From Catellatospora sp. TT07R-123 (GTDB taxonomy: Bacteria; Actinomycetota; Actinomycetes; Mycobacteriales; Micromonosporaceae), in the NCBI RefSeq assembly GCF_018327705.1, contig NZ_BNEM01000001.1, positions 1,302,001 through 1,366,000 on the forward strand: a DNA stretch of 64,000 bases, in the 5' to 3' direction. Of this stretch, positions 1 to 64,000 are shown in pieces. How positions within the stretch are numbered: position 1 is the first letter of the stretch; each line of letters begins with the position of its first letter. The notes below the pieces were generated by a model. It saw nothing but the letters and a program-made list of their open reading frames with translations, did not search any database and was not told where the DNA came from. A program made the position numbers and the translations under genes.

Positions 1-87
1 GTCCTGCTGCTCGACGTAGCCGCTGCCGTCGGCGTCCAGGTGACTGAAGGCCTTGTCCAGTTTCCGTAGCTGCATCTCCGTAGCCAT
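1..87 (-). CDS. EF-hand calcium-binding protein, N-terminus only (cut by window edge)
   Basis: Reading leftward from an ATG at 87-85, the 29 codons end in a 12-residue loop DADGSGYVEQQD. It has Asp at positions 1, 3 and 12, Gly at 6 and an acidic residue at 9, which is a canonical Ca2+-binding EF-hand loop. The preceding helix (LRKLDKAFSHLD) also fits the family. Small actinomycete EF-hand proteins usually carry two to four such loops, and the rest lies outside the window. No convincing Shine-Dalgarno sequence precedes the ATG. A TAGATT hexamer seven bases upstream suggests a very short or absent leader. The family call is good for the visible part; function beyond Ca2+ binding is unknown. 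Confidence 0.75.
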   Translation of the reverse strand, partial: MATEMQLRKLDKAFSHLDADGSGYVEQQD

Positions 88-181
88 ACCCGGAAATCTA
101 GGGTGTCCTGCCCTCATACGTCGATATCAGACGAACACACTTCATTCGGACGAGTGCCTGGTCGCGGCCGGGCGTGTCAGG

Positions 182-550
182 TCAGCCGAGTTTGGAGACC
201 TGGTAGTGGGCCAGGCGCCAGCCGTCCTGGGCGCGGCGGGCGATCACGCTCAGGAACACCGGCAGCGGCGCCCGGCCGTCGGTGAAGGTGAACTCGACGC
301 TCAGGTAGCCCAGGACCACGTCCTCGGCCAGCCGCCGGGTCTCGCGGATCTCGTAGGCGGCCCCCAGCCCCGGCGGCTGCGCCGCGTAGTACGCCGCCAC
401 CCCGTCGGGCCCGACGCTGTACGGGTGCAGCCCCTGGAAGATGGCGTCGTCGGCGAACACCGCCGCCACCGCCTCGGGGTCGTGCGCGTCCACGCCGGAC
501 TTCCAGTCCTCCAGCAGCGGGCGCAGGATCTCGGTGTCGTGGCTGGTCAT
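182..550 (-). CDS. SnoaL/NTF2-like protein (SgcJ-EcaC / DUF4440 type)
   Basis: A 122-residue single-domain protein with the NTF2-like pattern: an N-terminal helical stretch (LRPLLEDWKSGVDAHDPEAVAAVF), the ADDAIFQG turn, a central helix with YYAAQP, then beta-strands ending in DGWRLAHYQVSKLG. Members are small cone-shaped folds used as isomerases, cyclases or binding proteins; the substrate cannot be read from sequence. It lies 30 bases after the nitronate monooxygenase gene on the same strand and is the last gene of a probable three-gene operon (SDR, nitronate monooxygenase, this gene) under the divergent LysR regulator. Confidence 0.8.
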   Translation of the reverse strand: MTSHDTEILRPLLEDWKSGVDAHDPEAVAAVFADDAIFQGLHPYSVGPDGVAAYYAAQPPGLGAAYEIRETRRLAEDVVLGYLSVEFTFTDGRAPLPVFLSVIARRAQDGWRLAHYQVSKLG

Positions 551-580
551 GAGGCTCTCCCAGGATTCGGTGCGGACTGG

Positions 581-1612
581 TCACAGCTGGGCGGACAGGC
601 GGGCGAGGATCGCGGCGGCGGGTTCGCCGGTGGCGTGGGCGAAGCCGGTCCCGGCCCACAGGTGCAGCCGCTCGGGGTCACCGGCGGCCGCGGCGGCTCT
701 GCGGATGGGGCTGGTCAGGTGGTGCAGCGCCGGATAGCCGGAGGGCGCCTGCGCGCTGTGGCGGTCGGTGAACCCGTTGCGCAGGGCGCGGGCGGGGCGG
801 CCGGTGAACGCCCGGGTCAGCACGGTCTCGGTCCGGGCCGGGTCGGCCAGCGCGGCCCGGTGCGGTGCCGAGGTGCCCGCCTCGTGGCTGCGCAGCAGCA
901 CGGTGCCGACCGCGACCGCGTCGGCGCCGGCGCGTACGGCGGCGGCGACCGCCGCCGGGGTGCCCAGTCCGCCGCATGCCAGCACGGGCAGGCCGACGGC
1001 GGCACGTACCGCTGCGACCAGGTCCGGCAGCGGCACGTCGGCCGGCAGGCGGGCCGGGGTTAGCGTGCCGGAGTGCCCGCCCGCCGCGGCGGCCTGCACG
1101 GCCAGCGCGTCCACCCCGGCCTCGGCGGCGGCCCTGGCCTCGTCGACGCTGGTGACGGTCTGTACGAGCAGCGCCCCGGTCCGGCGCAGCAGCGCGAGGT
1201 CCGGCCGGGCCGGGATGCCGAAGGTGAAGCTGACGACCGGCACCGGGTGGGCGCGCAGCACGTCGAGCTTGGCTTGCCAGCCGTCGTCGTCCTCGACCGG
1301 CGCCGCCGCGTCGAGGACGACGCCCAGGTGTTCGGCCTCCGGGGCGATGAGCTGGGCGTACCGGCGGAACCCGGCGGGGTCGACGGGCACCGGGTTGGGG
1401 GCGAACAGGTTGGCCCCGAACGGGACCCCGGCCGCGGCCGTCGCGGTCAGCTGCTCGGCGAACTGCTCCGGCGTCCGGTATCCGGCGGCGACGAAGCCCA
1501 GCGACCCGGCGCGGGCGGCCGCCGCGGCCAGCTCCGGGGTGCCCGCGCCACCGGCCATCGGCGCGGCCAGCACGGGCAGGGTGACGCCGAGATCTCGCAG
1601 CAGGGTGCGCAT
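581..1612 (-). CDS. nitronate monooxygenase (2-nitropropane dioxygenase family)
   Basis: A TIM-barrel FMN enzyme of 343 residues, predicted to oxidise alkyl nitronates or related compounds with O2. Visible features are the N-terminal PVLAAPMAGGAGTPELAAA flavin-site segment, the PVVSFTFG strand around residue 125, the AGGHSG motif with the presumed catalytic His180, and the ACGGLGTP and GADAVAVGT phosphate-binding segments near 220-250. The start is the ATG at 1612 because AGGAC lies five bases upstream; an in-frame GTG/ATG extension to 1642 has no ribosome site. It follows the SDR gene by 72 bases and precedes the SnoaL-like gene by 30, so it probably acts in the same detoxification or catabolic unit. 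Confidence 0.88.
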   Translation of the reverse strand: MRTLLRDLGVTLPVLAAPMAGGAGTPELAAAAARAGSLGFVAAGYRTPEQFAEQLTATAAAGVPFGANLFAPNPVPVDPAGFRRYAQLIAPEAEHLGVVLDAAAPVEDDDGWQAKLDVLRAHPVPVVSFTFGIPARPDLALLRRTGALLVQTVTSVDEARAAAEAGVDALAVQAAAAGGHSGTLTPARLPADVPLPDLVAAVRAAVGLPVLACGGLGTPAAVAAAVRAGADAVAVGTVLLRSHEAGTSAPHRAALADPARTETVLTRAFTGRPARALRNGFTDRHSAQAPSGYPALHHLTSPIRRAAAAAGDPERLHLWAGTGFAHATGEPAAAILARLSAQL

Positions 1613-1684
1613 CTTCGTCCTGTCTCGTTCGGAGGGTGGCACGGGCAGCGGCCCCCGGGCGCCGCCCGTGCGCGTGGGGCAGGC

Positions 1685-2392
1685 TCAGTGTCCCGCGCTC
1701 TGGCCGCCGTCGACGTGGAGGATCTCGCCGGTGACGAAACCGGCCTGCTCCAGGTAGATGACCGCGTCGGCGATGTCGGCGACCTCGCCGAGCCGGCCGA
1801 CCGGGTGCAGGGCGGCGAGGAACCCGTGGGTCTCGTCCGGGTGCATCGGGGTGCGGATGACGCCCGGCGACACCGCGTTGACACGGATGCCGCGGGTGGC
1901 GTACTCGATGGCCAGGGACTTCGTCACCGCATTGAGGCCGCCCTTGGTCAGCGAGGCCAGCGCGGAGGGCACGCTGCTGTTGGCGTGGTCGGTGAGGCTG
2001 GTGGTGATGTTGACGATGTGGCCACCGCCCTGTTCGAGCATCGCGGCGGCCGCCCGCTGGGTGATCTCGAGGAAGCCGCGCAGGTTGACCCCGGTGACCA
2101 GGTCGTAGTCGGCGTCGGTGTACTCGGTGAACGGCTTGGCGAGGAAGATGCCGGCGTTGTTGACCAGCGTGTCGACCCGGCCGTACGTCGCCAGCGCCTG
2201 CTCGATCACCCGGGCGCCGACACCCGGGGCGGCGATGTCGCCCGCGACGGTCAGCACCATCGGGTCGTCGGACGGGGCGATGGTGCGGGAGTTGGCCACG
2301 ACGGCGTAGCCGAGCTTGCGGTAGGCGGCCACCAGCGCCGCGCCGATGCCCTGGGACGCGCCGGTGACGACGGCGACCTTCGAAGTGTTCAT
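1685..2392 (-). CDS. SDR-family protein lacking the catalytic tyrosine
   Basis: A 235-residue Rossmann protein of the short-chain dehydrogenase/reductase superfamily. The cofactor motif TGASQGIG (residues 10-17), NNAG (78-81) and the C-terminal GEILHVDGGQSAGH are intact, and Ser132 is in the expected place. The YxxxK active site reads ASLTK, so residue 146 is Ala and only Lys150 of the pair remains. From memory, an SDR subgroup in proteobacteria and actinobacteria shares the SALASLTKGGL sequence, so this is probably a conserved property rather than a mutation. It may bind NAD(P) without classical oxidoreductase chemistry. It is the first gene of the operon divergent from lysR. Confidence 0.85.
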   Translation of the reverse strand: MNTSKVAVVTGASQGIGAALVAAYRKLGYAVVANSRTIAPSDDPMVLTVAGDIAAPGVGARVIEQALATYGRVDTLVNNAGIFLAKPFTEYTDADYDLVTGVNLRGFLEITQRAAAAMLEQGGGHIVNITTSLTDHANSSVPSALASLTKGGLNAVTKSLAIEYATRGIRVNAVSPGVIRTPMHPDETHGFLAALHPVGRLGEVADIADAVIYLEQAGFVTGEILHVDGGQSAGH

Positions 2393-2558
2393 CAGAGTCT
2401 CTCGTTTCTGTTCCGGGCGGTGGTGTCCCGGCCGGTCAGCCGGTCCCGGCACCTCCGCCGATGTACAGGTCAAAGCCTGCGCCGCGCCGGGCCCACCCGC
2501 CACGACCGGTTTGCTCCCTGCTGGTAGGCGCAGCCTCCCAGCGCACTACGATGCGGGT

Positions 2559-3470
2559 GTGGAGCTGCGCCAGCTGCGGTACTTCGTCGCCGTGGCCGAG
2601 GAGCTGAACTTCGGCCGGGCCGCCGCCCGGTTGCGCATCGCGGGCCCCTCCCTCTCGCAGCAGATCAAGGCCCTGGAACGGGACCTGGGGGTACGCCTGT
2701 TCGAGCGCGACCGCCGGACCGTGACCCTGACCCCGTGCGGCCAGACCCTGCTCGGCCGGACCCGGGCGCTGCTGGACCAGGCCGACGAGCTGCGCCGCAC
2801 CGCCGCCGGGCTGGCCGCCGACGAGTCGGTCCGGCTCGGCTACGTCAACTGGCTGCCCGGCGACCTGGCCGCGCGGGTGTCGGGCATCGCGCAGCTGCAC
2901 GTGGACACGTGGGTGATGCCCTCGCACGCGCAGGCGCGCCGGGTGGCCGACGGCAGCATCGACCTGGCCGTGTGCTGGGTGCAGCTCGCCGACCTGGCCG
3001 AGCTGGGCCTGGACGGGCGGGTGATCGGCGCCGACCGGCTGTACGCGGTCGCCCCCGGCGCCGACATGTCCCCCGTCGCGGCCGCCGACACCGTCGTGCT
3101 GGTGGACGCCGACACGGCGAGCTGGTCGTCGTGGAACCGATATGCCGAGCGGTTCGCCGCCGACACCGGCGCCACCCTGGTCCGCGTCGACGACGGCGGC
3201 GTCACCGGGCCCGGCTTCTTCGACCGCGTCCGCCGGCTGCGGCGGCCGGTGGTGAACTCGCCGAAGGGGCAGACGGTCCCGGTGCCCTCCGACCTGGCCC
3301 GGCGGCAGGTGGTGGCGCCGGAGCCGTGCTGGACCTGGTCGCTGGTGTGGCGGCGCGACGAGGCCCGCATCGCGGTGCGGGCGGTGGCCGAGGCGCTGAC
3401 CCGCGACGTCGGCCCGCTCGGGCTGGACGGCGCCGACGTCTGGCTCCCTAAGGACGACCCGTTCCGCTGA
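2559..3470 (+). CDS. LysR-family transcriptional regulator
   Basis: 303 residues from a GTG start. The winged helix-turn-helix is at residues 1-60 (ELRQLRYFVAVAEELNFGRAAARLRIAGPSLS-QQIKALE), followed by the usual linker helix and a C-terminal effector domain that is diverged but of ordinary length. The GTG is chosen because the LysR N-terminus starts exactly there; the frame is open further upstream only by chance. It is divergent from the SDR-nitronate monooxygenase-SnoaL operon with 166 bases between them, the classical arrangement for LysR control of a neighbouring operon. Its last 23 bases overlap the convergent muconolactone-isomerase-like gene. Confidence 0.88.
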   Translation: MELRQLRYFVAVAEELNFGRAAARLRIAGPSLSQQIKALERDLGVRLFERDRRTVTLTPCGQTLLGRTRALLDQADELRRTAAGLAADESVRLGYVNWLPGDLAARVSGIAQLHVDTWVMPSHAQARRVADGSIDLAVCWVQLADLAELGLDGRVIGADRLYAVAPGADMSPVAAADTVVLVDADTASWSSWNRYAERFAADTGATLVRVDDGGVTGPGFFDRVRRLRRPVVNSPKGQTVPVPSDLARRQVVAPEPCWTWSLVWRRDEARIAVRAVAEALTRDVGPLGLDGADVWLPKDDPFR

Positions 3471-3768
3471 GCCGCCCGGCCGACCCCGGGTCGCTGGGAT
3501 GCGGGGTCAGCGGTGTGACGGTGTCGTGCCGCCACACCCGCAGCGGCATCGACGCCAGGGCCGTCTCCAGCTGGTCGGCGTCGTCGGCCTGGAACAGTGC
3601 CCACGAGCGCCACTCCCCCGGCGCCAGCGGCGGGCGCCACAGGCGGACCAGGTGTCCCTGGGCGGCCAGTTCGGCGGCCCGGACCGCCTCCCGGGCGCGC
3701 ATGTCGGCGATCTCGCCGTCGGTCGTGCCGGGCGGGACGGTGGTCACCATGTCGACGAGGAACTCCAC
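3448..3768 (-). CDS. muconolactone delta-isomerase-like protein
   Basis: A 106-residue protein matching the MIase domain: MEFLVDMVTTVPPGT at the start, a helix with RAREAVRAAELAAQGHLVRLWRPP, then EWRSWALFQADDADQLETALASMPL. In beta-ketoadipate metabolism the family isomerises muconolactone, but stand-alone actinobacterial homologues usually have unknown substrates. It starts six bases after the stop of the upstream VOC gene, so the two are co-transcribed. Its 3' end runs 23 bases into the convergent lysR coding region. Confidence 0.8.
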   Translation of the reverse strand: MEFLVDMVTTVPPGTTDGEIADMRAREAVRAAELAAQGHLVRLWRPPLAPGEWRSWALFQADDADQLETALASMPLRVWRHDTVTPLTPHPSDPGSAGRLSGTGRP

Positions 3769-3774
3769 CGGGGT

Positions 3775-4236
3775 TCACCGGCCGGGCAGGCGCTTGACGA
3801 TCTCCTGTACGACCCAGGTGTTGCCGTCGGGGTCGTCGAAGGTCAGGTAGCTGCTGTAGTCGGCGCGCGCCGGTTCCAGACCGGGGATCCTGCCCTCGGG
3901 TCCGAAGTGGAACGGCTCGCCGGCTTCGACACCGCGCGAGACCAGGTCCTCGCGCGTGGCCACGATGTCCGAGGTGACCAGGTGCATGCCCTTGAACGAG
4001 CCGGGCTGGGCCGCGCTGACACCCTTGCCGATGTGGATCGAGCAGGCCGATCCCGGCGGCGTGAACTGCACGATGCGGTAGCTGTCGGCGCCCGGGTTGC
4101 GGAAGCCGACGGCCTCGCCGAACGTCGGGGCGGAGAAGTCGATGTCCTCCCGCCAGCCGAGCTTCTCGCCGTAGAAGGCCTTCGCACGGTCCACATCCGA
4201 GACCGGGATGACCACAGCTTCGAACTTGAGATCCAT
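3775..4236 (-). CDS. VOC (glyoxalase/bleomycin resistance) superfamily protein
   Basis: 153 residues with one vicinal-oxygen-chelate domain: KFEAVVIPVSDVDRAKAFYGEKLGWREDIDF at the N-terminus and YSSYLTFDDPDGNTWVVQEIVKRLPGR at the C-terminus. The AGGAGG eight bases before the ATG at 4236 decides the start against a longer frame to 4287. A TATACG/CATAGT hexamer region at about 4300-4310 is the likely minus-10. It forms a two-gene unit with the muconolactone-isomerase-like gene downstream. Substrate unknown; members act as dioxygenases, isomerases or drug-binding proteins. Confidence 0.85.
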   Translation of the reverse strand: MDLKFEAVVIPVSDVDRAKAFYGEKLGWREDIDFSAPTFGEAVGFRNPGADSYRIVQFTPPGSACSIHIGKGVSAAQPGSFKGMHLVTSDIVATREDLVSRGVEAGEPFHFGPEGRIPGLEPARADYSSYLTFDDPDGNTWVVQEIVKRLPGR

Positions 4237-4312
4237 TTCCACGCCCTCCTGGGACCGCCGGCCCGGCCGACGGCAACGCAAAGTCACCGTCAGGCTACTA
4301 TGCGTATAGGGC

Positions 4313-4966
4313 TCAGGGTCGCAGACCGCGCTGGATCAGCACCGCGTACGCGGTCAGCATGCCCCGCGCCGCGACCCCCTGCTCCCCCGCGATCGCGTCA
4401 CCCCGCCCGTGCACCCGCTGGGCCAGGGCCAGGTACCCGTTGGAGATGGTCGCGGCGGTCAGCTCGACCGGTTCCGGCACCGCCAGCGACCCGTCGGCCG
4501 CGCCCTCGTGCAGGATGCCGACCAGCGGCGCGTGCAGCCGCCGGATGGCCTGCGCGTACAGCTGCGCCTCGGCCGAGTCGTCCAGCGCCCCCAGCGAGGT
4601 CGCGTCGAACACCCGGGTGAACCCGATCTCCTCGGCGGCCGCGTCCACCAGCGCCTCCGCCCGGTCCAGGTACCCGGCCAGCCGCTGCGCCCCGCTGCCG
4701 GCCGCCGCCGCGGCCGCCTGCTCGGCCAGCCCGGCCCAGCGGTCCAGGATCTGCGCCTCGATCGCCAGCGCGATGTGGTCGCGGCTCGGGAAGTACCGGT
4801 ACACGGTGCGCCGGGTCACCTCGGCGTGCTCGGCGATCTGCTCCACCGTGACCGCGTCCACACCGCGGGCCAGGAAGAGCGTGCGCGCGGCGGCCAGCAG
4901 CTCCGCCCGGCGGCGGGCGCGCAGCCGGGCGTTCTCCATCGGAACACGGGTGTCGGTCACGGACAC
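4313..4966 (-). CDS. TetR/AcrR-family transcriptional regulator
   Basis: 217 residues. The N-terminal helix-turn-helix is clear at residues 15-60 (RAELLAAARTLFLARGVDAVTVEQIAEHAEVTRRTVYRYFPS-RDHI); the rest is the all-helical ligand-binding domain. It begins 16 bases after the stop of the beta-galactosidase gene and reads the same way, so it is probably the third gene of the symporter-galactosidase operon. It could autoregulate that operon through the palindromes upstream of the symporter gene. TetR control of a sugar operon is less usual than LacI control. Confidence 0.87.
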   Translation of the reverse strand: MSVTDTRVPMENARLRARRRAELLAAARTLFLARGVDAVTVEQIAEHAEVTRRTVYRYFPSRDHIALAIEAQILDRWAGLAEQAAAAAAGSGAQRLAGYLDRAEALVDAAAEEIGFTRVFDATSLGALDDSAEAQLYAQAIRRLHAPLVGILHEGAADGSLAVPEPVELTAATISNGYLALAQRVHGRGDAIAGEQGVAARGMLTAYAVLIQRGLRP

Positions 4967-4982
4967 GTCGACCAGGGTACGG

Positions 4983-7900
4983 TCACGGCGCCTGCCGCCA
5001 GCGCAGCGCCACCGTCAGCCGGTAGCGCCGCCCCTTCGGCAGCCGCGCGTACTCCCGCAGCGCCAGCTCGCCCGGCTGGTCCCCGCCGACCCCGCGCTGG
5101 GCGACGTCCAGCGACACCGTCGGCGCCCCGGTCACCGGCAGCTCGTCGGCGTGCTCGGCCGCCGCGAGCGCCTCCTGCGGGTACGGCCGCACCGACGCCT
5201 CGAACGGCTCCCCGGCCACCCGCGCGAACCCGACCGCGCCACCGGCGCCGTGCAGCAGCAGCCAGTCCAGGCCGGCGCGGTTGCCGTTCTCCTGCGGCCG
5301 GGCGTAGGCGTGCGGCAGCTCGGCCACCGGCGCCGACCAGCGGCCCAGCCGCGCCCCGGTGCTGCGGTCGCGGTGGTTCTCGTGCGGCCCCCGGCCGTAC
5401 CAGTCGACCTGGGTCAGTTCCGGCGCGAACGTGCCCAGCCAGCCCAGCCGCACCAGCGCCCGCCGGGGCACCACGTCCAGGGTGAGCAGCACGTCCGGCC
5501 CGCCGGCCGCGACGGTCAGCGTCCCCCGCAGCCCCGGCACGGACAGCCGCACGGTCGCCTCGGGACTGTCGGCACGCACCGCCGTGGCCCGGCCGCGCAC
5601 CCGGCCCATGGCCCGCAACCAGCGCCGGGCCGGGATCAGCGGGGCCAGCGCCGGTTTGAAGTTGGCCCAGCCCCGGTCGTTGTCGGTCTCGGCCCGCCAC
5701 AGGTTCAGCCGCAGCGGCTCCACCAGCAGCTCCCGGCCGCCGGCCCGCAACCCGGTGATCGCGGCGGTGCGCGGGTCCAGGGTCAGGCTCCGGTCGCCGT
5801 CGGTGAACGTGACCAGCCCGGCGGTCCGGGTCAGCCGCCAGGCCGAGCCGTCGGCCCGGTCCAGCGGCAGCGGCGCCGGGGCGGCCGTACCGAGCGGGAA
5901 CTGCGCCCAGGCCTGCTCGAACCCGGCCGGTGCCCAGGCCGTCGCGGCCCGGTGGACCAGGCTGACGGTCAGCGTCGTCGCGCCCTCGGGCAGGTCCGGC
6001 AGCGGCACCAGGCGATCGGTGCCCGCGGCCGTCCGCACCTCGCCGACCTCGCCCTCGGCCAGCGGCTCACCGTGGCGGTCGGCCCGCCAGCGCAGCGCGA
6101 ACCCGGACAGGTCCGCGAAGGCGTACCGGTTGCGCAGCCGCACCCCGCCGTCGGCCTGCTCGAACACCACGTGCTGGTAGACCCGTGCCACCTCGGCCAG
6201 CGCCGGATGCGGGGTGCGGTCGGCGGCCACCAGCCCGTTGGCGCAGAAGTAGCGGTCGTGCGGCCGGTCGCCGAAGTCGCCGCCGTACGCCCGGCGCACC
6301 CGCCCGTCGGGCAGGTCCACGTCGATGGTCTGGTCCACCCAGTCCCAGATGAACCCGCCCGCCCAGTTCGGGTAGCGGTGGAAGTTGTCGACGTGCTCGG
6401 CCAGGTTGCCCAGGCTGTTCTGCATCGAGTGCGCGTACTCGCAGGCCACGATCGGGCGCCCGGCGTACTGGTCCGCGCGGAACGCCTTGTGGTCGGCGGC
6501 GACGGCGTTCAGCGCCCGCTGGAGCAGGGTGACCCGCAGGTCGCGGCCCTCGCCCAGCACCCGCTCGTCGTCGGGGGTCGGGTACATCATCGACAGGACG
6601 TCGCTGTTGCGCAGGTCGGTGTCGCCCTCGTAGTGCACCGGCCGGGTCCGGTCCGGCGCCAGCACGGTGCGCCGGGCCACGTCGAACGCGGTGCCGTCGC
6701 CCGCCTCGTTGCCCAGCGACCACATCACCACGCAGGGGTGGCCGCCGCTGCGCCGCACCATCCGCTCGACCCGGTCGGCGACCGAGGCGTGCCAGCGCGG
6801 ATCGTCGCCGGGCAGGCCCCGGCGGCGCACCCCGTGCGACTCGATCTCCGCCTCGTCCACGACGTACAGCCCCAGCTCGTCGCAGAGCCGGTAGACCTCG
6901 ACCGGGTTCGGGTAGTGCGACATCCGCACCGCGTTGACGTTGGCGCGCTTCATCATGGTGAAGTCCTGGCGGCGCACCTCCGACGGCACGTCCCAGATCC
7001 GGCGCGGATGGAAGTCGTGCCGGTTGACGCCGTGGAACACCACCGGCCGCCCGTTGACGCGCAGCTCGGAGCCGACGATCTCGACCCGCCGGAACCCGAC
7101 GGCGCGGGTGCTGCGCCACGTGCCGCCGCCGTGGGCGACCTCGACGGCCAGGTCGTACAGGTCCGGGGTCTCCGCGCTCCACGCGGCCGCGGCGGCGACC
7201 CGGAAGCTCAGCACCGTCCGCGGCCCGGCGAGCTCGCCCGTGCCCAGCTCGGCGGTGGTGCCGGTGCGGCGGTCGGTCAGCAGCACCCGGCAGCGCCCGC
7301 TGCCGCCGGTGACGGTCAGGTCGAGGGCGCCGTCGCCGGTGGCCGGATCGCGGTCGGCCGCGACGGCGACGTCCCAGGGGGCGTACGCGGGTTCGGCGGT
7401 CACGCTGACCCCGCGCGTGATCCCGCTGAGCGCCCACATGTCCTGGCCCTCCAGGAACGACCCGGTGCTGTAGCGGTGCACCAGCACCGCGAGCAGGTTG
7501 GCGCCGGGGCGCACCAGGTGGCTGACGTCGAACTCGGCCGGGGTCATCGACCCCTCGCTGTAGCCGGCCTCGGTTCCGTTGACCCACACGTGCATCGCGG
7601 ACTTCACCGCGCCGAAGCGCAGGACGACGCGCCGGCCGGTCCACTCCGGCGGCACCTGGAACCAGGTCCGGTGCGCGCCGGTGGGGCTGTCGGCCGGATC
7701 GACGGTGCCCAGCCGCCGCCCCCGTACGCCCAGCGACGGCGGGAACCCGAACGCCAGGTAGTACGGCGTGCCGTGGCCCTGCAACTCCCACACGCCGGGC
7801 ACCGCGATCGTGTCCCAGCCGCCGTCGTCGTACCCCGGCGCGGTGAACCCCTCGGGGACCTGGTCGCGGCGCGGCGACCAGTGGAACCGCCAGCGCCCGT

Positions 7901-8024
7901 CGAGGCTCGCCGTCCAGCGCGCCGCGTCGGCCCAGTCGGCCTCGGCACGGGCGGGCAGCTTGCCGCGCCCGACCGTCGCCGGGTCCTCCACGTCGCGGCG
8001 CAGCGCGTCCCGCCAGGCGCTCAC
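4983..8024 (-). CDS. beta-galactosidase, glycoside hydrolase family 2 (LacZ type)
   Basis: 1013 residues, close to the length of E. coli LacZ. Domains in order: sugar-binding jelly roll (about 50-220), immunoglobulin-like domain, TIM barrel (about 310-600), linker sandwich and the C-terminal Bgal small-chain domain with WYGRGPHENHRDR. The acid/base Glu is in WSLGNEAGDG (about residue 440) and the nucleophile Glu in ACEYAHSMQNS (about 528); GVNRHDFHP and VDEAEIESHG are also present. No signal peptide, so cytoplasmic hydrolysis of imported galactosides. The GTG start at 8024 overlaps the symporter stop as GTGA, so translation is coupled. The frame stays open upstream to 9401, but that part is a shadow of the symporter gene. 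Confidence 0.94.
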   Translation of the reverse strand: MSAWRDALRRDVEDPATVGRGKLPARAEADWADAARWTASLDGRWRFHWSPRRDQVPEGFTAPGYDDGGWDTIAVPGVWELQGHGTPYYLAFGFPPSLGVRGRRLGTVDPADSPTGAHRTWFQVPPEWTGRRVVLRFGAVKSAMHVWVNGTEAGYSEGSMTPAEFDVSHLVRPGANLLAVLVHRYSTGSFLEGQDMWALSGITRGVSVTAEPAYAPWDVAVAADRDPATGDGALDLTVTGGSGRCRVLLTDRRTGTTAELGTGELAGPRTVLSFRVAAAAAWSAETPDLYDLAVEVAHGGGTWRSTRAVGFRRVEIVGSELRVNGRPVVFHGVNRHDFHPRRIWDVPSEVRRQDFTMMKRANVNAVRMSHYPNPVEVYRLCDELGLYVVDEAEIESHGVRRRGLPGDDPRWHASVADRVERMVRRSGGHPCVVMWSLGNEAGDGTAFDVARRTVLAPDRTRPVHYEGDTDLRNSDVLSMMYPTPDDERVLGEGRDLRVTLLQRALNAVAADHKAFRADQYAGRPIVACEYAHSMQNSLGNLAEHVDNFHRYPNWAGGFIWDWVDQTIDVDLPDGRVRRAYGGDFGDRPHDRYFCANGLVAADRTPHPALAEVARVYQHVVFEQADGGVRLRNRYAFADLSGFALRWRADRHGEPLAEGEVGEVRTAAGTDRLVPLPDLPEGATTLTVSLVHRAATAWAPAGFEQAWAQFPLGTAAPAPLPLDRADGSAWRLTRTAGLVTFTDGDRSLTLDPRTAAITGLRAGGRELLVEPLRLNLWRAETDNDRGWANFKPALAPLIPARRWLRAMGRVRGRATAVRADSPEATVRLSVPGLRGTLTVAAGGPDVLLTLDVVPRRALVRLGWLGTFAPELTQVDWYGRGPHENHRDRSTGARLGRWSAPVAELPHAYARPQENGNRAGLDWLLLHGAGGAVGFARVAGEPFEASVRPYPQEALAAAEHADELPVTGAPTVSLDVAQRGVGGDQPGELALREYARLPKGRRYRLTVALRWRQAP

Positions 8025-9373
8025 GCGGCCGCCTCCCGCAGCTCGGCGACGATCTCGGCGTGGCGCTGCTCCGACAGCGGGTAGCGCGCGAGGAACACCA
8101 CGGCGAGCAGCCCGGCCAGCCCCGGGGCGAGCGTCATCAGCAGGTGCAGGCCGTCCAGCGTGGCCCGGGTCTGCTCCTGGTTGGCGACGTAGCCGACCGC
8201 GCCGAGCACCGCCAGGGCCACGGCCGCGCCGAGTGCCGAGGCGATCTTGGTCTTGACGATGTTCAGCGAGAAGACCAGGCCCTCGGTCCGGCGGCCGGTG
8301 CGCCACTGGCCGTACTCGACGGTGTCGGTGAGCATCGACAGCAGCGTGATGTTGGCCAGCCCGAACCCCACGCCCCCGAGCGCCGTCCACGCCATGACCG
8401 GCGTGAGCGAGGCGTACCCGGTGAACCAGGCCGCGACGGAGGTCAGCGACGTCGCCACGATGCCCGCCACCGCCAGGCGGCGCTTGCCCACCCGCCGGGC
8501 CAGCACCGGGCTGAGCAGCGAACCGGCGATCGTCGCCACCGCGAACACGCCGATGAACGCGGGCACCAGGCCGGGCGCGTCGAAGTTGTAGGTCAGGTAG
8601 TACACCGGGACGATGCTGCGCAGGGCGAAGACCGCCTCGGTGACCAGCATCGCGGCGAGCAGCAGTTGCAGCGGCCGGTTGGCGGCCAGCAGCCGGGCCA
8701 TGGTGCGCGGGCCGTACGGCTCGGCCGGCGGCGCGGGGCGCTCGCGGACGAACGCGGCGGTGAGCCAGGTCAGGCCGATCGCCACGGCGCCGTAGAGGAC
8801 GGCCACCAGCTGCCAGCCGCGCCGGTCGTCGCCCCCGGCCAGCAGCCCGACCAGCGGCAGGGTCACGATGTTGACCCCGATGTAGCCGACGCTGGCCAGG
8901 GTGCGCGGCACCATCACGATCGCGGTGCGGTCCTGGGCGTCGCTGCTCAGCGCGGCCGACATCGACCAGTACGGCACGTCCATCGCGCTGAACGCCATGC
9001 CCCACAGCAGGTAGCTGAGGTAGGCGAAGGCCAGTCTGCCACCCGTGCCCAGCTCCGGGCCGCTGACGCAGACGACGGTCGCGGTGGCCAGCACGGGCGG
9101 CACGAAGATGAGGTATGGCCGGAACCGGCCCCAGCGGGTGCTGGTGCGGTCGACCAGGGCGCCCATGACCGGGTCGAGCACGGCGTCGGCGGTGCGCACC
9201 ACGAAGAACAGCACCGCGACGGCACCGGGGGCCAGGCCGTAGTGGTCGGTGTAGAAGACGGCCAGGTAGGTGGCGATGAAGCCGTACACGATGTTGTTGC
9301 CCAGGCTGCCCCAGCCGTAGGCGACCTTGGTGCGCCAGCTGGTGCGGGGTGCGGCGACGGTGCCGATCGACAT
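8021..9373 (-). CDS. GPH-family (MelB-type) sugar:cation symporter
   Basis: 450 residues with about twelve hydrophobic segments. The N-terminal half carries the GPH signature: YGWGSLGNNIVYGF, then DPVMGALVDRTSTRWGRFRPY, where the Asp and the Arg-rich loop match the cation- and sugar-binding part of MelB-like transporters. It is the first gene of the operon and feeds galactosides to the coupled GH2 enzyme. The intergenic region upstream is AT-rich for this genome and holds palindromic operator-like sites starting ten bases from the ATG. Confidence 0.9.
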   Translation of the reverse strand: MSIGTVAAPRTSWRTKVAYGWGSLGNNIVYGFIATYLAVFYTDHYGLAPGAVAVLFFVVRTADAVLDPVMGALVDRTSTRWGRFRPYLIFVPPVLATATVVCVSGPELGTGGRLAFAYLSYLLWGMAFSAMDVPYWSMSAALSSDAQDRTAIVMVPRTLASVGYIGVNIVTLPLVGLLAGGDDRRGWQLVAVLYGAVAIGLTWLTAAFVRERPAPPAEPYGPRTMARLLAANRPLQLLLAAMLVTEAVFALRSIVPVYYLTYNFDAPGLVPAFIGVFAVATIAGSLLSPVLARRVGKRRLAVAGIVATSLTSVAAWFTGYASLTPVMAWTALGGVGFGLANITLLSMLTDTVEYGQWRTGRRTEGLVFSLNIVKTKIASALGAAVALAVLGAVGYVANQEQTRATLDGLHLLMTLAPGLAGLLAVVFLARYPLSEQRHAEIVAELREAAA

Positions 9374-9382
9374 GCGCGAGAA

Positions 9383-9409
9383 AATAACACGCGTGTGTCA
9401 TTTTTGACA
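9383..9409. promoter_or_regulatory. operator-like palindromes upstream of the symporter operon
   Basis: Positions 9387-9396 are the perfect palindrome ACACGCGTGT, inside an imperfect 20-bp dyad at 9383-9402. Overlapping it, 9396-9409 reads TGTCA-TTTT-TGACA. The site begins ten bases before the symporter ATG, so a bound protein would cover the 5' leader. The TetR encoded at the end of the operon is the obvious candidate, but this is inference from position. Confidence 0.5.
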
Positions 9410-9475
9410 GGCGCCCGCTTCCGGAAGCAGCTCACCCAATCGTCCTCATCGGATCGCCGTCACCCGGAAACCCTT

Positions 9476-9526
9476 GTGCCACAATTAAATGTCACCTTGA
9501 CAATAATAGTGGCACGCCCGTACGGT
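9476..9526 (+). promoter_or_regulatory. promoter with nested dyads for the membrane protein-nucleosidase cassette
   Basis: A consensus minus-35 TTGACA (9497-9502) is followed after 18 bases by TACGGT (9521-9526), the same minus-10 hexamer as the gcv promoter in this window. The minus-35 sits inside TGTCA-CCT-TGACA (9490-9502), which is nested in GTGCCAC arms at 9476-9482 and 9509-9515. This suggests repression by a dimeric protein. The TGTCA/TGACA half-sites also occur in the dyad upstream of the divergent symporter. Confidence 0.55.
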
Positions 9527-9559
9527 CGTCGATGTTTCGCCACGTCGAACGGAGGAGCC

Positions 9560-10126
9560 GTGGCCCGTCAGCGAACCGACGCCCCACTCACCTATTCCGA
9601 CCTGCTGGTGGTCGAGTACGAGCAGCTGAAGGAAGAGCAGCGCGCCCGCATCGCCAGCCGCGACAACCTCGTCTACGCCACGCTGGTGGCCGTCGGCGCG
9701 GTCGGCGCGGCGGCGTTGCAGTCCAGCCCGCTGATGCTGCTGGTGCTGCCACCGGTCTGCGTCATCCTCGGCTGGATCCATGCCGGCAACGACCGCAAGG
9801 TCTGGGAGATCGGCCGCTACATCCGCCAGCACCTGGCACCGCGCCTGGCCACCGGCGGCATGCCCGCCTTCGCCTGGGAGACGGTGCACCGCGCCGACAC
9901 CGGCTACCGCCGCCGCCGCCGGGTCCAGATCACCGTGACGCTGCTGACCTTCTGCGCCCCGGGACTGATCGCGGTCGGCGCGAACGTCTCCGCCGCCATC
10001 GGCTCGGCCCGCCTCGCGACGCTGGCGGCCACCGAGGTCGCCGGGCTGCTCACCCTGGCCTGGGCCATCGTCGCCAACGCCGACCGCGGCACGGACGCGG
10101 GAACCGCACCCCAGGACATGCCGTGA
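9560..10126 (+). CDS. four-TM membrane protein, first gene of the putative immune cassette
   Basis: 188 residues from a GTG preceded by GGAGGAG. The N-terminus is an amphipathic, charged helix (LLVVEYEQLKEEQRARIASRDN) followed by two hydrophobic segments at about 32-66, a soluble stretch with GNDRKVWEIGRYIRQHL, then two more segments at about 120-170. I do not recognise a named family. The charged helix leading directly into a TM pair recalls small membrane partners seen in bacterial defence operons, but this is only a resemblance. The stop overlaps the next start as GTGA, so both are made from one message. Confidence 0.75.
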   Translation: MARQRTDAPLTYSDLLVVEYEQLKEEQRARIASRDNLVYATLVAVGAVGAAALQSSPLMLLVLPPVCVILGWIHAGNDRKVWEIGRYIRQHLAPRLATGGMPAFAWETVHRADTGYRRRRRVQITVTLLTFCAPGLIAVGANVSAAIGSARLATLAATEVAGLLTLAWAIVANADRGTDAGTAPQDMP

Positions 10127-11940
10127 GCAGCCTCTTCGCCGACGACCCCCGGCCCGTCGACATGGCCGGGCCCGGCGCCGCCCGGATCCCCCGGCAGCGT
10201 CCGGCCGCGGAACCGGCCGGCCCCATGTCCTTGACCGGGGTCGAGACCAGCGAGCCGACCCGGTACCTGTGCACCCTGGTCCACGTCGAGCAGGAGCTGC
10301 GCGACGTCGTCGACGAGCACTTCCCCGCGTGGCGCGCCCGCGCCTGGGCGCCCTGCTACGGCATCGACCTGGTCGCGCTGCTGCGCCACAACCGCTCCGC
10401 CGCCCGGCTCGCGCACCTCAGAGACGCGGTGCTGACCGGGCTGCTGCTCACGGCAGCCACCGCCGCCGTGCTGTGGACCGGCTCGCTCGCCCTCGCGCTG
10501 TCCGTCGCCGTATGCCTGGTCGTGGCCGTGTCCGTGCTCCGGTGGGACCTGCGCCGACGCAAGATCTCGGCGCGGCAGGCACTGCGCACGCTGTTCCGCT
10601 ACGCCAGGCGCCAGGGCGACCAGTTCCTCCAGCGCGTCCTGGTCGGCGCGCTGGCGCTGGCCGCGCTGGCGGTCGTGGTCGCGTACCACCGGACGGCGCA
10701 GGTCGTCGTCGGCGTCATCACCGCCGCGGCCGTGGCCGCGTGGCTGGCCAACACGACGGTGCAGGTCATCGCCTATCTCCGGGCCCGGCGGGTGCTGACC
10801 GCGACCGGCGAGCTGGCCCGGCTCGGCGCGCGCATACCGGCCACGCTCGAAAAACGTGCCGAAGCGATCAGCGACGCCACGGTCCTGGTCTACGACCGCG
10901 AGCGGGCACGCTCCGCCCTCGGACCGTTCGTGGGCGCCGGTCATCTGCTGACCAGGTGGAACAGCGACCCGGTCGACGTGACCGTGCCGATGGAAGGCAG
11001 CATCGTCCGGCCGGTGGACGTCCTGGCACTGCACCGGCGGCTGGTCGCGGCCGTGGCGGAGCTCGGGCTGCCGAACGTGGTCTGCCGCCACCGCGTGTAC
11101 GTCGACGGCCGCTCCGAGCAGTACCTCCCCGACCTCCGGCGAGACGGCGGCGACGAACCGCCGGCGACCGTCCTGCCCGACCACCAGATCATGACCCGGG
11201 TCGCGCGTCCCGCCAAGTACCAGCGGGGCTACCTCTGCCTGCAAGCAGAGGAACCCGACGGCGAGGTCATCGTCACGGTCTTCGTGCGGGCGATCCGGGA
11301 GGGCGAGCGGCTTCAGCTCGAAGTCAGTGTGAACGCGCTGCCCGAGGTCACCTGGCCACGCCAGGAGAAGCCGGAGACCCCCCTGCTGATCCACCCGCAG
11401 GAGGAGAAGAAGCCACGCACCGTCCACGTACCCCCGCACCTGTTCCACGCCGTATGGCACGGGCTGGTGACAGGCACGCGGAGCACGCCGTCCGTGCTGT
11501 TCGCGGCGCCGAGCCGGACGGCGCTCGCGATCCTGCGCCCCGGGCTGCGCAAGGTCACCGCATGGCGGGACCGGCGCGGCATGGAGCGCGGCGACTTCGA
11601 CTTCGGCGCGAACGCCTCGCTGCGCGAAGACCTCGCGATGAACAAGAAGCTGCAGCACCACAACGCGTTCATCGACATGCTGACCCAGGCCGACCGGCTC
11701 CAGCGACGCGTCGTGGACGCCGTCGCCGCCTACCTGGAGGAGGCCGGCATCGACGCGTCGGAGTTCAGACGCCAGTCGGCCGCCACGATCGTCAACATGC
11801 AGCAGTACATCATCAGCACCATCAACAGCCAGGGCGGCGTCACGTTCGGCAGCAACAACACGATCAACAACAACAACGCCGTGCCACCGCAGCAGCAGAC
11901 CCAGGGACCGGGTGGCCAGCAGCCGCCCCAACAGCAGTAG
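10123..11940 (+). CDS. multi-TM protein with cytoplasmic domain and Gly/Asn motif plus Q/P-rich tail
   Basis: 605 residues from a GTG overlapping the previous stop. The N-terminal 100 residues contain a short soluble segment (CTLVHVEQELRDVVDEHFPAW). Two hydrophobic hairpins follow at about 105-140 and 185-232. The remainder, about 235-560, is soluble with mixed alpha/beta character and no nucleotide-binding or catalytic motif that I recognise. It ends in a helix (MQQYIISTINSQ), then GGVTFGSNNTINNNN at residues 571-585 and a Gln/Pro-rich tail. The same motif occurs near the N-terminus of the next protein, which suggests a homotypic contact. It is probably the sensor or adaptor of the cassette; function unproven. 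Confidence 0.75.
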   Translation: MSSLFADDPRPVDMAGPGAARIPRQRPAAEPAGPMSLTGVETSEPTRYLCTLVHVEQELRDVVDEHFPAWRARAWAPCYGIDLVALLRHNRSAARLAHLRDAVLTGLLLTAATAAVLWTGSLALALSVAVCLVVAVSVLRWDLRRRKISARQALRTLFRYARRQGDQFLQRVLVGALALAALAVVVAYHRTAQVVVGVITAAAVAAWLANTTVQVIAYLRARRVLTATGELARLGARIPATLEKRAEAISDATVLVYDRERARSALGPFVGAGHLLTRWNSDPVDVTVPMEGSIVRPVDVLALHRRLVAAVAELGLPNVVCRHRVYVDGRSEQYLPDLRRDGGDEPPATVLPDHQIMTRVARPAKYQRGYLCLQAEEPDGEVIVTVFVRAIREGERLQLEVSVNALPEVTWPRQEKPETPLLIHPQEEKKPRTVHVPPHLFHAVWHGLVTGTRSTPSVLFAAPSRTALAILRPGLRKVTAWRDRRGMERGDFDFGANASLREDLAMNKKLQHHNAFIDMLTQADRLQRRVVDAVAAYLEEAGIDASEFRRQSAATIVNMQQYIISTINSQGGVTFGSNNTINNNNAVPPQQQTQGPGGQQPPQQQ

Positions 11941-11948
11941 GAGCCCCC

Positions 11949-12815
11949 ATGTCCCACCCGGACCGGTACTCCATCGGCTCGATGAACGTGACCGGAGGCG
12001 CGATCTTCGGCGATGGCGGCACCATCACCAACAACTACAACGACGCCGCGAGCCCTCCTTCGGCACCGGCAGCGGCCCCGCCCGGCCTCAGCCGCACGCT
12101 GCTGCTCACCGTCACCGCGGCTGAGGAGGCAGCCGTCATCCGGGCGGTGACCGCCCTCACCCGGACCACCCCCGCCGACCGCTTCCTGCCGACCCAGACC
12201 GTCACCGCGCTCGGCACCGTCAGCCGCAGCGAGGTGCTGCTCAGCCGGGTCGGGCAGGGGACCCAGACGCCCCACTCCGCGGGCCCCGCCACCGCCGAGC
12301 TGATCCAGGCGATCAAGCCCGACTGCATCGTGCTGGTCGGCATCTGCTACGGCCTGCGCGGCCCGGCCCCGCACGGCTCCCAGTACTACGGTGACATCCT
12401 GGCGGCCGACCTGCTCTACGTCGCCGCGCACCACAAGCGGGCCGAGGTCCTGACCGAGCGCGGCGGGGCGGTCCACCCCTCCCCCAAGCTCATCAACCGC
12501 TTCACCCGCGCCAGCAGCACCTGGCCCGGCCCGGCGCGGGTGCACATCGGCCCGATGATCTCCGAGAGCGTGCTGGTCAACGATCCCGGTTACCGCGACG
12601 AGCTGCGCGCCCGGTTCCCGGAGGCGATCGGCGGCGAGATGGAGGCGGCCGGGGTGTACCCGTTCGCCACCCGGGCGAAGGTCGAGTGGGGCATGGTCAA
12701 GGCGATCTGCGACTTCGCCAGCCACAAGACCGACGACCACCACCTCCTCGCCGCCGCCAACGCGGCCGAGTTCGTGGCCCACACCCTGCGCAGCGGAGCC
12801 CTCGACCCGGCCTGA
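11949..12815 (+). CDS. PNP/UDP-phosphorylase-family nucleosidase with N-terminal Gly/Asn/Thr motif
   Basis: 288 residues. Residues 16-31 read GGAIFGDGGTITNNYN, followed by an Ala/Pro linker (33-46) and one nucleoside phosphorylase domain (about 49-285). The domain carries TVTAAEE at its start, the GICYGLRG and GDILAADL segments, and the MTA/SAH-nucleosidase-like active site: GGEMEAAGV (Glu230, Glu232) and AICDFAS (Asp255). All catalytic positions look intact. In fungal and bacterial immune systems this fold serves as an effector, including ATP-cleaving nucleosidases in Detocs, CBASS and Avs systems. The motif shared with the preceding membrane protein supports an effector role here. AGGAG overlapping the previous stop, eight bases from the ATG, couples its translation. 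Confidence 0.87.
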   Translation: MSHPDRYSIGSMNVTGGAIFGDGGTITNNYNDAASPPSAPAAAPPGLSRTLLLTVTAAEEAAVIRAVTALTRTTPADRFLPTQTVTALGTVSRSEVLLSRVGQGTQTPHSAGPATAELIQAIKPDCIVLVGICYGLRGPAPHGSQYYGDILAADLLYVAAHHKRAEVLTERGGAVHPSPKLINRFTRASSTWPGPARVHIGPMISESVLVNDPGYRDELRARFPEAIGGEMEAAGVYPFATRAKVEWGMVKAICDFASHKTDDHHLLAAANAAEFVAHTLRSGALDPA

Positions 12816-12839
12816 CCCAGCCCTCCTGACCGCGGCCGG

Positions 12840-13694
12840 TCACCGCGCCAGCAGCTCGGCGACGAGCTCCGCGCCGTCGACCACCCGTGGTCCGGGCCGG
12901 TTGAAGAAGGCCGGGCCGTCCACCACGTACACCCGGTCCGATCGCACCGCCGCGACCGACTCCCAGCCCGGCACCGCCGCCAGCCCCGCCAGCTCGGCGC
13001 GCGTCTGCTCCGGCGTGAACCCGCACGGTCCCACCAGGATCACGTCCGGGTCCAGCGCCACCACCGTCTCCACCGGGTACGGCGTGCTGTGCTCGCCCGC
13101 CGACGTCAGCAGCGAGCGCCCGCCGCCGTACGCGATCTGCTCCGGGACCCAGTGGCCGCCCGGCATCAGCGGGTCCAGCCATTCGACGAACAGCACCCGC
13201 GGCCCCGCCGGATCCGGGCCCGGCAGCGCCGCCAGCCGCCGCCGCGCCCCGGCCACCACCCGCGCCGCCGCAGGAGCCGCGCCGATCAGGTCGCCCACGG
13301 TCGTGACCGCCGTCAGCACCTCCTCGATCGTCGCGGGCTGCAACGACACCACCGTCGTGTCCAGCCGCATGACCCGCACCGCCTCGTTGACCGTCCGGTA
13401 CGACACCGCGCACACGTCGCACAGGTCCTGGGTGAGGATCAGGTCCGGCCGCAGCGCCTCGATCGCCTCATGGTCGAGGTCGTAGATGCCCGAGCCCCGG
13501 TGCGCGCCCGCCACGGCCGCGTTGATCTCCCGGCTGGCCAGGCCGTGCGCCAACCCGGTCCGGGTCACGACCGGAATGTGGTCCAGTTCCCCGGGCGGCC
13601 AGTCGCACTCGTGGGTCCGTCCCACGAGCTGGCCGAGCGCGCCCAGCGAGGCGACGATGTCAGTGGCGGCAGGCAGCAACGACACGATCCGCAT
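12840..13694 (-). CDS. cobalamin/iron-siderophore-binding protein (BtuF-like), no signal peptide
   Basis: 284 residues starting MRIVSLLPAATDI, the hallmark of the stand-alone class III substrate-binding fold (Peripla_BP_2). Other matching segments are VGRTHECDWP, LRPDLILTQDLCDVCAVSY and the C-terminal DGPAFFNRPGPRVVDGAELVA. No lipobox or signal sequence is seen at this start or in the 13-residue upstream extension, so it is likely cytoplasmic, as for many actinobacterial cobalamin-binding proteins. No ABC transporter genes are adjacent. It converges on the nucleosidase gene with a 24-base gap and is unlikely to belong to that cassette. Confidence 0.85.
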   Translation of the reverse strand: MRIVSLLPAATDIVASLGALGQLVGRTHECDWPPGELDHIPVVTRTGLAHGLASREINAAVAGAHRGSGIYDLDHEAIEALRPDLILTQDLCDVCAVSYRTVNEAVRVMRLDTTVVSLQPATIEEVLTAVTTVGDLIGAAPAAARVVAGARRRLAALPGPDPAGPRVLFVEWLDPLMPGGHWVPEQIAYGGGRSLLTSAGEHSTPYPVETVVALDPDVILVGPCGFTPEQTRAELAGLAAVPGWESVAAVRSDRVYVVDGPAFFNRPGPRVVDGAELVAELLAR

Positions 13695-13751
13695 ACCGGC
13701 ACTCTCCCAGAGCACGCCCCGCGCTCCCGCCACCCGCCCCTAGATCACCCA

Positions 13752-13808
13752 AGTTGCCGGGCAGCCGGGCGTATCTTGGGCTCTCTTTCGCCCGATTGCC
13801 CGGCAACT
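13752..13808. repeat. intergenic palindromic element, copy 1
   Basis: Perfect 12-bp inverted repeat: AGTTGCCGGGCA at 13752-13763 and its complement at 13797-13808. On the minus strand the enclosed 33 bases include CGAAAGAGAGCCCAAGAT. The same core in almost the same form lies inside a different inverted repeat at 59490-59555. It sits between two leftward genes and could act as a terminator for the DUF1295-to-cobalamin-binding-protein direction, but the shared core suggests a repeat family. Confidence 0.6.
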
Positions 13809-13830
13809 CGGCGCGCGCGTGGGGGGTGGA

Positions 13831-14616
13831 TCACCGGCGGCGGGGCGGGAGCGGGATGAAGCCGCTGGTGCGGTCGATGTAGGCGCCGTAGCCGGGGCGG
13901 CGGCGGACCAGGCCCGCCTCCAGCAGCGGCTTGCCCGTCCGGGCGACCAGCAGCCATGTCATCAGCAGCGGCGACAGCACCGTGGCCGCCCCGGCCCAGC
14001 CGCCCGCCGCCGCCAGCAGCCACAGCCCCCACCACACGCACGTGTCGCCGAAGTAGTTCGGGTGCCGGGTGTAGCGCCACAGGCCCGTGTCCAGCACCTT
14101 CCCCCGGTTCGCCGGGTCGGCGGTGAACCGGACCAGCTGCGCGTCGCCGACCGCCTCGAAGAACAGGCCGACCGCCCACAGCGCCACCCCGGGCGCCAGC
14201 CACCAGTCCGGCGGGGCGGCGTCGTACTGCGCGAACTGCACCGGCAGCGAGATGAACAGCATCACCGCGGCCTGGAGCAGGTACACCATCCGCAGCGCGT
14301 ACCAGGTGCGGCTGCCGGTGGCGCGGGACAGCAGCTTCTCGTAGCGCGGGTCCTCGCCGTGACCGCGGCCGCGCCACGCGATGTGCGCGGCGAGCCGTAC
14401 GCCCCAGATCACCGTCAGCGCCGTGACCAGCCCGCGCCGCACCGGATCGCCGTGCCCGGCCGACAGGACGTACGTGGTGACCGCGATCGCCGCGAAGCCC
14501 AGGCCCCACGCGACGTCCACCACCCGGTGCAGGTCGCGCGACGCGCCCACGGCGAACGCCACCAGCACCACCGCGAGCGCGGCCAGCGCGCTGAACAGCA
14601 GGTTCTGCCACATCAT
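13831..14616 (-). CDS. DUF1295 / steroid 5-alpha-reductase-like membrane protein
   Basis: 261 residues with about six to seven hydrophobic segments. The signature lies near the C-terminus: GLWRYTRHPNYFGDTCVWWGLWLLA, typical of DUF1295 and related isoprenylcysteine methyltransferase or steroid reductase-like proteins, where RHPNYF is part of the NADPH or SAM site. GGAGGT six bases upstream fixes the ATG at 14616 against a longer frame. The reaction is unknown; a reductase acting on a lipid-like substrate is the family expectation. Confidence 0.87.
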   Translation of the reverse strand: MMWQNLLFSALAALAVVLVAFAVGASRDLHRVVDVAWGLGFAAIAVTTYVLSAGHGDPVRRGLVTALTVIWGVRLAAHIAWRGRGHGEDPRYEKLLSRATGSRTWYALRMVYLLQAAVMLFISLPVQFAQYDAAPPDWWLAPGVALWAVGLFFEAVGDAQLVRFTADPANRGKVLDTGLWRYTRHPNYFGDTCVWWGLWLLAAAGGWAGAATVLSPLLMTWLLVARTGKPLLEAGLVRRRPGYGAYIDRTSGFIPLPPRRR

Positions 14617-14697
14617 CAGCCGACCTCCCAGACGGTCGGGTCGCAGTATGAACGGCCCGATCGCCGCCGTCCACCATCTGCTGGGCGCTGACGGCAA

Positions 14698-14735
14698 GGA
14701 GCGGGCACCCGGCCGCGTCGCCGGGTGCCCGCTCC
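14698..14735 (-). terminator. hairpin terminator after the secreted propeller-like gene
   Basis: Perfect 15-bp GC-rich inverted repeat, arms 14698-14712 and 14721-14735 with an eight-base loop. It begins just past the stop of the leftward gene ending at 14749 and has no T-tract, as is common in actinomycetes. Confidence 0.75.
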
Positions 14736-14748
14736 CGCGGTCCAGCCG

Positions 14749-15672
14749 TCAGTCGGACAGGCGGACCAGGCAGTACTCGGTGCTCGCGGTCGGCGGGGTG
14801 CTGAACCGGGCGTTCACGGCGTACAGGTGGCCGCCGAACGCGGTGACCGTCGACGGGCAGTCGAGGTCGGCGTCGGTGATCCGCTCCACCAGCGTGGCGC
14901 GCGACAGGTCGTGGTTGAGGCGGAACTTCGACACCTTGTTCTTCTTGGTACGCACGACGTAGAGCGTGTTGCCGCGCAGCAGCAGGCCGTCGGCGTCGGC
15001 CACGGAGGCCCGGCCGATGTCGATGCGCTTGGCCATGCAGGTCACCGGGTCGAACGCGTACAGGCGGTTCGCAGCGGCCTGCACGATGATCAGGCAGCCG
15101 TTCCACGCCGCGACGACGCCCTTGTTGCAGGCACCCGCCTCGCCGAGGCCGCCGGGCAGCGACAGCGTCTGCACGCCCTCCTGCCCCGGGAGCCGGCCGT
15201 GGCGGCCGAGGCCGACACAGTAGACCTTGCCCTGGTCGGCGTCGGTGAAGAAGACGTTCTTCGCGGTGGCGGCGACACCGTGGACGTTGCCGCCGAGGTG
15301 GTACATGGCCAGGCAGGTGCCCGACTCGTTGTAGACGGCGGCGCCGCCCATCGTGCCGCACCCGGCCCAGATCCGGCATTCGTCGTCGAACGCCAGGCCG
15401 GTGGCCTTGCCACCGGAGGTGCCCGGCACCAGCGGCATGCCGTGGCCGGTCGAGAGGTCGGTGCAGTAGATGGCGCCGTCGCCCATCGAGCTGACGTACG
15501 CCTTGGTCCCGCTGCCGCGGGTGATGCCCTCGGGGCAGAAGCCGTTGGGGAGGCCGACGGTGGCCGGGAGGTGACGGGACGGTCCGGGGCGGTGTGCCTG
15601 TGCCGCGTTGGCACCGATGACGGCTCCGATGGGCGCGGCCAGCGCCGCGGCCACCAGTGTTCGCCTGTGCAC
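14749..15672 (-). CDS. secreted beta-propeller-like protein (SMP-30/gluconolactonase-like)
   Basis: 307 residues from a GTG with GAGGGAG upstream. The N-terminus (MHRRTLVAAALAAPIGAVIGANAAQA) is a signal peptide with a probable AQA cleavage. The mature part shows repeated strand patterns (LPNGFCPEGITRGSGTKAYVSS, GKATGLAFDDECRIWAGCG, VHGVAATAKNVFFTDADQGKVYCV) as in six-bladed propellers of secreted actinobacterial proteins. Several Cys pairs suggest disulphides. No catalytic metal site can be assigned confidently. A strong hairpin follows the gene. Confidence 0.78.
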   Translation of the reverse strand: MHRRTLVAAALAAPIGAVIGANAAQAHRPGPSRHLPATVGLPNGFCPEGITRGSGTKAYVSSMGDGAIYCTDLSTGHGMPLVPGTSGGKATGLAFDDECRIWAGCGTMGGAAVYNESGTCLAMYHLGGNVHGVAATAKNVFFTDADQGKVYCVGLGRHGRLPGQEGVQTLSLPGGLGEAGACNKGVVAAWNGCLIIVQAAANRLYAFDPVTCMAKRIDIGRASVADADGLLLRGNTLYVVRTKKNKVSKFRLNHDLSRATLVERITDADLDCPSTVTAFGGHLYAVNARFSTPPTASTEYCLVRLSD

Positions 15673-15839
15673 GGTGTACTCCCTCGCTCAGGGGTCGGAT
15701 GTACCTCCACAAGTACCGGGCGCGGCGGTGCGGCGGGTTCTCCGAAGTTGCCCGGTCGGCGGCGCCCGGGAATAAGCGCTGACCATCCGGCTGCGCGCTG
15801 CCACTTCGGGCCATTTTGGAGAAGTTACTTCGGAAATGC

Positions 15840-15868
15840 GCGGGCCAGAAGGGATTCGAACCCTCGGT
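15840..15868 (-). pseudogene. tRNA 3'-end-like fragment (T-arm and acceptor half)
   Basis: On the minus strand the bases read GAGGGTTCGAATCCCTTCTGGCCCG. They contain the invariant TTCGAAT T-loop with a five-bp stem and what looks like an acceptor 3' strand. Upstream sequence does not supply the matching 5' acceptor CGGGCCA, a D-arm or an anticodon arm. It is not a functional tRNA as seen. It could be the remnant of an attachment site left by an integrative element, or chance. Confidence 0.35.
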
Positions 15869-15911
15869 CGGGACCGGCACGCCTGTCGCACCGCAACGAG
15901 GTTTCGGGCCG

Positions 15912-16148
15912 TCAACGACCTGACGAAGCCGGCCGCGACCGACGGCGGAGCACTACGGCGACGATGATGATCGCCGAGAGCACACCGGGGCCGCAGTGGG
16001 CCAGGAGCACACCCGGCAGCCCGGGACCGCCCCAGTCGTCGCGGTAGGTCGCCGGGTCGCTCATGTCGATGTTGAACGGCTCGGCGATCGCCCGGCCGAT
16101 CAGGTAGAGGCCCATCACCAGGCCCAGGCCGTACAGGACTTTCCGCAC
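15912..16148 (-). CDS. small two-TM membrane protein, unknown function
   Basis: 78 residues from a GTG at 16148 (VRKVLYGLGLVMGLYLIGRAIA), with GCGGGGG upstream. An ATG-led extension to 16217 adds a charged, unlikely N-terminus. TM segments are at about 5-22 and 51-70, separated by EPFNIDMSDPATYRDDWGGPGLPG, a stretch that looks conserved-type rather than random. The tail RRRSRP should be cytoplasmic. I do not recognise a functional family; similar short proteins are common in Micromonosporaceae by memory. Confidence 0.65.
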   Translation of the reverse strand: MRKVLYGLGLVMGLYLIGRAIAEPFNIDMSDPATYRDDWGGPGLPGVLLAHCGPGVLSAIIIVAVVLRRRSRPASSGR

Positions 16149-16273
16149 CGCATTCCCCCGCTTCCTCTTGATCCGGGTTGGGCAGTACGACCATATGTAT
16201 CGCTCGGTATCGACCACATCAGGGAGTTCCCCTGCGGGCTGCGGGGCACCGGGCAGCGGTTTGGACGGGCCTC

Positions 16274-16723
16274 TCAGAGCTCCAGGACGCCCACGGTCTG
16301 GCCGCCGCTCTGCTCGCCGGTCGGCCGGAAGCCCAGCTTCAGGTAGAACTGCTCCGGGCCGCCCTCACGAGGTTCCCAGCTGACGAACATCCGGCTGCCG
16401 CCGCGAGCGCGGATCTCGTCCGCGACGGCCTCGACGGCGAACCGGCCGTAGCCGCGTCCCTGCGTGTCGGCCGCGATGTTCAGCCGCCAGAGGCCGGAGC
16501 GCAGGTCGTCGGGGTTGCCGCCCCAGCGGAAGTCGAAGAAGGCCATCAGGAAGCCGACCAGCCGGTCGCCCTCGAAGATCAGCCGCGGCCAGGCGTGGTC
16601 GGGGAAGACGTACGCCTCGGCCAGCGACTTGACCACCGGCGAGACCAGGTCCTGCTGATCGGGGCGGACCGACAGCGCGAGCGCCGCCTCGTAGTTCTCC
16701 GGGGTGACCTGCTCCAGTCGCAT
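16274..16723 (-). CDS. GNAT-family N-acetyltransferase
   Basis: 149 residues with the GNAT fold: N-terminal MRLEQVTPENYEAALALSV, beta4 LWRLNIAADTQGRGYGRFAVEAVADEI with the acetyl-CoA loop QGRGYG, and the C-terminal EPREGGPEQFYLKLGFRPTGE motif B. Diamine/spermidine acetyltransferase-like members look similar at both ends (YEAAL, FYxKLGF), but the substrate is not certain. Confidence 0.87.
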   Translation of the reverse strand: MRLEQVTPENYEAALALSVRPDQQDLVSPVVKSLAEAYVFPDHAWPRLIFEGDRLVGFLMAFFDFRWGGNPDDLRSGLWRLNIAADTQGRGYGRFAVEAVADEIRARGGSRMFVSWEPREGGPEQFYLKLGFRPTGEQSGGQTVGVLEL

Positions 16724-16953
16724 ACGGCGGACGATAGCGGCCGGGTGCGGGGGCGGGCGACCGAATAGCCGGGTCTGCTCGGGCGGGCCGGATCGCGCGA
16801 CGTTCGGCGGGCTGTCTTCACACGACGTTCATGCCAACTTCGTAACAAGATCGCGCCGGGGTCCGCGATATGCGGGATCGTCTATCCGTCATGCCGCCGC
16901 GCCCCCTGCCGGCCACCCTCACCGGCCGCGACGGCAGACAGTCAGGAGCCCCC

Positions 16954-17586
16954 GTGGTCCGCACCCTCAAGGCGGCCGTCGCCGTGGCGGCCGCCGTGGT
17001 CGCCGTGGTCGCCGCCTCGGCCAGCCCCGCGCACGCCACCCCGCCGAACATCCCGTCGTACAGCACCGCGGTGAGCCGCCTGGCCGGCCTCACCGTCGCC
17101 GCCGAGTCGCACGGCTCGACCTACAACCGGGACCTGTTCCCGCACTGGATCACCATCAGCGGTGCCTGCAACACCCGCGAGCAGGTCCTCAAGCGCGACG
17201 GTTCCGGCGTCGTGGTGAACAGCAGCTGTGCCCCGACCTCCGGCTCCTGGTACAGCCCGTACGACGGCGCGACCTGGACCAACTCCGCCGACGTCGACAT
17301 CGACCACATGGTGCCGCTGGCCGAGGCGTGGGCCTCGGGCGCATGGGCGTGGACCACGGCGCAGCGCCAGACGTACGCCAACGACCTGGGCGGTCCCGAG
17401 CTGTGGGCGGTCACCGACAACGTGAACCAGTCCAAGAGCGACAAGGACCCGGCCGAGTGGCAGCCGTCGCTGGCGTCGTTCCGCTGCACGTACGCCCGCG
17501 CCTGGATCCAGGTGAAGTACTACTACAACCTGACCGTCGACAGCGCCGAGAAGTCGGCCCTGAACAGCATGCTCGCCACCTGCTGA
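16954..17586 (+). CDS. secreted HNH-family nuclease (DUF1524/GmrSD-like)
   Basis: 210 residues from a GTG with CAGGAG upstream. A signal peptide (about residues 1-28, ending ASPAHA) leads into an extracellular domain. The nuclease core is DIDHMVPLAEAWASGAW, the ANDL segment, and NVNQSKSDKDPAEWQPS, the His-Asn-Lys pattern of the DUF1524 HNH group widespread in actinomycetes. Cys residues near 90, 107, 180 and the last position suggest disulphides. Likely cleaves DNA outside the cell for nutrient use or competition. Confidence 0.87.
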   Translation: MVRTLKAAVAVAAAVVAVVAASASPAHATPPNIPSYSTAVSRLAGLTVAAESHGSTYNRDLFPHWITISGACNTREQVLKRDGSGVVVNSSCAPTSGSWYSPYDGATWTNSADVDIDHMVPLAEAWASGAWAWTTAQRQTYANDLGGPELWAVTDNVNQSKSDKDPAEWQPSLASFRCTYARAWIQVKYYYNLTVDSAEKSALNSMLATC

Positions 17587-17600
17587 GACCCTGTCCGCCA

Positions 17601-17647
17601 GCGCGGGGCGGGTCCGCCCGGTTCCCGGCACCGGACCCGCCCCGCGC
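17601..17647 (+). terminator. hairpin terminator after the HNH nuclease gene
   Basis: A perfect 16-bp inverted repeat (arms 17601-17616 and 17632-17647, 15-base loop) starts 14 bases after the stop codon. It is GC-rich and lacks a T-tract. Confidence 0.8.
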
Positions 17648-17808
17648 CGGCCACCGCCCGATCGCGGTACGCACCGTCGCCCGCGCACCGGTCGCGGGGA
17701 GATGATCGGCTTCTCCGGTCGTTTCCTCACCTCAGACTTCACGTTCTGGCCGCAGACGACGATCTCCGGCCCGCCGACGTAGCCCCCCGGATGGTGGGTG
17801 GTCGAGCG

Positions 17809-18087
17809 TCAGGAGTCGATCTGTGGCAGCGCGACTCCCCTGCGAGATGCACGACCGGCCGTGAACGCGAGGGGCGGGAGCGGTTGGGTCGCCTCGACAA
17901 GGGCCAGCTTGGCCGTGTACCGAGCAATTGCCGCGTGGCAGGTGACAGCCACAGAACACGGCTGAGCCCGGCCGCAGTCACACAACCCGAACAGGCCCGC
18001 GCGATGGCGATCGAGTATGTCCCACGCGGTGTGGATCTGCCGGCGGGCGTACGCGGTGAACTGCTCGGCCGTCAGCGACCTCCCCAT
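17809..18087 (-). CDS. small Cys-motif protein divergent from an XRE-TPR regulator
   Basis: 92 residues (MGRSLTAEQFTAYARRQIHT...). A helical N-terminal half is followed by LCDCGRAQPCSVAVTC, a four-Cys cluster (CxC...C...C) that could bind zinc, then a helix ALARYTAKLALVEA-type segment. The ATG at 18087 is preferred because GGAGAGGACGGGG lies just upstream; an ATG at 18108 is also in frame. It is divergent from the XRE-TPR gene with about 200 bases between. Such small proteins are commonly paired with these regulators in actinomycetes, where several DUF397-like partners exist, but I cannot name this family. Confidence 0.6.
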   Translation of the reverse strand: MGRSLTAEQFTAYARRQIHTAWDILDRHRAGLFGLCDCGRAQPCSVAVTCHAAIARYTAKLALVEATQPLPPLAFTAGRASRRGVALPQIDS

Positions 18088-18291
18088 GACCCCGTCCTCT
18101 CCTGACATCGCGATCGGAGCGCGGCGGCCAGGAGCCATGGGATGAATCCGGCCGCCGCGCCGTTCGGGGCGGGTGCGATCGCCCACCCACAGTCAACCGC
18201 CGGGCACGGACGGCTTGTAGGCTTAGGAGCAGGTGCGGACGTTTCACGGGTTTAACCACGTTGATGAACCGGATTCACGAGAGGTAGACGC

Positions 18292-19659
18292 GTGAGCCCC
18301 AAATCCGCACCCAACGACCAGCTGTTACTACTGATAGCGCAGGCTGGCGTGTCCTACGAGGCGCTGGCCCGATCGGTTCGCCAGATCGCCGCCGAGAACG
18401 GTGACAACGCGCTGCGGGCGAACAAGTCGGCGGTGGCGCACTGGGTCTCCGGGACCCGCCCACAACCACGCACCGCGCGCTACCTTGCCGAAGCTCTGTC
18501 ACGGCGGCTGGCGCGTCCACTCACACCGGCAGATCTCGGGCTACGCTCGGGCGATGAACCGATCTACGACCCGGCATCCCTGTCGAACGACCCCGTGGCA
18601 GCGGTCGCGCATCTGGGACGGGCGGACGTGGACCGTCGCACGCTGATCTCCGGCTCCGCGTACTCGGTGGCAGCACTCCTGCTTCCGCTGCAACAGCCGG
18701 ACCTGGCCGCCCGCGCCGACGCCGCGCGGACCCGCACCACGGTCGCCGTCGGGCAGGGGGAGATCGATGCGGTTCGGCAGATGACCGCCGCGTTCAACGC
18801 CGCCGACGAACGGCTCGGCGGCGGCCACGCCCGCAGTGCCGTCGTCGAATACCTCACCACCGACGTCACCGCCTACCTGCGCGGTTCGTTCGCCACCGAC
18901 ACGCTGCGCCGATCGATGTTCGCCGCCGCCGCGCAGCTGTCCTACCTGGCCGGCTGGAAAGCGCATGACCTGGGACTGCCCGGTCTGGCGCAGCGCTACT
19001 ACCTGCATTCGTACCAGCTCGCCGCCGAGGCCGACCCCTACGCCCACGCCGCGTACGGGCTGCGGATTCTCGCTCACCAGGCGATGGATCTCGGACGACA
19101 CGAGCACTGCGTCGACTTGGCCGACGCGGCACTCGACCGGGTGAAGGGTCGCGTAGACCCCGACACCGAGAGCCTGTTCTGGCTGACCGCCGCCCGCGCT
19201 CACGCCACCGCCGGTGACCGCCGTCAGGCACTCGCGGCGCTGACCGCAGCGGGGCGGCTGCTCGAACGCACCCGAGGCGACGCCGCGCCGGAGTGGGCGT
19301 CGCTGGGCGGACCCGCCGAGGCGAGGCTGGCCAACCAGTCCGGCAAGGCCCTCCAGGCGATGGGCGATCTCAAAGCCGCCGAGGAGCAACTGCGCCGCTC
19401 AGCGCGCTGCTGGAACCCCACCACCCACCCGCGCATCCACGCGCTCACCATGGCCGACCTCGCTGAGATCCAGTGCGCGCAGGGCAACGTCGAGGCCGCC
19501 TGCCAGACCTGGAACACCGCACTCGACGGCATGACCGGTATCCACTCCGCGCGCACCCGCGACGCGGTCAGCTCCATGCGCGCCCGGCTGGCCGCCTACC
19601 GCAGCCGCGGTCTCGCCGCGGCTCAACGACTCGAGAACCGGGCCGCCAGCCTCCGCTGA
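18292..19659 (+). CDS. XRE-type regulator with TPR-like C-terminal domain
   Basis: 455 residues from a GTG with AGAGG eight bases upstream. The N-terminal 70 residues are a DNA-binding domain (LLLIAQAGVSYEALARSVRQIA...NKSAVAHWVSGTRPQP-RTARYLAEALSRRL). From about residue 140 to the end, helical repeats such as AAFNAADERLGGGHARSAV, AQRYYLHSYQLAAEADPYAHAAYG and LADAALDRVKGRVDPDTESLFWL-TAA form a TPR array. This architecture is typical of streptomycete and micromonosporal developmental or small-molecule-responsive regulators. The divergent small Cys protein may be its partner. A short dyad GGTTTAACC lies in the promoter region. Confidence 0.87.
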   Translation: MSPKSAPNDQLLLLIAQAGVSYEALARSVRQIAAENGDNALRANKSAVAHWVSGTRPQPRTARYLAEALSRRLARPLTPADLGLRSGDEPIYDPASLSNDPVAAVAHLGRADVDRRTLISGSAYSVAALLLPLQQPDLAARADAARTRTTVAVGQGEIDAVRQMTAAFNAADERLGGGHARSAVVEYLTTDVTAYLRGSFATDTLRRSMFAAAAQLSYLAGWKAHDLGLPGLAQRYYLHSYQLAAEADPYAHAAYGLRILAHQAMDLGRHEHCVDLADAALDRVKGRVDPDTESLFWLTAARAHATAGDRRQALAALTAAGRLLERTRGDAAPEWASLGGPAEARLANQSGKALQAMGDLKAAEEQLRRSARCWNPTTHPRIHALTMADLAEIQCAQGNVEAACQTWNTALDGMTGIHSARTRDAVSSMRARLAAYRSRGLAAAQRLENRAASLR

Positions 19660-19740
19660 GCGGGCGCGGGGCTGTGCTCTGCGGTCGCGCGCTCAGGCGG
19701 TTCAGATCTGGCGTCATTCGGCTAGAGCGCCACGCCCAGT

Positions 19741-20400
19741 TCATGCCCGCTGCGGGTCGGGCAGGCCGAACAGGGGTAGGCAGGGCTCCAGGCCGCGTAC
19801 CGTCACGGGTGGGCGGGTGGAGGGCTGCCAGTCCTGGCGGGTCAGGCGGAGCCGCTGGGAGATCCGCAGGCGGCCCTGGACCGCGTGGCGTGCGATGCCG
19901 TCGGGCTGGTAGCCGAGTTTGGCCGACACGCGCAGCGACGCCGGGTTGTCCAGGTAGGCCGCCGAGACGAGGTCGGTCGCGCCGAGGTGCTCGAAGGCCA
20001 GGTGCGCCACGGCGGCGCGCATGAGCGTCCCGATGCCCTGGCCCTGGTGGCGCAGGCCGATCCAGCTGCCGGTGGTGCACTCGGTGGTGATCGCGAACTC
20101 CTTGGCGTTGAGCGCCTGCTGGCCCACGACCGCGCCGCGACGCAGCACGGCCAGCGGCAGCGACCAGGCATCCGGCGCCCACCGGCCGAGCACCGACCAG
20201 TGGTGCGTGACCACCGACCGGCCCCGGTCCGCCGGGCTCTGCGCGCTCCAGGGCACGATGAACGGCATCATGCCCGGCTCGTGCACGCCGTCGGCGGCGG
20301 CGTCGGCAAGCTGTCCCAGTTCCTCCGGGCTCGGCAGCCGCAGTTCCAGATCGGCCACCTCGATCCGCAGGCCGAGCAGAGGAAAGTGTTCGGCGATCAC
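19741..20400 (-). CDS. GNAT-family acetyltransferase (RimJ/RimL type)
   Basis: 219 residues from a GTG. The N-terminus (IAEHFPLLGLRIEVADLELRLPSPEELGQLADAA) and the core (GSWIGLRHQGQGIGTLMRAAVAHLAFEHLGATDLVSAAYLDNPASLRVSAKLGYQPDG) match the RimJ/RimL-like group, with QGQGIG as the acetyl-CoA loop and NPASLRVSAKLGY as motif B. Members acetylate ribosomal protein N-termini or small amines. The GTG is chosen by alignment with the usual start of this family; its ribosome site is weak. Confidence 0.85.
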   Translation of the reverse strand: MIAEHFPLLGLRIEVADLELRLPSPEELGQLADAAADGVHEPGMMPFIVPWSAQSPADRGRSVVTHHWSVLGRWAPDAWSLPLAVLRRGAVVGQQALNAKEFAITTECTTGSWIGLRHQGQGIGTLMRAAVAHLAFEHLGATDLVSAAYLDNPASLRVSAKLGYQPDGIARHAVQGRLRISQRLRLTRQDWQPSTRPPVTVRGLEPCLPLFGLPDPQRA

Positions 20401-20588
20401 CTTCTGAGAGTGCGCGACCTGCGAGATCGGCCGCAACCCGTCGACTCGGCAGACCCTTGCGGCCGGGCGCCGCGGACCTCCACCGAGCGCGGGTCCCGCG
20501 TCCCGGCACCGGAGGAGCACCCTCGCCGAAGATCGATGCGGGGCGCCGTACCCTCTTCGAGTCGGGATTGGTCTGTCTGGCTGCGAAG

Positions 20589-22358
20589 GTGGTCGCGTTG
20601 CTGCGAGCGGGAACGGTGCTGGCCGGACGGTATCGTCTTGACCAGCGCGTCGGCAGCGGCGGCATGGGCGAGGTGTGGCGGGCCGTCGACCTGGTGCTCG
20701 GCCGCACCGTCGCGGTGAAATGCCTGCTGCACGGGTCGCCGGAGGAGCTGAGTTTCGTCAGCAGGTTCCGGGCCGAGGCACGGATCATGGCGACGATCAG
20801 CCATCCCGGCGTGGTGGAGGTGTACGACTTCGGCGACGACCCCGCCGCCGGGGTGTACCTGGTCATGAAGTTCATCGAGGGCGAGTCGCTGGCGCAGGCG
20901 CTGGGCCGGGTCGGGCGACTGAACCCGGCGGCGACGATGCGGCTGGTCGCCGAGGCCGCCGACGCCCTGCACGCCGCCCACGAGAAGGGTGTGACGCACC
21001 GGGACGTCAAGCCCGGCAACCTGCTGCTGCGTACGGACGGCAGCACGCTGGTCACCGACTTCGGCATCGCCCGGTCGACCGACGGCACCGGGCACACCGC
21101 GACCGGGTCGCTGGTCGGCACGGCCGGGTACATCGCGCCCGAGCGGGCGATGGGCCACCCGGCGACGCCCGCCTCGGACGTCTACGCGCTCGGCATCGTG
21201 GCATACCGGTGCCTGGCCGGGCAGGTGCCGTTCCCCGGGGACAGCGTGGTCGAGATCGCGATGCGGCACGTCCACGACGAGCCGCCGCCGCTGCCGGCGG
21301 ACGTGCCGCCGGGCGTACGGGCGCTGGTGGCGCGGGCGATGGCGAAGGACCCGGCGCTGCGCTGGCCGTCGGGTGCGGTGCTCGCCCATGAGGCGCGGCG
21401 GGTGTCGCTGCGGCCCGAGCCGGTGACGGTGGCGGTGCCGACCCGGCCGGAGCCCACGTCGGCGGTGCCGACCCGGCCGCAGGGCACGGTCCCGGTCCCG
21501 ACCCGGGACCACCAGGTCGTCAGGCGACGCCGCCGCCGGTCGCGAGCGCTCGTTCCCGCCCTGGTCGCAGTGGTGCTGGTGGCCGCGGCCGCGATCGGGA
21601 TCGGGCTGAGCGGCTCGGATCCGGAGCGGCCGCAGAGCCTCGGGGAGAGCCCGGCGGCGAGCACCGCGAGTCCTGCCACGAGCGCGGTGGCGGTGCAGGC
21701 GAGTCCCGTCGCGGCCGCGACGCCGAGTCCGGGTGTCCCGACGGCCGTGCCGAGTGCGGGTGTCCCCAGCCTGAAGGCGGGGGCGGGGGCGGCGACGACG
21801 TCGCTCACGGCGCCGGGCAACCTGACGGCCACGCCGATCAGCGCGAGCACGATCCGCCTGCGCTGGTCGGACCGGTCGACCGGGGAGAAGGGGTTCACCG
21901 TCATCGACGGGGCGACGTCGCACGACGTCGGGGCGAACGTGACGACGTTCGACTGGACGGGGCTGGCACCGTCGGCGTACACGTGCTTCAAGGTCCGGGC
22001 GTTCGACGCGTCCGGGGTCTCGGCGTACCACCCGGCCGCGCAGGGCGAGTGGGTGTGCGCCGTGAGTCTGGACGGTTCGGGTCCCACGGCGCCGACCGGG
22101 TTGACGGCGGCGGCGGTCGACTCGGGCACGGTACACCTGGAATGGGTCGACAACTCGGCGGACGAGGCCGGCTTCACCGTGATCAACGGCTCGACCTCGC
22201 GCAACGTCGGTGCCGGGACGACGTCCTACGACTGGAGTGGTCTGGCTCCGGGCACCTACATGTGCTTCAAGGTCCGGGCGTTCAACGCGGCGGGGGTGTC
22301 CGCCTACGATCCGGCCGCGACGAGCGCCTGGGTCTGTGTGACCACTCCGACCGCGTAG
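20589..22358 (+). CDS. transmembrane Ser/Thr protein kinase with two FN3 ectodomains
   Basis: 589 residues. An N-terminal Hanks-type kinase (about 10-275) has the glycine loop GSGGMGEV (22-29), Lys44, catalytic HRDVKPGN (Asp139), DFG (157-159) and YIAPER. A Pro/Thr linker with VPTRP repeats follows, then a TM helix at about 318-340, an Ala/Ser/Thr/Pro stalk and two fibronectin type III domains (about 410-500 and 500-589). The FN3 domains are near-duplicates (YTCFKVRAFDASGVSAYHPAA and YMCFKVRAFNAAGVSAYDPAA). The ectodomain probably senses an extracellular or cell-wall ligand. The GTG start is uncertain; the frame extends to 20457. Confidence 0.88.
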   Translation: MVALLRAGTVLAGRYRLDQRVGSGGMGEVWRAVDLVLGRTVAVKCLLHGSPEELSFVSRFRAEARIMATISHPGVVEVYDFGDDPAAGVYLVMKFIEGESLAQALGRVGRLNPAATMRLVAEAADALHAAHEKGVTHRDVKPGNLLLRTDGSTLVTDFGIARSTDGTGHTATGSLVGTAGYIAPERAMGHPATPASDVYALGIVAYRCLAGQVPFPGDSVVEIAMRHVHDEPPPLPADVPPGVRALVARAMAKDPALRWPSGAVLAHEARRVSLRPEPVTVAVPTRPEPTSAVPTRPQGTVPVPTRDHQVVRRRRRRSRALVPALVAVVLVAAAAIGIGLSGSDPERPQSLGESPAASTASPATSAVAVQASPVAAATPSPGVPTAVPSAGVPSLKAGAGAATTSLTAPGNLTATPISASTIRLRWSDRSTGEKGFTVIDGATSHDVGANVTTFDWTGLAPSAYTCFKVRAFDASGVSAYHPAAQGEWVCAVSLDGSGPTAPTGLTAAAVDSGTVHLEWVDNSADEAGFTVINGSTSRNVGAGTTSYDWSGLAPGTYMCFKVRAFNAAGVSAYDPAATSAWVCVTTPTA

Positions 22359-22369
22359 CCCGCATCCGC

Positions 22370-22406
22370 ACGAAGCCCCGTCCGGCCTGGTCCGGGCGGG
22401 GCTTCG
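22370..22406 (+). terminator. hairpin terminator after the Ser/Thr kinase gene
   Basis: Arms CGAAGCCCCGTCCGG and CCGGGCGGGGCTTCG pair around CCTGGT starting about a dozen bases after the stop, followed by TGTTT. This is a conventional intrinsic terminator. Confidence 0.85.
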
Positions 22407-22547
22407 TGTTTCGCGGCGGCCGGACCGGCACATAAAGACTTCGCGGGTATGAGCGTGTCCGAGGGCCGTCGGCGCATACTCGTGCCGTAAAAATACTGAA
22501 AAGTCGGCTGAAACTCCGGCGTCGCGGGTAAGCTCCCGAAAGTAAAC

Positions 22548-22575
22548 TTGAACCGTTCCAGATGAGTGGCATATC
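22548..22575 (+). promoter_or_regulatory. furA-katG promoter, probably leaderless
   Basis: TTGAAC (22548-22553) and CATATC (22570-22575) with a 16-base spacer end six bases before the furA ATG, so transcription should start at or next to the A of the start codon. No Shine-Dalgarno sequence is present. Leaderless furA transcripts with an AT-rich FurA site near the minus-35 are known in mycobacteria. The AT-rich tract at 22488-22505 could be part of such a site. Confidence 0.6.
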
Positions 22576-22581
22576 GATCGC

Positions 22582-25270
<2,689 letters not shown>

Positions 25271-25276
25271 TCAGGT

Positions 25277-25304
25277 CCCGGGCCGGTGCAGCCGCCGGCC
25301 CGGG
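25277..25304 (+). terminator. hairpin terminator of furA-katG
   Basis: CCCGGGCCGG (25277-25286) and its complement (25295-25304) form a ten-bp stem with an eight-base loop, then TTCTTC. It starts six bases after the katG stop. Confidence 0.8.
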
Positions 25305-25315
25305 TTCTTCTCGCC

Positions 25316-25365
25316 GCGGGTCACACCTCCTGTGGTGTAGCTACACCACAGGAGGTGTGACCCGC
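25316..25365. repeat. 50-bp perfect gapless palindrome between convergent katG and VOC genes
   Basis: Both 25-base halves are exact complements meeting at 25340/25341, with GTGTAG/CTACAC at the centre and GCGGG/CCCGC at the ends. It can work as a bidirectional terminator for katG and the convergent VOC gene. However, katG already has its own hairpin and a loopless 25-bp stem is unusual. Confidence 0.85.
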
Positions 25366-25399
25366 CGCAGAAGGTGGTCGCCGGCCGGCCGGGCCGGGT

Positions 25400-25732
25400 T
25401 CACTTCGACGTGTCGACGATGCAGAACAGGTTGCCGTCGGGGTCGGCGAGCACGACGAAGTCGGCGCCGTCCGGGTACTGCCAGGCGACCTCTGACGCAC
25501 CGAGGGCGACCAGCCGCTCGACCTCGGCCCGCTGCTCGTCGGGGCCGTCGACCCACAGGTCGAGGTGGGTGCGGTCGCCGCTGTCCAGATGCAGGCGGGG
25601 GCCGTCGCCGTCGGGCGGGACCAGGAACTCGGGATTGTCGGGCGAGCGCTCGTAACCCAGGGCTCCGGTCCAGAAGGCCGCCGCGCGGCCGGTGTCGCCG
25701 ACGTGCAGGACGATCGATCGAATACGCGCCAT
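25400..25732 (-). CDS. VOC superfamily protein
   Basis: 110 residues in one vicinal-oxygen-chelate domain: [28 protein letters not shown], then [17 protein letters not shown] and the terminal [15 protein letters not shown]. The pattern matches the short glyoxalase-like proteins common in actinomycetes; the His of HLDLWV and the Glu/Asp positions may bind metal. Substrate unknown. It converges on katG, with the 50-bp palindrome between. Confidence 0.85.
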
Positions 25733-25825
25733 CGTCTGAGCATGTCACGCTGTCGCCCTGGTCGCAGGTCAGGCGCGGCAGGCGCGGAGCGGGCGCGAAA
25801 CAGCGGGCCGCTAGGCTGCACCGCC

Positions 25826-26521
25826 ATGGAGACGCCAACGGGCGCCGGGGTGACCCGGCACGAGTCGCAGCACGACGGTTTCGTGCTGGCGGACGGGCAG
25901 CGGCAGGACTTCGCCGAGGCGATCGACCGGCACATCGCCGAGTACTTCGGGCCGGTGGCGTTCGTGCTGCACGAGTTCCTGTCCCACCTGGTCCCCGTGC
26001 ACGTGCACGTCGTCGAGGCCACCGCGCAGCGGCCGTACCACGTGCTGATCACCTCGGGGATGAGCGACCTGCCGATGTCGCTGCCGGAGGGACACGACAT
26101 CAGCCCGTACGCGGAGCTGATGATCTGCCTGCCCGCGGACTGGCCGGTGGGCGAGGGCGCGCTGCGCGACGACCGGACCGGCTGGCCGGTCCACGTGCTC
26201 AAGTACGTGGCGCGGCTGCCCCACGAATACCTGACCTGGATCGGCGAGTGGCACTCGGTCCCCAACGGCGACCCGGCCGAACCGTACGCGCCGGACACGC
26301 CGTTCGCCGGGGTCCTCATCGCGCCGCCGGTCCGGGTGCCCGAGCAGGCCCGCACCATCGACGTCGGCGACGGCACGCACATCAACCTGCTCGCGCTGGT
26401 GCCGCTGCACGCGGCCGAGATCCGGCTGAAGGTCACCGAGGGCACGGACGCGCTGCTGCCCCTGCTCGACCGCGGCGGCGTGAGCGAGTGCCTCGACCCG
26501 CGCCGCCCGTCCCTGGTCTGA
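25826..26521 (+). CDS. suppressor-of-fused (SUFU) domain protein
   Basis: 231 residues. The SUFU-like domain is recognisable from [12 protein letters not shown], the [25 protein letters not shown] strand, [13 protein letters not shown] and the long region [12 protein letters not shown]...[29 protein letters not shown]. Bacterial members are often attached to toxin-immunity loci, where they act as immunity proteins, but no toxin gene is adjacent here. The ATG at 25826 is used because the domain begins shortly after. A 17-bp hairpin follows. Confidence 0.83.
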
Positions 26522-26526
26522 GCCAC

Positions 26527-26566
26527 GTGGTGCCGGCCCGGCCGGGTCAGGCCGGGCCGGCACCAC
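26527..26566. terminator. bidirectional hairpin terminator
   Basis: A perfect 17-bp inverted repeat (26527-26543 and 26550-26566, six-base loop) fills the 51-base gap between the SUFU gene and the convergent membrane propeller gene. Confidence 0.85.
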
Positions 26567-26572
26567 GCCAGG

Positions 26573-27964
26573 TCAGCTCGCGGCCGGACGGCGCGCGCGG
26601 CGGCGGCGCCCGCGGCGGCGGACCAGCAGGACCACCCCGGCGACCACCAGCAGCCCCACGAGCGCGGCCCACCGGTACGGCACCGGCCACGGGCCGCGCT
26701 CGGCCCAGCCCGCCTCGCGTACGGTGATGCCCGCGATCAGGCCGGCGGCGACCACCGGCTCCCACGGCACGCACCGCTGGGTGCCGAACTCGCAGCGCTT
26801 GGCGTTGTCGAACCGGCTCAGCACCCGGCCCTCAGCCCCGTCGGCGGGCATCGCCCACAGGGCGCCCGTGTCGGCGCCGTAGTCCCAGGACAGGCCGAGC
26901 CACTCGGTGCCCGACAGCCAGCCGAGGAAGTGCTCCACCTGCGCCTGCGGCCGCACCAGGGTGCCCGGCCGGTCGAGGCTGACCACGCCGAAGCCGCCGC
27001 TCGGGCTCAGGTCGGGGTAGAAGGACTCGTCGGTGCCCCAGCTGTCGTGCGCCCACCAGTTCAGCGCCAGCTTGGTGCCGTCGGTCGACCAGGCGTTCTG
27101 CGCGGTGATCCCGTAGTTCTCGGGCACGGGCACCTGCTCGATGCGCTGCCCGTCCCGGCCCAGCAGCCAGGTCTGCGACCGCGACTGCACCGCCATGCGC
27201 TGCCCGTCCGGGGCGAACGACACGGCCGCGACGGGGCTGGTGTCGGTGGCGGTGGTCTGCCCGGTGCGCAGGTTCAGCAGCATGAGGGTGCTGTGGTTGG
27301 AGGCGTACTGCTGGAGCACCCCGCTGACGCGGTTGTTGAGGTCGCCTTCCAGCGGCTTGGCGTCCGACAGCGAGTAGGCCAGGATGTCGCCGTCCGGGGA
27401 CAGGGCCAGCGGGATGACCCCGCCGGAGCGGCCCAGCGGCACCTCGTGCGGGTCGCCGGTCGCCAGGTCGACGACCGTGACCGCCGACGTCACGCGGGTG
27501 TCGTCGCCGAGCACGATGAAGCGCCCGTCGGGCGACAGCAGCCACATGCCGGAGGTGTCGCGGGCGGCGTCGACCTGCCGGTAGACGTCGCCGTCGGCGC
27601 CGAGCACCAGCGTCTGGTAGGTGTTGAACAGCTCGCTGTTGCCGTAGCCGTACAGCATCAGGGCCCGGCCGGGTGGGGACTGGCTGACCAGGCCGGTCAG
27701 CGGCGAGTAGCCGGCGATCTCGTCGGGCAGGCCCGCCGGGCCCACGGCAGGCTCGACCGGCGGCGTGAACCCGCCCGGCACGAACGCCACCGCGGTGCCG
27801 CCGAGCAGCAGCACCACGATCGCGGTGAGCGCGGCGGTGACGCGGCGGCGGCGCCGGTCGCGGCGGGCGGCGCCGAGCACCTGCTCCAGGTGCCCGGGCG
27901 GCAGCGGCGGCTCGGCGGCGGACGGGGCGGCGGCGAACAGCGCCGCGATCTGCTGGTCGCTCAT
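26573..27964 (-). CDS. membrane-anchored beta-propeller protein, likely partner of the SigE-family sigma factor
   Basis: 463 residues. A cytoplasmic N-terminus ([20 protein letters not shown]...) of about 45 residues with an RRDRRRRR stretch precedes a TM helix ([19 protein letters not shown]). A propeller-like ectodomain follows, with repeats such as [28 protein letters not shown] and [13 protein letters not shown] (TolB/WD40 style). A second TM helix at about 430-448 ends in an Arg-rich tail. Its ATG overlaps the sigma factor stop as ATGA. By position the N-terminus could act as an anti-sigma segment, although no ZAS motif (HxxxCxxC) is present. Confidence 0.78.
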
Positions 27965-28461
27965 TTGCTGCCTCCCACGTAATCGGGCATGAGCCGCCGC
28001 AGGGCGGCGATGGCGTACGCGGACTGGCTCTTGACCGTGCCGGTCGAGCAGCCCAGGGCGCTGGCGGTCTCGGCCACGTCGAGGCCCTCCCAGTAGCGCA
28101 GCACCAGTACGGCCCGCTGGCCGGGGGCGAGGCGGGCCAGGGCCGCCATCAGGTCGAGCCGGCCGTCGACCCCGTCGGGCGGGGCGGGTTGCTCGGGTGG
28201 TTCGGCGTAGGCGCGCACGACCCGGCTCCACCAGGACTGGCGCTGCTGGAGGTAGACGTTGACCAGGACCCGGCGTACGTAGGCGTCGGGTGAATCGGCG
28301 GCTGCGACGCGCTCCCAGTGCCGGTACAGGCGTACCAGCGCGGTCTGGAGCAGGTCGTGCGCCTCGTCCCAGCTGCCGCACAGCCGGTACGCGGTACGCC
28401 GCAGCTCCAGGGCGCGGCCCTGCGCGTACTCGGTGAAGGCGCGTTCTCGGTCGGCCCGCAT
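27961..28461 (-). CDS. SigE-family ECF RNA polymerase sigma factor
   Basis: 166 residues. Region 2 has LRRTAYRLCGSWDEAHDLLQTALVRLYRHWERV and region 4 has LAPGQRAVLVLRYWEGLDVAETASALGCSTGTVKSQSAYAIAALRRL. The protein lacks the extra C-terminal domains of other ECF classes and fits the SigE-family group abundant in Micromonospora and Streptomyces. AGGAG four bases before the ATG at 28461 fixes the start over the track to 28500. It is translationally coupled to the membrane propeller gene downstream. Confidence 0.92.
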   Translation of the reverse strand: MRADRERAFTEYAQGRALELRRTAYRLCGSWDEAHDLLQTALVRLYRHWERVAAADSPDAYVRRVLVNVYLQQRQSWWSRVVRAYAEPPEQPAPPDGVDGRLDLMAALARLAPGQRAVLVLRYWEGLDVAETASALGCSTGTVKSQSAYAIAALRRLMPDYVGGSK

Positions 28462-28533
28462 GTGACTCCTCTTTGCTCGTCCTCCCTTCGATCGGGGCAC
28501 CGCGGCGTCCGGTTGTGCCGCCGGCCGGACTTT

Positions 28534-29331
28534 TTACGCCGGGTACGGCCTGCGGTGGTAGCTCGGCCCGGCCGGATCGCCCGCCTCGCCCCGGTAGATC
28601 CCGTGGCGCAGCTCCGACTCCCAGCCGCCGTACTCGGGCATGCCCAGCTCGCGGGCGACGGCGAGTTCGGCTTCGGCGTCGTAGGGCACGCGCACGAACT
28701 GGATCGAGAACGGGGCCTCGGCCTCGGAGCCGAAGGCGCCTTCGAGGATGACGTACACCGGGGTGGGGTCGTCCATGCTGTTGCCGACGCTGCCGGTGTT
28801 GAACACGGTGCGCCGCCAGCGGTCGACCTCGTAGTACGGGTCGTGGGTGTCGCCGTAGCCGACCACGGTCGGCGGCGGCCCGTCGCCGGTGGCGGGGGTG
28901 TTGTCGAACAGCGACAGGAACTGGGCCTCGTCGTGGTCGAACCGGATCCGCGTGTGCACCGACGTCGACGAGGCGTGGAACAGCCGCACCCGCCGCCCGC
29001 TCATGGTGAAGTCGTGGCTGAACGGCAGCGCCCGCAGCCACTCACCCTGGCCGGGTGCGAGCTGGGCCAGCCACCAGGCCAGGGCCGGGGAGTCGAACGT
29101 GCGGGCCGGGTCGGGCAGGGCGTCGTCCCAGTTGCCGAGGATGTTGACCTCGCACCGCTGCCGGCAGAGGTCGATCACCTCGCGGCCGCGCGGGCCCTTG
29201 CCGACGTAGTCGCCGAGGTTGAAGATCCGGGTGATGCCGCGGGCGTCGATGTCGTCGAGCACCGCCTCCAGCGCCGTCAGGTTGCCGTGCACGTCGGAGA
29301 TCAGCGCGATGCGGTCCAGTGGTCTGCGCAT
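28534..29331 (-). CDS. calcineurin-like metallophosphoesterase
   Basis: 265 residues with the metallophosphoesterase motifs: ISDVHGN (about 12-18), FNLGDYVGKGP, ILGNWDD in place of GNHD/E, GYGDTHDPYYE in place of GHTH, and NTGSVGNSMDD. The Trp in GNWD and Asp in GYGDTH are deviations also seen in bacterial YfcE-like and SHP phosphatase relatives. It probably hydrolyses a phosphodiester or phosphoprotein in the cytoplasm. A GTG nine bases upstream is an alternative start; neither has a strong ribosome site. Confidence 0.87.
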   Translation of the reverse strand: MRRPLDRIALISDVHGNLTALEAVLDDIDARGITRIFNLGDYVGKGPRGREVIDLCRQRCEVNILGNWDDALPDPARTFDSPALAWWLAQLAPGQGEWLRALPFSHDFTMSGRRVRLFHASSTSVHTRIRFDHDEAQFLSLFDNTPATGDGPPPTVVGYGDTHDPYYEVDRWRRTVFNTGSVGNSMDDPTPVYVILEGAFGSEAEAPFSIQFVRVPYDAEAELAVARELGMPEYGGWESELRHGIYRGEAGDPAGPSYHRRPYPA

Positions 29332-29350
29332 CGGCCACACGCTAGTCGGC

Positions 29351-29380
29351 CCGGGCGGCGGTCGCTGTCCCGCCGCCCGG
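29351..29380 (-). terminator. terminator of the gcvT-gcvH-glyA operon
   Basis: CCGGGCGGCG (29351-29360) pairs with 29371-29380 over a ten-base loop, just past the glyA stop. Confidence 0.7.
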
Positions 29381-29391
29381 ACCGGTGACGC

Positions 29392-30663
29392 CTACAACCC
29401 CGGGTAGAGCGGGTGCGCGGCGGCGAGCTTGGCGACCCGGTCGCGCAGCAGCCGCGCGGTCTGCTCGCCGTACGACGGCAGCAGCGCCTGCGCCACGATG
29501 TCGGCGACCTCGGCGAAGTCCGGCTCGGTGAACCCGCGCGCGGCCAGCGCCGCCGTGCCGATCCGCAGGCCGGAGGTGACCATCGGCGGCCGGGGGTCGC
29601 CCGGCACGGCGTTGCGGTTGACGGTGATGCCGACCTCGTGCAGCCGGTCCTCGGCCTGGCGCCCGTCCAGCGGGCAGCGGCGCAGGTCGACCAGCACCAG
29701 GTGCACGTCGGTGCCGCCGGTCAGCACCTCGACCCCGGCCGCGGCGACGTCGGCGGCGGCCAGCCGCGCCGCCAGCAGCCGCGCCCCGGCCACGGTGCGC
29801 CGCTGCCGGTCGGCGAACTCCGGCTGCGCGGCCATCTTGAACGCGACCGCCTTGGCCGCGATCACGTGCTCCAGCGGTCCGCCCTGCTGGCCGGGGAAGA
29901 CCGCGCTGTCGACCTTGCGCGCCACGTCCTCGCGGTCGGTCAGCACGACGCCGCCGCGCGGGCCGCCCAGCGTCTTGTGGGTCGTGGTCGTGACCACGTC
30001 GGCGTACGGGACCGGATTGGGGTGCAGACCCGCCGCGACCAGCCCGGCGAAGTGCGCCATGTCCACCATCAGCCGCGCCCCGACCGCGTCGGCGATCCGC
30101 CGGAACGCGGCGAAGTCCAGGTGGCGGGGGTACGCCGACCAGCCGGCGATCAGCAGCGCGGGCCGGTGCTCGTGCGCCAGCCGCTCGACCTCGGCCAGGT
30201 CGACCAGGCCGTCGTCCTCACGGACCCGGTAGCCGACCGCGCGGTACAGCTTGCCGGAGAAGTTGATCCGCATGCCGTGGGTCAGGTGCCCGCCGTGGGC
30301 CAGGTCCAGGCCCAGGATCGTGTCCCCGGGCTGGATCAGCGCCATCATCGCCGCGGCGTTGGCCTGCGCGCCCGAGTGCGGCTGCACATTGGCGTACGCC
30401 GCCCCGAACAGCGCCTTGACCCGCTCGACCGCGAGCCGCTCGACCACGTCGACGTGCTCGCAGCCGCCGTAGTAGCGCCGCCCCGGATAGCCCTCGGCGT
30501 ACTTGTTGGTCAGCACCGAACCCTGGGCCTGAAGCACCGCCAGCGGCGCGAAGTTCTCGCTGGCGATCATCTCCAGGGTGTCGCGCTGGCGGTCCAGTTC
30601 AGCGCGCAGCGCGGCGTGCACCTCGGGGTCGAACTCAGCCAGCGGCCGGTCCAGCACGCTCAT
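29392..30663 (-). CDS. glyA: serine hydroxymethyltransferase GlyA
   Basis: 423 residues, the usual length. Motifs include [38 protein letters not shown] and [16 protein letters not shown], in which Lys230 forms the Schiff base with PLP. It interconverts serine and glycine with tetrahydrofolate and so connects to the glycine cleavage proteins upstream. Its ATG overlaps the gcvH stop by four bases (ATGA). As part of a riboswitch-controlled gcv operon it may be a second, catabolic glyA copy; this cannot be checked here. Confidence 0.96.
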
Positions 30664-31037
30664 GCCGCCTCCCCCGTCAGGGCCGCGTACGCGGCGGCGT
30701 CGAGCAGGTCCGGCGCCGTGGCCAGGCGCAGCCGGAACAGCCAGCCCTGCCCGTACGGGTCGGTGTTCAGCAGACCCGGGTCGGCCGCCACCGCCTCGTT
30801 GACCGCGACGACCTCGCCGTCGGCGGGGGCATACAGCTCACTCACGGACTTGGTCGACTCCACCTCGCCGCACGGCTCCCCTGCCGCCACGAGCTGCCCC
30901 GGCCTGGGCAGCTCGACGTAGACGACGTCGCCGAGCGCGTCGGCCGCGAACGCGGTGATGCCGACCGTGGCCGTGTCGCCGTCGGCGGCCAGCCACTCGT
31001 GCTCGCGGGTGTACTTCAGCTGCTGCGGGATGCTCAT
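30660..31037 (-). CDS. gcvH: glycine cleavage system H protein
   Basis: 125 residues. KYTREHEWL and the lipoylation site [14 protein letters not shown] with Lys63 are diagnostic, as is the [13 protein letters not shown] end. H carries the aminomethyl group between the P, T and L proteins on its lipoyl arm. Its start overlaps the gcvT stop (ATGA) and its stop overlaps glyA, so the three genes are strictly coupled. Confidence 0.96.
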
Positions 31038-32206
31038 CGGCGGCCTTCCTGGGTGCGGCGGTAGAACGGCAGCTCCACGACCGTGACGGTCTCGTGGCTG
31101 CCGCGGATGTCGGCGGTGAGCACGGTGCCTACCGCGCAGCGGTCGGCGGCGACGTACGCCAGGGCGATCGGGCGGCCCAGGGTCGGCGACGGGGCGCCGC
31201 TGGTGACGGTGCCGACGCGGGCACCGGTGTCCGGGTCGAGCACGGCGTAGCCGGGGCGCGGGGCGCGCCGCCCGCCCGACACCAGCCCGACCAGCACGTC
31301 GGCGGCCTGCTCGCGGCGGGCGGCCAGCGCCTCGCGGCCGACGAAGCCGGGCTTGTCGTGCGCCACCACCCGGCCCAGCCCCGCCTGGTACGGGCTGACC
31401 TCGGCGGTCAGCTCGTGGCCGTACAGCGGCATGCCCGCCTCCAGCCGCAGCGTGTCCCGGCAGGCCAGCCCGGCCGGGACCAGGCCGTGCCCGGCGCCCG
31501 CGGCGGTGACCGCGGTCCAGATCGCGGCCGCGTCGGCGGGCGCGCAGTAGATCTCGAACCCGTCCTCGCCGGTGTACCCGGTGCGGGCCAGCAGCACCGG
31601 CCGCCCCGCCAGCCACGCCACGTCGACGGCGTAGTAGCGCAGCGACGGCAGGTCCGCACCGGTCAGCGGCGCCAGGATCGCGGCCGCGCGCGGGCCCTGC
31701 ACCGCGATCAGCGCCCACCGGTCCGACACGTCGGCCACGTCGGCCCCGAACCCGGCGGTCCGCGCCACCAGCTCGGCGAGCACCGCCGCGGTGTTGGCCG
31801 CGTTGGCGACCACCAGGTAGCGCTGCGGTTCCAGCCGGTAGACGACCAGGTCGTCGAGCACGCCGCCGTCGGGCGCGCACAGCATCGTGTACCGGGCCCG
31901 GCCCGGCTGGACCGCCGACAGGCGGCCCACCAGCGCGTAGTCGAGGAAGGCCGCCGCGTCGGCGCCGGTGACCTCCAGCTGGCCCATGTGGCTCAGGTCG
32001 AACAGGCCGGCGCTGCTGCGCACGGCGTGGTGCTCGGCGAGCTCGCTGCCGTAGCGCAGCGGCATCGTCCAGCCCGCGAACGCGGTCAGCACGGCACCGA
32101 GCGCCACGTGGACCTCGTGCAGCGGGGTGGTTCTGAGGGCGGGTTCGGGCCCGGCCGTGCCGTCGTCAGGGCAGGCACGGGCAGCGGGCGGCGCGGTAGC
32201 GCTCAC
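31034..32206 (-). CDS. gcvT: glycine cleavage system T protein (aminomethyltransferase)
   Basis: 390 residues from a GTG with GGGAG upstream. Motifs: LHEVHVALGAVLTAFAGWTMPLRYG, SAGLFDLSHMGQLEVTG, ARTGYTGEDGFEIYC and the C-terminal PFYRRTQ typical of GcvT. It transfers the methylene group from the H protein to tetrahydrofolate. First gene after the glycine riboswitch. gcvP, needed for a full cleavage system, is not in this window. Confidence 0.95.
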   Translation of the reverse strand: MSATAPPAARACPDDGTAGPEPALRTTPLHEVHVALGAVLTAFAGWTMPLRYGSELAEHHAVRSSAGLFDLSHMGQLEVTGADAAAFLDYALVGRLSAVQPGRARYTMLCAPDGGVLDDLVVYRLEPQRYLVVANAANTAAVLAELVARTAGFGADVADVSDRWALIAVQGPRAAAILAPLTGADLPSLRYYAVDVAWLAGRPVLLARTGYTGEDGFEIYCAPADAAAIWTAVTAAGAGHGLVPAGLACRDTLRLEAGMPLYGHELTAEVSPYQAGLGRVVAHDKPGFVGREALAARREQAADVLVGLVSGGRRAPRPGYAVLDPDTGARVGTVTSGAPSPTLGRPIALAYVAADRCAVGTVLTADIRGSHETVTVVELPFYRRTQEGRR

Positions 32207-32257
32207 GGGAGGCTCCCTGGTCCGGGCACCGCACAGGCGGCACCGTGGGTGGTGGGC

Positions 32258-32442
32258 CTCCCCCTCTGTCATCGCTGCCTGAGAGCTTCGCCGTCGCGTG
32301 GACGGCTTGCACCGTGGGCGCGGGACCGTCGGGTCCCGACTTTCCAGAGTTCGCCTAGCCGCGGCGGTACATGGGCCTGAGAGATTCCGGGGAGAGTTGC
32401 TCCTTCGGCGTCCCGGTGGTGCCGGGACTCTCCCGCCGCGAG
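32258..32442 (-). promoter_or_regulatory. tandem glycine riboswitch
   Basis: Read leftward, the leader shows two aptamer units. The first (about 32440-32357) has GGCGGGAGAGTCCC, then GACGCCGAAGGAGCAACTC and AATCTCTCAGGCCCATGTAC. The second (about 32356-32258) has GAACTCTGGAAAGTC, GACGGCGAAGCTCTCAGGCA and GATGACAGAGGGGGAGG. The GCCGAAGGAGCAA and CTCTCAGG segments are the conserved glycine aptamer core. It controls gcvT-gcvH-glyA, presumably turning it on with excess glycine. Confidence 0.93.
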
Positions 32443-32475
32443 TCGTTCGGCGAGATATTCAGTTGTACGCCGCGT

Positions 32476-32504
32476 ACCGTATGCGCCGCCGCCGCACCCG
32501 TCAA
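32476..32504 (-). promoter_or_regulatory. promoter of the gcv operon
   Basis: On the minus strand TTGACG (32504-32499) and TACGGT (32481-32476) are separated by exactly 17 bases, placing the start of transcription about 30 bases before the first riboswitch aptamer. Confidence 0.65.
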
Positions 32505-32518
32505 GAACACAACGGACG

Positions 32519-33502
32519 TCACGGTATGGCGGCCGGTCGCGGCTGCCCGGCGGGGAAGCGCGCGGTCCGGTGGACGCGGCGGGCGGCGTACCCGATGACG
32601 CCGAGCGCGACCAGCGCGAAGACGATGTGGGTGACCAGGTTGACCGTGGCCTGGCCGCCCTGCACCGGCAGCTGGAAGAACGCGTGCCAGGCGTACGTGA
32701 GCAGCGCCGCCGCCGCCAGCGCGAACCGGTGCCAGGCGCCCCACGAATCGCGCGCCGACCAGCGCCGCACCAGCCAGCCCAACACGGCCAGGTCCACGGC
32801 CACCACCGCCACGCCCACCCAGGTGGGCAGCAGCTCGGCTCCGAACAGGACCAGCCCCGCGCCGATCGCGGCGGCGAACACCGCCCGCGGACCAGGCACC
32901 GCGCCCGTGGCCGGCCGGACCCGGCGCGGGACCGCGAACGCGGCGACGACCAGCGCGACCGCGACCAACGCCGCGGCGGCCAGCTGCGCGGCCGAAGCCA
33001 TGAACTGACCATCGGCGTACGAGAACGAGAAGATCGCCACACACCCGGCCGCGAACACCGCGATCGACGCGGCGAACCCGGGCCCCCGCAGCCACGGCTG
33101 GTCCCGCCGGTCCCCCGCCGCCTCCTCGACCAGCGAGATCGGGGCGCCGATGCTCCAGATCACATGAATGGCCAGCACGAACAGGGTCCACGGGACCGCG
33201 ATGCCCAAAGCCGGGACGAACCCCTCGTCGAGCAGGTGCGCCCCGACGTAGTCGGGGTTGTACAGCGACTGGGTCAGCAGCCCCTCCTCGACCACCCCGA
33301 ACGCGAGCGCCAGCAGCAGGATCGTCGGCCAGCCGCGTCCGGTGCGGCGGGCCAGTTCGCGGATGAACAGTGCGCCGCCGCCGTACATCGTCGACAGCGG
33401 CAGGATCAGCAGGATCATCGTGATCGGGAAGTCGCCGAGCAGGAACTCGGCCACGAACGGAGCCAGCAGGTAGAGGGCGATCGCCGGGGCCACGCGCCGC
33501 AT
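32519..33502 (-). CDS. polytopic membrane protein, unknown function
   Basis: 327 residues with about eight to nine hydrophobic segments, starting with APAIALYLLAPFVAEFLLGDFP. An acidic motif FGVVEEGLLTQSLYNPDY at about residue 70 recalls the EE-containing first motif of CPBP/CAAX-type intramembrane proteases, but the second and third motifs of that family are not evident, so I do not assign it. It ends right before the gcv promoter on the same strand. No operon partner downstream is clear. Confidence 0.7.
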   Translation of the reverse strand: MRRVAPAIALYLLAPFVAEFLLGDFPITMILLILPLSTMYGGGALFIRELARRTGRGWPTILLLALAFGVVEEGLLTQSLYNPDYVGAHLLDEGFVPALGIAVPWTLFVLAIHVIWSIGAPISLVEEAAGDRRDQPWLRGPGFAASIAVFAAGCVAIFSFSYADGQFMASAAQLAAAALVAVALVVAAFAVPRRVRPATGAVPGPRAVFAAAIGAGLVLFGAELLPTWVGVAVVAVDLAVLGWLVRRWSARDSWGAWHRFALAAAALLTYAWHAFFQLPVQGGQATVNLVTHIVFALVALGVIGYAARRVHRTARFPAGQPRPAAIP

Positions 33503-33607
33503 GGCGTTGTCCTTTCAGCCGTCGAGGTGTCGCCTCCACTGTGGCGCCGTGCGACAAGTCGCGGCAGAGTGGCCGATCCGGAATCCACCGGGACGCATGT
33601 CCTGCCG

Positions 33608-34855
33608 TCAGAGCATACGAACCACCCGGACCGCCACCAGGATCAGCACGATCACGGCGACGCTGCCCCAGGTCAGTGCGGTCGGCGGCACCATCCGGAC
33701 CCGCGCCGACAGCCCGGCGCCGCGCCCCGGCGCCAGCTCGGCCGCGAAGCCCGGCTCGGCGGCGTGGCGGCGCAGGAAGGCACGGTGGCGCCAGCGCCTG
33801 GTGCGCCGGTGCGCCGCCTCGAACAGCCGGTGGTACGCCCGCACCCCCGTGGCGAACACCCGGCCCACCGCGAACACCACGAGCAGGCCCGCGGCGCTGC
33901 GCAGCCCGTCGGTGGCCGCCACCGCCCGCACCACCAGGCCCGCGAACAGCAGCACCGAGCTCACCCACACCATCGCGAGGGCGAACTCGCCGCGGCCCGG
34001 CCGCCGCCGGACCATCCGCCGCATCGTCGCGGGCAGCCGCCGGTACGACCACACCGCGCCCGCGCCCAGCGCCGCGGCCAGCACCCCGCTCGCGACGCGG
34101 TCGACGGTGTTGTCCAGCGTCATCGTGAGCACCAGGACGACCACCCACGCCGCCGCGGCCAGGTCGGCCCAGCGGCCCAGCCAGGCCCGCACCGCCAGCC
34201 CCAGGTTGTGCTGCACCACCTTCAGATGCGGGTCGCCCGCCAGCACGTCGATCAGCTGCCGGCCCGCCGCCGAGTAACGCCCCGTCCGCAGCTGCTCCAC
34301 CGCCAGGTCGTTGCGGGCCGCGACGAAGTCGGGGTCCAGCGCCAGCGCCCGGCCGTAGCAGGCCTGCGCGTTGGGCGAGTCGAACGCGGCCGCGTGCACC
34401 CGGCCCAGCGTCAGGTGGGTGTCCGGCTGGTGCGGGGCCAGCACCACCGCCCGCGCCGCGGCCCGGTAGGCGGCCCGCACCCCCGACTCGCTCGGGTAGG
34501 CCAGCTCGCAGCTGGCGACGCTGACGTGGCAGGCCCAGTTCCCTGGGGCCAGCCGCACCGCCTCGGCCGCCGCGCCCGCCGCCGCGGCCACCCGGCCGCT
34601 GTGGCGCAGCGCCATCGAACGCAGCCGGTGGGCCCAGTCGCTGCCCGGGGCCGCGGCCACCGCGGCGTCGGCCGCCGCGAGCATCGCCGCGTAGTCGCCG
34701 CGCTCGAACTCGACCCGCGCCAGCTGGCACAGCGCCTGGTACGAGTCGGGTCGGCGGGCCAGCACCCGCGCCAGCACCTCCCCGGCCGCGTCGTGCCGCC
34801 CGACCGACAGCAGCGCCTCGGCCCGGCGCAGGTCGTCCTCGACGTCGTCGCTCAC
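33608..34855 (-). CDS. TPR protein with four TM segments, coupled to an AAA+ ATPase
   Basis: 415 residues from a GTG that overlaps the ATPase stop as GTGA. The N-terminal 210 residues hold TPR-like repeats (AEALLSVGRHDAAGEVLARVLARRPDSYQAL, ACYGRALALDPDFVAARNDLA, AGRQLIDVLAGDPHLKVVQHNLG). Hydrophobic pairs follow at about 225-260 and 295-335, with a last TM helix at the C-terminus (VAVIVLILVAVRVV). It probably anchors the ATPase or a substrate complex at the membrane. No named family recognised. Confidence 0.8.
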   Translation of the reverse strand: MSDDVEDDLRRAEALLSVGRHDAAGEVLARVLARRPDSYQALCQLARVEFERGDYAAMLAAADAAVAAAPGSDWAHRLRSMALRHSGRVAAAAGAAAEAVRLAPGNWACHVSVASCELAYPSESGVRAAYRAAARAVVLAPHQPDTHLTLGRVHAAAFDSPNAQACYGRALALDPDFVAARNDLAVEQLRTGRYSAAGRQLIDVLAGDPHLKVVQHNLGLAVRAWLGRWADLAAAAWVVVLVLTMTLDNTVDRVASGVLAAALGAGAVWSYRRLPATMRRMVRRRPGRGEFALAMVWVSSVLLFAGLVVRAVAATDGLRSAAGLLVVFAVGRVFATGVRAYHRLFEAAHRRTRRWRHRAFLRRHAAEPGFAAELAPGRGAGLSARVRMVPPTALTWGSVAVIVLILVAVRVVRML

Positions 34856-36099
34856 AGCATCCTGCGCTTCTTCAGGTACGCCGCCAGGTCGTCGTAGGTG
34901 CCGTCCTCGTTGCCGTACGCCACCACGTTGCGCGACGACGACAGCCACGCCCCCGTGGACGGCCGCACCTCGCGCAGCGCGTGGTCGAAGTCGCCCTGCC
35001 GCATCTGGCGCACCTCACCGGAGGTGATCGAGTCGTGCATCGCGTACTCGGCGGCGGTGTCGCACAGGTGCGACAGGTCGGCGCCGGAGTAGTCCTCGGT
35101 CGCCGCGACGATCCGCTTGAGGTCGATGCCCTCGATCGGCCGGTCGCGCAGCAGCCGCTGCAGGATCGCGGTCCGGGCCGGGGCGTCGGGCGGCAGCACC
35201 AGCACGGTGCGGTCGAACCGGCCCGGCCGCCGCAGCGCCGGGTCCACGTCCCACGGGGCGTTGGTGGCGGCCAGCACGAACACGCCCTCGTTGTCGCCGT
35301 CCATGCCGTCGAGCTCGGCCAGCAGCTGGTTCACCAGCGTACGCATCGCCGAGGAGGCCATCTGCGACCGCTTGTGCCCCAGCGCGTCGATCTCGTCGAG
35401 GAACACCACGCACGGGGCGTTGCGCCGGGCCGCCTGGAAGATCTCGTGCAGGTTGCGCTCGGAACTGCCGATCCACATGTTCAGCACGTCCACGATGGAC
35501 AGGTTGATCAGCCGGGCGCCCATCTCCCCGGCCACCGCGCGGGCCAGGAACGTCTTACCGCAGCCGGGCGGCCCGTACAGCAGCAGGCCGCCGCGCAGGC
35601 TCTTGCGGTACAGGCTGCGCAGCTCCGGGTTGCGCAGCGGGCCCAGGAACGACAGCTCCAGCCGCTTCTTCACGTCCACCAGGCCGCCGACGTCGGACAG
35701 GCGAACCCCGGACTGCTCCACGTCGAACATGCGGTCCTGTTCCCCGGCGACCGGCTCGGCGTCGTCGTCGACGGCATAGCCGGCCGGGACGACCTCGCCG
35801 AGGTCGCGCTCCCAGGCCGCCCAGTCGGGCGAAGCGCCGGGCCGCGGTGCCGGGTCTGCCGCGGGCGCCGGGTCGGCCGGAGCTGCCGGGGCTGCCGGGG
35901 CGCCGATCGCCGCGGCCATCACCGCGCGGGCGGCCGCGTTCTGCGGGTCGCCGGCCAGCACCGTCGCGGCCTCGCCCACGGCCTCGGCGCCACGTCCCGC
36001 GCCGAGGAGCAGCTCAGCCAGGTGCAGCCGGAGCCGGTGGTCGTCGGGCCGGGCGGCCACAGCCGCCCGCAGACTGTCGATCAGCGCGGGGTCGTTCAT
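34852..36099 (-). CDS. AAA+ ATPase (classical AAA, Cdc48/FtsH-like module) with TPR-like N-terminus
   Basis: 415 residues. An N-terminal TPR-like helical segment (LRLHLAELLLGAGRGAEAVGEAATVL) and an Ala/Pro linker (66-90) precede one AAA module. It has Walker A GPPGCGKT (176-183), pore-loop candidate MWIGSSE (208-214), Walker B FLDEID (233-238) and the second region of homology with ALRRPGRFDR containing arginine fingers. The sequence DVGGLVDVKKRLELSFLGPL is typical of the Cdc48/ARC type. A substrate-threading or disassembly role at the membrane is likely, given the coupled TPR-TM protein. No protease domain is fused. Confidence 0.87.
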   Translation of the reverse strand: MNDPALIDSLRAAVAARPDDHRLRLHLAELLLGAGRGAEAVGEAATVLAGDPQNAAARAVMAAAIGAPAAPAAPADPAPAADPAPRPGASPDWAAWERDLGEVVPAGYAVDDDAEPVAGEQDRMFDVEQSGVRLSDVGGLVDVKKRLELSFLGPLRNPELRSLYRKSLRGGLLLYGPPGCGKTFLARAVAGEMGARLINLSIVDVLNMWIGSSERNLHEIFQAARRNAPCVVFLDEIDALGHKRSQMASSAMRTLVNQLLAELDGMDGDNEGVFVLAATNAPWDVDPALRRPGRFDRTVLVLPPDAPARTAILQRLLRDRPIEGIDLKRIVAATEDYSGADLSHLCDTAAEYAMHDSITSGEVRQMRQGDFDHALREVRPSTGAWLSSSRNVVAYGNEDGTYDDLAAYLKKRRML

Positions 36100-36213
36100 G
36101 ACGAGGGATTATGCGCCACCGCGACGATCCTCGCGGCCCTGCCCCGGACGGCCCGCCCCCAGCCCGGCCGGCGGGGACCCGCACGCGGCACCGACCCACT
36201 ACATTGGATCAAC

Positions 36214-36870
36214 ATGAGTCGACGAGATCCGCGGTTGGACGACGCGCACGCGCTGTACGAGGCTTCGATGTTCTACGGCGACGAGCACGCGGTGGACAAG
36301 GCGCTGCCCCTGCTCGACCGGGTCGAGGCGGACCTGGCGCTCGCCCGCGGCAAGATCCTGCACGCGAAGTTCCTGCGCGACCGCGACCAGGCCGACCCCG
36401 CCGAACTGGAGCTGTTCCTGCGGGCGTCCGAGCTGTACCACCGCTTCGGTGACGAACGCGGCTACGCCGAGGCGATGTTCTGGATCGGGACCTACTACCA
36501 GGTGATCGAGCACGACGGCCGGGGCTCGTGGCCGTTCCTGCGCCACGCCGAGAGCCTGGCCGAGGCGGCCGAGGACCGGCTGCTGCTGTCGTACATCGTC
36601 CGGCACCTCGGGTTCGTCCACCAGTACGAGGACGGTGACCTCGACCGGGCCCGGCAGCGGTTGGAGCAGTCGGTCGCGCTGCGCCGCGAGGTCGGCCACC
36701 AGCCCGGGGTCGCGGCCGGGCTGCTCGCGCTGGCGGAGCTGTCCGGGCAGGCGGGCGACGCCGCCGAGCGGGAGCGGCTGCTGGACGAGGCCGAGCGCAC
36801 CGCCGCCGAGGCCGAGGCCCACGGCGTGCTGCGCTGGATCGCGGCGGCCCGATCCGGCGCCGACGGCTGA
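36214..36870 (+). CDS. TPR-repeat protein
   Basis: 218 residues composed of helical repeats: DARALYEAS-type start, LDRVEADLALARGKILHAKFLRD, FLRASELYHRFGDERGYAEAMFWIGTYYQ, and LLSYIVRHLGFVHQYEDGDLDRARQRLEQSV, then LLALAELSGQAGDAAERERLLDEAE. A TACATT hexamer eight bases before the ATG (36200-36205) and the lack of a Shine-Dalgarno sequence suggest a leaderless message. Divergent from the AAA+ gene. A scaffold or adaptor role is the only safe statement. Confidence 0.8.
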   Translation: MSRRDPRLDDAHALYEASMFYGDEHAVDKALPLLDRVEADLALARGKILHAKFLRDRDQADPAELELFLRASELYHRFGDERGYAEAMFWIGTYYQVIEHDGRGSWPFLRHAESLAEAAEDRLLLSYIVRHLGFVHQYEDGDLDRARQRLEQSVALRREVGHQPGVAAGLLALAELSGQAGDAAERERLLDEAERTAAEAEAHGVLRWIAAARSGADG

Positions 36871-36983
36871 CCTGGGCGTCACGCACCCGCTGTCGGATCA
36901 CGGCGGCACGGCGGGCCGGGCCGCCACGGATGCATACCATCATCGGGAGTCCGGTGTGGACGATTTCCAGGCAGGAGAAGGCG

Positions 36984-37508
36984 ATGCGCGTTCGGCGATG
37001 GGTCACGGCCGTGGCGACGTGCTTGGCGGTGCTGGTGCCGACAGGTCCGGTCGCGGCGGCACCGCCGCCGGACCCGGTCAACGGCACCAGCCTCTACCAG
37101 TGGTGGAACGCCGCGCGCGGTGACTACTACGCGGCGGGCACCGAAGTGGGCAACCTCAGCGCGGTCCAGAACGGCTACGCCAAGCTGCGGGTCGAGGGCG
37201 CTGTCATCACCTCGGACACGGCGGGCACCGTGCCGCTGTACCTGTTCTGGAACCCGTGGCGGCAGGACAACTACACGACGGCGACCCAGGAGGGCATCCA
37301 GAGCGCGATCGCGTACGGCTACCAGTACGTCCGCGTCGAGGGCCGCGTCTTCACCACGCAGGTCGCCGCGTCCGTGCCGCTGTACACGTACTGGAACGCG
37401 GCCAACGCCGACAACCTGACCGTGGCGAATCCGGCGACGATGAACGAGGCCGTCGCCCGGGGCTACGTCCGGGTGCGGCTGGAGGGCTACGTCTACCCGG
37501 CGACCTGA
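36984..37508 (+). CDS. secreted protein with three repeats (DUF5648-like)
   Basis: 174 residues. AGGAG precedes the ATG at 36984, and a signal peptide ends at about PVAAAP. The mature protein is three copies of a roughly 42-residue unit: SLYQWWNAARGDYYAAG...GYAKLRVEG, PLYLFWNPWRQDNYTTA...GYQYVRVEG and PLYTYWNAANADNLTVA...GYVRVRLEG. The pattern Y-x-x-W-N followed by DNxTTA and G-Y-x-x-V-R-V-E-G is that of carbohydrate- or cell-wall-associated repeats in secreted actinobacterial hydrolases. Here it stands alone with no catalytic domain. Confidence 0.78.
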   Translation: MRVRRWVTAVATCLAVLVPTGPVAAAPPPDPVNGTSLYQWWNAARGDYYAAGTEVGNLSAVQNGYAKLRVEGAVITSDTAGTVPLYLFWNPWRQDNYTTATQEGIQSAIAYGYQYVRVEGRVFTTQVAASVPLYTYWNAANADNLTVANPATMNEAVARGYVRVRLEGYVYPAT

Positions 37509-37518
37509 TCGCCGCCGG

Positions 37519-38154
37519 TCACAGCTCCAGGAACGCCGCCAGCGCGCAGACCACCTCGTCGGGGATGTCGTGGCCACCCGGGAAGGGCAGCCAGTCGACC
37601 GCGTGCCCGTGCTCGACCAGGAGGGCGCGGGTGCTCTCCCCGGCCGCGAACGGGATCTGGTCGTCGTGCTCGCCGTGCGCCAGCAGGATCCGCGGGCGGG
37701 AGCCGCCGGCCAGGTGCCGTTCGGTGTCGGCGAGCAGCACCGCCGACAGCGCCGCGACCCGGTCCACGCCGGAGTCCGGCGCGAGCGCCACGTCGAGGGC
37801 GAGCATGCCGCCCTGCGAGAACCCGGCCAGGGCCACCCGGCGTACGTCGTACCGGTGGCGCAGGTCGGTGACCAGTTCCCCCACCCGGGCGCGGGCGGCC
37901 TCGACCCCGCGATGGCGCGGGCCGGACGGGGGCGGGGTCCCGTGCCAGGCCCAGCTGGGCCGGTCGTCGCCGTCCAGCGGCCACCACTGGCGGCCGCCGA
38001 CCGGGCTGGGCTGCGGGGCGTCGGGGACGACCACCATCCGGTCCGGGGCGCTGAGCAGGTCGGCCAGCGCGAGCAGGCCGTCGCGGTCGTCGCCGTACCC
38101 GTGCAGCAGGATCAGCGCGGACATCGTCTCGGCGGGGTCGACGGACACGGTCAC
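37519..38154 (-). CDS. alpha/beta-hydrolase, phospholipase/carboxylesterase type
   Basis: 211 residues. LILLHGYGDDRDGLL is the oxyanion-loop region, GFSQGGMLALDVAL holds the nucleophile Ser, LLAHGEHDDQIPFAAG the Asp, and PGGHDIPDEV the His. This matches the Abhydrolase_2 family of small esterases. The GTG start overlaps the DUF427 stop as GTGA. A short acyl or lipid ester substrate is expected. Confidence 0.87.
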   Translation of the reverse strand: MTVSVDPAETMSALILLHGYGDDRDGLLALADLLSAPDRMVVVPDAPQPSPVGGRQWWPLDGDDRPSWAWHGTPPPSGPRHRGVEAARARVGELVTDLRHRYDVRRVALAGFSQGGMLALDVALAPDSGVDRVAALSAVLLADTERHLAGGSRPRILLAHGEHDDQIPFAAGESTRALLVEHGHAVDWLPFPGGHDIPDEVVCALAAFLEL

Positions 38155-38612
38155 CAGCCCATGGTGCCGGGCGCGCCCTTGAACGGCCCGGCCAGGTCGG
38201 TGGTGATCCAGCCGCCGTAGAAGTCGCCCGGCTGCGCGGTGACCGGCTCGCCGTCGACGGTGCAGCGGTCGAACTTCGACGGGTAGAAGGCGAGCAGCCC
38301 GGTCAGCTGCTCGTATCCGGGCGCGGGCTGCTCGTAGGACCAGGCCGCCCGGCGTACGACCTCGTCGTCGACGACCACGTCCCAGTAGGTCGCCGCGCCC
38401 TTGAACTCGCAGAACGATCCGTGGTCGACGCGGCGCAGCGGCACCCGGACGTCGCCGGGCGGAACGTAGTAGACCGGCGGGTGGGAGGTCTCCAGCACCC
38501 GCACCGCGCCCCGGCTGTCGGCGACCAGGCGCCCCGCGTGGGTCACCACGATGCGCCGCGGGGTGCGCTCCGCCCTGGGCGGGCGCGGGTAGTCCCACAC
38601 CGATTCGGTCAT
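38151..38612 (-). CDS. DUF427 domain protein
   Basis: 153 residues matching the DUF427 domain: RRIVVTHAGRLVADSRGAVRVLETSHPPVYYVPPGDV and CEFKGAATYWDVVVDDEVVRRAAWSYEQP, with the late AFYPSKFD motif. The family is widespread in actinobacteria and of unknown biochemical role. Coupled by a stop-start overlap to the esterase-like gene downstream. Confidence 0.88.
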   Translation of the reverse strand: MTESVWDYPRPPRAERTPRRIVVTHAGRLVADSRGAVRVLETSHPPVYYVPPGDVRVPLRRVDHGSFCEFKGAATYWDVVVDDEVVRRAAWSYEQPAPGYEQLTGLLAFYPSKFDRCTVDGEPVTAQPGDFYGGWITTDLAGPFKGAPGTMGW

Positions 38613-38669
38613 GGAATCGACGATAGTCGCCGGGGCGGCGCCGCGCGGCGATCGCCCGGGGGCGGGTGA

Positions 38670-38705
38670 CCCCCGGGGCCGGCCGGGCTGAGCCGGTCCC
38701 GGGGG
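38670..38705 (-). terminator. terminator of the pnt operon
   Basis: A 14-bp GC-rich stem (38670-38683 with 38692-38705, one G-T pair, eight-base loop) lies ten bases past the stop of the last gene of the transhydrogenase cluster. Confidence 0.7.
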
Positions 38706-38714
38706 CGGAGCGGA

Positions 38715-39113
38715 TCAGCCGACGACCGGGCCGTCACCGCCGTCGCGCTTCCAGCCCGCCTCGATCAGGCCGGTGACGTAGATCCCGCCGGCGCTCATCA
38801 AGGTCACCACGTCCAGGTACACCTTCTGGGCGTCCTGGCGCAGGCGGTGGGCCGACCGGTGGTGGTACTGCAGGTGCCGCAGCCAGACGTCGACCAGCCC
38901 CTCGGCGACGCTCGTCGGGGTGGCGCCGGGGGCGGCCGTGCACGTCGCGACGAGCAGGCAGTCCGGGTCGCCGGTCCGCCGGACCTCGACGTGCGCGAAC
39001 AGCTCCGACATGAAGAGGTACGCGTCGAAGTCCATGCTCATGCCCGTGAGGTTGTCGCCGTCGCTGGGCGTGCCGGCCGCCATCAGCCGCCGCTTGTCCT
39101 GCTCGAACGTCAT
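38715..39113 (-). CDS. conserved-looking protein translationally coupled to pntB, unknown function
   Basis: 132 residues with no TM segment or signal peptide. Start [32 protein letters not shown]; it then alternates strands and helices ([72 protein letters not shown]). I do not recognise the family. The ATG overlaps the pntB stop (ATGA), so it is made with the transhydrogenase. Confidence 0.72.
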
Positions 39114-40576
39114 CCGACTCCGGCCAGCGACTTCTGGCGGGCGGGCTCGGCCGTGTCGCGCTGGGCGGTCACGGCCGGGCCGAGCGCCCGGACGATGTCC
39201 TCCACCCGCGCCTTGGCGTCGCCGAACAGCATCGAGCTGTTGTCGCGGAAGAACAGCGGGTTCTGCACGCCCGCGTACCCGGCCGCCATGGACCGCTTGA
39301 AGACGACCACGTGCTCGGCCTCCCACACCCGAAGCACCGGCATCCCCGCGATGGGGCTGCCCGGGTCGGCGGCGGCCGGGTTGACCGTGTCGTTGGCGCC
39401 GATGACGAGCACCACCGACGTCCCGGCGAAGTCGTCGTTGATCTCGTCCATCTCCAGCACGATGTCGTACGGCACGTTCGCCTCGGCCAGCAGCACGTTC
39501 ATGTGGCCGGGCAGCCGCCCGGCGACGGGGTGGATGCCGAAGCGCACCCGCGTGCCGCGGGCGCGCAGCAGCCGGGTCAGCTCGGCGACCGGCCCCTGCG
39601 CCTGGGCGACGGCCATGCCGTACCCGGGCGTGATGATCACCGAGGTGGCCTCACGCAGCAGCGCCGCGGTCTCGACCGCGCTGGTCTCGTGGTGCGTGCC
39701 GAGGTCGGTGTCGTCGACCGGCCCCGCCTCGATCCCGAACCCGCCCGCGATGACGGAGATGAACGACCGGTTCATCGCCTGGCACATGATGTACGACAGG
39801 TACGCGCCCGACGACCCGACCAGCGCCCCGGTGACGATGAGCAGGTTGTTGTCCAGCAGGAAGCCCGACGCGGCCGCGGCCCAGCCGGAGTAGCTGTTGA
39901 GCATCGACACCACGACGGGCATGTCCCCGCCGCCGATGGAGGCGACCAGGTGCCAGCCCAGCGCCAGCGCCAGCGCGGTGACCGCGATCAGCAGGCCCAG
40001 CGTCGGCCCGGCCGTGAAGAACCCGGTGAGCACCCCGAACCCGGCCAGTGCGGCCAGGTTGAGCAGGTTGCGGCCGGGCAGCATCAGCGGGCTGGACGAG
40101 ATCCGCGCCGACAGCTTCAGGTAGGCCACGATCGAGCCGGTGAAGGTGACGGCGCCGATGAACACGCCGACGAACACCTCGCCGTGGTGGATGCGCAGCA
40201 TCGCCCCGGTCAGGTCGGTGTGGTCGGCGCCCTCGACCTCCAGGTAGCCGCTCCAGCCGACCAGCACGGCGGCCAGGCCGACGAAGCTGTGCAGGATCGC
40301 GATCAGCTCAGGCATGCCGGTCATCTGCACGACCCGGGCCCGCCACAGGCCGATCGCGCCGCCGACTCCCATCGCGGCGGCGAGCACGCCCCCGGCGACG
40401 GCGTCGAGGCTGCGCGTGGCGAGCGCGATGGTGGCGGTCAGCGCGATGGCCATGCCGCCGATGCCGAAGACGACCCCGGAGCGGGCGCTGTCGTGCCGGG
40501 ACAGCCCGGCGAGGCTGAGGATGAACAGCAGAGCGGCGACGATGCAGGCGGCCTGCACCGCGATGGCGGCGGTCAT
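39110..40576 (-). CDS. pntB: NAD(P) transhydrogenase subunit beta
   Basis: 488 residues: eight to nine TM helices in the first 270 residues, then the NADP(H)-binding domain III with [44 protein letters not shown] and [14 protein letters not shown], ending in [22 protein letters not shown]. All are canonical. It couples proton re-entry to NADPH formation at the membrane with PntA. Seven bases after pntA. Confidence 0.95.
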
Positions 40577-40583
40577 GGTGTGA

Positions 40584-42164
40584 TCAGCCTTTCGAGAACA
40601 TGCCGAGCATGCGCCGGGTGACGGCGAACCCGCCGACGATGTTGATGGTGGCCAGCAGGATGGCCGCGCAGGCCAGCACGGTCACGGCGCGGTTGCCGTG
40701 CCCGATCTGGAGCAGGGCGCCGACCACGATGATGCCGCTGATGGCGTTGGTGACCGACATCAGCGGGGTGTGCAGCGCGTGGTGCACCTTGCCGACGACG
40801 TAGTAGCCGATGACGACGGCGAGGGCGAAGACGGTGAAGTTGCCGATGAACTGCGGCGGCGCGAACGCGGTGACCGCGAACAGCAGCACCGCGGCCAGCC
40901 CGACCAGCGTGTACGTCCGCCCCGGCGACCGGGCCGGCTTCGGCTGCACGGCGGGCGGCGCGGCGGCGGGCGCGGGCGGCGCGGCCGACACCTGCACCGG
41001 CGGTGGCGGCCAGGTCTTCTCGCCGTCGCGCACCACGGTCATGCCGCGCACGACGACGTCGTCGAAGTCGACCGCGAGCCGCCCGTCCTTGTTCGGGGTG
41101 AGCAGCTTCATCAGGTTGACCAGGTTGGTGCCGTACAGCTGCGAGGCCTGGGTGGCCAGGCGGCCGGCCAGGTCGGTGTAGCCGATGATGGTGACGCCGT
41201 TCGCCGTGACGACCGCCTCGCCCGCGACCGTGCCCGCGACGTTGCCGCCCTGCGCGGCGGCCATGTCCACGATGACGCTGCCCGGACGCATGCTCGCCAC
41301 GTGCTCGGCGGTCAGCAGCCTCGGGGCCGGTCGGCCGGGGATCAGCGCGGTGGTGATGACGATGTCGACGTCGGCGGCCTGCTCGGCGTAGAGGTCGGCG
41401 GCCCGCTGGTCGTACTCGGCGGAGGTCTGCCGGGCGTAGCCGTCGCTGCCGGACTCCTGCACGGCGGCGACGGACAGGAACTCCCCGCCCATCGAGCGGA
41501 CCTGCTCGGCGACCTCGGGGCGCGGGTCGGTGGCGCGCACGACCGCGCCGAGGCTCTTGGCGGCACCGATCGCGGCCAGGCCGGCGACCCCGGCCCCGGC
41601 GACGAGCACCTTCGCGGGCGGCACCTTGCCCGCGGCGGTCACCTGGCCGGCGAAGAACCGCCCGAACGCGTGCGCGGCCTCGACCACGGCCCGGTATCCG
41701 GCGATGTTGGCCATGGAGCTGAGCACGTCCATGGACTGGGCGCGGGAGATGCGCGGGACCGCGTCCATCGCCAGCACGGTGATCGGGCGCCGCGCGAGCG
41801 CCTCGACCAGCTCGGGGCGGATGGCCGGGCTGATCAGGCTGATCAGCGTGGCGCCGGGGCGCAGCCGCTCGATCTCGTCCGGCGCGGGCGGATTGATCTT
41901 GAGAATGACGTCGGCGTGCCAGCACTCGTCGCGGCCGCGGATGGCGGCACCGGCCGCCTCGTAGGCCTGGTCGGAGAAGCTCGACCGGGCACCGGCACCG
42001 GTCTCGACCTCCACCTCGTACCCGAGGTCGACCAGGGCTTTCACCGTGGCCGGGGTCGCGGCCACGCGGGTCTCCCCCGCCGCCGACTCCGCCGCCACGG
42101 CAAGCCGCTGCGCCTCCCGCGGTCCGGGCGCGTCCTGCCCCGGCCGCCGCATGCCACGTTGCAT
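40584..42164 (-). CDS. pntA: NAD(P) transhydrogenase subunit alpha (fused domains)
   Basis: 526 residues. The NAD-binding domain I begins [34 protein letters not shown] and has [28 protein letters not shown]. After an Ala/Pro linker (about 400-425) come the TM helices of domain II ([42 protein letters not shown]). The fused alpha form is normal for many bacteria. The N-terminus is odd: the usual GVPKE is replaced by VAAES, and a charged extension precedes it. The ATG at 42164 is preferred because GCAGGG lies just upstream; the frame is open to 42275. Confidence 0.92.
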
Positions 42165-42296
42165 GCCGCCCTGCTGTTCCACTGCTGCTCCCGTCGCACC
42201 GGCCCCGACTGGATCGAGACCATCGTCCATGGTGTGTCCGGCGGGCCGCGACGTCAATGCACGCGCCGCGTCCAACCGCGACTGTGCGCCGGACGG

Positions 42297-42584
42297 TCAG
42301 GTGTCGACGGTGAGCAGCACGGTGACCGTGTCACCGAGGTCGAGTCCCTCCGCGCGGCGCACCGAGGTCTTCACGGGCACGATGTAGCGCCCGTCCTTGG
42401 GCCACAGCGACGTCGTCCAGCCGGTCGCCCCGATCCGGGCCGACACGGGGATCATGCCCCAGCCGTAGGTGACCAGCGCCGCGGCCGCCTCGATCGCGGC
42501 GCACTGCTCGTCGGGCACGGTGACGAAATGCCACGGCGCCGGACCCCGCCAGAACCAGATCTCGCCGCTGAATTGCAGGTCCAT
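42297..42584 (-). CDS. DUF1905 domain protein
   Basis: 95 residues: MDLQFSGEIWFWRGPAPWHFVTVPDE, then GWGMIPVSARIGATGWTTSLWPKDGRYIVPVKTSVRRAEGLDLGDTVTVLLTVD. This is the short beta-barrel-like DUF1905 pattern, often found alone or next to a YdeI-type domain. Function unknown. Stand-alone leftward gene between pntA and the Ddn-like gene. Confidence 0.85.
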   Translation of the reverse strand: MDLQFSGEIWFWRGPAPWHFVTVPDEQCAAIEAAAALVTYGWGMIPVSARIGATGWTTSLWPKDGRYIVPVKTSVRRAEGLDLGDTVTVLLTVDT

Positions 42585-42623
42585 GGCGGCCAGGATAGGG
42601 GCGGAGGCCGGCGCCTGCTGCCC

Positions 42624-43058
42624 TCAGGCCGGATCGAGGACGAACACCGGGATCTCGCGCCCGGCCTTCTTTGCGTACTCGGCGTAGTTCGGGAACGCCG
42701 CCACCGACCGGTCCCACCACTGCGCGCGCTCGGCGCCGCCGACCAGCCGCGCCGTGTAGTTCCTGCGCACCGGGCCGTCCTGTAGCGCGACATCGGGGTG
42801 GGCGACGATGTTGTGGTACCAGTCCGGGTGCTTGGGCGCGCCGCCGACCGAGCCGATCAGCGCGTAGCTGCCGTCGTGCTCGACCCGCATCAGCGGCGTC
42901 TTGCGGATCTTGCCGGACTTCGCGCCGCGCATCGTCACGATGACGACCGGCATCCCCATGATCGTGTTGCCCCGGGCGCCGTCACTGGCCTCGTACTCGG
43001 CGACCTGCTTGACGGACATCGGCCAGGTCCCGGGTGCGTACTCCCCTGTCAGCTCCAT
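42624..43058 (-). CDS. F420-dependent nitroreductase-type protein (Ddn/DUF385)
   Basis: 144 residues with the split beta-barrel pattern of the deazaflavin-dependent nitroreductase family: VVIVTMRGAKSGKIRKTPLMRVEHDGSYALIGSVGGAPKHPDWYHNIVAHPDV. The GxxSGxxRxTPL stretch binds the F420 tail and HPDWYHN lies near the active site. It is expected to reduce quinones or similar compounds with F420H2, consistent with an actinomycete host. Confidence 0.9.
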   Translation of the reverse strand: MELTGEYAPGTWPMSVKQVAEYEASDGARGNTIMGMPVVIVTMRGAKSGKIRKTPLMRVEHDGSYALIGSVGGAPKHPDWYHNIVAHPDVALQDGPVRRNYTARLVGGAERAQWWDRSVAAFPNYAEYAKKAGREIPVFVLDPA

Positions 43059-43124
43059 TCCTCGCAGTCTAGGGCGACACCCCGCCGGGCACCCTTAGGC
43101 TGGACACAACCACAGGTCACGGCA

Positions 43125-44405
43125 GTGGAGGCGGCGTTGGCACCGGCCCGGGCGGTCACCCTGGCGCTGGCGGAACTGCACCAGCGGCTGTCGGCCGTAC
43201 GCGAGGGCGCGGTCGCCGACTACATCCCGCAGCTGGCCCACGCCGACCCGGCCGCGTTCGGGCTGGCCCTGACCGGCGTCGACGGCCACCGGTACGCCGC
43301 GGGCGACACCGCGACCCGGTTCACCCTCCAGTCGGTGTCCAAACCGTTCGTGTACGCCCTCGTCCTGGCCGAACTGGGCCTGGACGCGGTCACCGAGCGG
43401 GTCGGCGCCGAGCCCAGCGGCGAGGCGTTCAACGCGATCAGCCTGGAGCCGGTCACCGGCCGCCCCGCCAACCCGATGGTCAACGCGGGTGCGATCGCGA
43501 CCACCGCCCTGGTGCCGGGCGACGGCCCCGAGCAGCGGTTCGAGCGCATCCTGGCCGGCCTGTCCGCGTTCGCGGGGCGCCGCCTGGACGTCGACGAGGC
43601 CGTCTACGACTCCGAACTGGCCACCGGCGACCGCAACCGCGCCCTGGCGTACCTGATGCACGGCGCGGGGGTGCTCACCGTCCCGGTCGCCGAGGCCACC
43701 GGGACGTACTTCCGGCAGTGCGCGGTGCGGGTCGACGCCGCCGACCTCGCCGTGATGGCCGCGACGCTGGCCGGGGGCGGGATCAACCCGGTGACGCGCG
43801 AACCCGTCGTGCCCGCGCTGGCCGCCGAACGAACCCTGGCCGTGATGGCCTCCTGCGGCATGTACGACGCCGCCGGGGACTGGCTGCTGCGCGTCGGCCT
43901 GCCCGCCAAGAGCGGCGTGTCCGGGGCGCTGATCGCGTGCAGCCCGTCCCGGTTCGGCATCGGCGTGTTCAGCCCGCCGCTGGACGCCGTCGGCAACCCG
44001 GTGCGCGGCGTGCTGGCGCTGCGCGAGCTGTCCGAACGCTACGCCCTGCACCTGATGCACCACCGCGAACCCGGCGCGGCCACGGTGTCGCTGGCCCGGT
44101 GCGACGGCCGGGTCGCGACCGTGGCCGCGCGCGGGACGCTGGAGTTCACCGAGACCGAGCGGCTGCTGTCGGCGCTGGCCGAGACGGTCGCGCCGCTGCG
44201 GGACACCGGCGGCGGGCTGGTCCTGGACCTGGCCGAGGTCACCGCCGTGGACCAGGTGTCGGCCGGGATGCTGCGCGAGGACCTGGCTTACCTGGGCGCG
44301 CACGGCCTGACGGTCGCGTCCGTGGGCCCGTCGTCGCCGGTACGGCCGGTGTTCGGCACCCGCGCCGAGGCCGTCGACTGGTGCCTGCGCACCGCGCGGC
44401 GCTAG
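43125..44405 (+). CDS. glsA: glutaminase A with C-terminal STAS domain
   Basis: 426 residues. The beta-lactamase-like glutaminase domain (about 10-305) has the SxxK motif SVSKPF, NPMVNAGAIATTALV, MASCGMYDAAGDW and GLPAKSGVSGALI. It hydrolyses glutamine to glutamate and ammonia. Residues 329-426 form a STAS domain (VAARGTLEFTETERLL, LVLDLAEVTAVDQVSAGML), a fusion known in actinobacterial glutaminases and probably regulatory. The GTG start is chosen from ACAGGT upstream; TAGGCT at 43096 may be its minus-10. Confidence 0.92.
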   Translation: MEAALAPARAVTLALAELHQRLSAVREGAVADYIPQLAHADPAAFGLALTGVDGHRYAAGDTATRFTLQSVSKPFVYALVLAELGLDAVTERVGAEPSGEAFNAISLEPVTGRPANPMVNAGAIATTALVPGDGPEQRFERILAGLSAFAGRRLDVDEAVYDSELATGDRNRALAYLMHGAGVLTVPVAEATGTYFRQCAVRVDAADLAVMAATLAGGGINPVTREPVVPALAAERTLAVMASCGMYDAAGDWLLRVGLPAKSGVSGALIACSPSRFGIGVFSPPLDAVGNPVRGVLALRELSERYALHLMHHREPGAATVSLARCDGRVATVAARGTLEFTETERLLSALAETVAPLRDTGGGLVLDLAEVTAVDQVSAGMLREDLAYLGAHGLTVASVGPSSPVRPVFGTRAEAVDWCLRTARR

Positions 44406-44462
44406 CCGCCCGATCCCGGCGGACCGATGATGGTCGGTGACGCCTACCGCAGGAGGTGCACC

Positions 44463-45269
44463 GTGCAGATCAGCATGGCGACCAGTGCCGCGCCACCTGA
44501 CCGGGTCAACGAGGACTTCGCCGCCGCCGTGCCCGGCGCCGCGGTGCTGCTCGACGGGGCCGGGATCGTGGGAGCCGAGGCGATCTGCCGCCACGGCGTC
44601 GCCTGGTACACCCACCGGCTCGGCGGCGCGCTGATTCACCGGTTGTCCCTCGGCGACGGCCGCGAGCTGGCGATGCTGCTGGCCGAGGCGATCGCGGAGG
44701 TGGCCGACAGCCACCGCGGCACCTGCGACCTCGCCGAACCGAGCAGCCCGTCGGCGACCGTGGCCATGCTGCGGGTGCGCGACGGCCGCGCCGACTGGCT
44801 GGTCCTCGGCGACAGCATCCTGGTGCTGGACCGGATCGGGGTGGCACCGCTGGCCGTCACCGACCGGCGGGAGGTCGAGATCGCGACGCCGCTGCGGCGG
44901 ATGCTGGACGCGCTGGCACCGGACACACCCGAATACACGCAGGCCCGCGCGCGGGCCGTCGGCGTGATGCGGGCGAGCCGCAACCAGCCGGGCGGCTTCT
45001 TCGTCGCCAAGGACGACCCGTCCGCCGTCGCGCAGGCGGTCGCCGGCAGCCTCCCGGTCACCGAGCTGGCCGCCGCCGCGCTGCTCAGCAACGGTGCCAG
45101 CCGCCTGGTCGACCGGTACGCCCTGGCCGACTGGACGCAACTGCTGGCACTGCTCGCCGCGCACGGCCCGGGCGGGCTGATCCGCCAGGTGCGCGCGGCC
45201 GAGCCGTGGCCGGGCGAGTCCCCCGACGACGCCACGGCCGCCTACTGCACCGGCCTGACGCGCGGTTAA
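44463..45269 (+). CDS. PP2C-like protein phosphatase
   Basis: 268 residues from a GTG with AGGAGGTG upstream. PP2C-type motifs are visible but short: NEDF (17-20), [28 protein letters not shown] and the terminal [10 protein letters not shown]. The metal-binding Asp residues appear in place. It may dephosphorylate Ser/Thr residues; an adjacent glutaminase-STAS gene invites the idea of STAS phospho-regulation as in SpoIIAA systems, which is speculation. Confidence 0.77.
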
Positions 45270-45304
45270 CATGGCCGCCACCCCACGACCCTGAGGATCC
45301 CGCG

Positions 45305-46624
45305 ATGGCTGACGCAGCACCCACCAGTAATCCGGTGAACACGGCAGTCGCCGCGAGCGGCGGGTGGGGGCGGGTGCGGCAGGGCGCGATCTACCGCGAC
45401 GGGGTCGGCGGGCGCCGCCCCGCCGTGCCGACGGCGTACCCGGAGCTGCGGGCGCGGGCCGAGCGGGTGCTCTCGCGCAAGGCGTACGCGTATGTCGCGG
45501 GCAGCGCCGGGATGGAGGCCACCGACGCGGCCAACCGGGCCGCGTTCGACCGGTGGCGGATCGTGCCCCGGATGCTGCGCGACACCTCGGCGCGCGACAC
45601 GTCGGTGGAGCTGTTCGGGCGGCGGCTGAGCTCACCGCTGCTGCTGGCCCCGATCGGGGTGCTGGAGCTGGCGCATGCCGAGGCCGATGTGGCCGTGGGC
45701 CGGGCGGCGGCAGCCGTCGGGGTGCCCTACATCCTGTCCACCCAGGCGTCGCGGCCGATGGAGGAGGTCGCGGCGGCGATGGGCGACGCGCCGCGCTGGT
45801 TCCAGCTCTACTGGAGCCGGTCGGAGGAGCTTGTCGCCAGCTTCCTGGCCCGCGCCGAGGCGGCAGGGTGCGAGGCGCTGGTGGTCACCCTGGACACGAC
45901 GCTGCTGGGCTGGCGCGCCCGCGACCTGGACCTGGGCTCGCTGCCGTTCAGCCGGGGGCAGGGCATCGCGCAGTACACCAGCGATCCGGTGTTCCTGCGG
46001 CTGGCCGCCGAGCGGGCGCGGCAGCCGAAGACCGGACCGAAGCCGCAGGTGACCCCGGCCGCGATCGGGTCGCTGATCTCGATCGCGCGGCGGCACCCGG
46101 GCAAGACGCTGCGCAACGTGGCCTCGCCGCTGCCGCGCGCCGCCGTGGAGACGTTCCTGGACGTCTTCTCGCGCCAGGACCTGACCTGGGGCGACCTGGC
46201 CCGGCTGCGGACGCTGACGAAGCTGCCGATCCTGCTCAAGGGCCTCCAGCACCCCGACGACGCCCGCCGCGCCCTGGACGCCGGGATGGACGGCGTGATC
46301 GTGTCCAACCACGGCGGACGGCAGGTCGACGGCGCGACCGGCTCGCTGGACGCGCTTCCCGGCGTCGTCGACGCGGTCGGCGGGCGGGTGCCGGTGCTGT
46401 TCGACAGCGGCGTGCGCGGCGGCGCGGACGTGGTGAAGGCGCTGGCGCTGGGCGCGCGGGCGGTCTGCGTCGGGCGGCCGTACTTCTACGGCCTGGCACT
46501 GGCCGGAGAGCAGGGCGTACGCGAGGTCGTCCAGAACCTGCGCGCCGAGCTGGACCTGACGATGGCGCTGTCCGGCTGCGCGTCGACGGCCGAGCTCAGC
46601 CCGGAGCTGCTGACCCGCGCGTGA
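45305..46624 (+). CDS. FMN-dependent alpha-hydroxy-acid oxidizing protein (lactate 2-monooxygenase-like)
   Basis: 439 residues of the TIM-barrel flavoenzyme family. Motifs: [80 protein letters not shown] with the catalytic His and Arg, and [29 protein letters not shown]. The length and N-terminus resemble lactate 2-monooxygenase more than GlcD-type oxidases. It oxidises an L-2-hydroxy acid. Its last 29 bases overlap the convergent tetR gene. Confidence 0.9.
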
Positions 46625-47183
46625 GGCCGGTGAACACCACCGCGCACATCTCGTCGGCGATCTCGGCGGGGGTCTTCGGGCCGTCGGCGCGATACCAGGT
46701 CGGCATGCTGGTGGTGACCCCGAAGATCATCCACGAGACGGTCTCCGGGGACGCGGCGGCCGAGAAGTCGCCGCTGGCCTGACCGGCGCGGATGACGCCG
46801 CGGACCAGGTCCAGGTAGCGGCGCCAGTGCTCGCGCAGGGTCTGCCAGTGCGCCTGGTCCAGGCGGTTGGACTCGCGGCTGAACACGGCGGCGGCGGTGA
46901 TGTTGTCGGCCGTGCTCGCCACGACGTCGGCGACGACGGCGCGCAGCGTGGCTTCGGGGGCCAGCCCCCGGGCGAGGATCGCCTCCAGGGCGGACAGCTG
47001 CGCGGCCAGCACCGAGCCGTAGATCTCGAAGAGCAGCTCCTCCTTGGACGGGAAGTAGTAGTAGAAGCTGCCCTTGGTGAGCCCGGCCCGGGTCACCACC
47101 TGCTGCACGGACGCGCCGTCGTAGCCCGCCTCGGCGAAGACGCCGATGGCGGCGGCGACCAGGCGCGAGCGCGCGTCGTCCAT
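46596..47183 (-). CDS. TetR-family regulator of the acyl-CoA dehydrogenase operon
   Basis: 195 residues. The helix-turn-helix is [46 protein letters not shown]; the C-terminal domain resembles the TetR_C group of fatty-acid regulators. Its ATG shares one base with the stop of the acyl-CoA dehydrogenase gene, so it is the second gene of that operon and probably autoregulates it through the palindrome at 49060-49077. Confidence 0.9.
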
Positions 47184-48994
47184 CAGAAAGCGTCCGCGGG
47201 GACGTCCATCAGCGCGTTGTCGGTGCGCTCCAGCACCGCCCGCCGGGCCGCGAGCCCCGGCAGCACGGTGACGGCGAAGAACCGGGCCACGGCGAGCTTG
47301 CCGGTGTAGAAGGCGGTGTCCGGCCCGGCCTGCGCCAGCGCCGCAGCCGCCACCGCCGCCTGCCGGGTGAGCAGGTAGCCGATGAGCAGGTCGCCGAAGC
47401 TCATCAGCAGGCGGGTCGTGTTCTGGCCGACGCGGTAGATCTCGGCGGGGCTCTCGGCGCTGTCGCGCACCCAGCCGAGCATGGTGGCGGCCATGGTGCG
47501 GACCTCGGTCAGCGCCTCGCGCAGCGCGGCGGTCTCGGTCTTGAGCTCCCCGCGCTGCTCCAGGCCGCTGACGAAATCCTCGATCTCGCCGGTGACCAGG
47601 TCGAACGCCACGCGGCGGTCACGGACGATCTTGCGGAAGAAGAAGTCCTGCCCCTGGATGCCGGTCGTGCCCTCGTACAGGGTATCGATCTTGGTGTCGC
47701 GCAGGTACTGCTCCATCGGGTAGTCCTGGAGGAACCCCGATCCGCCCAGCGTCTGGAGGGACAGCGCCAGCAGCTCGTAGGACCGCTCCGAGCCGACGCC
47801 CTTGACGATCGGCAGCAGCAGGTCGTTGACGCTGGCCCCGAGCTCGTGGCCGCGGTCGAGCCAGTCGGCGGTGTAGAGGTAGACCGCGCGCAGGCCCTCG
47901 GCGTACGCCTTCTGGAGCATCAGCATCCGGCGCACGTCCGGGTGGTTGTCGATGGTCACCCGGGGCGCGGTCTTGTCGGTCATGCGGGTCAGGTCCGCCC
48001 CCTGCACCCGCTGGCGGGCGTAGTCCAGCGCGTTGAGGTAGCCGGTCGACAGCGCGGCGATCGCCTTCACGCCGACCTGCATCCGAGCCGACTCGATCAC
48101 CTTGAACATCTGCGCGATGCCGTCGTGCACCTCCCCGACCAGCCAGCCCTTGGCCGGCACGCCGTGGGCGCCGAACGTCAGCTCGCAGGTGGTGGAGACC
48201 TTGATGCCCATCTTGTGCTCGACGTTGGTGACGAACACGCCGTTGCGCTCGCCGAGCTGCCCGGTCTGCGGGTCGACGTGGAACTTCGGCACCAGGAACA
48301 TGGACAGCCCCTTGGTGCCCGGACCGCCCGCGCCAGGGGTGTCGACCGGCCTGGCCAGCACGAAGTGCATGATGTTGTCGGCCATGTCGTGCTCGGCCGA
48401 GGTGATGAACCGCTTGACGCCCTCGAGGTGCCAGGAGCCGTCGGGCTGCGCGACCGCGCGGGTGCGCCCGGCGCCGACGTCGGAGCCCGCGTCGGGCTCG
48501 GTCAGCACCATGGTCGCGCCCCAGCCCTGCTCGATCATGTGTTCGGCGATGCGGCGCTGGTCGGGGGTGCCCATGGTGTGCAGCAGGCCGCCGAAGCCGG
48601 GGCCGCCGCCGTACATGTAGACCGGCGCGTTGGCGCCCTGGACGAGCTCGATCAGCGCCCACCACAGGGCGCGCGGCGCGGCGGTGCCCCCGGCCTCGAC
48701 CGGCAGGTCCAGGCGCCAGAACTCGGCGTCCATGTACGCGCGGTACGCCCGGCGCAGCGACTCGGGCATGGCCACGGAGAACGTGGCGGGGTCGTAGCGC
48801 GGCGGGTTGCGGTCGCCGTCGGCGTACGAGTCGGCGATGACGCCGGTGGCGAGCCGGTCCACCTCGTCGAGCATGGTCGCGGCCGTGTCCCCGTCGAGGT
48901 CGGCGAAGCGCCCGCGCCCGAGGGCGGCGCCGGTGCCGAGCACCTCGAACAGGTTGAAGCGGAGGTCGCGCACGTTGCTGCGGTAGTGGCTCAT
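47183..48994 (-). CDS. acyl-CoA dehydrogenase (long, about 600-residue type)
   Basis: 603 residues starting [24 protein letters not shown] motifs: [82 protein letters not shown], with the catalytic Glu expected in the YEGTTGIQ region. The extended N- and C-terminal parts mark the FadE5-like/DUF1974-type long enzymes used on long acyl-CoAs or similar. An ATG nine bases upstream is an alternative start, but GGGAG fits the 48994 ATG better. Confidence 0.92.
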
Positions 48995-49054
48995 CTGCGG
49001 CATCTCCCAGGGGCGGGGTGGTGACGCCCCGATCCCACCCGCCCGCCGCCCGGT

Positions 49055-49077
49055 TGTCAATACTGACCGGTCGGTAT
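49055..49077 (-). promoter_or_regulatory. TetR operator overlapping the acyl-CoA dehydrogenase promoter
   Basis: Positions 49060-49077 read ATACTGACCGGTCGGTAT, an 18-bp palindrome with a single mismatched pair. TTGACA on the minus strand (49060-49055) abuts it as the minus-35, so a bound dimer would block polymerase. The form TACYGACCGGTCRGTA is typical of TetR-family lipid regulators. Confidence 0.75.
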
Positions 49078-49091
49078 GTGTCGTCGGCGCA

Positions 49092-49166
49092 GGGGGATGA
49101 TCGCGGTCTGCGGTCGTTTTCTGCCGTCCTGGCGCGCGCTCGGACCACAGACGGCGATCATCCCCC
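49092..49166. repeat. intergenic inverted repeat with 24-bp arms
   Basis: Arms 49092-49115 and 49143-49166 are complementary at 22 of 24 positions, starting GGGGGATGATCGC. The 27-base loop is unremarkable. It lies between two divergent genes, in the leader region of the EAL-DICT gene, where a simple terminator is not expected. Confidence 0.7.
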
Positions 49167-49290
49167 ACGCCGCCGATCGCACATATCAGCGCGAAAGGTG
49201 CGAATCGTGCCGTGTCGGGCACTACCCTGGGACGAGCGGAAGGCCGCAAAGATCAACAAGCAGGGCGGGCACGCCCCAGAGGAGTCGTCC

Positions 49291-50532
49291 ATGGCCGACG
49301 GTCGGTCGTCCGAGGCCGAGTTCGACGCGCTGATGCGGCGCGCCGCGCTCTATCCGGTGTTCCAGCCGGTCGTCGACCTGAGCACGGGCGACACCGTCGG
49401 CTACGAGGCGCTGATCCGCGGCCCGTCGGGCACCGCCTTCGCCACCCCGGAGCGCCTGTTCCGGCAGGGCGCCAAGGCCGGGCGGCTGGCCGAGCTCGAC
49501 TGGGTCTGCCGTGCCGCCGTATGCCGCGCCGCGATCGCCTCCTGCCTGCCCCGGTATGTGCCGCTGTTCGTCAACACCGAGCCGGCCGCGCTGCTCACCC
49601 CGGCCCCGGCCCAGCTCATCGAGACGTTCCAGGGTGCGGCGCAGCAGTTGCAGGTCGTCGTCGAGATCTCCGCCCGGACGCTGGCCGAGGACCCGGCCGG
49701 GCTGCTCGCGGCGGTCTCGGGGGTGAGAGCCTCGGGGCTGCGCGTCGTGCTGGAGGACGTGGGCGACGAGAGCGTGCTGTCGATGCTGCCGCTGCTGAGC
49801 CCCGACGTGATCAAGTTCGACCGCGAGATCGTGCAGGACCGCACCACCCCGTCGGTGTCGGCGGTGGTCAACGCGGTGCTGGCCGAGGCCGAGCGCACCG
49901 GCGCCACGGTGGTGGCCGAGGGCATCGAGTCCGAGCAGCATCTCGCGGCCGCCCGGTCGATGGGCGCGACCCTGGGCCAGGGCTGGTTCTTCGGCCGCCC
50001 CGAGCCGCTGCCCGCCGAGCTGCCCGCCCAGGGCGCCGACCTGCCGCGGGTGCCGGTGGCCGAGGACGGCGGCACGCCGTACGAGATCGCCGCCGGACGC
50101 CGTCCGGTGCACCGCGCCGACCGGGACACCCTGGGCCACCTCAGCCGGCACCTGGAGAACCAGTGCCCGCGCCTGCCGGAGCCGCCGGTGCTGCTGGCCG
50201 CGTTCCAGCAGGCCGACCGGTTCGACGAGGCGACCGGTGAGCGGTACCGGCCGCTGGCGGAGCGGTCGGCCCTGACCGCGGTCTTCGCGCGGGGCATCGC
50301 CGACGCACCGGGCGACAGCATCTCGGGTGTACGGCTGGCCGACGACGATCCGCTGACCCGCGAATGGACGGTCGTGGTGGTGGGCGCCCACTTCGCGGGC
50401 GGCCTGTTCGCCACCGAGCGCGACCCGGGCCAGTACGACTACGTGCTCACCTACGACCGGGCGACGGTGCTGGCCGCCGCCCTGCCGCTGCTGCGGCGGA
50501 TGATGCCGGAGGGTGCCGCGACCTTCTGGTGA
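49291..50532 (+). CDS. EAL-DICT domain protein (cyclic-di-GMP phosphodiesterase-type)
   Basis: 413 residues. The EAL domain (about 10-240) has YEALIRGP, FVNTEP, VVEIS, VIKFDRE, AEGIE and LGQGWFFGRPEP, so most c-di-GMP and metal residues are present. The DDFG segment reads LEDVGDE, with Glu replacing the first Asp. A C-terminal DICT domain (about 270-410) is recognised from HLSRHLENQC...LLAAFQQADRF, DDPLTREWTVVVVGAHFAGGLFA and YDYVLTYDRATV. DICT is a sensory domain found with GGDEF/EAL. AGAGGAG precedes the ATG. Activity is uncertain because of the substitution. Confidence 0.85.
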   Translation: MADGRSSEAEFDALMRRAALYPVFQPVVDLSTGDTVGYEALIRGPSGTAFATPERLFRQGAKAGRLAELDWVCRAAVCRAAIASCLPRYVPLFVNTEPAALLTPAPAQLIETFQGAAQQLQVVVEISARTLAEDPAGLLAAVSGVRASGLRVVLEDVGDESVLSMLPLLSPDVIKFDREIVQDRTTPSVSAVVNAVLAEAERTGATVVAEGIESEQHLAAARSMGATLGQGWFFGRPEPLPAELPAQGADLPRVPVAEDGGTPYEIAAGRRPVHRADRDTLGHLSRHLENQCPRLPEPPVLLAAFQQADRFDEATGERYRPLAERSALTAVFARGIADAPGDSISGVRLADDDPLTREWTVVVVGAHFAGGLFATERDPGQYDYVLTYDRATVLAAALPLLRRMMPEGAATFW

Positions 50533-50618
50533 CATGGGCTTCGCCACGGGGCGCGACGAGCGCTGGACACGGGTTCCTACTGTCGCTGCCGAATCTGTAG
50601 CGTCCGAAGGAGAAGCCT

Positions 50619-51911
50619 GTGCACATCTCCGCGCACCTCGACGTCGACGTGGTGGCCGTCGAGACCGACGACCAGCTGTCGGTGCTCATCGAACTGACCG
50701 CCCCGCCCGCCGCCGACGACGGCACGCCGAGGCAGCCGTCGACGCTGCAGGTGGTGCTGGACCGCAGCGGCTCCATGCGGGGCGGCCGGCTCGACGGTGC
50801 CAAGGCCGCGCTGCTGGGCCTGATCGACCGGTTGTCGCCGCAGGACAACTTCGGCCTGGTCGCGTTCGACGACCGGGTCGAGGTGACGGTGCCCGCCGGG
50901 CCACTGGCCGACAAGGCCGCCGCCAAGCGCGCGATCGAGCAGCTCACCCCGCGCGGCAGCACCGACCTGTCGGCCGGATACCTGCGCGGGCTCCAGGAGG
51001 CGCAGCGGGTGGCCGGGCCCGGCGGGGGCAGCCTGCTGCTGGTGTCCGACGGGCACGCCAACGCCGGGGTGACCGATCCGGACACCCTGGCCGGGGTCGC
51101 CGCCAAGGCGTACGCCGGGAAGATCACCTCCACCACGCTGGGGTTCGGGCTCGGCTACGACGAGCGGCTGCTGTCGGCGATCGCGCGGGGCGGGTCCGGC
51201 AACGAGCTGTTCGCCGAGGAGGCCGACACCGCCGGGGCGCTGATCGCCGGGGAGGTCGACGGCCTGCTGTCGCAGACGGCCCAGGCGGCCTCGCTGCGGA
51301 TCACCGTGTCGCCGCAGGTGCGGTCGGTCCAGATCGTCAACGACCTGCCGGTGACGGCGGCCGGTGACGCGGTGCTGGCCGAGCTCGGCAGCTTCTACGC
51401 CGAGGAGACGCGCAAGCTGCTGCTGGTGTTCGACATCCCGGCGATCGCGGCCCTCGGGCTGGCCGAGGTGGCGGTGTGCGAGTTCACCTGGGTCGAGCTG
51501 CCGTCGCTGACCCAGCACACGGTACGGGTCCCGCTGCACGTCAACGTGGTGCCGGGCGACCAGGCGGCGGGCCGGGTGCCCGACGCGACGGTCCGCACCG
51601 AGCTGGTGTACCTCCAGGTGCAGCAGGCCAAGCGGCGCGCGTCGCGGCACCTGAGCACCGGGGCGTCCGGGGCGGCGCTGGACGAGATCCGCCAGGCGCA
51701 GCGCGCGGTGGACGCGGCGATGGCGGCCGCGCCCGACGCGCTGCGCGCCGACCTGGTCGAGGAGTCGTCGTCGCTGGCGTACCTGGCGGAGCAGACCGAG
51801 CAGGGTGACCTCGCGCGGGCGGCGAAGTACTCGTCGTCGAACGCGGCGTACAAGTCGCGCAGCCGGGGCCGCGAGGTCCCGCCGCAGGGGCCGAGCCAGC
51901 CGAACGCGTGA
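50619..51911 (+). CDS. von Willebrand factor type A domain protein
   Basis: 430 residues from a GTG with AAGGAG. The vWA domain (about 40-215) has the MIDAS motif DRSGSM, the Thr in RGSTDLSAG and Asp in LLLVSDGHANAG. A beta-rich domain follows (SLRITVSPQVRSVQIVNDLP...) and then a helical C-terminus. No signal peptide or TM. This VIT-less, cytosolic type is frequent in actinomycetes and probably mediates metal-dependent protein assembly. Partner unknown. Confidence 0.86.
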   Translation: MHISAHLDVDVVAVETDDQLSVLIELTAPPAADDGTPRQPSTLQVVLDRSGSMRGGRLDGAKAALLGLIDRLSPQDNFGLVAFDDRVEVTVPAGPLADKAAAKRAIEQLTPRGSTDLSAGYLRGLQEAQRVAGPGGGSLLLVSDGHANAGVTDPDTLAGVAAKAYAGKITSTTLGFGLGYDERLLSAIARGGSGNELFAEEADTAGALIAGEVDGLLSQTAQAASLRITVSPQVRSVQIVNDLPVTAAGDAVLAELGSFYAEETRKLLLVFDIPAIAALGLAEVAVCEFTWVELPSLTQHTVRVPLHVNVVPGDQAAGRVPDATVRTELVYLQVQQAKRRASRHLSTGASGAALDEIRQAQRAVDAAMAAAPDALRADLVEESSSLAYLAEQTEQGDLARAAKYSSSNAAYKSRSRGREVPPQGPSQPNA

Positions 51912-52014
51912 GGCACCGCGGTGACCAGGTTCGAGGCTGCATGTCACCTTGCCGGTCGCCTGACCTGGCCGAACCGTCACCCACGGCGGCCGCAGCGCCT
52001 AGAGTCAGCGGCAT

Positions 52015-52677
52015 ATGAAGGCCTCGCAAAGGCTGATGGGCCGCCACGCACCGGCGCTGCGCCGCGCCGTCGTGGCCGGCTGCCTGGGGATCATCACGGC
52101 GCTGGCGGTCACGACCTTCGCGTCCTGGCAGCTGGCCCTGGTCGCCGGCTGGGACGCCACCGCCCTCACCTTCCTCATCGCCGTCTGGCCGATGGTGCTG
52201 ACCAGCGACGCCGAAGCCACCGAGGAGATGGCCTCCACCGAGGACGACACCCGCACCGCGGCCACGCTGGTGCTGCTCGCCGCCAGTGTCGGCAGCATCC
52301 TGGGCGTCGTGGCGACCCTGCCGTCGGCCGCGCACGAGCACGGGCTGCGCAAGGGCGCGCTGATCGCGGTGGCGGTGCTCACGATCCTGCTGTCGTGGAT
52401 CGTCGTCAACACCGTCTTCCTGCTGCGCTACGCCGACCTGCAGTATTCGCCGCGCAGCGACGGCATCGACTTCGGCCCGGCCACCGGCGCACACCCCACC
52501 TATCTGGACTTCGCCTACGTCGCGTTCACCATCGGCATGACCTACCAGGTCTCGGACACCACCATCCGCGATCCGCGCATCCGGCGCACCATCATCGTGC
52601 ACTCGCTGCTGGCGTACCTGTTCGGCGTGGTGATCGTCGCGGGCGCGATCAACCTGTTCTCCGGGCTGGCCCGCTGA
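52015..52677 (+). CDS. DUF1345 membrane protein
   Basis: 220 residues with five to six TM segments. The domain signature is ALTFLIAVWPMVLTSDAEATEEMASTEDDTRTAATLVLLAASVGSI and YLDFAYVAFTIGMTYQVSDTTIRDPRIRRTIIVHSLLAYLFGVVIVAGAINLFSGL. All are typical of DUF1345. Function unknown. Confidence 0.9.
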   Translation: MKASQRLMGRHAPALRRAVVAGCLGIITALAVTTFASWQLALVAGWDATALTFLIAVWPMVLTSDAEATEEMASTEDDTRTAATLVLLAASVGSILGVVATLPSAAHEHGLRKGALIAVAVLTILLSWIVVNTVFLLRYADLQYSPRSDGIDFGPATGAHPTYLDFAYVAFTIGMTYQVSDTTIRDPRIRRTIIVHSLLAYLFGVVIVAGAINLFSGLAR

Positions 52678-52738
52678 GGTGTCGGCATGGCGTCTCGGCG
52701 GCGGGCGGACGCCGGACGCGGTCCTAACATCCACCGGT

Positions 52739-53221
52739 ATGAGGCTCCGAATCGCCCTCGCCAGCACCGTCGCGGTGCTCGCATCGATCCTCGTGGCGCC
52801 CGCCGCCGCGCACGCCGCCCCCGACTCCATCGCCTGCTCGGCCGCGGGCAGCTACAGCAAGGTCATCGGCGGCACCCCCACCACCTTCTGGCTCGTGGGC
52901 ACCGTCGGCAGCTACCGCTACTGGCACGTGGTGCTGCCCTCGGGCGGCGAGCTGTACCAGCGCAGCTACGTCGTGCGGTGCAGCGGCGACACCATCGCCT
53001 GGTCGGCCGACCTCACCCCGACCAGCGGCGACGCCGACCACTGCGGCACCACCTCCACCACGCTGTCCCAGTACGTCGGGTCGCACACGGGCCTCGTCCC
53101 GTTCCTGTCCTGGTACCTGGAGTACGACTACCACTACTGGCACGTCAAGCGCTGGGTGTTCACGGGCACGTTCGCGGTGCTGGTGTACGACCACTCCGAG
53201 GTGGCCGCCTGCCTGACCTGA
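52739..53221 (+). CDS. secreted protein of unknown function
   Basis: 160 residues with a signal peptide (MRLRIALASTVAVLASILVAPAAAHA). The mature domain has a repeated Y-x-Y-W-H-V pattern (YRYWHVV and YHYWHVK) and Cys at about 33, 81, 101 and 158 that could pair. The pattern resembles small secreted actinobacterial lectin-like or enterotoxin-like domains, but I cannot name a family. A 14-bp hairpin follows. Confidence 0.72.
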   Translation: MRLRIALASTVAVLASILVAPAAAHAAPDSIACSAAGSYSKVIGGTPTTFWLVGTVGSYRYWHVVLPSGGELYQRSYVVRCSGDTIAWSADLTPTSGDADHCGTTSTTLSQYVGSHTGLVPFLSWYLEYDYHYWHVKRWVFTGTFAVLVYDHSEVAACLT

Positions 53222-53245
53222 CCGTCAGGTCGACCGGTCGAGCTG

Positions 53246-53276
53246 CGACAGGATCACCGGATCGGTGATCCTGTCG
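53246..53276. terminator. bidirectional hairpin terminator
   Basis: CGACAGGATCACCG (53246-53259) pairs exactly with 53263-53276 over a three-base loop, between the secreted-protein gene and the convergent GAF-GGDEF gene. Confidence 0.8.
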
Positions 53277-53303
53277 TCGCCGAGCAGCAGCCCGTACGGG
53301 TGC

Positions 53304-54695
53304 TCAGGCCGACACGCGCACCTCGATCTGGTCCTCCTGCTTGGCCAGGTACATCGCGTCGTCGGCGCGGCGCAGCGTCACCTCGGCGGGCTCGCCGCGG
53401 CGGCGTACGGCGACCCCGACGCTAATCGCGTTCCCCACCTCCCGCGCGGCCGCGGCCAGCCGCCGCGCGACCCGTGTCGCCTCGGTCTCGTCCGGGACGT
53501 CGAGCACCGCCACGAACTCGTCGCCGCCCACCCGGAACAGCTCGTCACCGGCGCGCAGCGTCCCGCGCAGGGCCTTGGCGAGCCGGATCAGCAACCGGTC
53601 CCCGGCCGCGTGGCCCATCGTGTCGTTGACCTTCTTGAAGTCGTCGATGTCGACGACCAGCAGCGCGGTGCGCCCGGCACGGGCGGCGGCCAGGCGCTCG
53701 GTGAACGGGCCGAGGTGCGGCAGGCCGGTCAGCGGATCGGAGTCGGCCATCGACTTCAGATGGTCCAGCGTGGACAGCCGCTCGTAGCAGACGGCGGCGT
53801 TGGCCATGAGCAGTTGCAGCACGCTGACGGTGCCGGAGCCGACCCGGACGGCGAGCCGATCCATGATCAGCATGGCCGCGTCGGCGAGCGGGCTCTCGGC
53901 CGTGCCGCGTACGGGCACGGCCACCAGCGTGCGCACGCCCGCCCCGATCAGCGGCTCGAAGCCCCTGGCGTCCAGCAGGTCCGGATCGCCCAGGGTGTGC
54001 CCGGCACCGTGGCGGCACACCGCGTCGATCATCTCCGACAGCCGGTGCGGTTCGAGGCCCGCCACGTGCGCGGCCAGGTCGGGGGTGTCCGGGGCGGTGT
54101 ACCCGGCGGCGAGGGCGAGGTCGGGCACCAGCCACTCCGTCGTGTCGGCGGCCCGCCGGACCAGCAGCGCCGCACTGCCCAGGCCGGAGACGTCCACGGC
54201 CGCCTCGCAGGCCAGCTCGGCCAGCTCGCGCCGGTCGCGGGCGTCGGCGAAGGCGAGGGTGTATCGCAGCGTGCGCTCCGCCCGCGACTCCACGGGCGGT
54301 CCGCCCAGTTCGGCGATGCGCTCACCGAGCCGCAGGCCGAGGTCGACCAGTCCGTTGCGCCACTCGTCCAGCCCCGGCATGAGCCGGTCGAACTCCAGGT
54401 TGAGCACGCCGATCGGGGACTGGGCCTGGCGGCGGATCGGCGCGCAGACCACGGACCCGACCGGCAGGCGCTGGTGCAGGCCCGCGTACTCGATGGAGGC
54501 GTCGCCGATGGAGACGGCCCGGCCGGTGGCCAGCACGCGGCCGACGATGCCGTAGTGCACCGGCACGGTCTGCGGCGCCTGCCACGCGCCGCTGCACGCG
54601 ACCAGCGACAGGTGGGTGCCCGACACCAGCAGCGCGTCGACGGGGCTGCGGGTGTGCGCGTTGAGGATCGATACGGCCGTGTTGCAGGCACGCAC
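53304..54695 (-). CDS. GAF-GGDEF diguanylate cyclase
   Basis: 463 residues as annotated from a GTG. Two GAF-like domains (about 1-130 and 145-300) are followed by a GGDEF domain: DSDPLTGLPHLGPF, LLVVDIDDFKKVNDTMGHAAGD, then FRVGGDEFVAV with an intact active site. RAGD five residues before GGDEF is the inhibitory I-site. It should make c-di-GMP in response to a small ligand. The true start is likely further upstream: the coding pattern continues (NIFDDVALAIADCDSAV) to a stop near 54780, with no ATG, GTG or TTG. An ATC at 54752 lies six bases after GGGGGAGA. Confidence 0.88.
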   Translation of the reverse strand: MRACNTAVSILNAHTRSPVDALLVSGTHLSLVACSGAWQAPQTVPVHYGIVGRVLATGRAVSIGDASIEYAGLHQRLPVGSVVCAPIRRQAQSPIGVLNLEFDRLMPGLDEWRNGLVDLGLRLGERIAELGGPPVESRAERTLRYTLAFADARDRRELAELACEAAVDVSGLGSAALLVRRAADTTEWLVPDLALAAGYTAPDTPDLAAHVAGLEPHRLSEMIDAVCRHGAGHTLGDPDLLDARGFEPLIGAGVRTLVAVPVRGTAESPLADAAMLIMDRLAVRVGSGTVSVLQLLMANAAVCYERLSTLDHLKSMADSDPLTGLPHLGPFTERLAAARAGRTALLVVDIDDFKKVNDTMGHAAGDRLLIRLAKALRGTLRAGDELFRVGGDEFVAVLDVPDETEATRVARRLAAAAREVGNAISVGVAVRRRGEPAEVTLRRADDAMYLAKQEDQIEVRVSA

Positions 54696-54818
54696 CGCCG
54701 AGTCGCAGTCGGCGATGGCCAGCGCGACGTCGTCGAAGATGTTCGGCCCGATCGTCTCTCCCCCGCCGCTGCTCCGGGCGATTCACACCGATTACGATGC
54801 TACGCCCGTTTCACTGTT

Positions 54819-55205
54819 TCAGTTGGGCGGCGCCGGGGTCAGCGCGGCGGTACGCGCCAGCAGGTGCAGGAACGCGTCCAACCGGCGCTCGGCGTCGGCC
54901 AGCTCCGCGTCGAGATCCGGATGCGCCTGGTAGAGCACCTGGTCCGACCAGAAGTCGTCGGTCAGTTCGCCCAGTTCCCGCAGCTCGCCTTCGTCGATCG
55001 TGCGGCGGCACGCCTCAGCCAGCGGTCCGCCGTGACCCGCGAGCGCGAGCAGGACCCGGTCGATGCGCTCGACCGCGAACCGGACCCGGCACAGCCGGTG
55101 GGTGAGATCGGTGCCGTGACGGATCACGTCGATCTCTGCGTGCAGTGCCGCGGCGAGCTCCCGCTCGCGGTCGTCCCATACCACACTGCCGTACATATAG
55201 GCCAT
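54819..55205 (-). CDS. hypothetical helical protein
   Basis: 128 residues, mostly alpha-helical: RERELAAALHAEIDVIRHGTDLTHRLCRVRFAVERIDRVLLALAGHGG, then ELADAERRLDAFLHLLARTAAL. No signal peptide or TM; no family recognised. TATACG ends six bases before the ATG at 55205 and there is no Shine-Dalgarno sequence, so translation is probably leaderless. A second ATG lies at 55196. Located behind the GAF-GGDEF gene's promoter but transcribed in the same direction. Confidence 0.65.
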   Translation of the reverse strand: MAYMYGSVVWDDRERELAAALHAEIDVIRHGTDLTHRLCRVRFAVERIDRVLLALAGHGGPLAEACRRTIDEGELRELGELTDDFWSDQVLYQAHPDLDAELADAERRLDAFLHLLARTAALTPAPPN

Positions 55206-55266
55206 TATCGGCGTATAGCGTCGCGCTGACCGTTGACGCGGCCGAATGAACATGCAGGTGGTGTGC

Positions 55267-55303
55267 GTGGTCGTGCCGCACCGCACGGGTACGGCACGAC
55301 CAC
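55267..55303 (-). terminator. hairpin terminator
   Basis: A perfect 12-bp stem (55267-55278 with 55292-55303) lies immediately after the stop of the leftward Pro/Gly-rich membrane protein gene. Confidence 0.75.
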
Positions 55304-55307
55304 CCGG

Positions 55308-55799
55308 TCACCGCGACGGCGTCGGTGACGGCTGCTGCGGCACGGTCGGCGCCTGCGGCACCGGCACCTGCGGCGGCATCTGCGGGTTCCCGGGATTACC
55401 CGGATAGCCGGGGTAACCGGGGTTGCCGGGATAGCCGGGGAAACCGGGCTGGCCCGGATAGCCCGGCTGGCCGGGGAAGCGGTGATCGCGGTCGGACCAT
55501 GGACCGCGGTCCTCGCGGTCGGACCACGGACCGCGGTCCTCGCGGTCGTAGCCGCGGTGGTGCCTGCCCCAGTCGCCGCGGTCGCCGCCGTGCATGTGCG
55601 CGACCGCGCCCACGAAGCAGGCGCCCAGCAGACAGCCCAGGATCAGCCCCGCCAGCCCGGCGAGGACCGCCGGAATCGCCCAGTGCCGGCGGACCGGCAC
55701 GGGCGGCGGGACGGGCGGACCCGGTGGTGCAGGTGGTGCGGGTGGTACCGGTGGCACCGAGGCCGTCGTGGCCTCGGGGTCGGCAGCGGAGTCAGCCAT
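55308..55799 (-). CDS. single-TM protein with Pro-rich N-terminus and collagen-like C-terminus
   Basis: 163 residues. The N-terminal 36 residues are Pro-rich (VPPVPPAPPAPPGPP) and cytoplasmic. One long TM segment (AIPAVLAGLAGLILGCLLGACFVGAVAHM) follows, then an extracellular low-complexity part: a Trp-containing DREDRGPWS repeat and GYPG/GNPG/GQPG triplets of collagen-like type, ending in PQ/PT-rich sequence. Probably a surface spacer or anchor. Function unknown. Confidence 0.7.
   Translation of the reverse strand: MADSAADPEATTASVPPVPPAPPAPPGPPVPPPVPVRRHWAIPAVLAGLAGLILGCLLGACFVGAVAHMHGGDRGDWGRHHRGYDREDRGPWSDREDRGPWSDRDHRFPGQPGYPGQPGFPGYPGNPGYPGYPGNPGNPQMPPQVPVPQAPTVPQQPSPTPSR
55487..55548. 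repeat. 27-bp in-frame tandem repeat
   Basis: Two copies of a 27-base unit (55487-55513 and 55514-55540), differing at one base, plus an eight-base partial third. They encode the DREDRGPWS units in the membrane protein above and are a likely site of copy-number change. Confidence 0.8.
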
Positions 55800-55897
55800 G
55801 CCCACAGCATGAGCCGCGAACCTCAAGACCAGCTGTCAACCCGCGAAACCGGGGCCCCGCGCCCGACATCGGCGCCCTCGCATCCGGACTTCCGCGC

Positions 55898-57538
55898 CTA
55901 CGGCAGCTCATCCGGCACGGATCCGTGCTCGTCACCCAACCGCAGCTCGCGGCCCTGCCACCGGCGGCGCAGCCAGCGATCGTGACTGGCGACGACGACC
56001 GCGCCCGGCCCGGTGCCGAACGCCTCCTCCAGCTCGTCGGCCAGCCGCGGCGAGAGGTGGTTGGTCGGCTCGTCCAGCAGCAGCAGCTCCGGCGGGTCGG
56101 CCACCAGCAGCGCCAGCGCCAGCCTGCGCCGCTGCCCCACCGACAGGTCGCCGACCCGGGCACCGAGGTCGCGCGCGGCCAGCAGACCGAGCCCCCGCAG
56201 CGGCACGGCCTCCGCCCGCTGCGCGCCGAGCGCCAGCTCGTACTCCTGCTGCACGGTGCGGTCCGGGTCGCCGACCGCGGTGTCCTGCGTGAGCAGCCCG
56301 ACCGTCAGGCCGCGCCGCCGCGTCACCGCCCCGGCCGCCGCCAGCCGCCCGGCCAGCACCGACAGCAGCGTCGACTTGCCCGTCCCGTTGCCGCCGGTGA
56401 CCAGCAGCCGGTCGCCCGCGACCAGATCGAGGCGGGCCAGGTCCAGCCGGCCGGGCACGGCCACGTCCCGCAGCGACAGCAGCAGCCCGTCGGCGGCCTC
56501 GGCCGCCAGCGCGCCCGAGCGCAGCCGCAGCGGCTGCGGCGGTTTGCGGACCTGGTCGCGTTCCAGCTCGTCCAGGCGGCGGGCGGCGTCGCGGACCCGG
56601 CGCGAGATCTGGTTCTGCACCCGGCCCGCGGTGTGCCCGTACCCCATCTTCTCGCTGTCGCGTCTGGCCCGGCCCGGCGCGACCTGGTGCGCGGTGACGT
56701 CGACGGCCCGGCGCAGCTGCGCCAGCTCGTCCTGCTCGGCCTCGAACCGCCGCTGCCAGCGCTCCCGCTCGGCCCGCTTCTCGGCCAGGTATGCGGTGTA
56801 ACCGCCGCCGAAGCGGACCGGCCCGTCGGCGGACGGATCGAGGTCGACCAGGTCGGTGCAGACGGCGTCGAGGAACGCCCGGTCGTGGCTGGCCAGCACC
56901 ACCGCGCCGGGCAGGCCGCGCAGCTGCTCCTCCAGGAAGGACGCCGCGTCGTCGTCGAGGTGGTTGGTCGGCTCGTCCAGCAGCAGCGCGGCCGGGCGGC
57001 GCACCAGCAGCGCGGCCAGGGCCAGGCGCCCGCGCTGGCCACCCGACAGCGTCCCCAGCGCCCGGTCGTGGCCGAGCGCGCCCAGCCCCAGCCCGGCCAG
57101 CACCAGCCCGGCCCGCCGGTCGGCGTCCCAGGCGTCGTGCTGCTCGGCCCGGTCCAGCCGCTCGCCGTACTCGGCCAGCAGGTCGGGGTAGCTCGGCGCG
57201 TCCGGCGGGATGTCGGCCAGGTCGCGGCTGAGCCGGTCGAGCGCGGCGAGGTCGTCGCGGGACTCCCGCAGCGCGTCGTCGAGCACGTCGGCGATGGTCG
57301 CACCGGGCTCGAACGGCATCTCCTGGTGCAGGAAACCGAGGTCGGCCGGGCGTACGACGGAGCCGCCGTCGGGCTCGTCCACCCCGGCCAGCAGGCGCAG
57401 CAGGGTGGACTTGCCGGTGCCGTTCTCCCCGATCAGGCCGATGCGGCGGCCGGGGGCGGCGGTCAGGCTGACCCCGTCGAGCACGCGGCGCGTGCCGAGG
57501 GTGCGGACGAGGTCATGGGCGAGCAAGGGAGCAGACAT
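55898..57538 (-). CDS. ABC-F family ATPase (ribosome-associated)
   Basis: 546 residues with two ABC modules and no TM domain. Module 1: Walker A GENGTGKST, signature LSGGQRGRLALA, Walker B LLLDEPTNHLDD. Module 2: GGNGTGKST, LSVGQRRRLALALL, LLLDEPTNHLS. The inter-module linker (FEAEQDELAQLRRAVDVTAHQVAPGRARRDSEKMGYGH) is long and charged. The PtIM-type linker and duplication mark ABC-F proteins, some of which protect ribosomes from antibiotics. Which type cannot be told here. The second signature has Val in place of the first Gly. Confidence 0.92.
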   Translation of the reverse strand: MSAPLLAHDLVRTLGTRRVLDGVSLTAAPGRRIGLIGENGTGKSTLLRLLAGVDEPDGGSVVRPADLGFLHQEMPFEPGATIADVLDDALRESRDDLAALDRLSRDLADIPPDAPSYPDLLAEYGERLDRAEQHDAWDADRRAGLVLAGLGLGALGHDRALGTLSGGQRGRLALAALLVRRPAALLLDEPTNHLDDDAASFLEEQLRGLPGAVVLASHDRAFLDAVCTDLVDLDPSADGPVRFGGGYTAYLAEKRAERERWQRRFEAEQDELAQLRRAVDVTAHQVAPGRARRDSEKMGYGHTAGRVQNQISRRVRDAARRLDELERDQVRKPPQPLRLRSGALAAEAADGLLLSLRDVAVPGRLDLARLDLVAGDRLLVTGGNGTGKSTLLSVLAGRLAAAGAVTRRRGLTVGLLTQDTAVGDPDRTVQQEYELALGAQRAEAVPLRGLGLLAARDLGARVGDLSVGQRRRLALALLVADPPELLLLDEPTNHLSPRLADELEEAFGTGPGAVVVASHDRWLRRRWQGRELRLGDEHGSVPDELP

Positions 57539-57698
57539 GGTTGACACCACCGAGGAAGGTTCGGTTCGACCACCCGCCGGGCGGAGCCTCGGGCGCGGGT
57601 GCGGGAAGGTGTCAACGGATCACATCGCCGTCGACGGTACCCGCCGCCCGGACCCGCCCGCAACGCGATAGCCGCGCCCGGGGCCCGGCTCACACCCG

Positions 57699-58922
57699 TC
57701 AGGCCGACGGCGCGGCGGCATCCGGTGCCGGTCGCGGCACCACCAGCGGCCCCCGGCTGCCCCAGGCCCAGACCCCGAGCGCGAAGCAGCACAGCACCAC
57801 GCCCGCGAGCGACGTCGCCGTCCACCCGCCCGCCGACCACAGCACGGTCGCCGCGGCCGAACCGAGCGCGCCGCCGATGAACGTGCAGGTGACGTACGCG
57901 GTGTTGAGCCGGCTGCGCTCCTGCCGCGACACCGCGAACACCCGGGTCTGGTTGAGGATGCCCTGCGCCTGCACCGCCACGTCCAGCACCACGATCACCA
58001 CGATGATCAGCAGCACCGACCGGCCGGCGAACGCCGCCGCGACGAACGACAGCAGCGCCAGCGCCCACGCCGCACCCGTCGCCGGGATCGACCAGCCCCG
58101 GTCGTGCCACCGCCCGGCCCGCTGGGCGGCCACCGCCCCGGCCAGGCCGAACAGGCCGAACAGACCGATCACCGAGACCGGGTATCCGAACGGCGGCCCG
58201 CTGAGCAGGAACGTCAGCGAGGTCCAGAACATGGTGAACGCCCCGAACCCGGTCGCGGCCAGCACCAGCGTCCAGCGCACGGTCCGCTCGCGGGCCACCG
58301 CCCGGCCCACCGAGGCGATGAGCGCCGGATAGGACATGCTCGCCTTCGGCGCCAGCGACGGGACCGCCCGGTGTAGCAGCACCGCCAGCAGCACCGCGGC
58401 CGCCGCCGCCAGCGCGTACACGGTGCGCCAGCCCGCCGCGCCCGCGACCAGGCCGCTGACGGTGCGCGAGGCCAGGATGCCGGTGAGGATGCCCGACACC
58501 ACGACACCCACGACCCGGCCGCGGCTGGCGTCGTCGGCCAGATCCCCGGCCAGCGGGGTGAGGATCTGCCCCGACACCGTGGTCATGCCGACCACCGCGA
58601 GGGCCGCGAGCAGCACGCCCATCGTCGGTGCCAGCGCGCACGCCGTCAGCGCCGCGGCCGCGCACAGCATCATCGCCGGGATGAACCGGCGCCGGTCCAG
58701 CACGTCGCCGAGCGGCACGAGCAGCAGCACCCCGGTCGCGTAGCCGACCTGGGTGGCCGTGATCAGCCAGCCCGCCCGAGCGGCGGAGGCGTGCAGGTCG
58801 GCGGCGATGAACCCCAGCAGCGGCTGGGCCCAGTACAGGTTGCCGACCGCCGCCCCGGCAGCCAGCGCGAACAGGAACGTCAGGCCGCGCGTCATCGCCG
58901 GCTGCGCCGGTGCCGCCGTCAT
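57699..58922 (-). CDS. MFS transporter (drug-efflux type)
   Basis: 407 residues with twelve TM segments. GNLYWAQPLLGFIAADLHASAARAGWLITATQVGYATGVLLLVPLGDVLDRRRFIP contains the MFS motif A-like loop, and LASRTVSGLVAGAAGWRTVYALAA the antiporter-type motif C region. Similar proteins are annotated as multidrug exporters. Its ATG overlaps the cupin stop by four bases, so cupin and transporter are coupled. Confidence 0.88.
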   Translation of the reverse strand: MTAAPAQPAMTRGLTFLFALAAGAAVGNLYWAQPLLGFIAADLHASAARAGWLITATQVGYATGVLLLVPLGDVLDRRRFIPAMMLCAAAALTACALAPTMGVLLAALAVVGMTTVSGQILTPLAGDLADDASRGRVVGVVVSGILTGILASRTVSGLVAGAAGWRTVYALAAAAAVLLAVLLHRAVPSLAPKASMSYPALIASVGRAVARERTVRWTLVLAATGFGAFTMFWTSLTFLLSGPPFGYPVSVIGLFGLFGLAGAVAAQRAGRWHDRGWSIPATGAAWALALLSFVAAAFAGRSVLLIIVVIVVLDVAVQAQGILNQTRVFAVSRQERSRLNTAYVTCTFIGGALGSAAATVLWSAGGWTATSLAGVVLCCFALGVWAWGSRGPLVVPRPAPDAAAPSA

Positions 58923-59344
58923 CCGGCCACGCCCGCCTGCGCCGCCCCGGAGCCGTACTCCTCGTCGGTGACCAGCTCGCCCCACTCGGTCTCGGGGCCG
59001 GCACCGTCGTCGGGGCCCTCCCACATGGCCAGGTGGGTCATGAAGTGGTCGGGTGCGGCACCGTGCCAGTGCCACTCCCCCGGCGGGGTGTGGATCGTGT
59101 CGCCGCACCGGATGGCCATCACCTGCCCGCCCCGGGCCTGGACCAGGCCGGTGCCCTCGGTGACGTACAGGGTCTGGCCGACGGCGTGCCGGTGCCAGCC
59201 CGTACGCGCGCACGGGGCGAAGTGGACGCTGTTGACCCGCAGCCGCGACGGCGGCTCACCCCGGGCGATCACGTCGAACCAGACGTCGCCGGTGAACCAC
59301 TCGGCCCGGCCCTTGACCGACGGGGCCTGCTCGACGATCTTCAT
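58919..59344 (-). CDS. cupin-domain protein
   Basis: 141 residues with one cupin barrel: FTGDVWFDVIARG, SVHFAPCARTGWHRHAVGQTLYVTEGTGLVQARGG and the second motif TIHTPPGEWHWHGAAPDHFMTHLAMWEG. The metal ligands WHRHxxGQ and the later His fit carboxymuconolactone/quercetinase-like cupins. AGGAGG five bases before the ATG at 59344 decides the start over the preceding GTG. Coupled to the MFS gene; perhaps a small detoxification unit. Confidence 0.86.
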   Translation of the reverse strand: MKIVEQAPSVKGRAEWFTGDVWFDVIARGEPPSRLRVNSVHFAPCARTGWHRHAVGQTLYVTEGTGLVQARGGQVMAIRCGDTIHTPPGEWHWHGAAPDHFMTHLAMWEGPDDGAGPETEWGELVTDEEYGSGAAQAGVAG

Positions 59345-59489
59345 CACGTCCTCCTCGGCTGGGGCCGCGCCTGCTCAGCGGACGAGCTTGATAGTGGACG
59401 CCCGCGCCGACGGGGCGACCATCGGGTCCACCTCATGGGCGCCGTCGCCCCACCCATCGTCGCCTCGCCGCGGCCCCGCCGCAGGTCAG

Positions 59490-59555
59490 CGTGCAGTTTC
59501 GGGGAAACTGCACGAAAGGCGCCCAAGATTCCCGCACTTTCCCCGAAACTGCACG
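59490..59555. repeat. intergenic palindromic element, copy 2
   Basis: Left arm 59490-59507 is exactly complementary to 59538-59555. The left end also closes on itself as a 23-bp palindrome (59491-59513, GTGCAGTTTC-GGG-GAAACTGCAC). The interior contains CGAAAGGCGCCCAAGAT, almost the same core as in the element at 13752-13808. It is the main content of the 59345-59665 gap between divergent genes; nothing else is recognisable there. Confidence 0.7.
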
Positions 59556-59665
59556 AACCCCGCGCCGTGCGGGCCCCGGCATGGGAGTGCGGGGCGGGGG
59601 CAGGGGCAGGATGCCGTGTCCGATCTCCGCCGGAGATCGGGGCGGGGGTCGGTGAGGCTGGAGGC

Positions 59666-60157
59666 ATGACGACGGATTATGTGGTGCGGGCGATCAGCCC
59701 GGCGGTGGTGGCGCAGTTGCGGCGGTTCGACGACGCGAGGCGGCCGCCCCGGCTGTCGATCGACGCCGAGGGCGGGGCGCCGTTACGGTGCTGCCTGCGC
59801 CGCAGCGAGCCGGGTGAGGCGCTGGCGCTGGTGTCGTACGCGCCGCTGCGCCGCTGGGCGGCCGGCACCGGCGCCGATCCCGGGCCGTACGACGAGGTGG
59901 GTCCGGTGTTCATCCACGCGGAGCAGTGCGCGGGCCCGGCGGACGCGCGGTTCCCGGCGCATATGCACGCCGGGCCGAGGGTGCTGCGGGCCTATGACGG
60001 GCAGGGCCGGATCCTGCGCGGCGAGCTGGTGCAGGTGCTCGACGCCGGCACGGCGGACGCGGTGGCCGGTGAGCTGTTCGCCGATCCGGCGGTGGCCGTG
60101 GTCCACGTCCGGGCGGTCGGCTTCGGCTGCTTCATGCACGAGCTCCAGCGGGTGTGA
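59666..60157 (+). CDS. DUF1203 domain protein
   Basis: 163 residues. The family pattern is clear: PLRCCLRRSEPGEALALVSYAPL, PYDEVGPVFIHAEQCAGP, FPAHMHAGPRVLRAYDGQGRILRG and VVHVRAVGFGCFMHELQRV at the end. Family of unknown function, frequent in actinobacteria and proteobacteria. The ATG has GGAGG seven bases upstream. Confidence 0.9.
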   Translation: MTTDYVVRAISPAVVAQLRRFDDARRPPRLSIDAEGGAPLRCCLRRSEPGEALALVSYAPLRRWAAGTGADPGPYDEVGPVFIHAEQCAGPADARFPAHMHAGPRVLRAYDGQGRILRGELVQVLDAGTADAVAGELFADPAVAVVHVRAVGFGCFMHELQRV

Positions 60158-60165
60158 TCCGATGC

Positions 60166-60207
60166 CGTGGACGCGGGGTGCTGCCGGAGCGGCACCCCGC
60201 GTCCACG
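60166..60207. terminator. bidirectional hairpin terminator
   Basis: CGTGGACGCGGGGTGC (60166-60181) pairs exactly with 60192-60207 over ten bases, between the DUF1203 gene and the convergent RDD gene. Confidence 0.85.
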
Positions 60208-60226
60208 ATCGCGGATCACGACTCGG

Positions 60227-60646
60227 TCAGGCGCGGGCGACCGCCGGTTTCGCCGCCTTGATCACGACGGTGCCGATGAGCTTGTCGGCCAGCGTCTGCC
60301 GCTTGGCGTCCCACAGCGGGAACAGCCAGCCGATGTGCAGCGCGAGGCTGTCGGCCACGTGCGCCGCGTCGCGCACCACCGCGGGCAGCACCCCGATGGG
60401 GTCGTGCGTGCGGTCGTACACCAGGCTGATCCCGGCCAGCCTGCGCCCGAGCGACTGCCCGGTGCGGCCGCCGAGGTACCACCGGTTGGCGCCCAGGACC
60501 ACGAGTACGAGCAGCGTGGCCAGATCGGCCGCGACGCTGTCCTGCGCGGCGGCGCCGGTCAGCCCGACCGCCGCCACCACCGCCGTGACGAGCATGACGT
60601 CGATGACGAAGGCGGCGGCCCGCAGGGGCCAACTCGCGTACGGCAC
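60227..60646 (-). CDS. RDD-family membrane protein
   Basis: 139 residues from a GTG with AGGAGGG. The RDD pattern is SWPLRAAAFVIDVMLVTAVVAA, the RxGQSLGRRLAGI-type motif (GGRTGQSLGRRLAGISLVYD), and DAKRQTLADKLIGTVVIKA at the end. Three TM segments. The family may act in osmotic or Na+/H+ stress, but roles are poorly defined. Confidence 0.88.
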   Translation of the reverse strand: MPYASWPLRAAAFVIDVMLVTAVVAAVGLTGAAAQDSVAADLATLLVLVVLGANRWYLGGRTGQSLGRRLAGISLVYDRTHDPIGVLPAVVRDAAHVADSLALHIGWLFPLWDAKRQTLADKLIGTVVIKAAKPAVARA

Positions 60647-60874
60647 AACACCCTCCTAGATCGGCCACAGGGTAGATCACCTTCGGCGGCCGCGCCGCCC
60701 CGAGGGACCGCGCACGACGCGCACATTTCGTGACTCTCAGATTACTCACAGCATTTTGGGGTACAGGTTGACCGTGGGCATCCACCGGCGCCGCAGGTCA
60801 GGGGCGTGGTAACCGGTCGCGCGGGACGCGGAGGACAGCCCGGCAGCAGTCAGACCCGCGCGAGGGAGGGGGAC

Positions 60875-63800
60875 ATGCTCCCGAGGGCGATCGTGATCTA
60901 TGCAGGATTGTGGATCGTGGGGCTGGTGGGGTTCTTCGTCCTGCCCGCTCCCGCCGACGACGTGGTGTGGTCAGCGGTCGGCGCCTGCTCCGCCGCCGCC
61001 ATGGCGTACGGCGTCGCGCACCACCGGCCCGTCCCGGCGCGACCCTGGTGGCTGCTGTGCGCCGCGGTGTCCCTGCTGTTCCTCGGCGACACCGTCTACG
61101 CCGCGCTGACCGATACCCGGCACGTCGCCGAGCTGTTCCCCTCGGCGGCCGACCTGTTCTACCTGGCCATGTACCCGGTGCTGGCCGCCGGGCTGCTGGG
61201 GCTGGCCGGGCCGCGCGGCCGGCGGCGACGGCCCGCGATCCCGCTGGACACCATGATCCTGGTCAGCGGCCTGGGACTGCTGACCTGGATCTTCCTGATC
61301 ACGCCGCACCTGGCCGACCCCGGCCTCACCGCCGTCCAGCGACTGCTCTCGGTCGCCTACCCCGTCGGCGACGTGCTCGTGCTGGCCACCATCGGCCGTC
61401 TCATCGTGGTGCGCCGGTTCACCCCGGCCGTGCTCCTGATCGTCGTCGGCGCCGCCGGGCTGCTGGTCACCGACCTCCTGTACGCCCTGTCCCACCTGCG
61501 CGGCCACGGCCCGGCGGGCGGCCCCGTGGACCTCGGCTGGCTGCTGTTCTACGGCGGCTGGGCCGCCGCCGCGCTGCACCCCTCGATGGTCGAGCTGACC
61601 CGGCCGCCGACTGCCCCGCGCCGGCTCAGCACCGCCCGCCAGGTGTCGCTGCTGGCCGCCGCCCTGCTCCCCTCGGCCCTGCTGGTGTACGAGGCCGCCC
61701 GCGGCGGCGTCCTGCACACCCCGGCGATCGCGGTCTGCGCCAGCGTCACCACCGTCCTGGTCGGCGCCCGTTTCTACACCATGATCGGCGATCGGCGCGG
61801 CGACACCGCCCGTGCCGACATCGTGCGCGCCACCTCGGCGAGCCTGGTCGCCGCCCACGACGTGCACAGCGTGCGCACCAGCCTCGCCGACGCGGTCGGC
61901 CGCCTGGCCGGGGGCGAACCGCACACCTTCCGCATGATCATGGGGGCGCACGCCTGGCCCCGCCAGGACGGCGTCGCCGCCTGCGCCCTCACCGAGACCG
62001 CGGCCCTGCCGCCCGTCGCCGCCGCCGCGATCACCCCGTTCCCGCACGCGCTGGTGTGCCCGATCGACCTGGGCCGCGACGCCGAGGCCACCGCCGAGCA
62101 CGGCGCGGTGCTGGTCGGCGGCGACCTCGAACTGCTGCAACTGCTCCAGGGACCGGTCGAGACGCTCTCGGCTCAGGCCGTGCTGGCCCTCGACCGGATC
62201 GCGCTGGCCCGCCAGATCACCCAGCGCGACAGCGAGCAGTACTTCCGCGCCCTGGTCCAGAACGCGACCGACGTCATCCTCATCGTCGACGCCGACGACC
62301 TGCGCATCCGCTACGCCAGCCCGTCCGCGGCGAGCCTGTTCGGCCCGTGCGAGCTGCTCGGCGCCGACCTGGTCGAGCAGACCGGGCCCGACGGGCGCTC
62401 GGCCGTACGCGACCAGCTCAAGACCGCGCCGGTCGGCCCGGCGGGCAGCGTCGCCGACTGGGCCGTGCTGCGCTGCGACGGCCAGCACGCCGAGGCCGAG
62501 GCGATCTGCCGGGACCTGCGCGCCGAGCCTGCCATCGCCGGGATCGTGGTGACCCTGCGCGACGTGACGGTGCAGCGGCGGCTCCAGCGGGAGATGGCCT
62601 ACCACGCCTACCACGACTCGCTGACCAGGTTGATGAACCGGACGGCGTTCCGGCGCCGGCTGGCCGACGCCACCGCGCGGGCGCACCGGGTCGGCGCGCT
62701 CGCGGGCGTGCTCTACCTCGACCTCGACGACTTCAAACTGGTCAACGACACCCTCGGGCACGAGGCCGGGGACCGGTTGCTGCGGCTGGTGGCCGAGCGG
62801 ATCGTGCACGCGCTGCGGCCGTACGACACGGCCGCGCGACTGGGCGGCGACGAGTTCGCGGTGCTGGTCGAGGACGCCCCGTCGCGCCAGACCGTCTACG
62901 GCGTGGCCGACCGAGTGGTGGCCGCGCTGGCCCGGCCGTTCGACCTCGACGGGCGCCTGGTGTCGGGCCGGGCCAGCGTCGGGGTGTCGTTCACCAGCGA
63001 CGGCCACGACGGCGCCGACCTGCTGCGCCAGGCCGACGTCGCGCTCTACGCCGCCAAGGCCGAGGGCAAGGGCCGCTGGCGCCGCCACGACCCGAGCCTG
63101 GACACCCAGACCGCCGAGCGGATGCAGCTGCGCGCCGAGCTGGAGCAGGCCCTGCCCGGCGGCCAGTTCCTGCTGGAGTACCAGCCGATCGTGCGGCTGG
63201 CCGACCGCGCCACCGTGGGCTTCGAGGCGCTGCTGCGCTGGAACCACCCGGCGCGCGGCCGGCTCATGCCGGGGCAGTTCATCGAGATCGCCGAGGACAC
63301 CGGCGCGATAGTGGCCATCGGCAACTGGGCGCTCGGCGAGGCGGCCGCGATGGCGGCGACCTGGCCCGCCGTCGACGGCACCGCGCCGTACGTCAGCGTC
63401 AACGTCTCCGCCCGGCAGTTCCGCACCAGCGGATTCGCCGCGCACGTGCTGCACACCCTGCGGGCCACCGGCCTGCCCGCCGGGCGGCTGCTGCTGGAGA
63501 TCACCGAGACCCTGCTGCTGCGCGACGACGAGCAGGTCTGGCACGACCTGGCCAGCCTGCGGCAGGCGGGCATACGCGTGGCCATAGACGACTTCGGCAC
63601 CGGCTACTCGGCCCTGAACTACCTGCGCCACACGCCCCTGGACGTGGTGAAGCTCGACCGGGTCTTCACCAGCAGCATCACCACCTCCCAGTACCAGGCG
63701 GACCTGGTGGCGGGCATCCTCACGCTGGCCCGCCGGATGAACCTGGACGCCATCGCCGAGGGCATCGAGCAGCAGTCCGAACTGGACCACCTGCTGCGCG

Positions 63801-63919
63801 CGGGCTGCCCCTACGGCCAGGGCTACCTGTTCGCCCGCCCCATGTCCGGCGAGCAGGCCCGCGACCACCGGTCCTCGCCGCGAGCCTCCGGGCAACCCGG
63901 ATCGCCGCCGGATGCGTAG
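60875..63919 (+). CDS. membrane PAS-GGDEF-EAL protein (c-di-GMP turnover)
   Basis: 1014 residues from an ATG with GGGAGGGGGA. The N-terminus has nine or ten TM helices (1-310), then a region with GAF-like character (340-450) and a PAS domain (about 454-570, FRALVQNATDVILIVDADD). The GGDEF domain (about 577-735) has LDLDDFKLVNDTLGHEAGD, LGGDEF at 656 and an I-site RPYD. The EAL domain (about 760-1000) has FEALLRW, VSVNVSARQF, IDDFGTGYSALNYL, VKLDR and AEGIE. Both catalytic motifs are intact. The membrane part is like the actinobacterial RmdB/CdgB-type sensors. Confidence 0.94.
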   Translation: MLPRAIVIYAGLWIVGLVGFFVLPAPADDVVWSAVGACSAAAMAYGVAHHRPVPARPWWLLCAAVSLLFLGDTVYAALTDTRHVAELFPSAADLFYLAMYPVLAAGLLGLAGPRGRRRRPAIPLDTMILVSGLGLLTWIFLITPHLADPGLTAVQRLLSVAYPVGDVLVLATIGRLIVVRRFTPAVLLIVVGAAGLLVTDLLYALSHLRGHGPAGGPVDLGWLLFYGGWAAAALHPSMVELTRPPTAPRRLSTARQVSLLAAALLPSALLVYEAARGGVLHTPAIAVCASVTTVLVGARFYTMIGDRRGDTARADIVRATSASLVAAHDVHSVRTSLADAVGRLAGGEPHTFRMIMGAHAWPRQDGVAACALTETAALPPVAAAAITPFPHALVCPIDLGRDAEATAEHGAVLVGGDLELLQLLQGPVETLSAQAVLALDRIALARQITQRDSEQYFRALVQNATDVILIVDADDLRIRYASPSAASLFGPCELLGADLVEQTGPDGRSAVRDQLKTAPVGPAGSVADWAVLRCDGQHAEAEAICRDLRAEPAIAGIVVTLRDVTVQRRLQREMAYHAYHDSLTRLMNRTAFRRRLADATARAHRVGALAGVLYLDLDDFKLVNDTLGHEAGDRLLRLVAERIVHALRPYDTAARLGGDEFAVLVEDAPSRQTVYGVADRVVAALARPFDLDGRLVSGRASVGVSFTSDGHDGADLLRQADVALYAAKAEGKGRWRRHDPSLDTQTAERMQLRAELEQALPGGQFLLEYQPIVRLADRATVGFEALLRWNHPARGRLMPGQFIEIAEDTGAIVAIGNWALGEAAAMAATWPAVDGTAPYVSVNVSARQFRTSGFAAHVLHTLRATGLPAGRLLLEITETLLLRDDEQVWHDLASLRQAGIRVAIDDFGTGYSALNYLRHTPLDVVKLDRVFTSSITTSQYQADLVAGILTLARRMNLDAIAEGIEQQSELDHLLRAGCPYGQGYLFARPMSGEQARDHRSSPRASGQPGSPPDA

Positions 63920-63930
63920 TCTCTTCGAAC

Positions 63931-64000
63931 GTGAGCGCGACTTGGGGAATGTCACGACGTGACGCGGGGCTCTCCGCCGCCGTACTGGGCTTCTTCGCCG
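63931..64000 (+). CDS. start of a gene cut by the right edge (probable membrane protein)
   Basis: Twenty-three complete codons are visible from a GTG at 63931 (VSATWGMSRRDAGLSAAVLGFFA), hydrophobic at the end. An ATG at 63949 gives the shorter MSRRDAGLSAAVLGFFA, which resembles the start of a family of small actinobacterial membrane proteins. There is no strong ribosome site at either, so even the existence of the gene is moderately certain. Confidence 0.45.
   Translation, partial: MSATWGMSRRDAGLSAAVLGFFA

Follow-up and report, generated by a model that had tools for sequence, protein, structure and literature searches.

Three adjacent genes in a 64,000-nucleotide stretch of Catellatospora sp. 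TT07R-123 (the window) encode two membrane proteins and a nucleosidase, and raise the question of whether they form an immune or cell-death unit and how a membrane protein might control the enzyme. Ordinary metabolic genes flank the locus, whose features are:

gene A, 9560-10126, + strand: GTG start, 188 aa, four predicted transmembrane (TM) segments
gene B, 10123-11940, + strand: GTG start, 605 aa, membrane protein, proposed receptor
B C-terminal motif QYIISTINSQGGVTFGSNNTINNN, 11803-11874, + strand: about B residues 561-584, best local alignment to the C head
gene C, 11949-12815, + strand: ATG start, 288 aa, PNP-fold nucleosidase, proposed effector
C N-terminal motif RYSIGSMNVTGGAIFGDGGTITNNYN, 11964-12041, + strand: about C residues 6-31, matched to the B tail

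Genes of the locus and the conserved unit

The A/B junction is a GTGA overlap and the B/C junction an 8-base gap, and coordinates and starts agree with the three-gene layout described in a sequence-only reading of the window. That reading, which did not report the motif shared by the B tail and the C head, considered A a four-TM protein, and four hydrophobic segments are found (residues 37-55, 58-76, 122-140 and 153-171). Its description of B as a 605-residue multi-TM protein is borne out by three TM segments according to hydropathy scan alone, and by four long N-terminal helices (83-119, 122-145, 165-188 and 190-225) in an AlphaFold2 model with a mean pLDDT of 83.9, where they are followed by an alpha+beta domain, further long helices and, from about residue 572 on, a tail of low confidence. 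C matches Pfam PNP_UDP_1 (PF01048; 1.6e-11, 44.5 bits, curated cut-off 25.1) and keeps the active-site residues Glu230, Glu232 and Asp255, as expected of the PNP-family nucleosidase with intact active site that had been proposed.

Relatives of B show a patchy distribution in 109 of the 354 genomes of the window's family, and are also found in other actinobacteria. The libraries searched gave no known family for B. With Pfam (E <= 0.01), only one of 41 B homologues matches anything (DUF3325, 0.0093) and none matches an NTPase family; bDLD3 is absent from the same 41 proteins. PADLOC gave nothing for the window B at E <= 1 and nothing for the 41 homologues at 0.01, and a Walker A pattern is present in one of 61 B proteins (L052). 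These Pfam and PADLOC scans agree with the earlier claim that no known sensor domain is present.

Homologues of A, found in 51 of the 354 genomes, share the core EYxxLKEEQxxRIxxRDNLxYATL...LGWxYxxNDxKVxxIGxYI. This core is directly upstream of B at only four of 61 B loci (the window, L037, L038 and L039). Twenty other A loci, fetched as stretches of 8-10.5 kb, contain no called B, and 15 of them include a PNP gene. PADLOC models gave nothing for A at E <= 1. A may be a SLATT-type pore, but SLATT_1 of Pfam matches two of 24 A members only weakly (best E 0.1). We propose that A is an accessory component, which might serve PNP effectors as membrane anchor, pore or regulator; its role cannot be proven from just four A-B-C loci.

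In a family-wide search with C, the only matches that cover part of the head and are free of stops or a very long frame come from the four A-B-C genomes. Most of the other matches start at about residue 41-56 of C, and the PNP body is thus found mostly on its own, with no head motif. The sequence-only reading had taken the three genes as one cassette, and named homologues without their partners and absence of co-occurrence across genomes as grounds against it. Both were found in part, because A occurs apart from B, B is accompanied by other effectors and the PNP body is mostly headless, and the trio was rejected as a conserved unit, with A separating from B and C. What co-occurs across genomes is B with a partner, a same-strand gene next after B at 59 of the 61 fetched loci; L061 and L161 show no downstream partner.

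The partners of B are PNP nucleosidases (18 of 38 scanned), CAP12/Pycsar-type TIR proteins (five of 38) or small non-enzyme proteins of undescribed activity, partly DUF5955-like (31 of 59 partners). One PNP partner carries the bacterial Death-like domain bDLD3. No caspase was found among the 38 partners scanned, and of the seven Pfam families that they match none bears the name EAD. Genes beyond the window were called with a home-made program, which produced several errors; an apparent fusion of B with a small partner at L163 (718-aa call) was discarded as a frame artefact, and its tail and head match in their own frames.

Matched motifs in B and its partners

B ends with an N/G-rich tail of about 25 residues, QYIISTINSQGGVTFGSNNTINNN, and a matching head, RYSIGSMNVTGGAIFGDGGTITNN, opens C. 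The window pair scores 68, whereas shuffled heads average 24.2 and none of 200 equals it. Across the curated set (59 of 61 loci), the own-pair mean is 67.8 compared to 29.2 for shuffled pairs (0 of 20000 shuffles equal), and the own head is the best-scoring one at 36 of the 59 loci and among the top three at 51. In the first set, where 39 of 41 loci have their next gene on the same strand, the own-pair and shuffled means are 60.4 and 29.4 (0 of 20000), and no shuffled head out of 200 equals the own score in 32 of the 39 loci; B tails against the termini of other neighbours score 21.7-23.9. Outside the family, own pairs at 12 of 14 loci average 67.8 and non-cognate pairs 30.5 (0 of 20000), and the Streptomyces pairs L193 and L195 are likewise matched.

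Keeping a single locus from each of the 26 motif clusters gives 66.3 against 27.4, with the own head first in about 22, and cuts giving 36 or 19 clusters leave the picture unchanged. Tail-tail and head-head similarities correlate with r 0.75, where the best of 5000 permutations reached 0.12. Weak or missing own-pair matches are seen at L044, whose PNP has no head motif, and at L045, L052, L055, L057 and L154, while L051 and L162 score well with the own head outside the top three. Cognate tagging of B and its partner is thus strongly supported by these comparisons. The tags vary across many actinobacteria, yet the two members of a pair keep matching each other; this suggests that B is a receptor dedicated to turning on its own effector, possibly by prion-like assembly of tag with tag.

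The motif is about 25-40 residues long, without confident structure in the B model, and is richer than the rest of B in N (8.4 versus 1.7%) and G (14.2 versus 7.2%). In the partners, whether PNP, TIR or small proteins, it lies at the N-terminus. At L066 and L169 three proteins carry related motifs, including a further PNP that is the only case of C-terminal placement. One BASS3 peptide, which is reported to aggregate (PMC8086366, in the portion consulted), was aligned pairwise to the B tails, and eight of 61 score above the control 99th percentile. Mean resemblance is modest both for BASS3 (19.6 versus 15.2 in controls; three of 200 shuffled peptides as good) and for a published archaeal motif peptide (20.4 versus 16.1; one of 200 as good). 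The closest resemblance to BASS3 is confined to few tails, such as INIRDIKGRNIMLGDHN of L057 compared to VDLRDAKGVQVGDGN.

Proposed mechanism and alternative explanations

We consider it probable that B acts as receptor and C as its effector, coupled by a shared, locus-specific motif through which cross-beta templating would activate C, a putative destroyer of nucleotides. The N-terminal helices would anchor B in the membrane with the C-terminal motif facing the cytosol, and B would cluster on sensing phage-caused or membrane stress. The clustered tails would assemble into an amyloid-like, cross-beta seed and serve as template for the C head that matches them, so gathering and activating C, which would destroy a purine nucleotide or nucleoside pool and lead to growth stop or cell death, plausibly as a defence. 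The tag would insulate the pathway from others in the same cell. The membrane sensor acting on a nucleotide-cleaving effector, as put forward in the sequence-only reading, gains from the matched motif, the TIR and PNP partners and the bDLD3-bearing partner, and loses the trio as its unit.

The main alternative, which we regard as unlikely, gives the tags a docking role of non-amyloid kind: as a short beta-strand zipper, for example, they would hold B and its partner in a permanent complex with no prion-like templating. The analysis shows pairing specificity alone, and a docking code could also explain the motif sharing of three proteins at L066 and L169. However, N/G-rich stretches of 25-40 residues without confident structure are unlike globular adaptors and like amyloid signalling motifs, and a few tails closely resemble BASS3 (L057).

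It is very improbable that the PNP works in metabolism, as a nucleosidase for MTA/SAH salvage or nucleotide repair that is tethered to a transporter-like membrane protein, and is devoid of an immune role. MTA/SAH nucleosidases are the best solved relatives of C (3eei, 1.9e-7) and the flanking genes are metabolic, but C reaches only 38.6 bits with the MTA/SAH equivalog PRK05584.1 of NCBIfam (cut-off 169) and 32.3 bits with TIGR01704 (cut-off 73.8). The housekeeping role, which the sequence-only reading had named as evidence against its proposal, was therefore dropped. Furthermore, the position of the PNP is taken at other loci by a CAP12/Pycsar-type TIR or a small protein, the distribution of B is patchy, and C matches the PADLOC model PDC-M60C and a PN effector model. 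Wider PNP relatives bear PF19960, PF19961, PF19964, PF01582 or PF00931, which we take to be EAD, TIR and NB-ARC domains.

An origin of the tail/head similarity in duplicated junction DNA (gene conversion or a recombination repeat), rather than in protein function, is hardly credible and already contradicted: the genes are adjacent and often overlap, and the L067 pair has a DNA identity of 0.89, but DNA identity is 0.56-0.77 in 11 of 12 loci examined, the same match recurs in 26 motif types and, chiefly, codons are nearly randomised, differing at 309 of 779 identical tail/head residues (40%; 46% expected if independent; 52 loci, excluding L163 and the six pairs with scores below 45), so it is the protein sequence in which the match is maintained.

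Comparison with known systems

Detocs, CBASS and Avs use PNP-fold nucleosidase effectors. The locus shares this effector fold with them but no receiver domain, cyclase or STAND sensor was found in it.

The proposed scheme follows that of NLR-amyloid signalosomes, except that the receptor is a membrane protein of non-NLR type and the topology is reversed. In the parts of PMC7889193 and PMC8086366 available to us, BASS1-10 (Bell-NLR pairs) are adjacent receptor and effector genes with a short motif at the facing termini; the likeness extends to many motif families, filamentous actinobacteria and TIR effectors. The differences are that B sits in the membrane and has no NLR NTPase (NB-ARC/NACHT), that the motif is at the C-terminus of B and the N-terminus of the effector, the reverse of BASS, and that the partners are PNP, CAP12-type TIR and small proteins. 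The fungal PNP_UDP-NLR motifs (PUASM) and HET-S/NWD2 also tie a PNP-fold effector to its receptor by a short amyloid motif common to both; as far as the excerpts of PMC9815663 describe them, they differ in being fungal and NLR-based, with the motif C-terminal in the effector and no membrane receptor.

EAD-coupled conflict systems (MoxR-vWA, GAP1, TRADD-N and bDLD3) resemble the B loci in that PNP, TIR and other effectors are coupled homotypically to core components, and adjacent EAD copies tend to resemble each other most, according to extracts of PMC7159879 and PMC8195603. In these extracts EADs are described as domains, whereas here the motif has about 30 residues and B matches no Pfam family. 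The EACC1 two-gene system, from what a partial text of Kaur 2020 gives, likewise combines a membrane component with a variable effector in actinobacteria, but with a single-TM domain and a partner that often bears a caspase, which is not found among the partners scanned here.

The chances seem evenly balanced that B represents a large, NLR-independent, membrane-receptor amyloid class in actinobacteria, with dozens of matched, probably orthogonal cross-beta tags and interchangeable effectors. If true, prokaryotic prion-like immunity or cell death would gain a transmembrane tier, and the matched tags, of about 26 types, would make up a natural library. Whether fungi and bacteria have NLR-independent signalling amyloids is posed as an open question in a 2021 review on amyloid signalling (PMC7889193, in the sections consulted). 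The B family, with its membrane receptor and several partner types, makes this question accessible to work with short peptides and offers concrete candidates.

Matched motifs of gene B and its partner

B and its partner, the same-strand gene that follows it, carry matched motifs in the C-terminal region of B (tail) and the N-terminal region of the partner (head). In the window, B lies between genes A and C, and the three are flanked by an MFS transporter gene on one side and a periplasmic-binding-protein gene on the other. Tandem glycine riboswitch aptamers are found elsewhere in the window.

9560-10126, rightward: gene A, 188 aa, four hydrophobic segments
10123-11940, rightward: gene B, 605 aa, proposed membrane receptor
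11949-12815, rightward: gene C, 288 aa, PNP_UDP_1 protein, proposed effector
32259-32445, minus strand: tandem glycine riboswitch aptamers (Rfam RF00504, 67.7 and 41.4 bits)

The end of B (...QYIISTINSQGGVTFGSNNTINNN) and the start of C (...RYSIGSMNVTGGAIFGDGGTITNN) are alike, and the 13 closest C homologues (P0005-P0017) show, as judged by eye, similar heads, such as NAGAVTFGDHSPAFGS. The window's family, Micromonosporaceae, was searched in 354 genomes, of which 109 have a B match; at the order level, B was found in 27 of 298 genomes, and Micromonosporaceae again make up 14 of the 27. The first set contains the window and 40 fetched loci (41 in total), mostly the best of the matches listed, with some places passed over, whose genes were called with a home-made caller. 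A second set adds six loci from the family and 14 from outside it, where 15 places were listed. In the curated set of all 61 loci, caller errors were corrected by frame reading, which showed PNP heads matching the B tail at L039, L054 and L067, and a small partner matching its B tail at L163.

Likeness was scored by local alignment of the last 75 residues of B with the first 75 of the partner. In the first set, which counts the window, 39 of 41 loci have a same-strand next gene; the mean score is 60.4 for own pairs (a B tail and the head of its own partner) and 29.4 for shuffled pairs, and none of 20000 shuffles reached the observed value. The own head ranked first in 25 of these 39, and B tails aligned with heads or tails of other neighbors gave means of 21.7-23.9. 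Outside Micromonosporaceae, 12 of 14 loci have a called same-strand partner, and own pairs average 67.8 against 30.5 for non-cognate pairs (0/20000 shuffles as high). The curated set has a partner at 59 of 61 loci (absent at L061 and L161), and the means are 67.8 and 29.2 (0/20000 shuffles as high); the own head ranks first in 36 and among the top three in 51 of the 59, and falls below at L044, L045, L051, L052, L055, L057, L154 and L162.

Clustering of tails by their last 50 residues gave 26 motif types (36 or 19 with other cuts). When each type is represented by a single locus, own pairs still average 66.3 against 27.4, the own head ranks first in about 22 of 26, and over 200 draws none of the permutations was as high as the observed mean. 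Tail similarity correlates with head similarity (r 0.75; highest of 5000 permutations 0.12). Across 52 loci (L163 and six pairs scoring <45 excluded), 309 of 779 identical tail/head residues (40%) use different codons, compared with 46% for independently drawn codons; therefore, the similarity is maintained at the protein level.

Partners and neighboring genes

The domain scan of 38 of the 39 first-set partners (miscalled L054 excluded) matched PNP_UDP_1 in 18, CAP12-PCTIR_TIR in five and DUF5955 in nine, although the three DUF5955 scores inspected individually are all under the family cut-off; one of the 38 additionally shows a Death-like domain. By length, 31 of 59 partners are small (miscalls L054 and L163 cancel out). 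Scanning named genomes by pattern yielded 23 B loci, part of them already fetched, in genera that include Phytohabitans, Actinoplanes, Micromonospora, Dactylosporangium, Sphaerisporangium, Planomonospora, Nonomuraea, Actinomadura and Streptomyces. In the S. parvulus pair, B has the tail FGANSTNNFGGNQSVGNNGTQTFGNNS and its partner, a CAP12/Pycsar TIR protein, has the head FGQGSTNNFGGNQSTGNNGTQTFGDGS. At L066 and L169, a second PNP with a related motif at its C-terminus is encoded upstream.

C retains Glu230, Glu232 and Asp255; its nearest solved relatives are MTA/SAH nucleosidases, and it scores far below the curated cut-offs for these enzymes. Searched against the 354 Micromonosporaceae genomes, C gave 39 with E <= 1e-15. 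Stop-free matches extending into the head belong to the four A-B-C genomes (the window, G075, G080 and G082), so the nucleosidase body looks like a module that acquires the tag where it works with B. Matches in two other genomes start at C residue 19-20: the one in G076 contains two stop codons, and the one in G015 lies inside a 1418-residue frame. Most others start at about residue 41-56; two start at 35-36, and there are some fragments from further along C. At L037, the gene adjoining the A-B-C homologue (gene +2, 8715-10619 in B's orientation, opposite strand) encodes a 634-aa protein whose C-terminal PNP body is related to C (1.3e-37).

Homologues of A were found in 51 of the 354 Micromonosporaceae genomes. 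Fifteen of 20 fetched A loci contain a PNP-family gene within the stretch retrieved (8-10.5 kb), adjoining A in eight (at L118 the caller missed A itself), and none of the 20 has a called B; among the 61 B loci, four have the A core pattern directly upstream of B. The A-PNP link is unlikely to be chance, since the window's genome holds only six PF01048 matches, and A looks like an accessory of PNP effectors generally.

Three proteins near B, which we read as class III cyclase homology domain-like, show motif-like tails and are possible extra tagged components.

L044, 3688-4416, minus strand: tail ...VEGHNVALGNHNTFNR, score 42, 1/200 shuffles as high
L058, 7430-8194, minus strand: no match in the Pfam scan
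L050, 9108-9896: gene +4

Further arrangements were read from sequence. A NUDIX-like gene recurs beside B pairs, mostly PNP ones, in some cases with a 2-TM protein of ~270 aa (..WYRHFxxEFxxxWxxG..), at L054, L059, L060, L062, L063, L065, L066, L068, L070, L073, L154, L169 and L170; both possibly belong to a larger operon with the B pair. B and a small partner adjoin vWA (TerY-like), phosphatase and kinase triad-like genes at L052, L055, L056, L057, L058 and L064. Tyrosine-integrase-like genes near the B-PNP pair at L071 and L074 are consistent with placement in a mobile element or defence hotspot.

Protein B, proposed mechanism and known systems

The AlphaFold2 model of B, built from an alignment of 41 homologues (mean pLDDT 83.9), shows an N-terminal half with four long helices, which would fit two membrane hairpins, followed by an alpha+beta domain, long helices and the tail (pLDDT mostly <=50). 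No Pfam family accounts for B (1 of 41 proteins matches at 0.01, a stray DUF3325, 0.0093), no PADLOC model is matched, fold comparison gave no match strong enough for naming, and a Walker A pattern is found in 1 of 61 B proteins; therefore, B does not resemble NTPases of the NLR type.

We propose that B would sense at the membrane and its tails would cluster, templating the matching head in a cross-beta form; the nucleosidase would then be activated, and a purine pool would be lost. The tail/head match is what the analysis demonstrates, and the steps of this account are inferred. The arrangement follows the logic of NLR-amyloid signalosomes, such as HET-S/NWD2, RHIM and the fungal PNP_UDP motifs (PMC9815663). 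Ten families of bacterial amyloid signalling sequences (BASS) are known between Bell and NLR proteins (PMC7889193, PMC8086366). The B/partner motif is rich in N and G, lacks confident structure in the model, and at some loci resembles a BASS3 peptide. However, B pairs are not classed as BASS-NLR systems, because the receptor there is an NLR whereas B is a membrane protein lacking an NTPase, and because the motifs sit at the opposite termini. The EAD conflict systems rest on the same homotypic principle as B pairs, there carried by adaptor domains (PMC8195603, PMC7159879).
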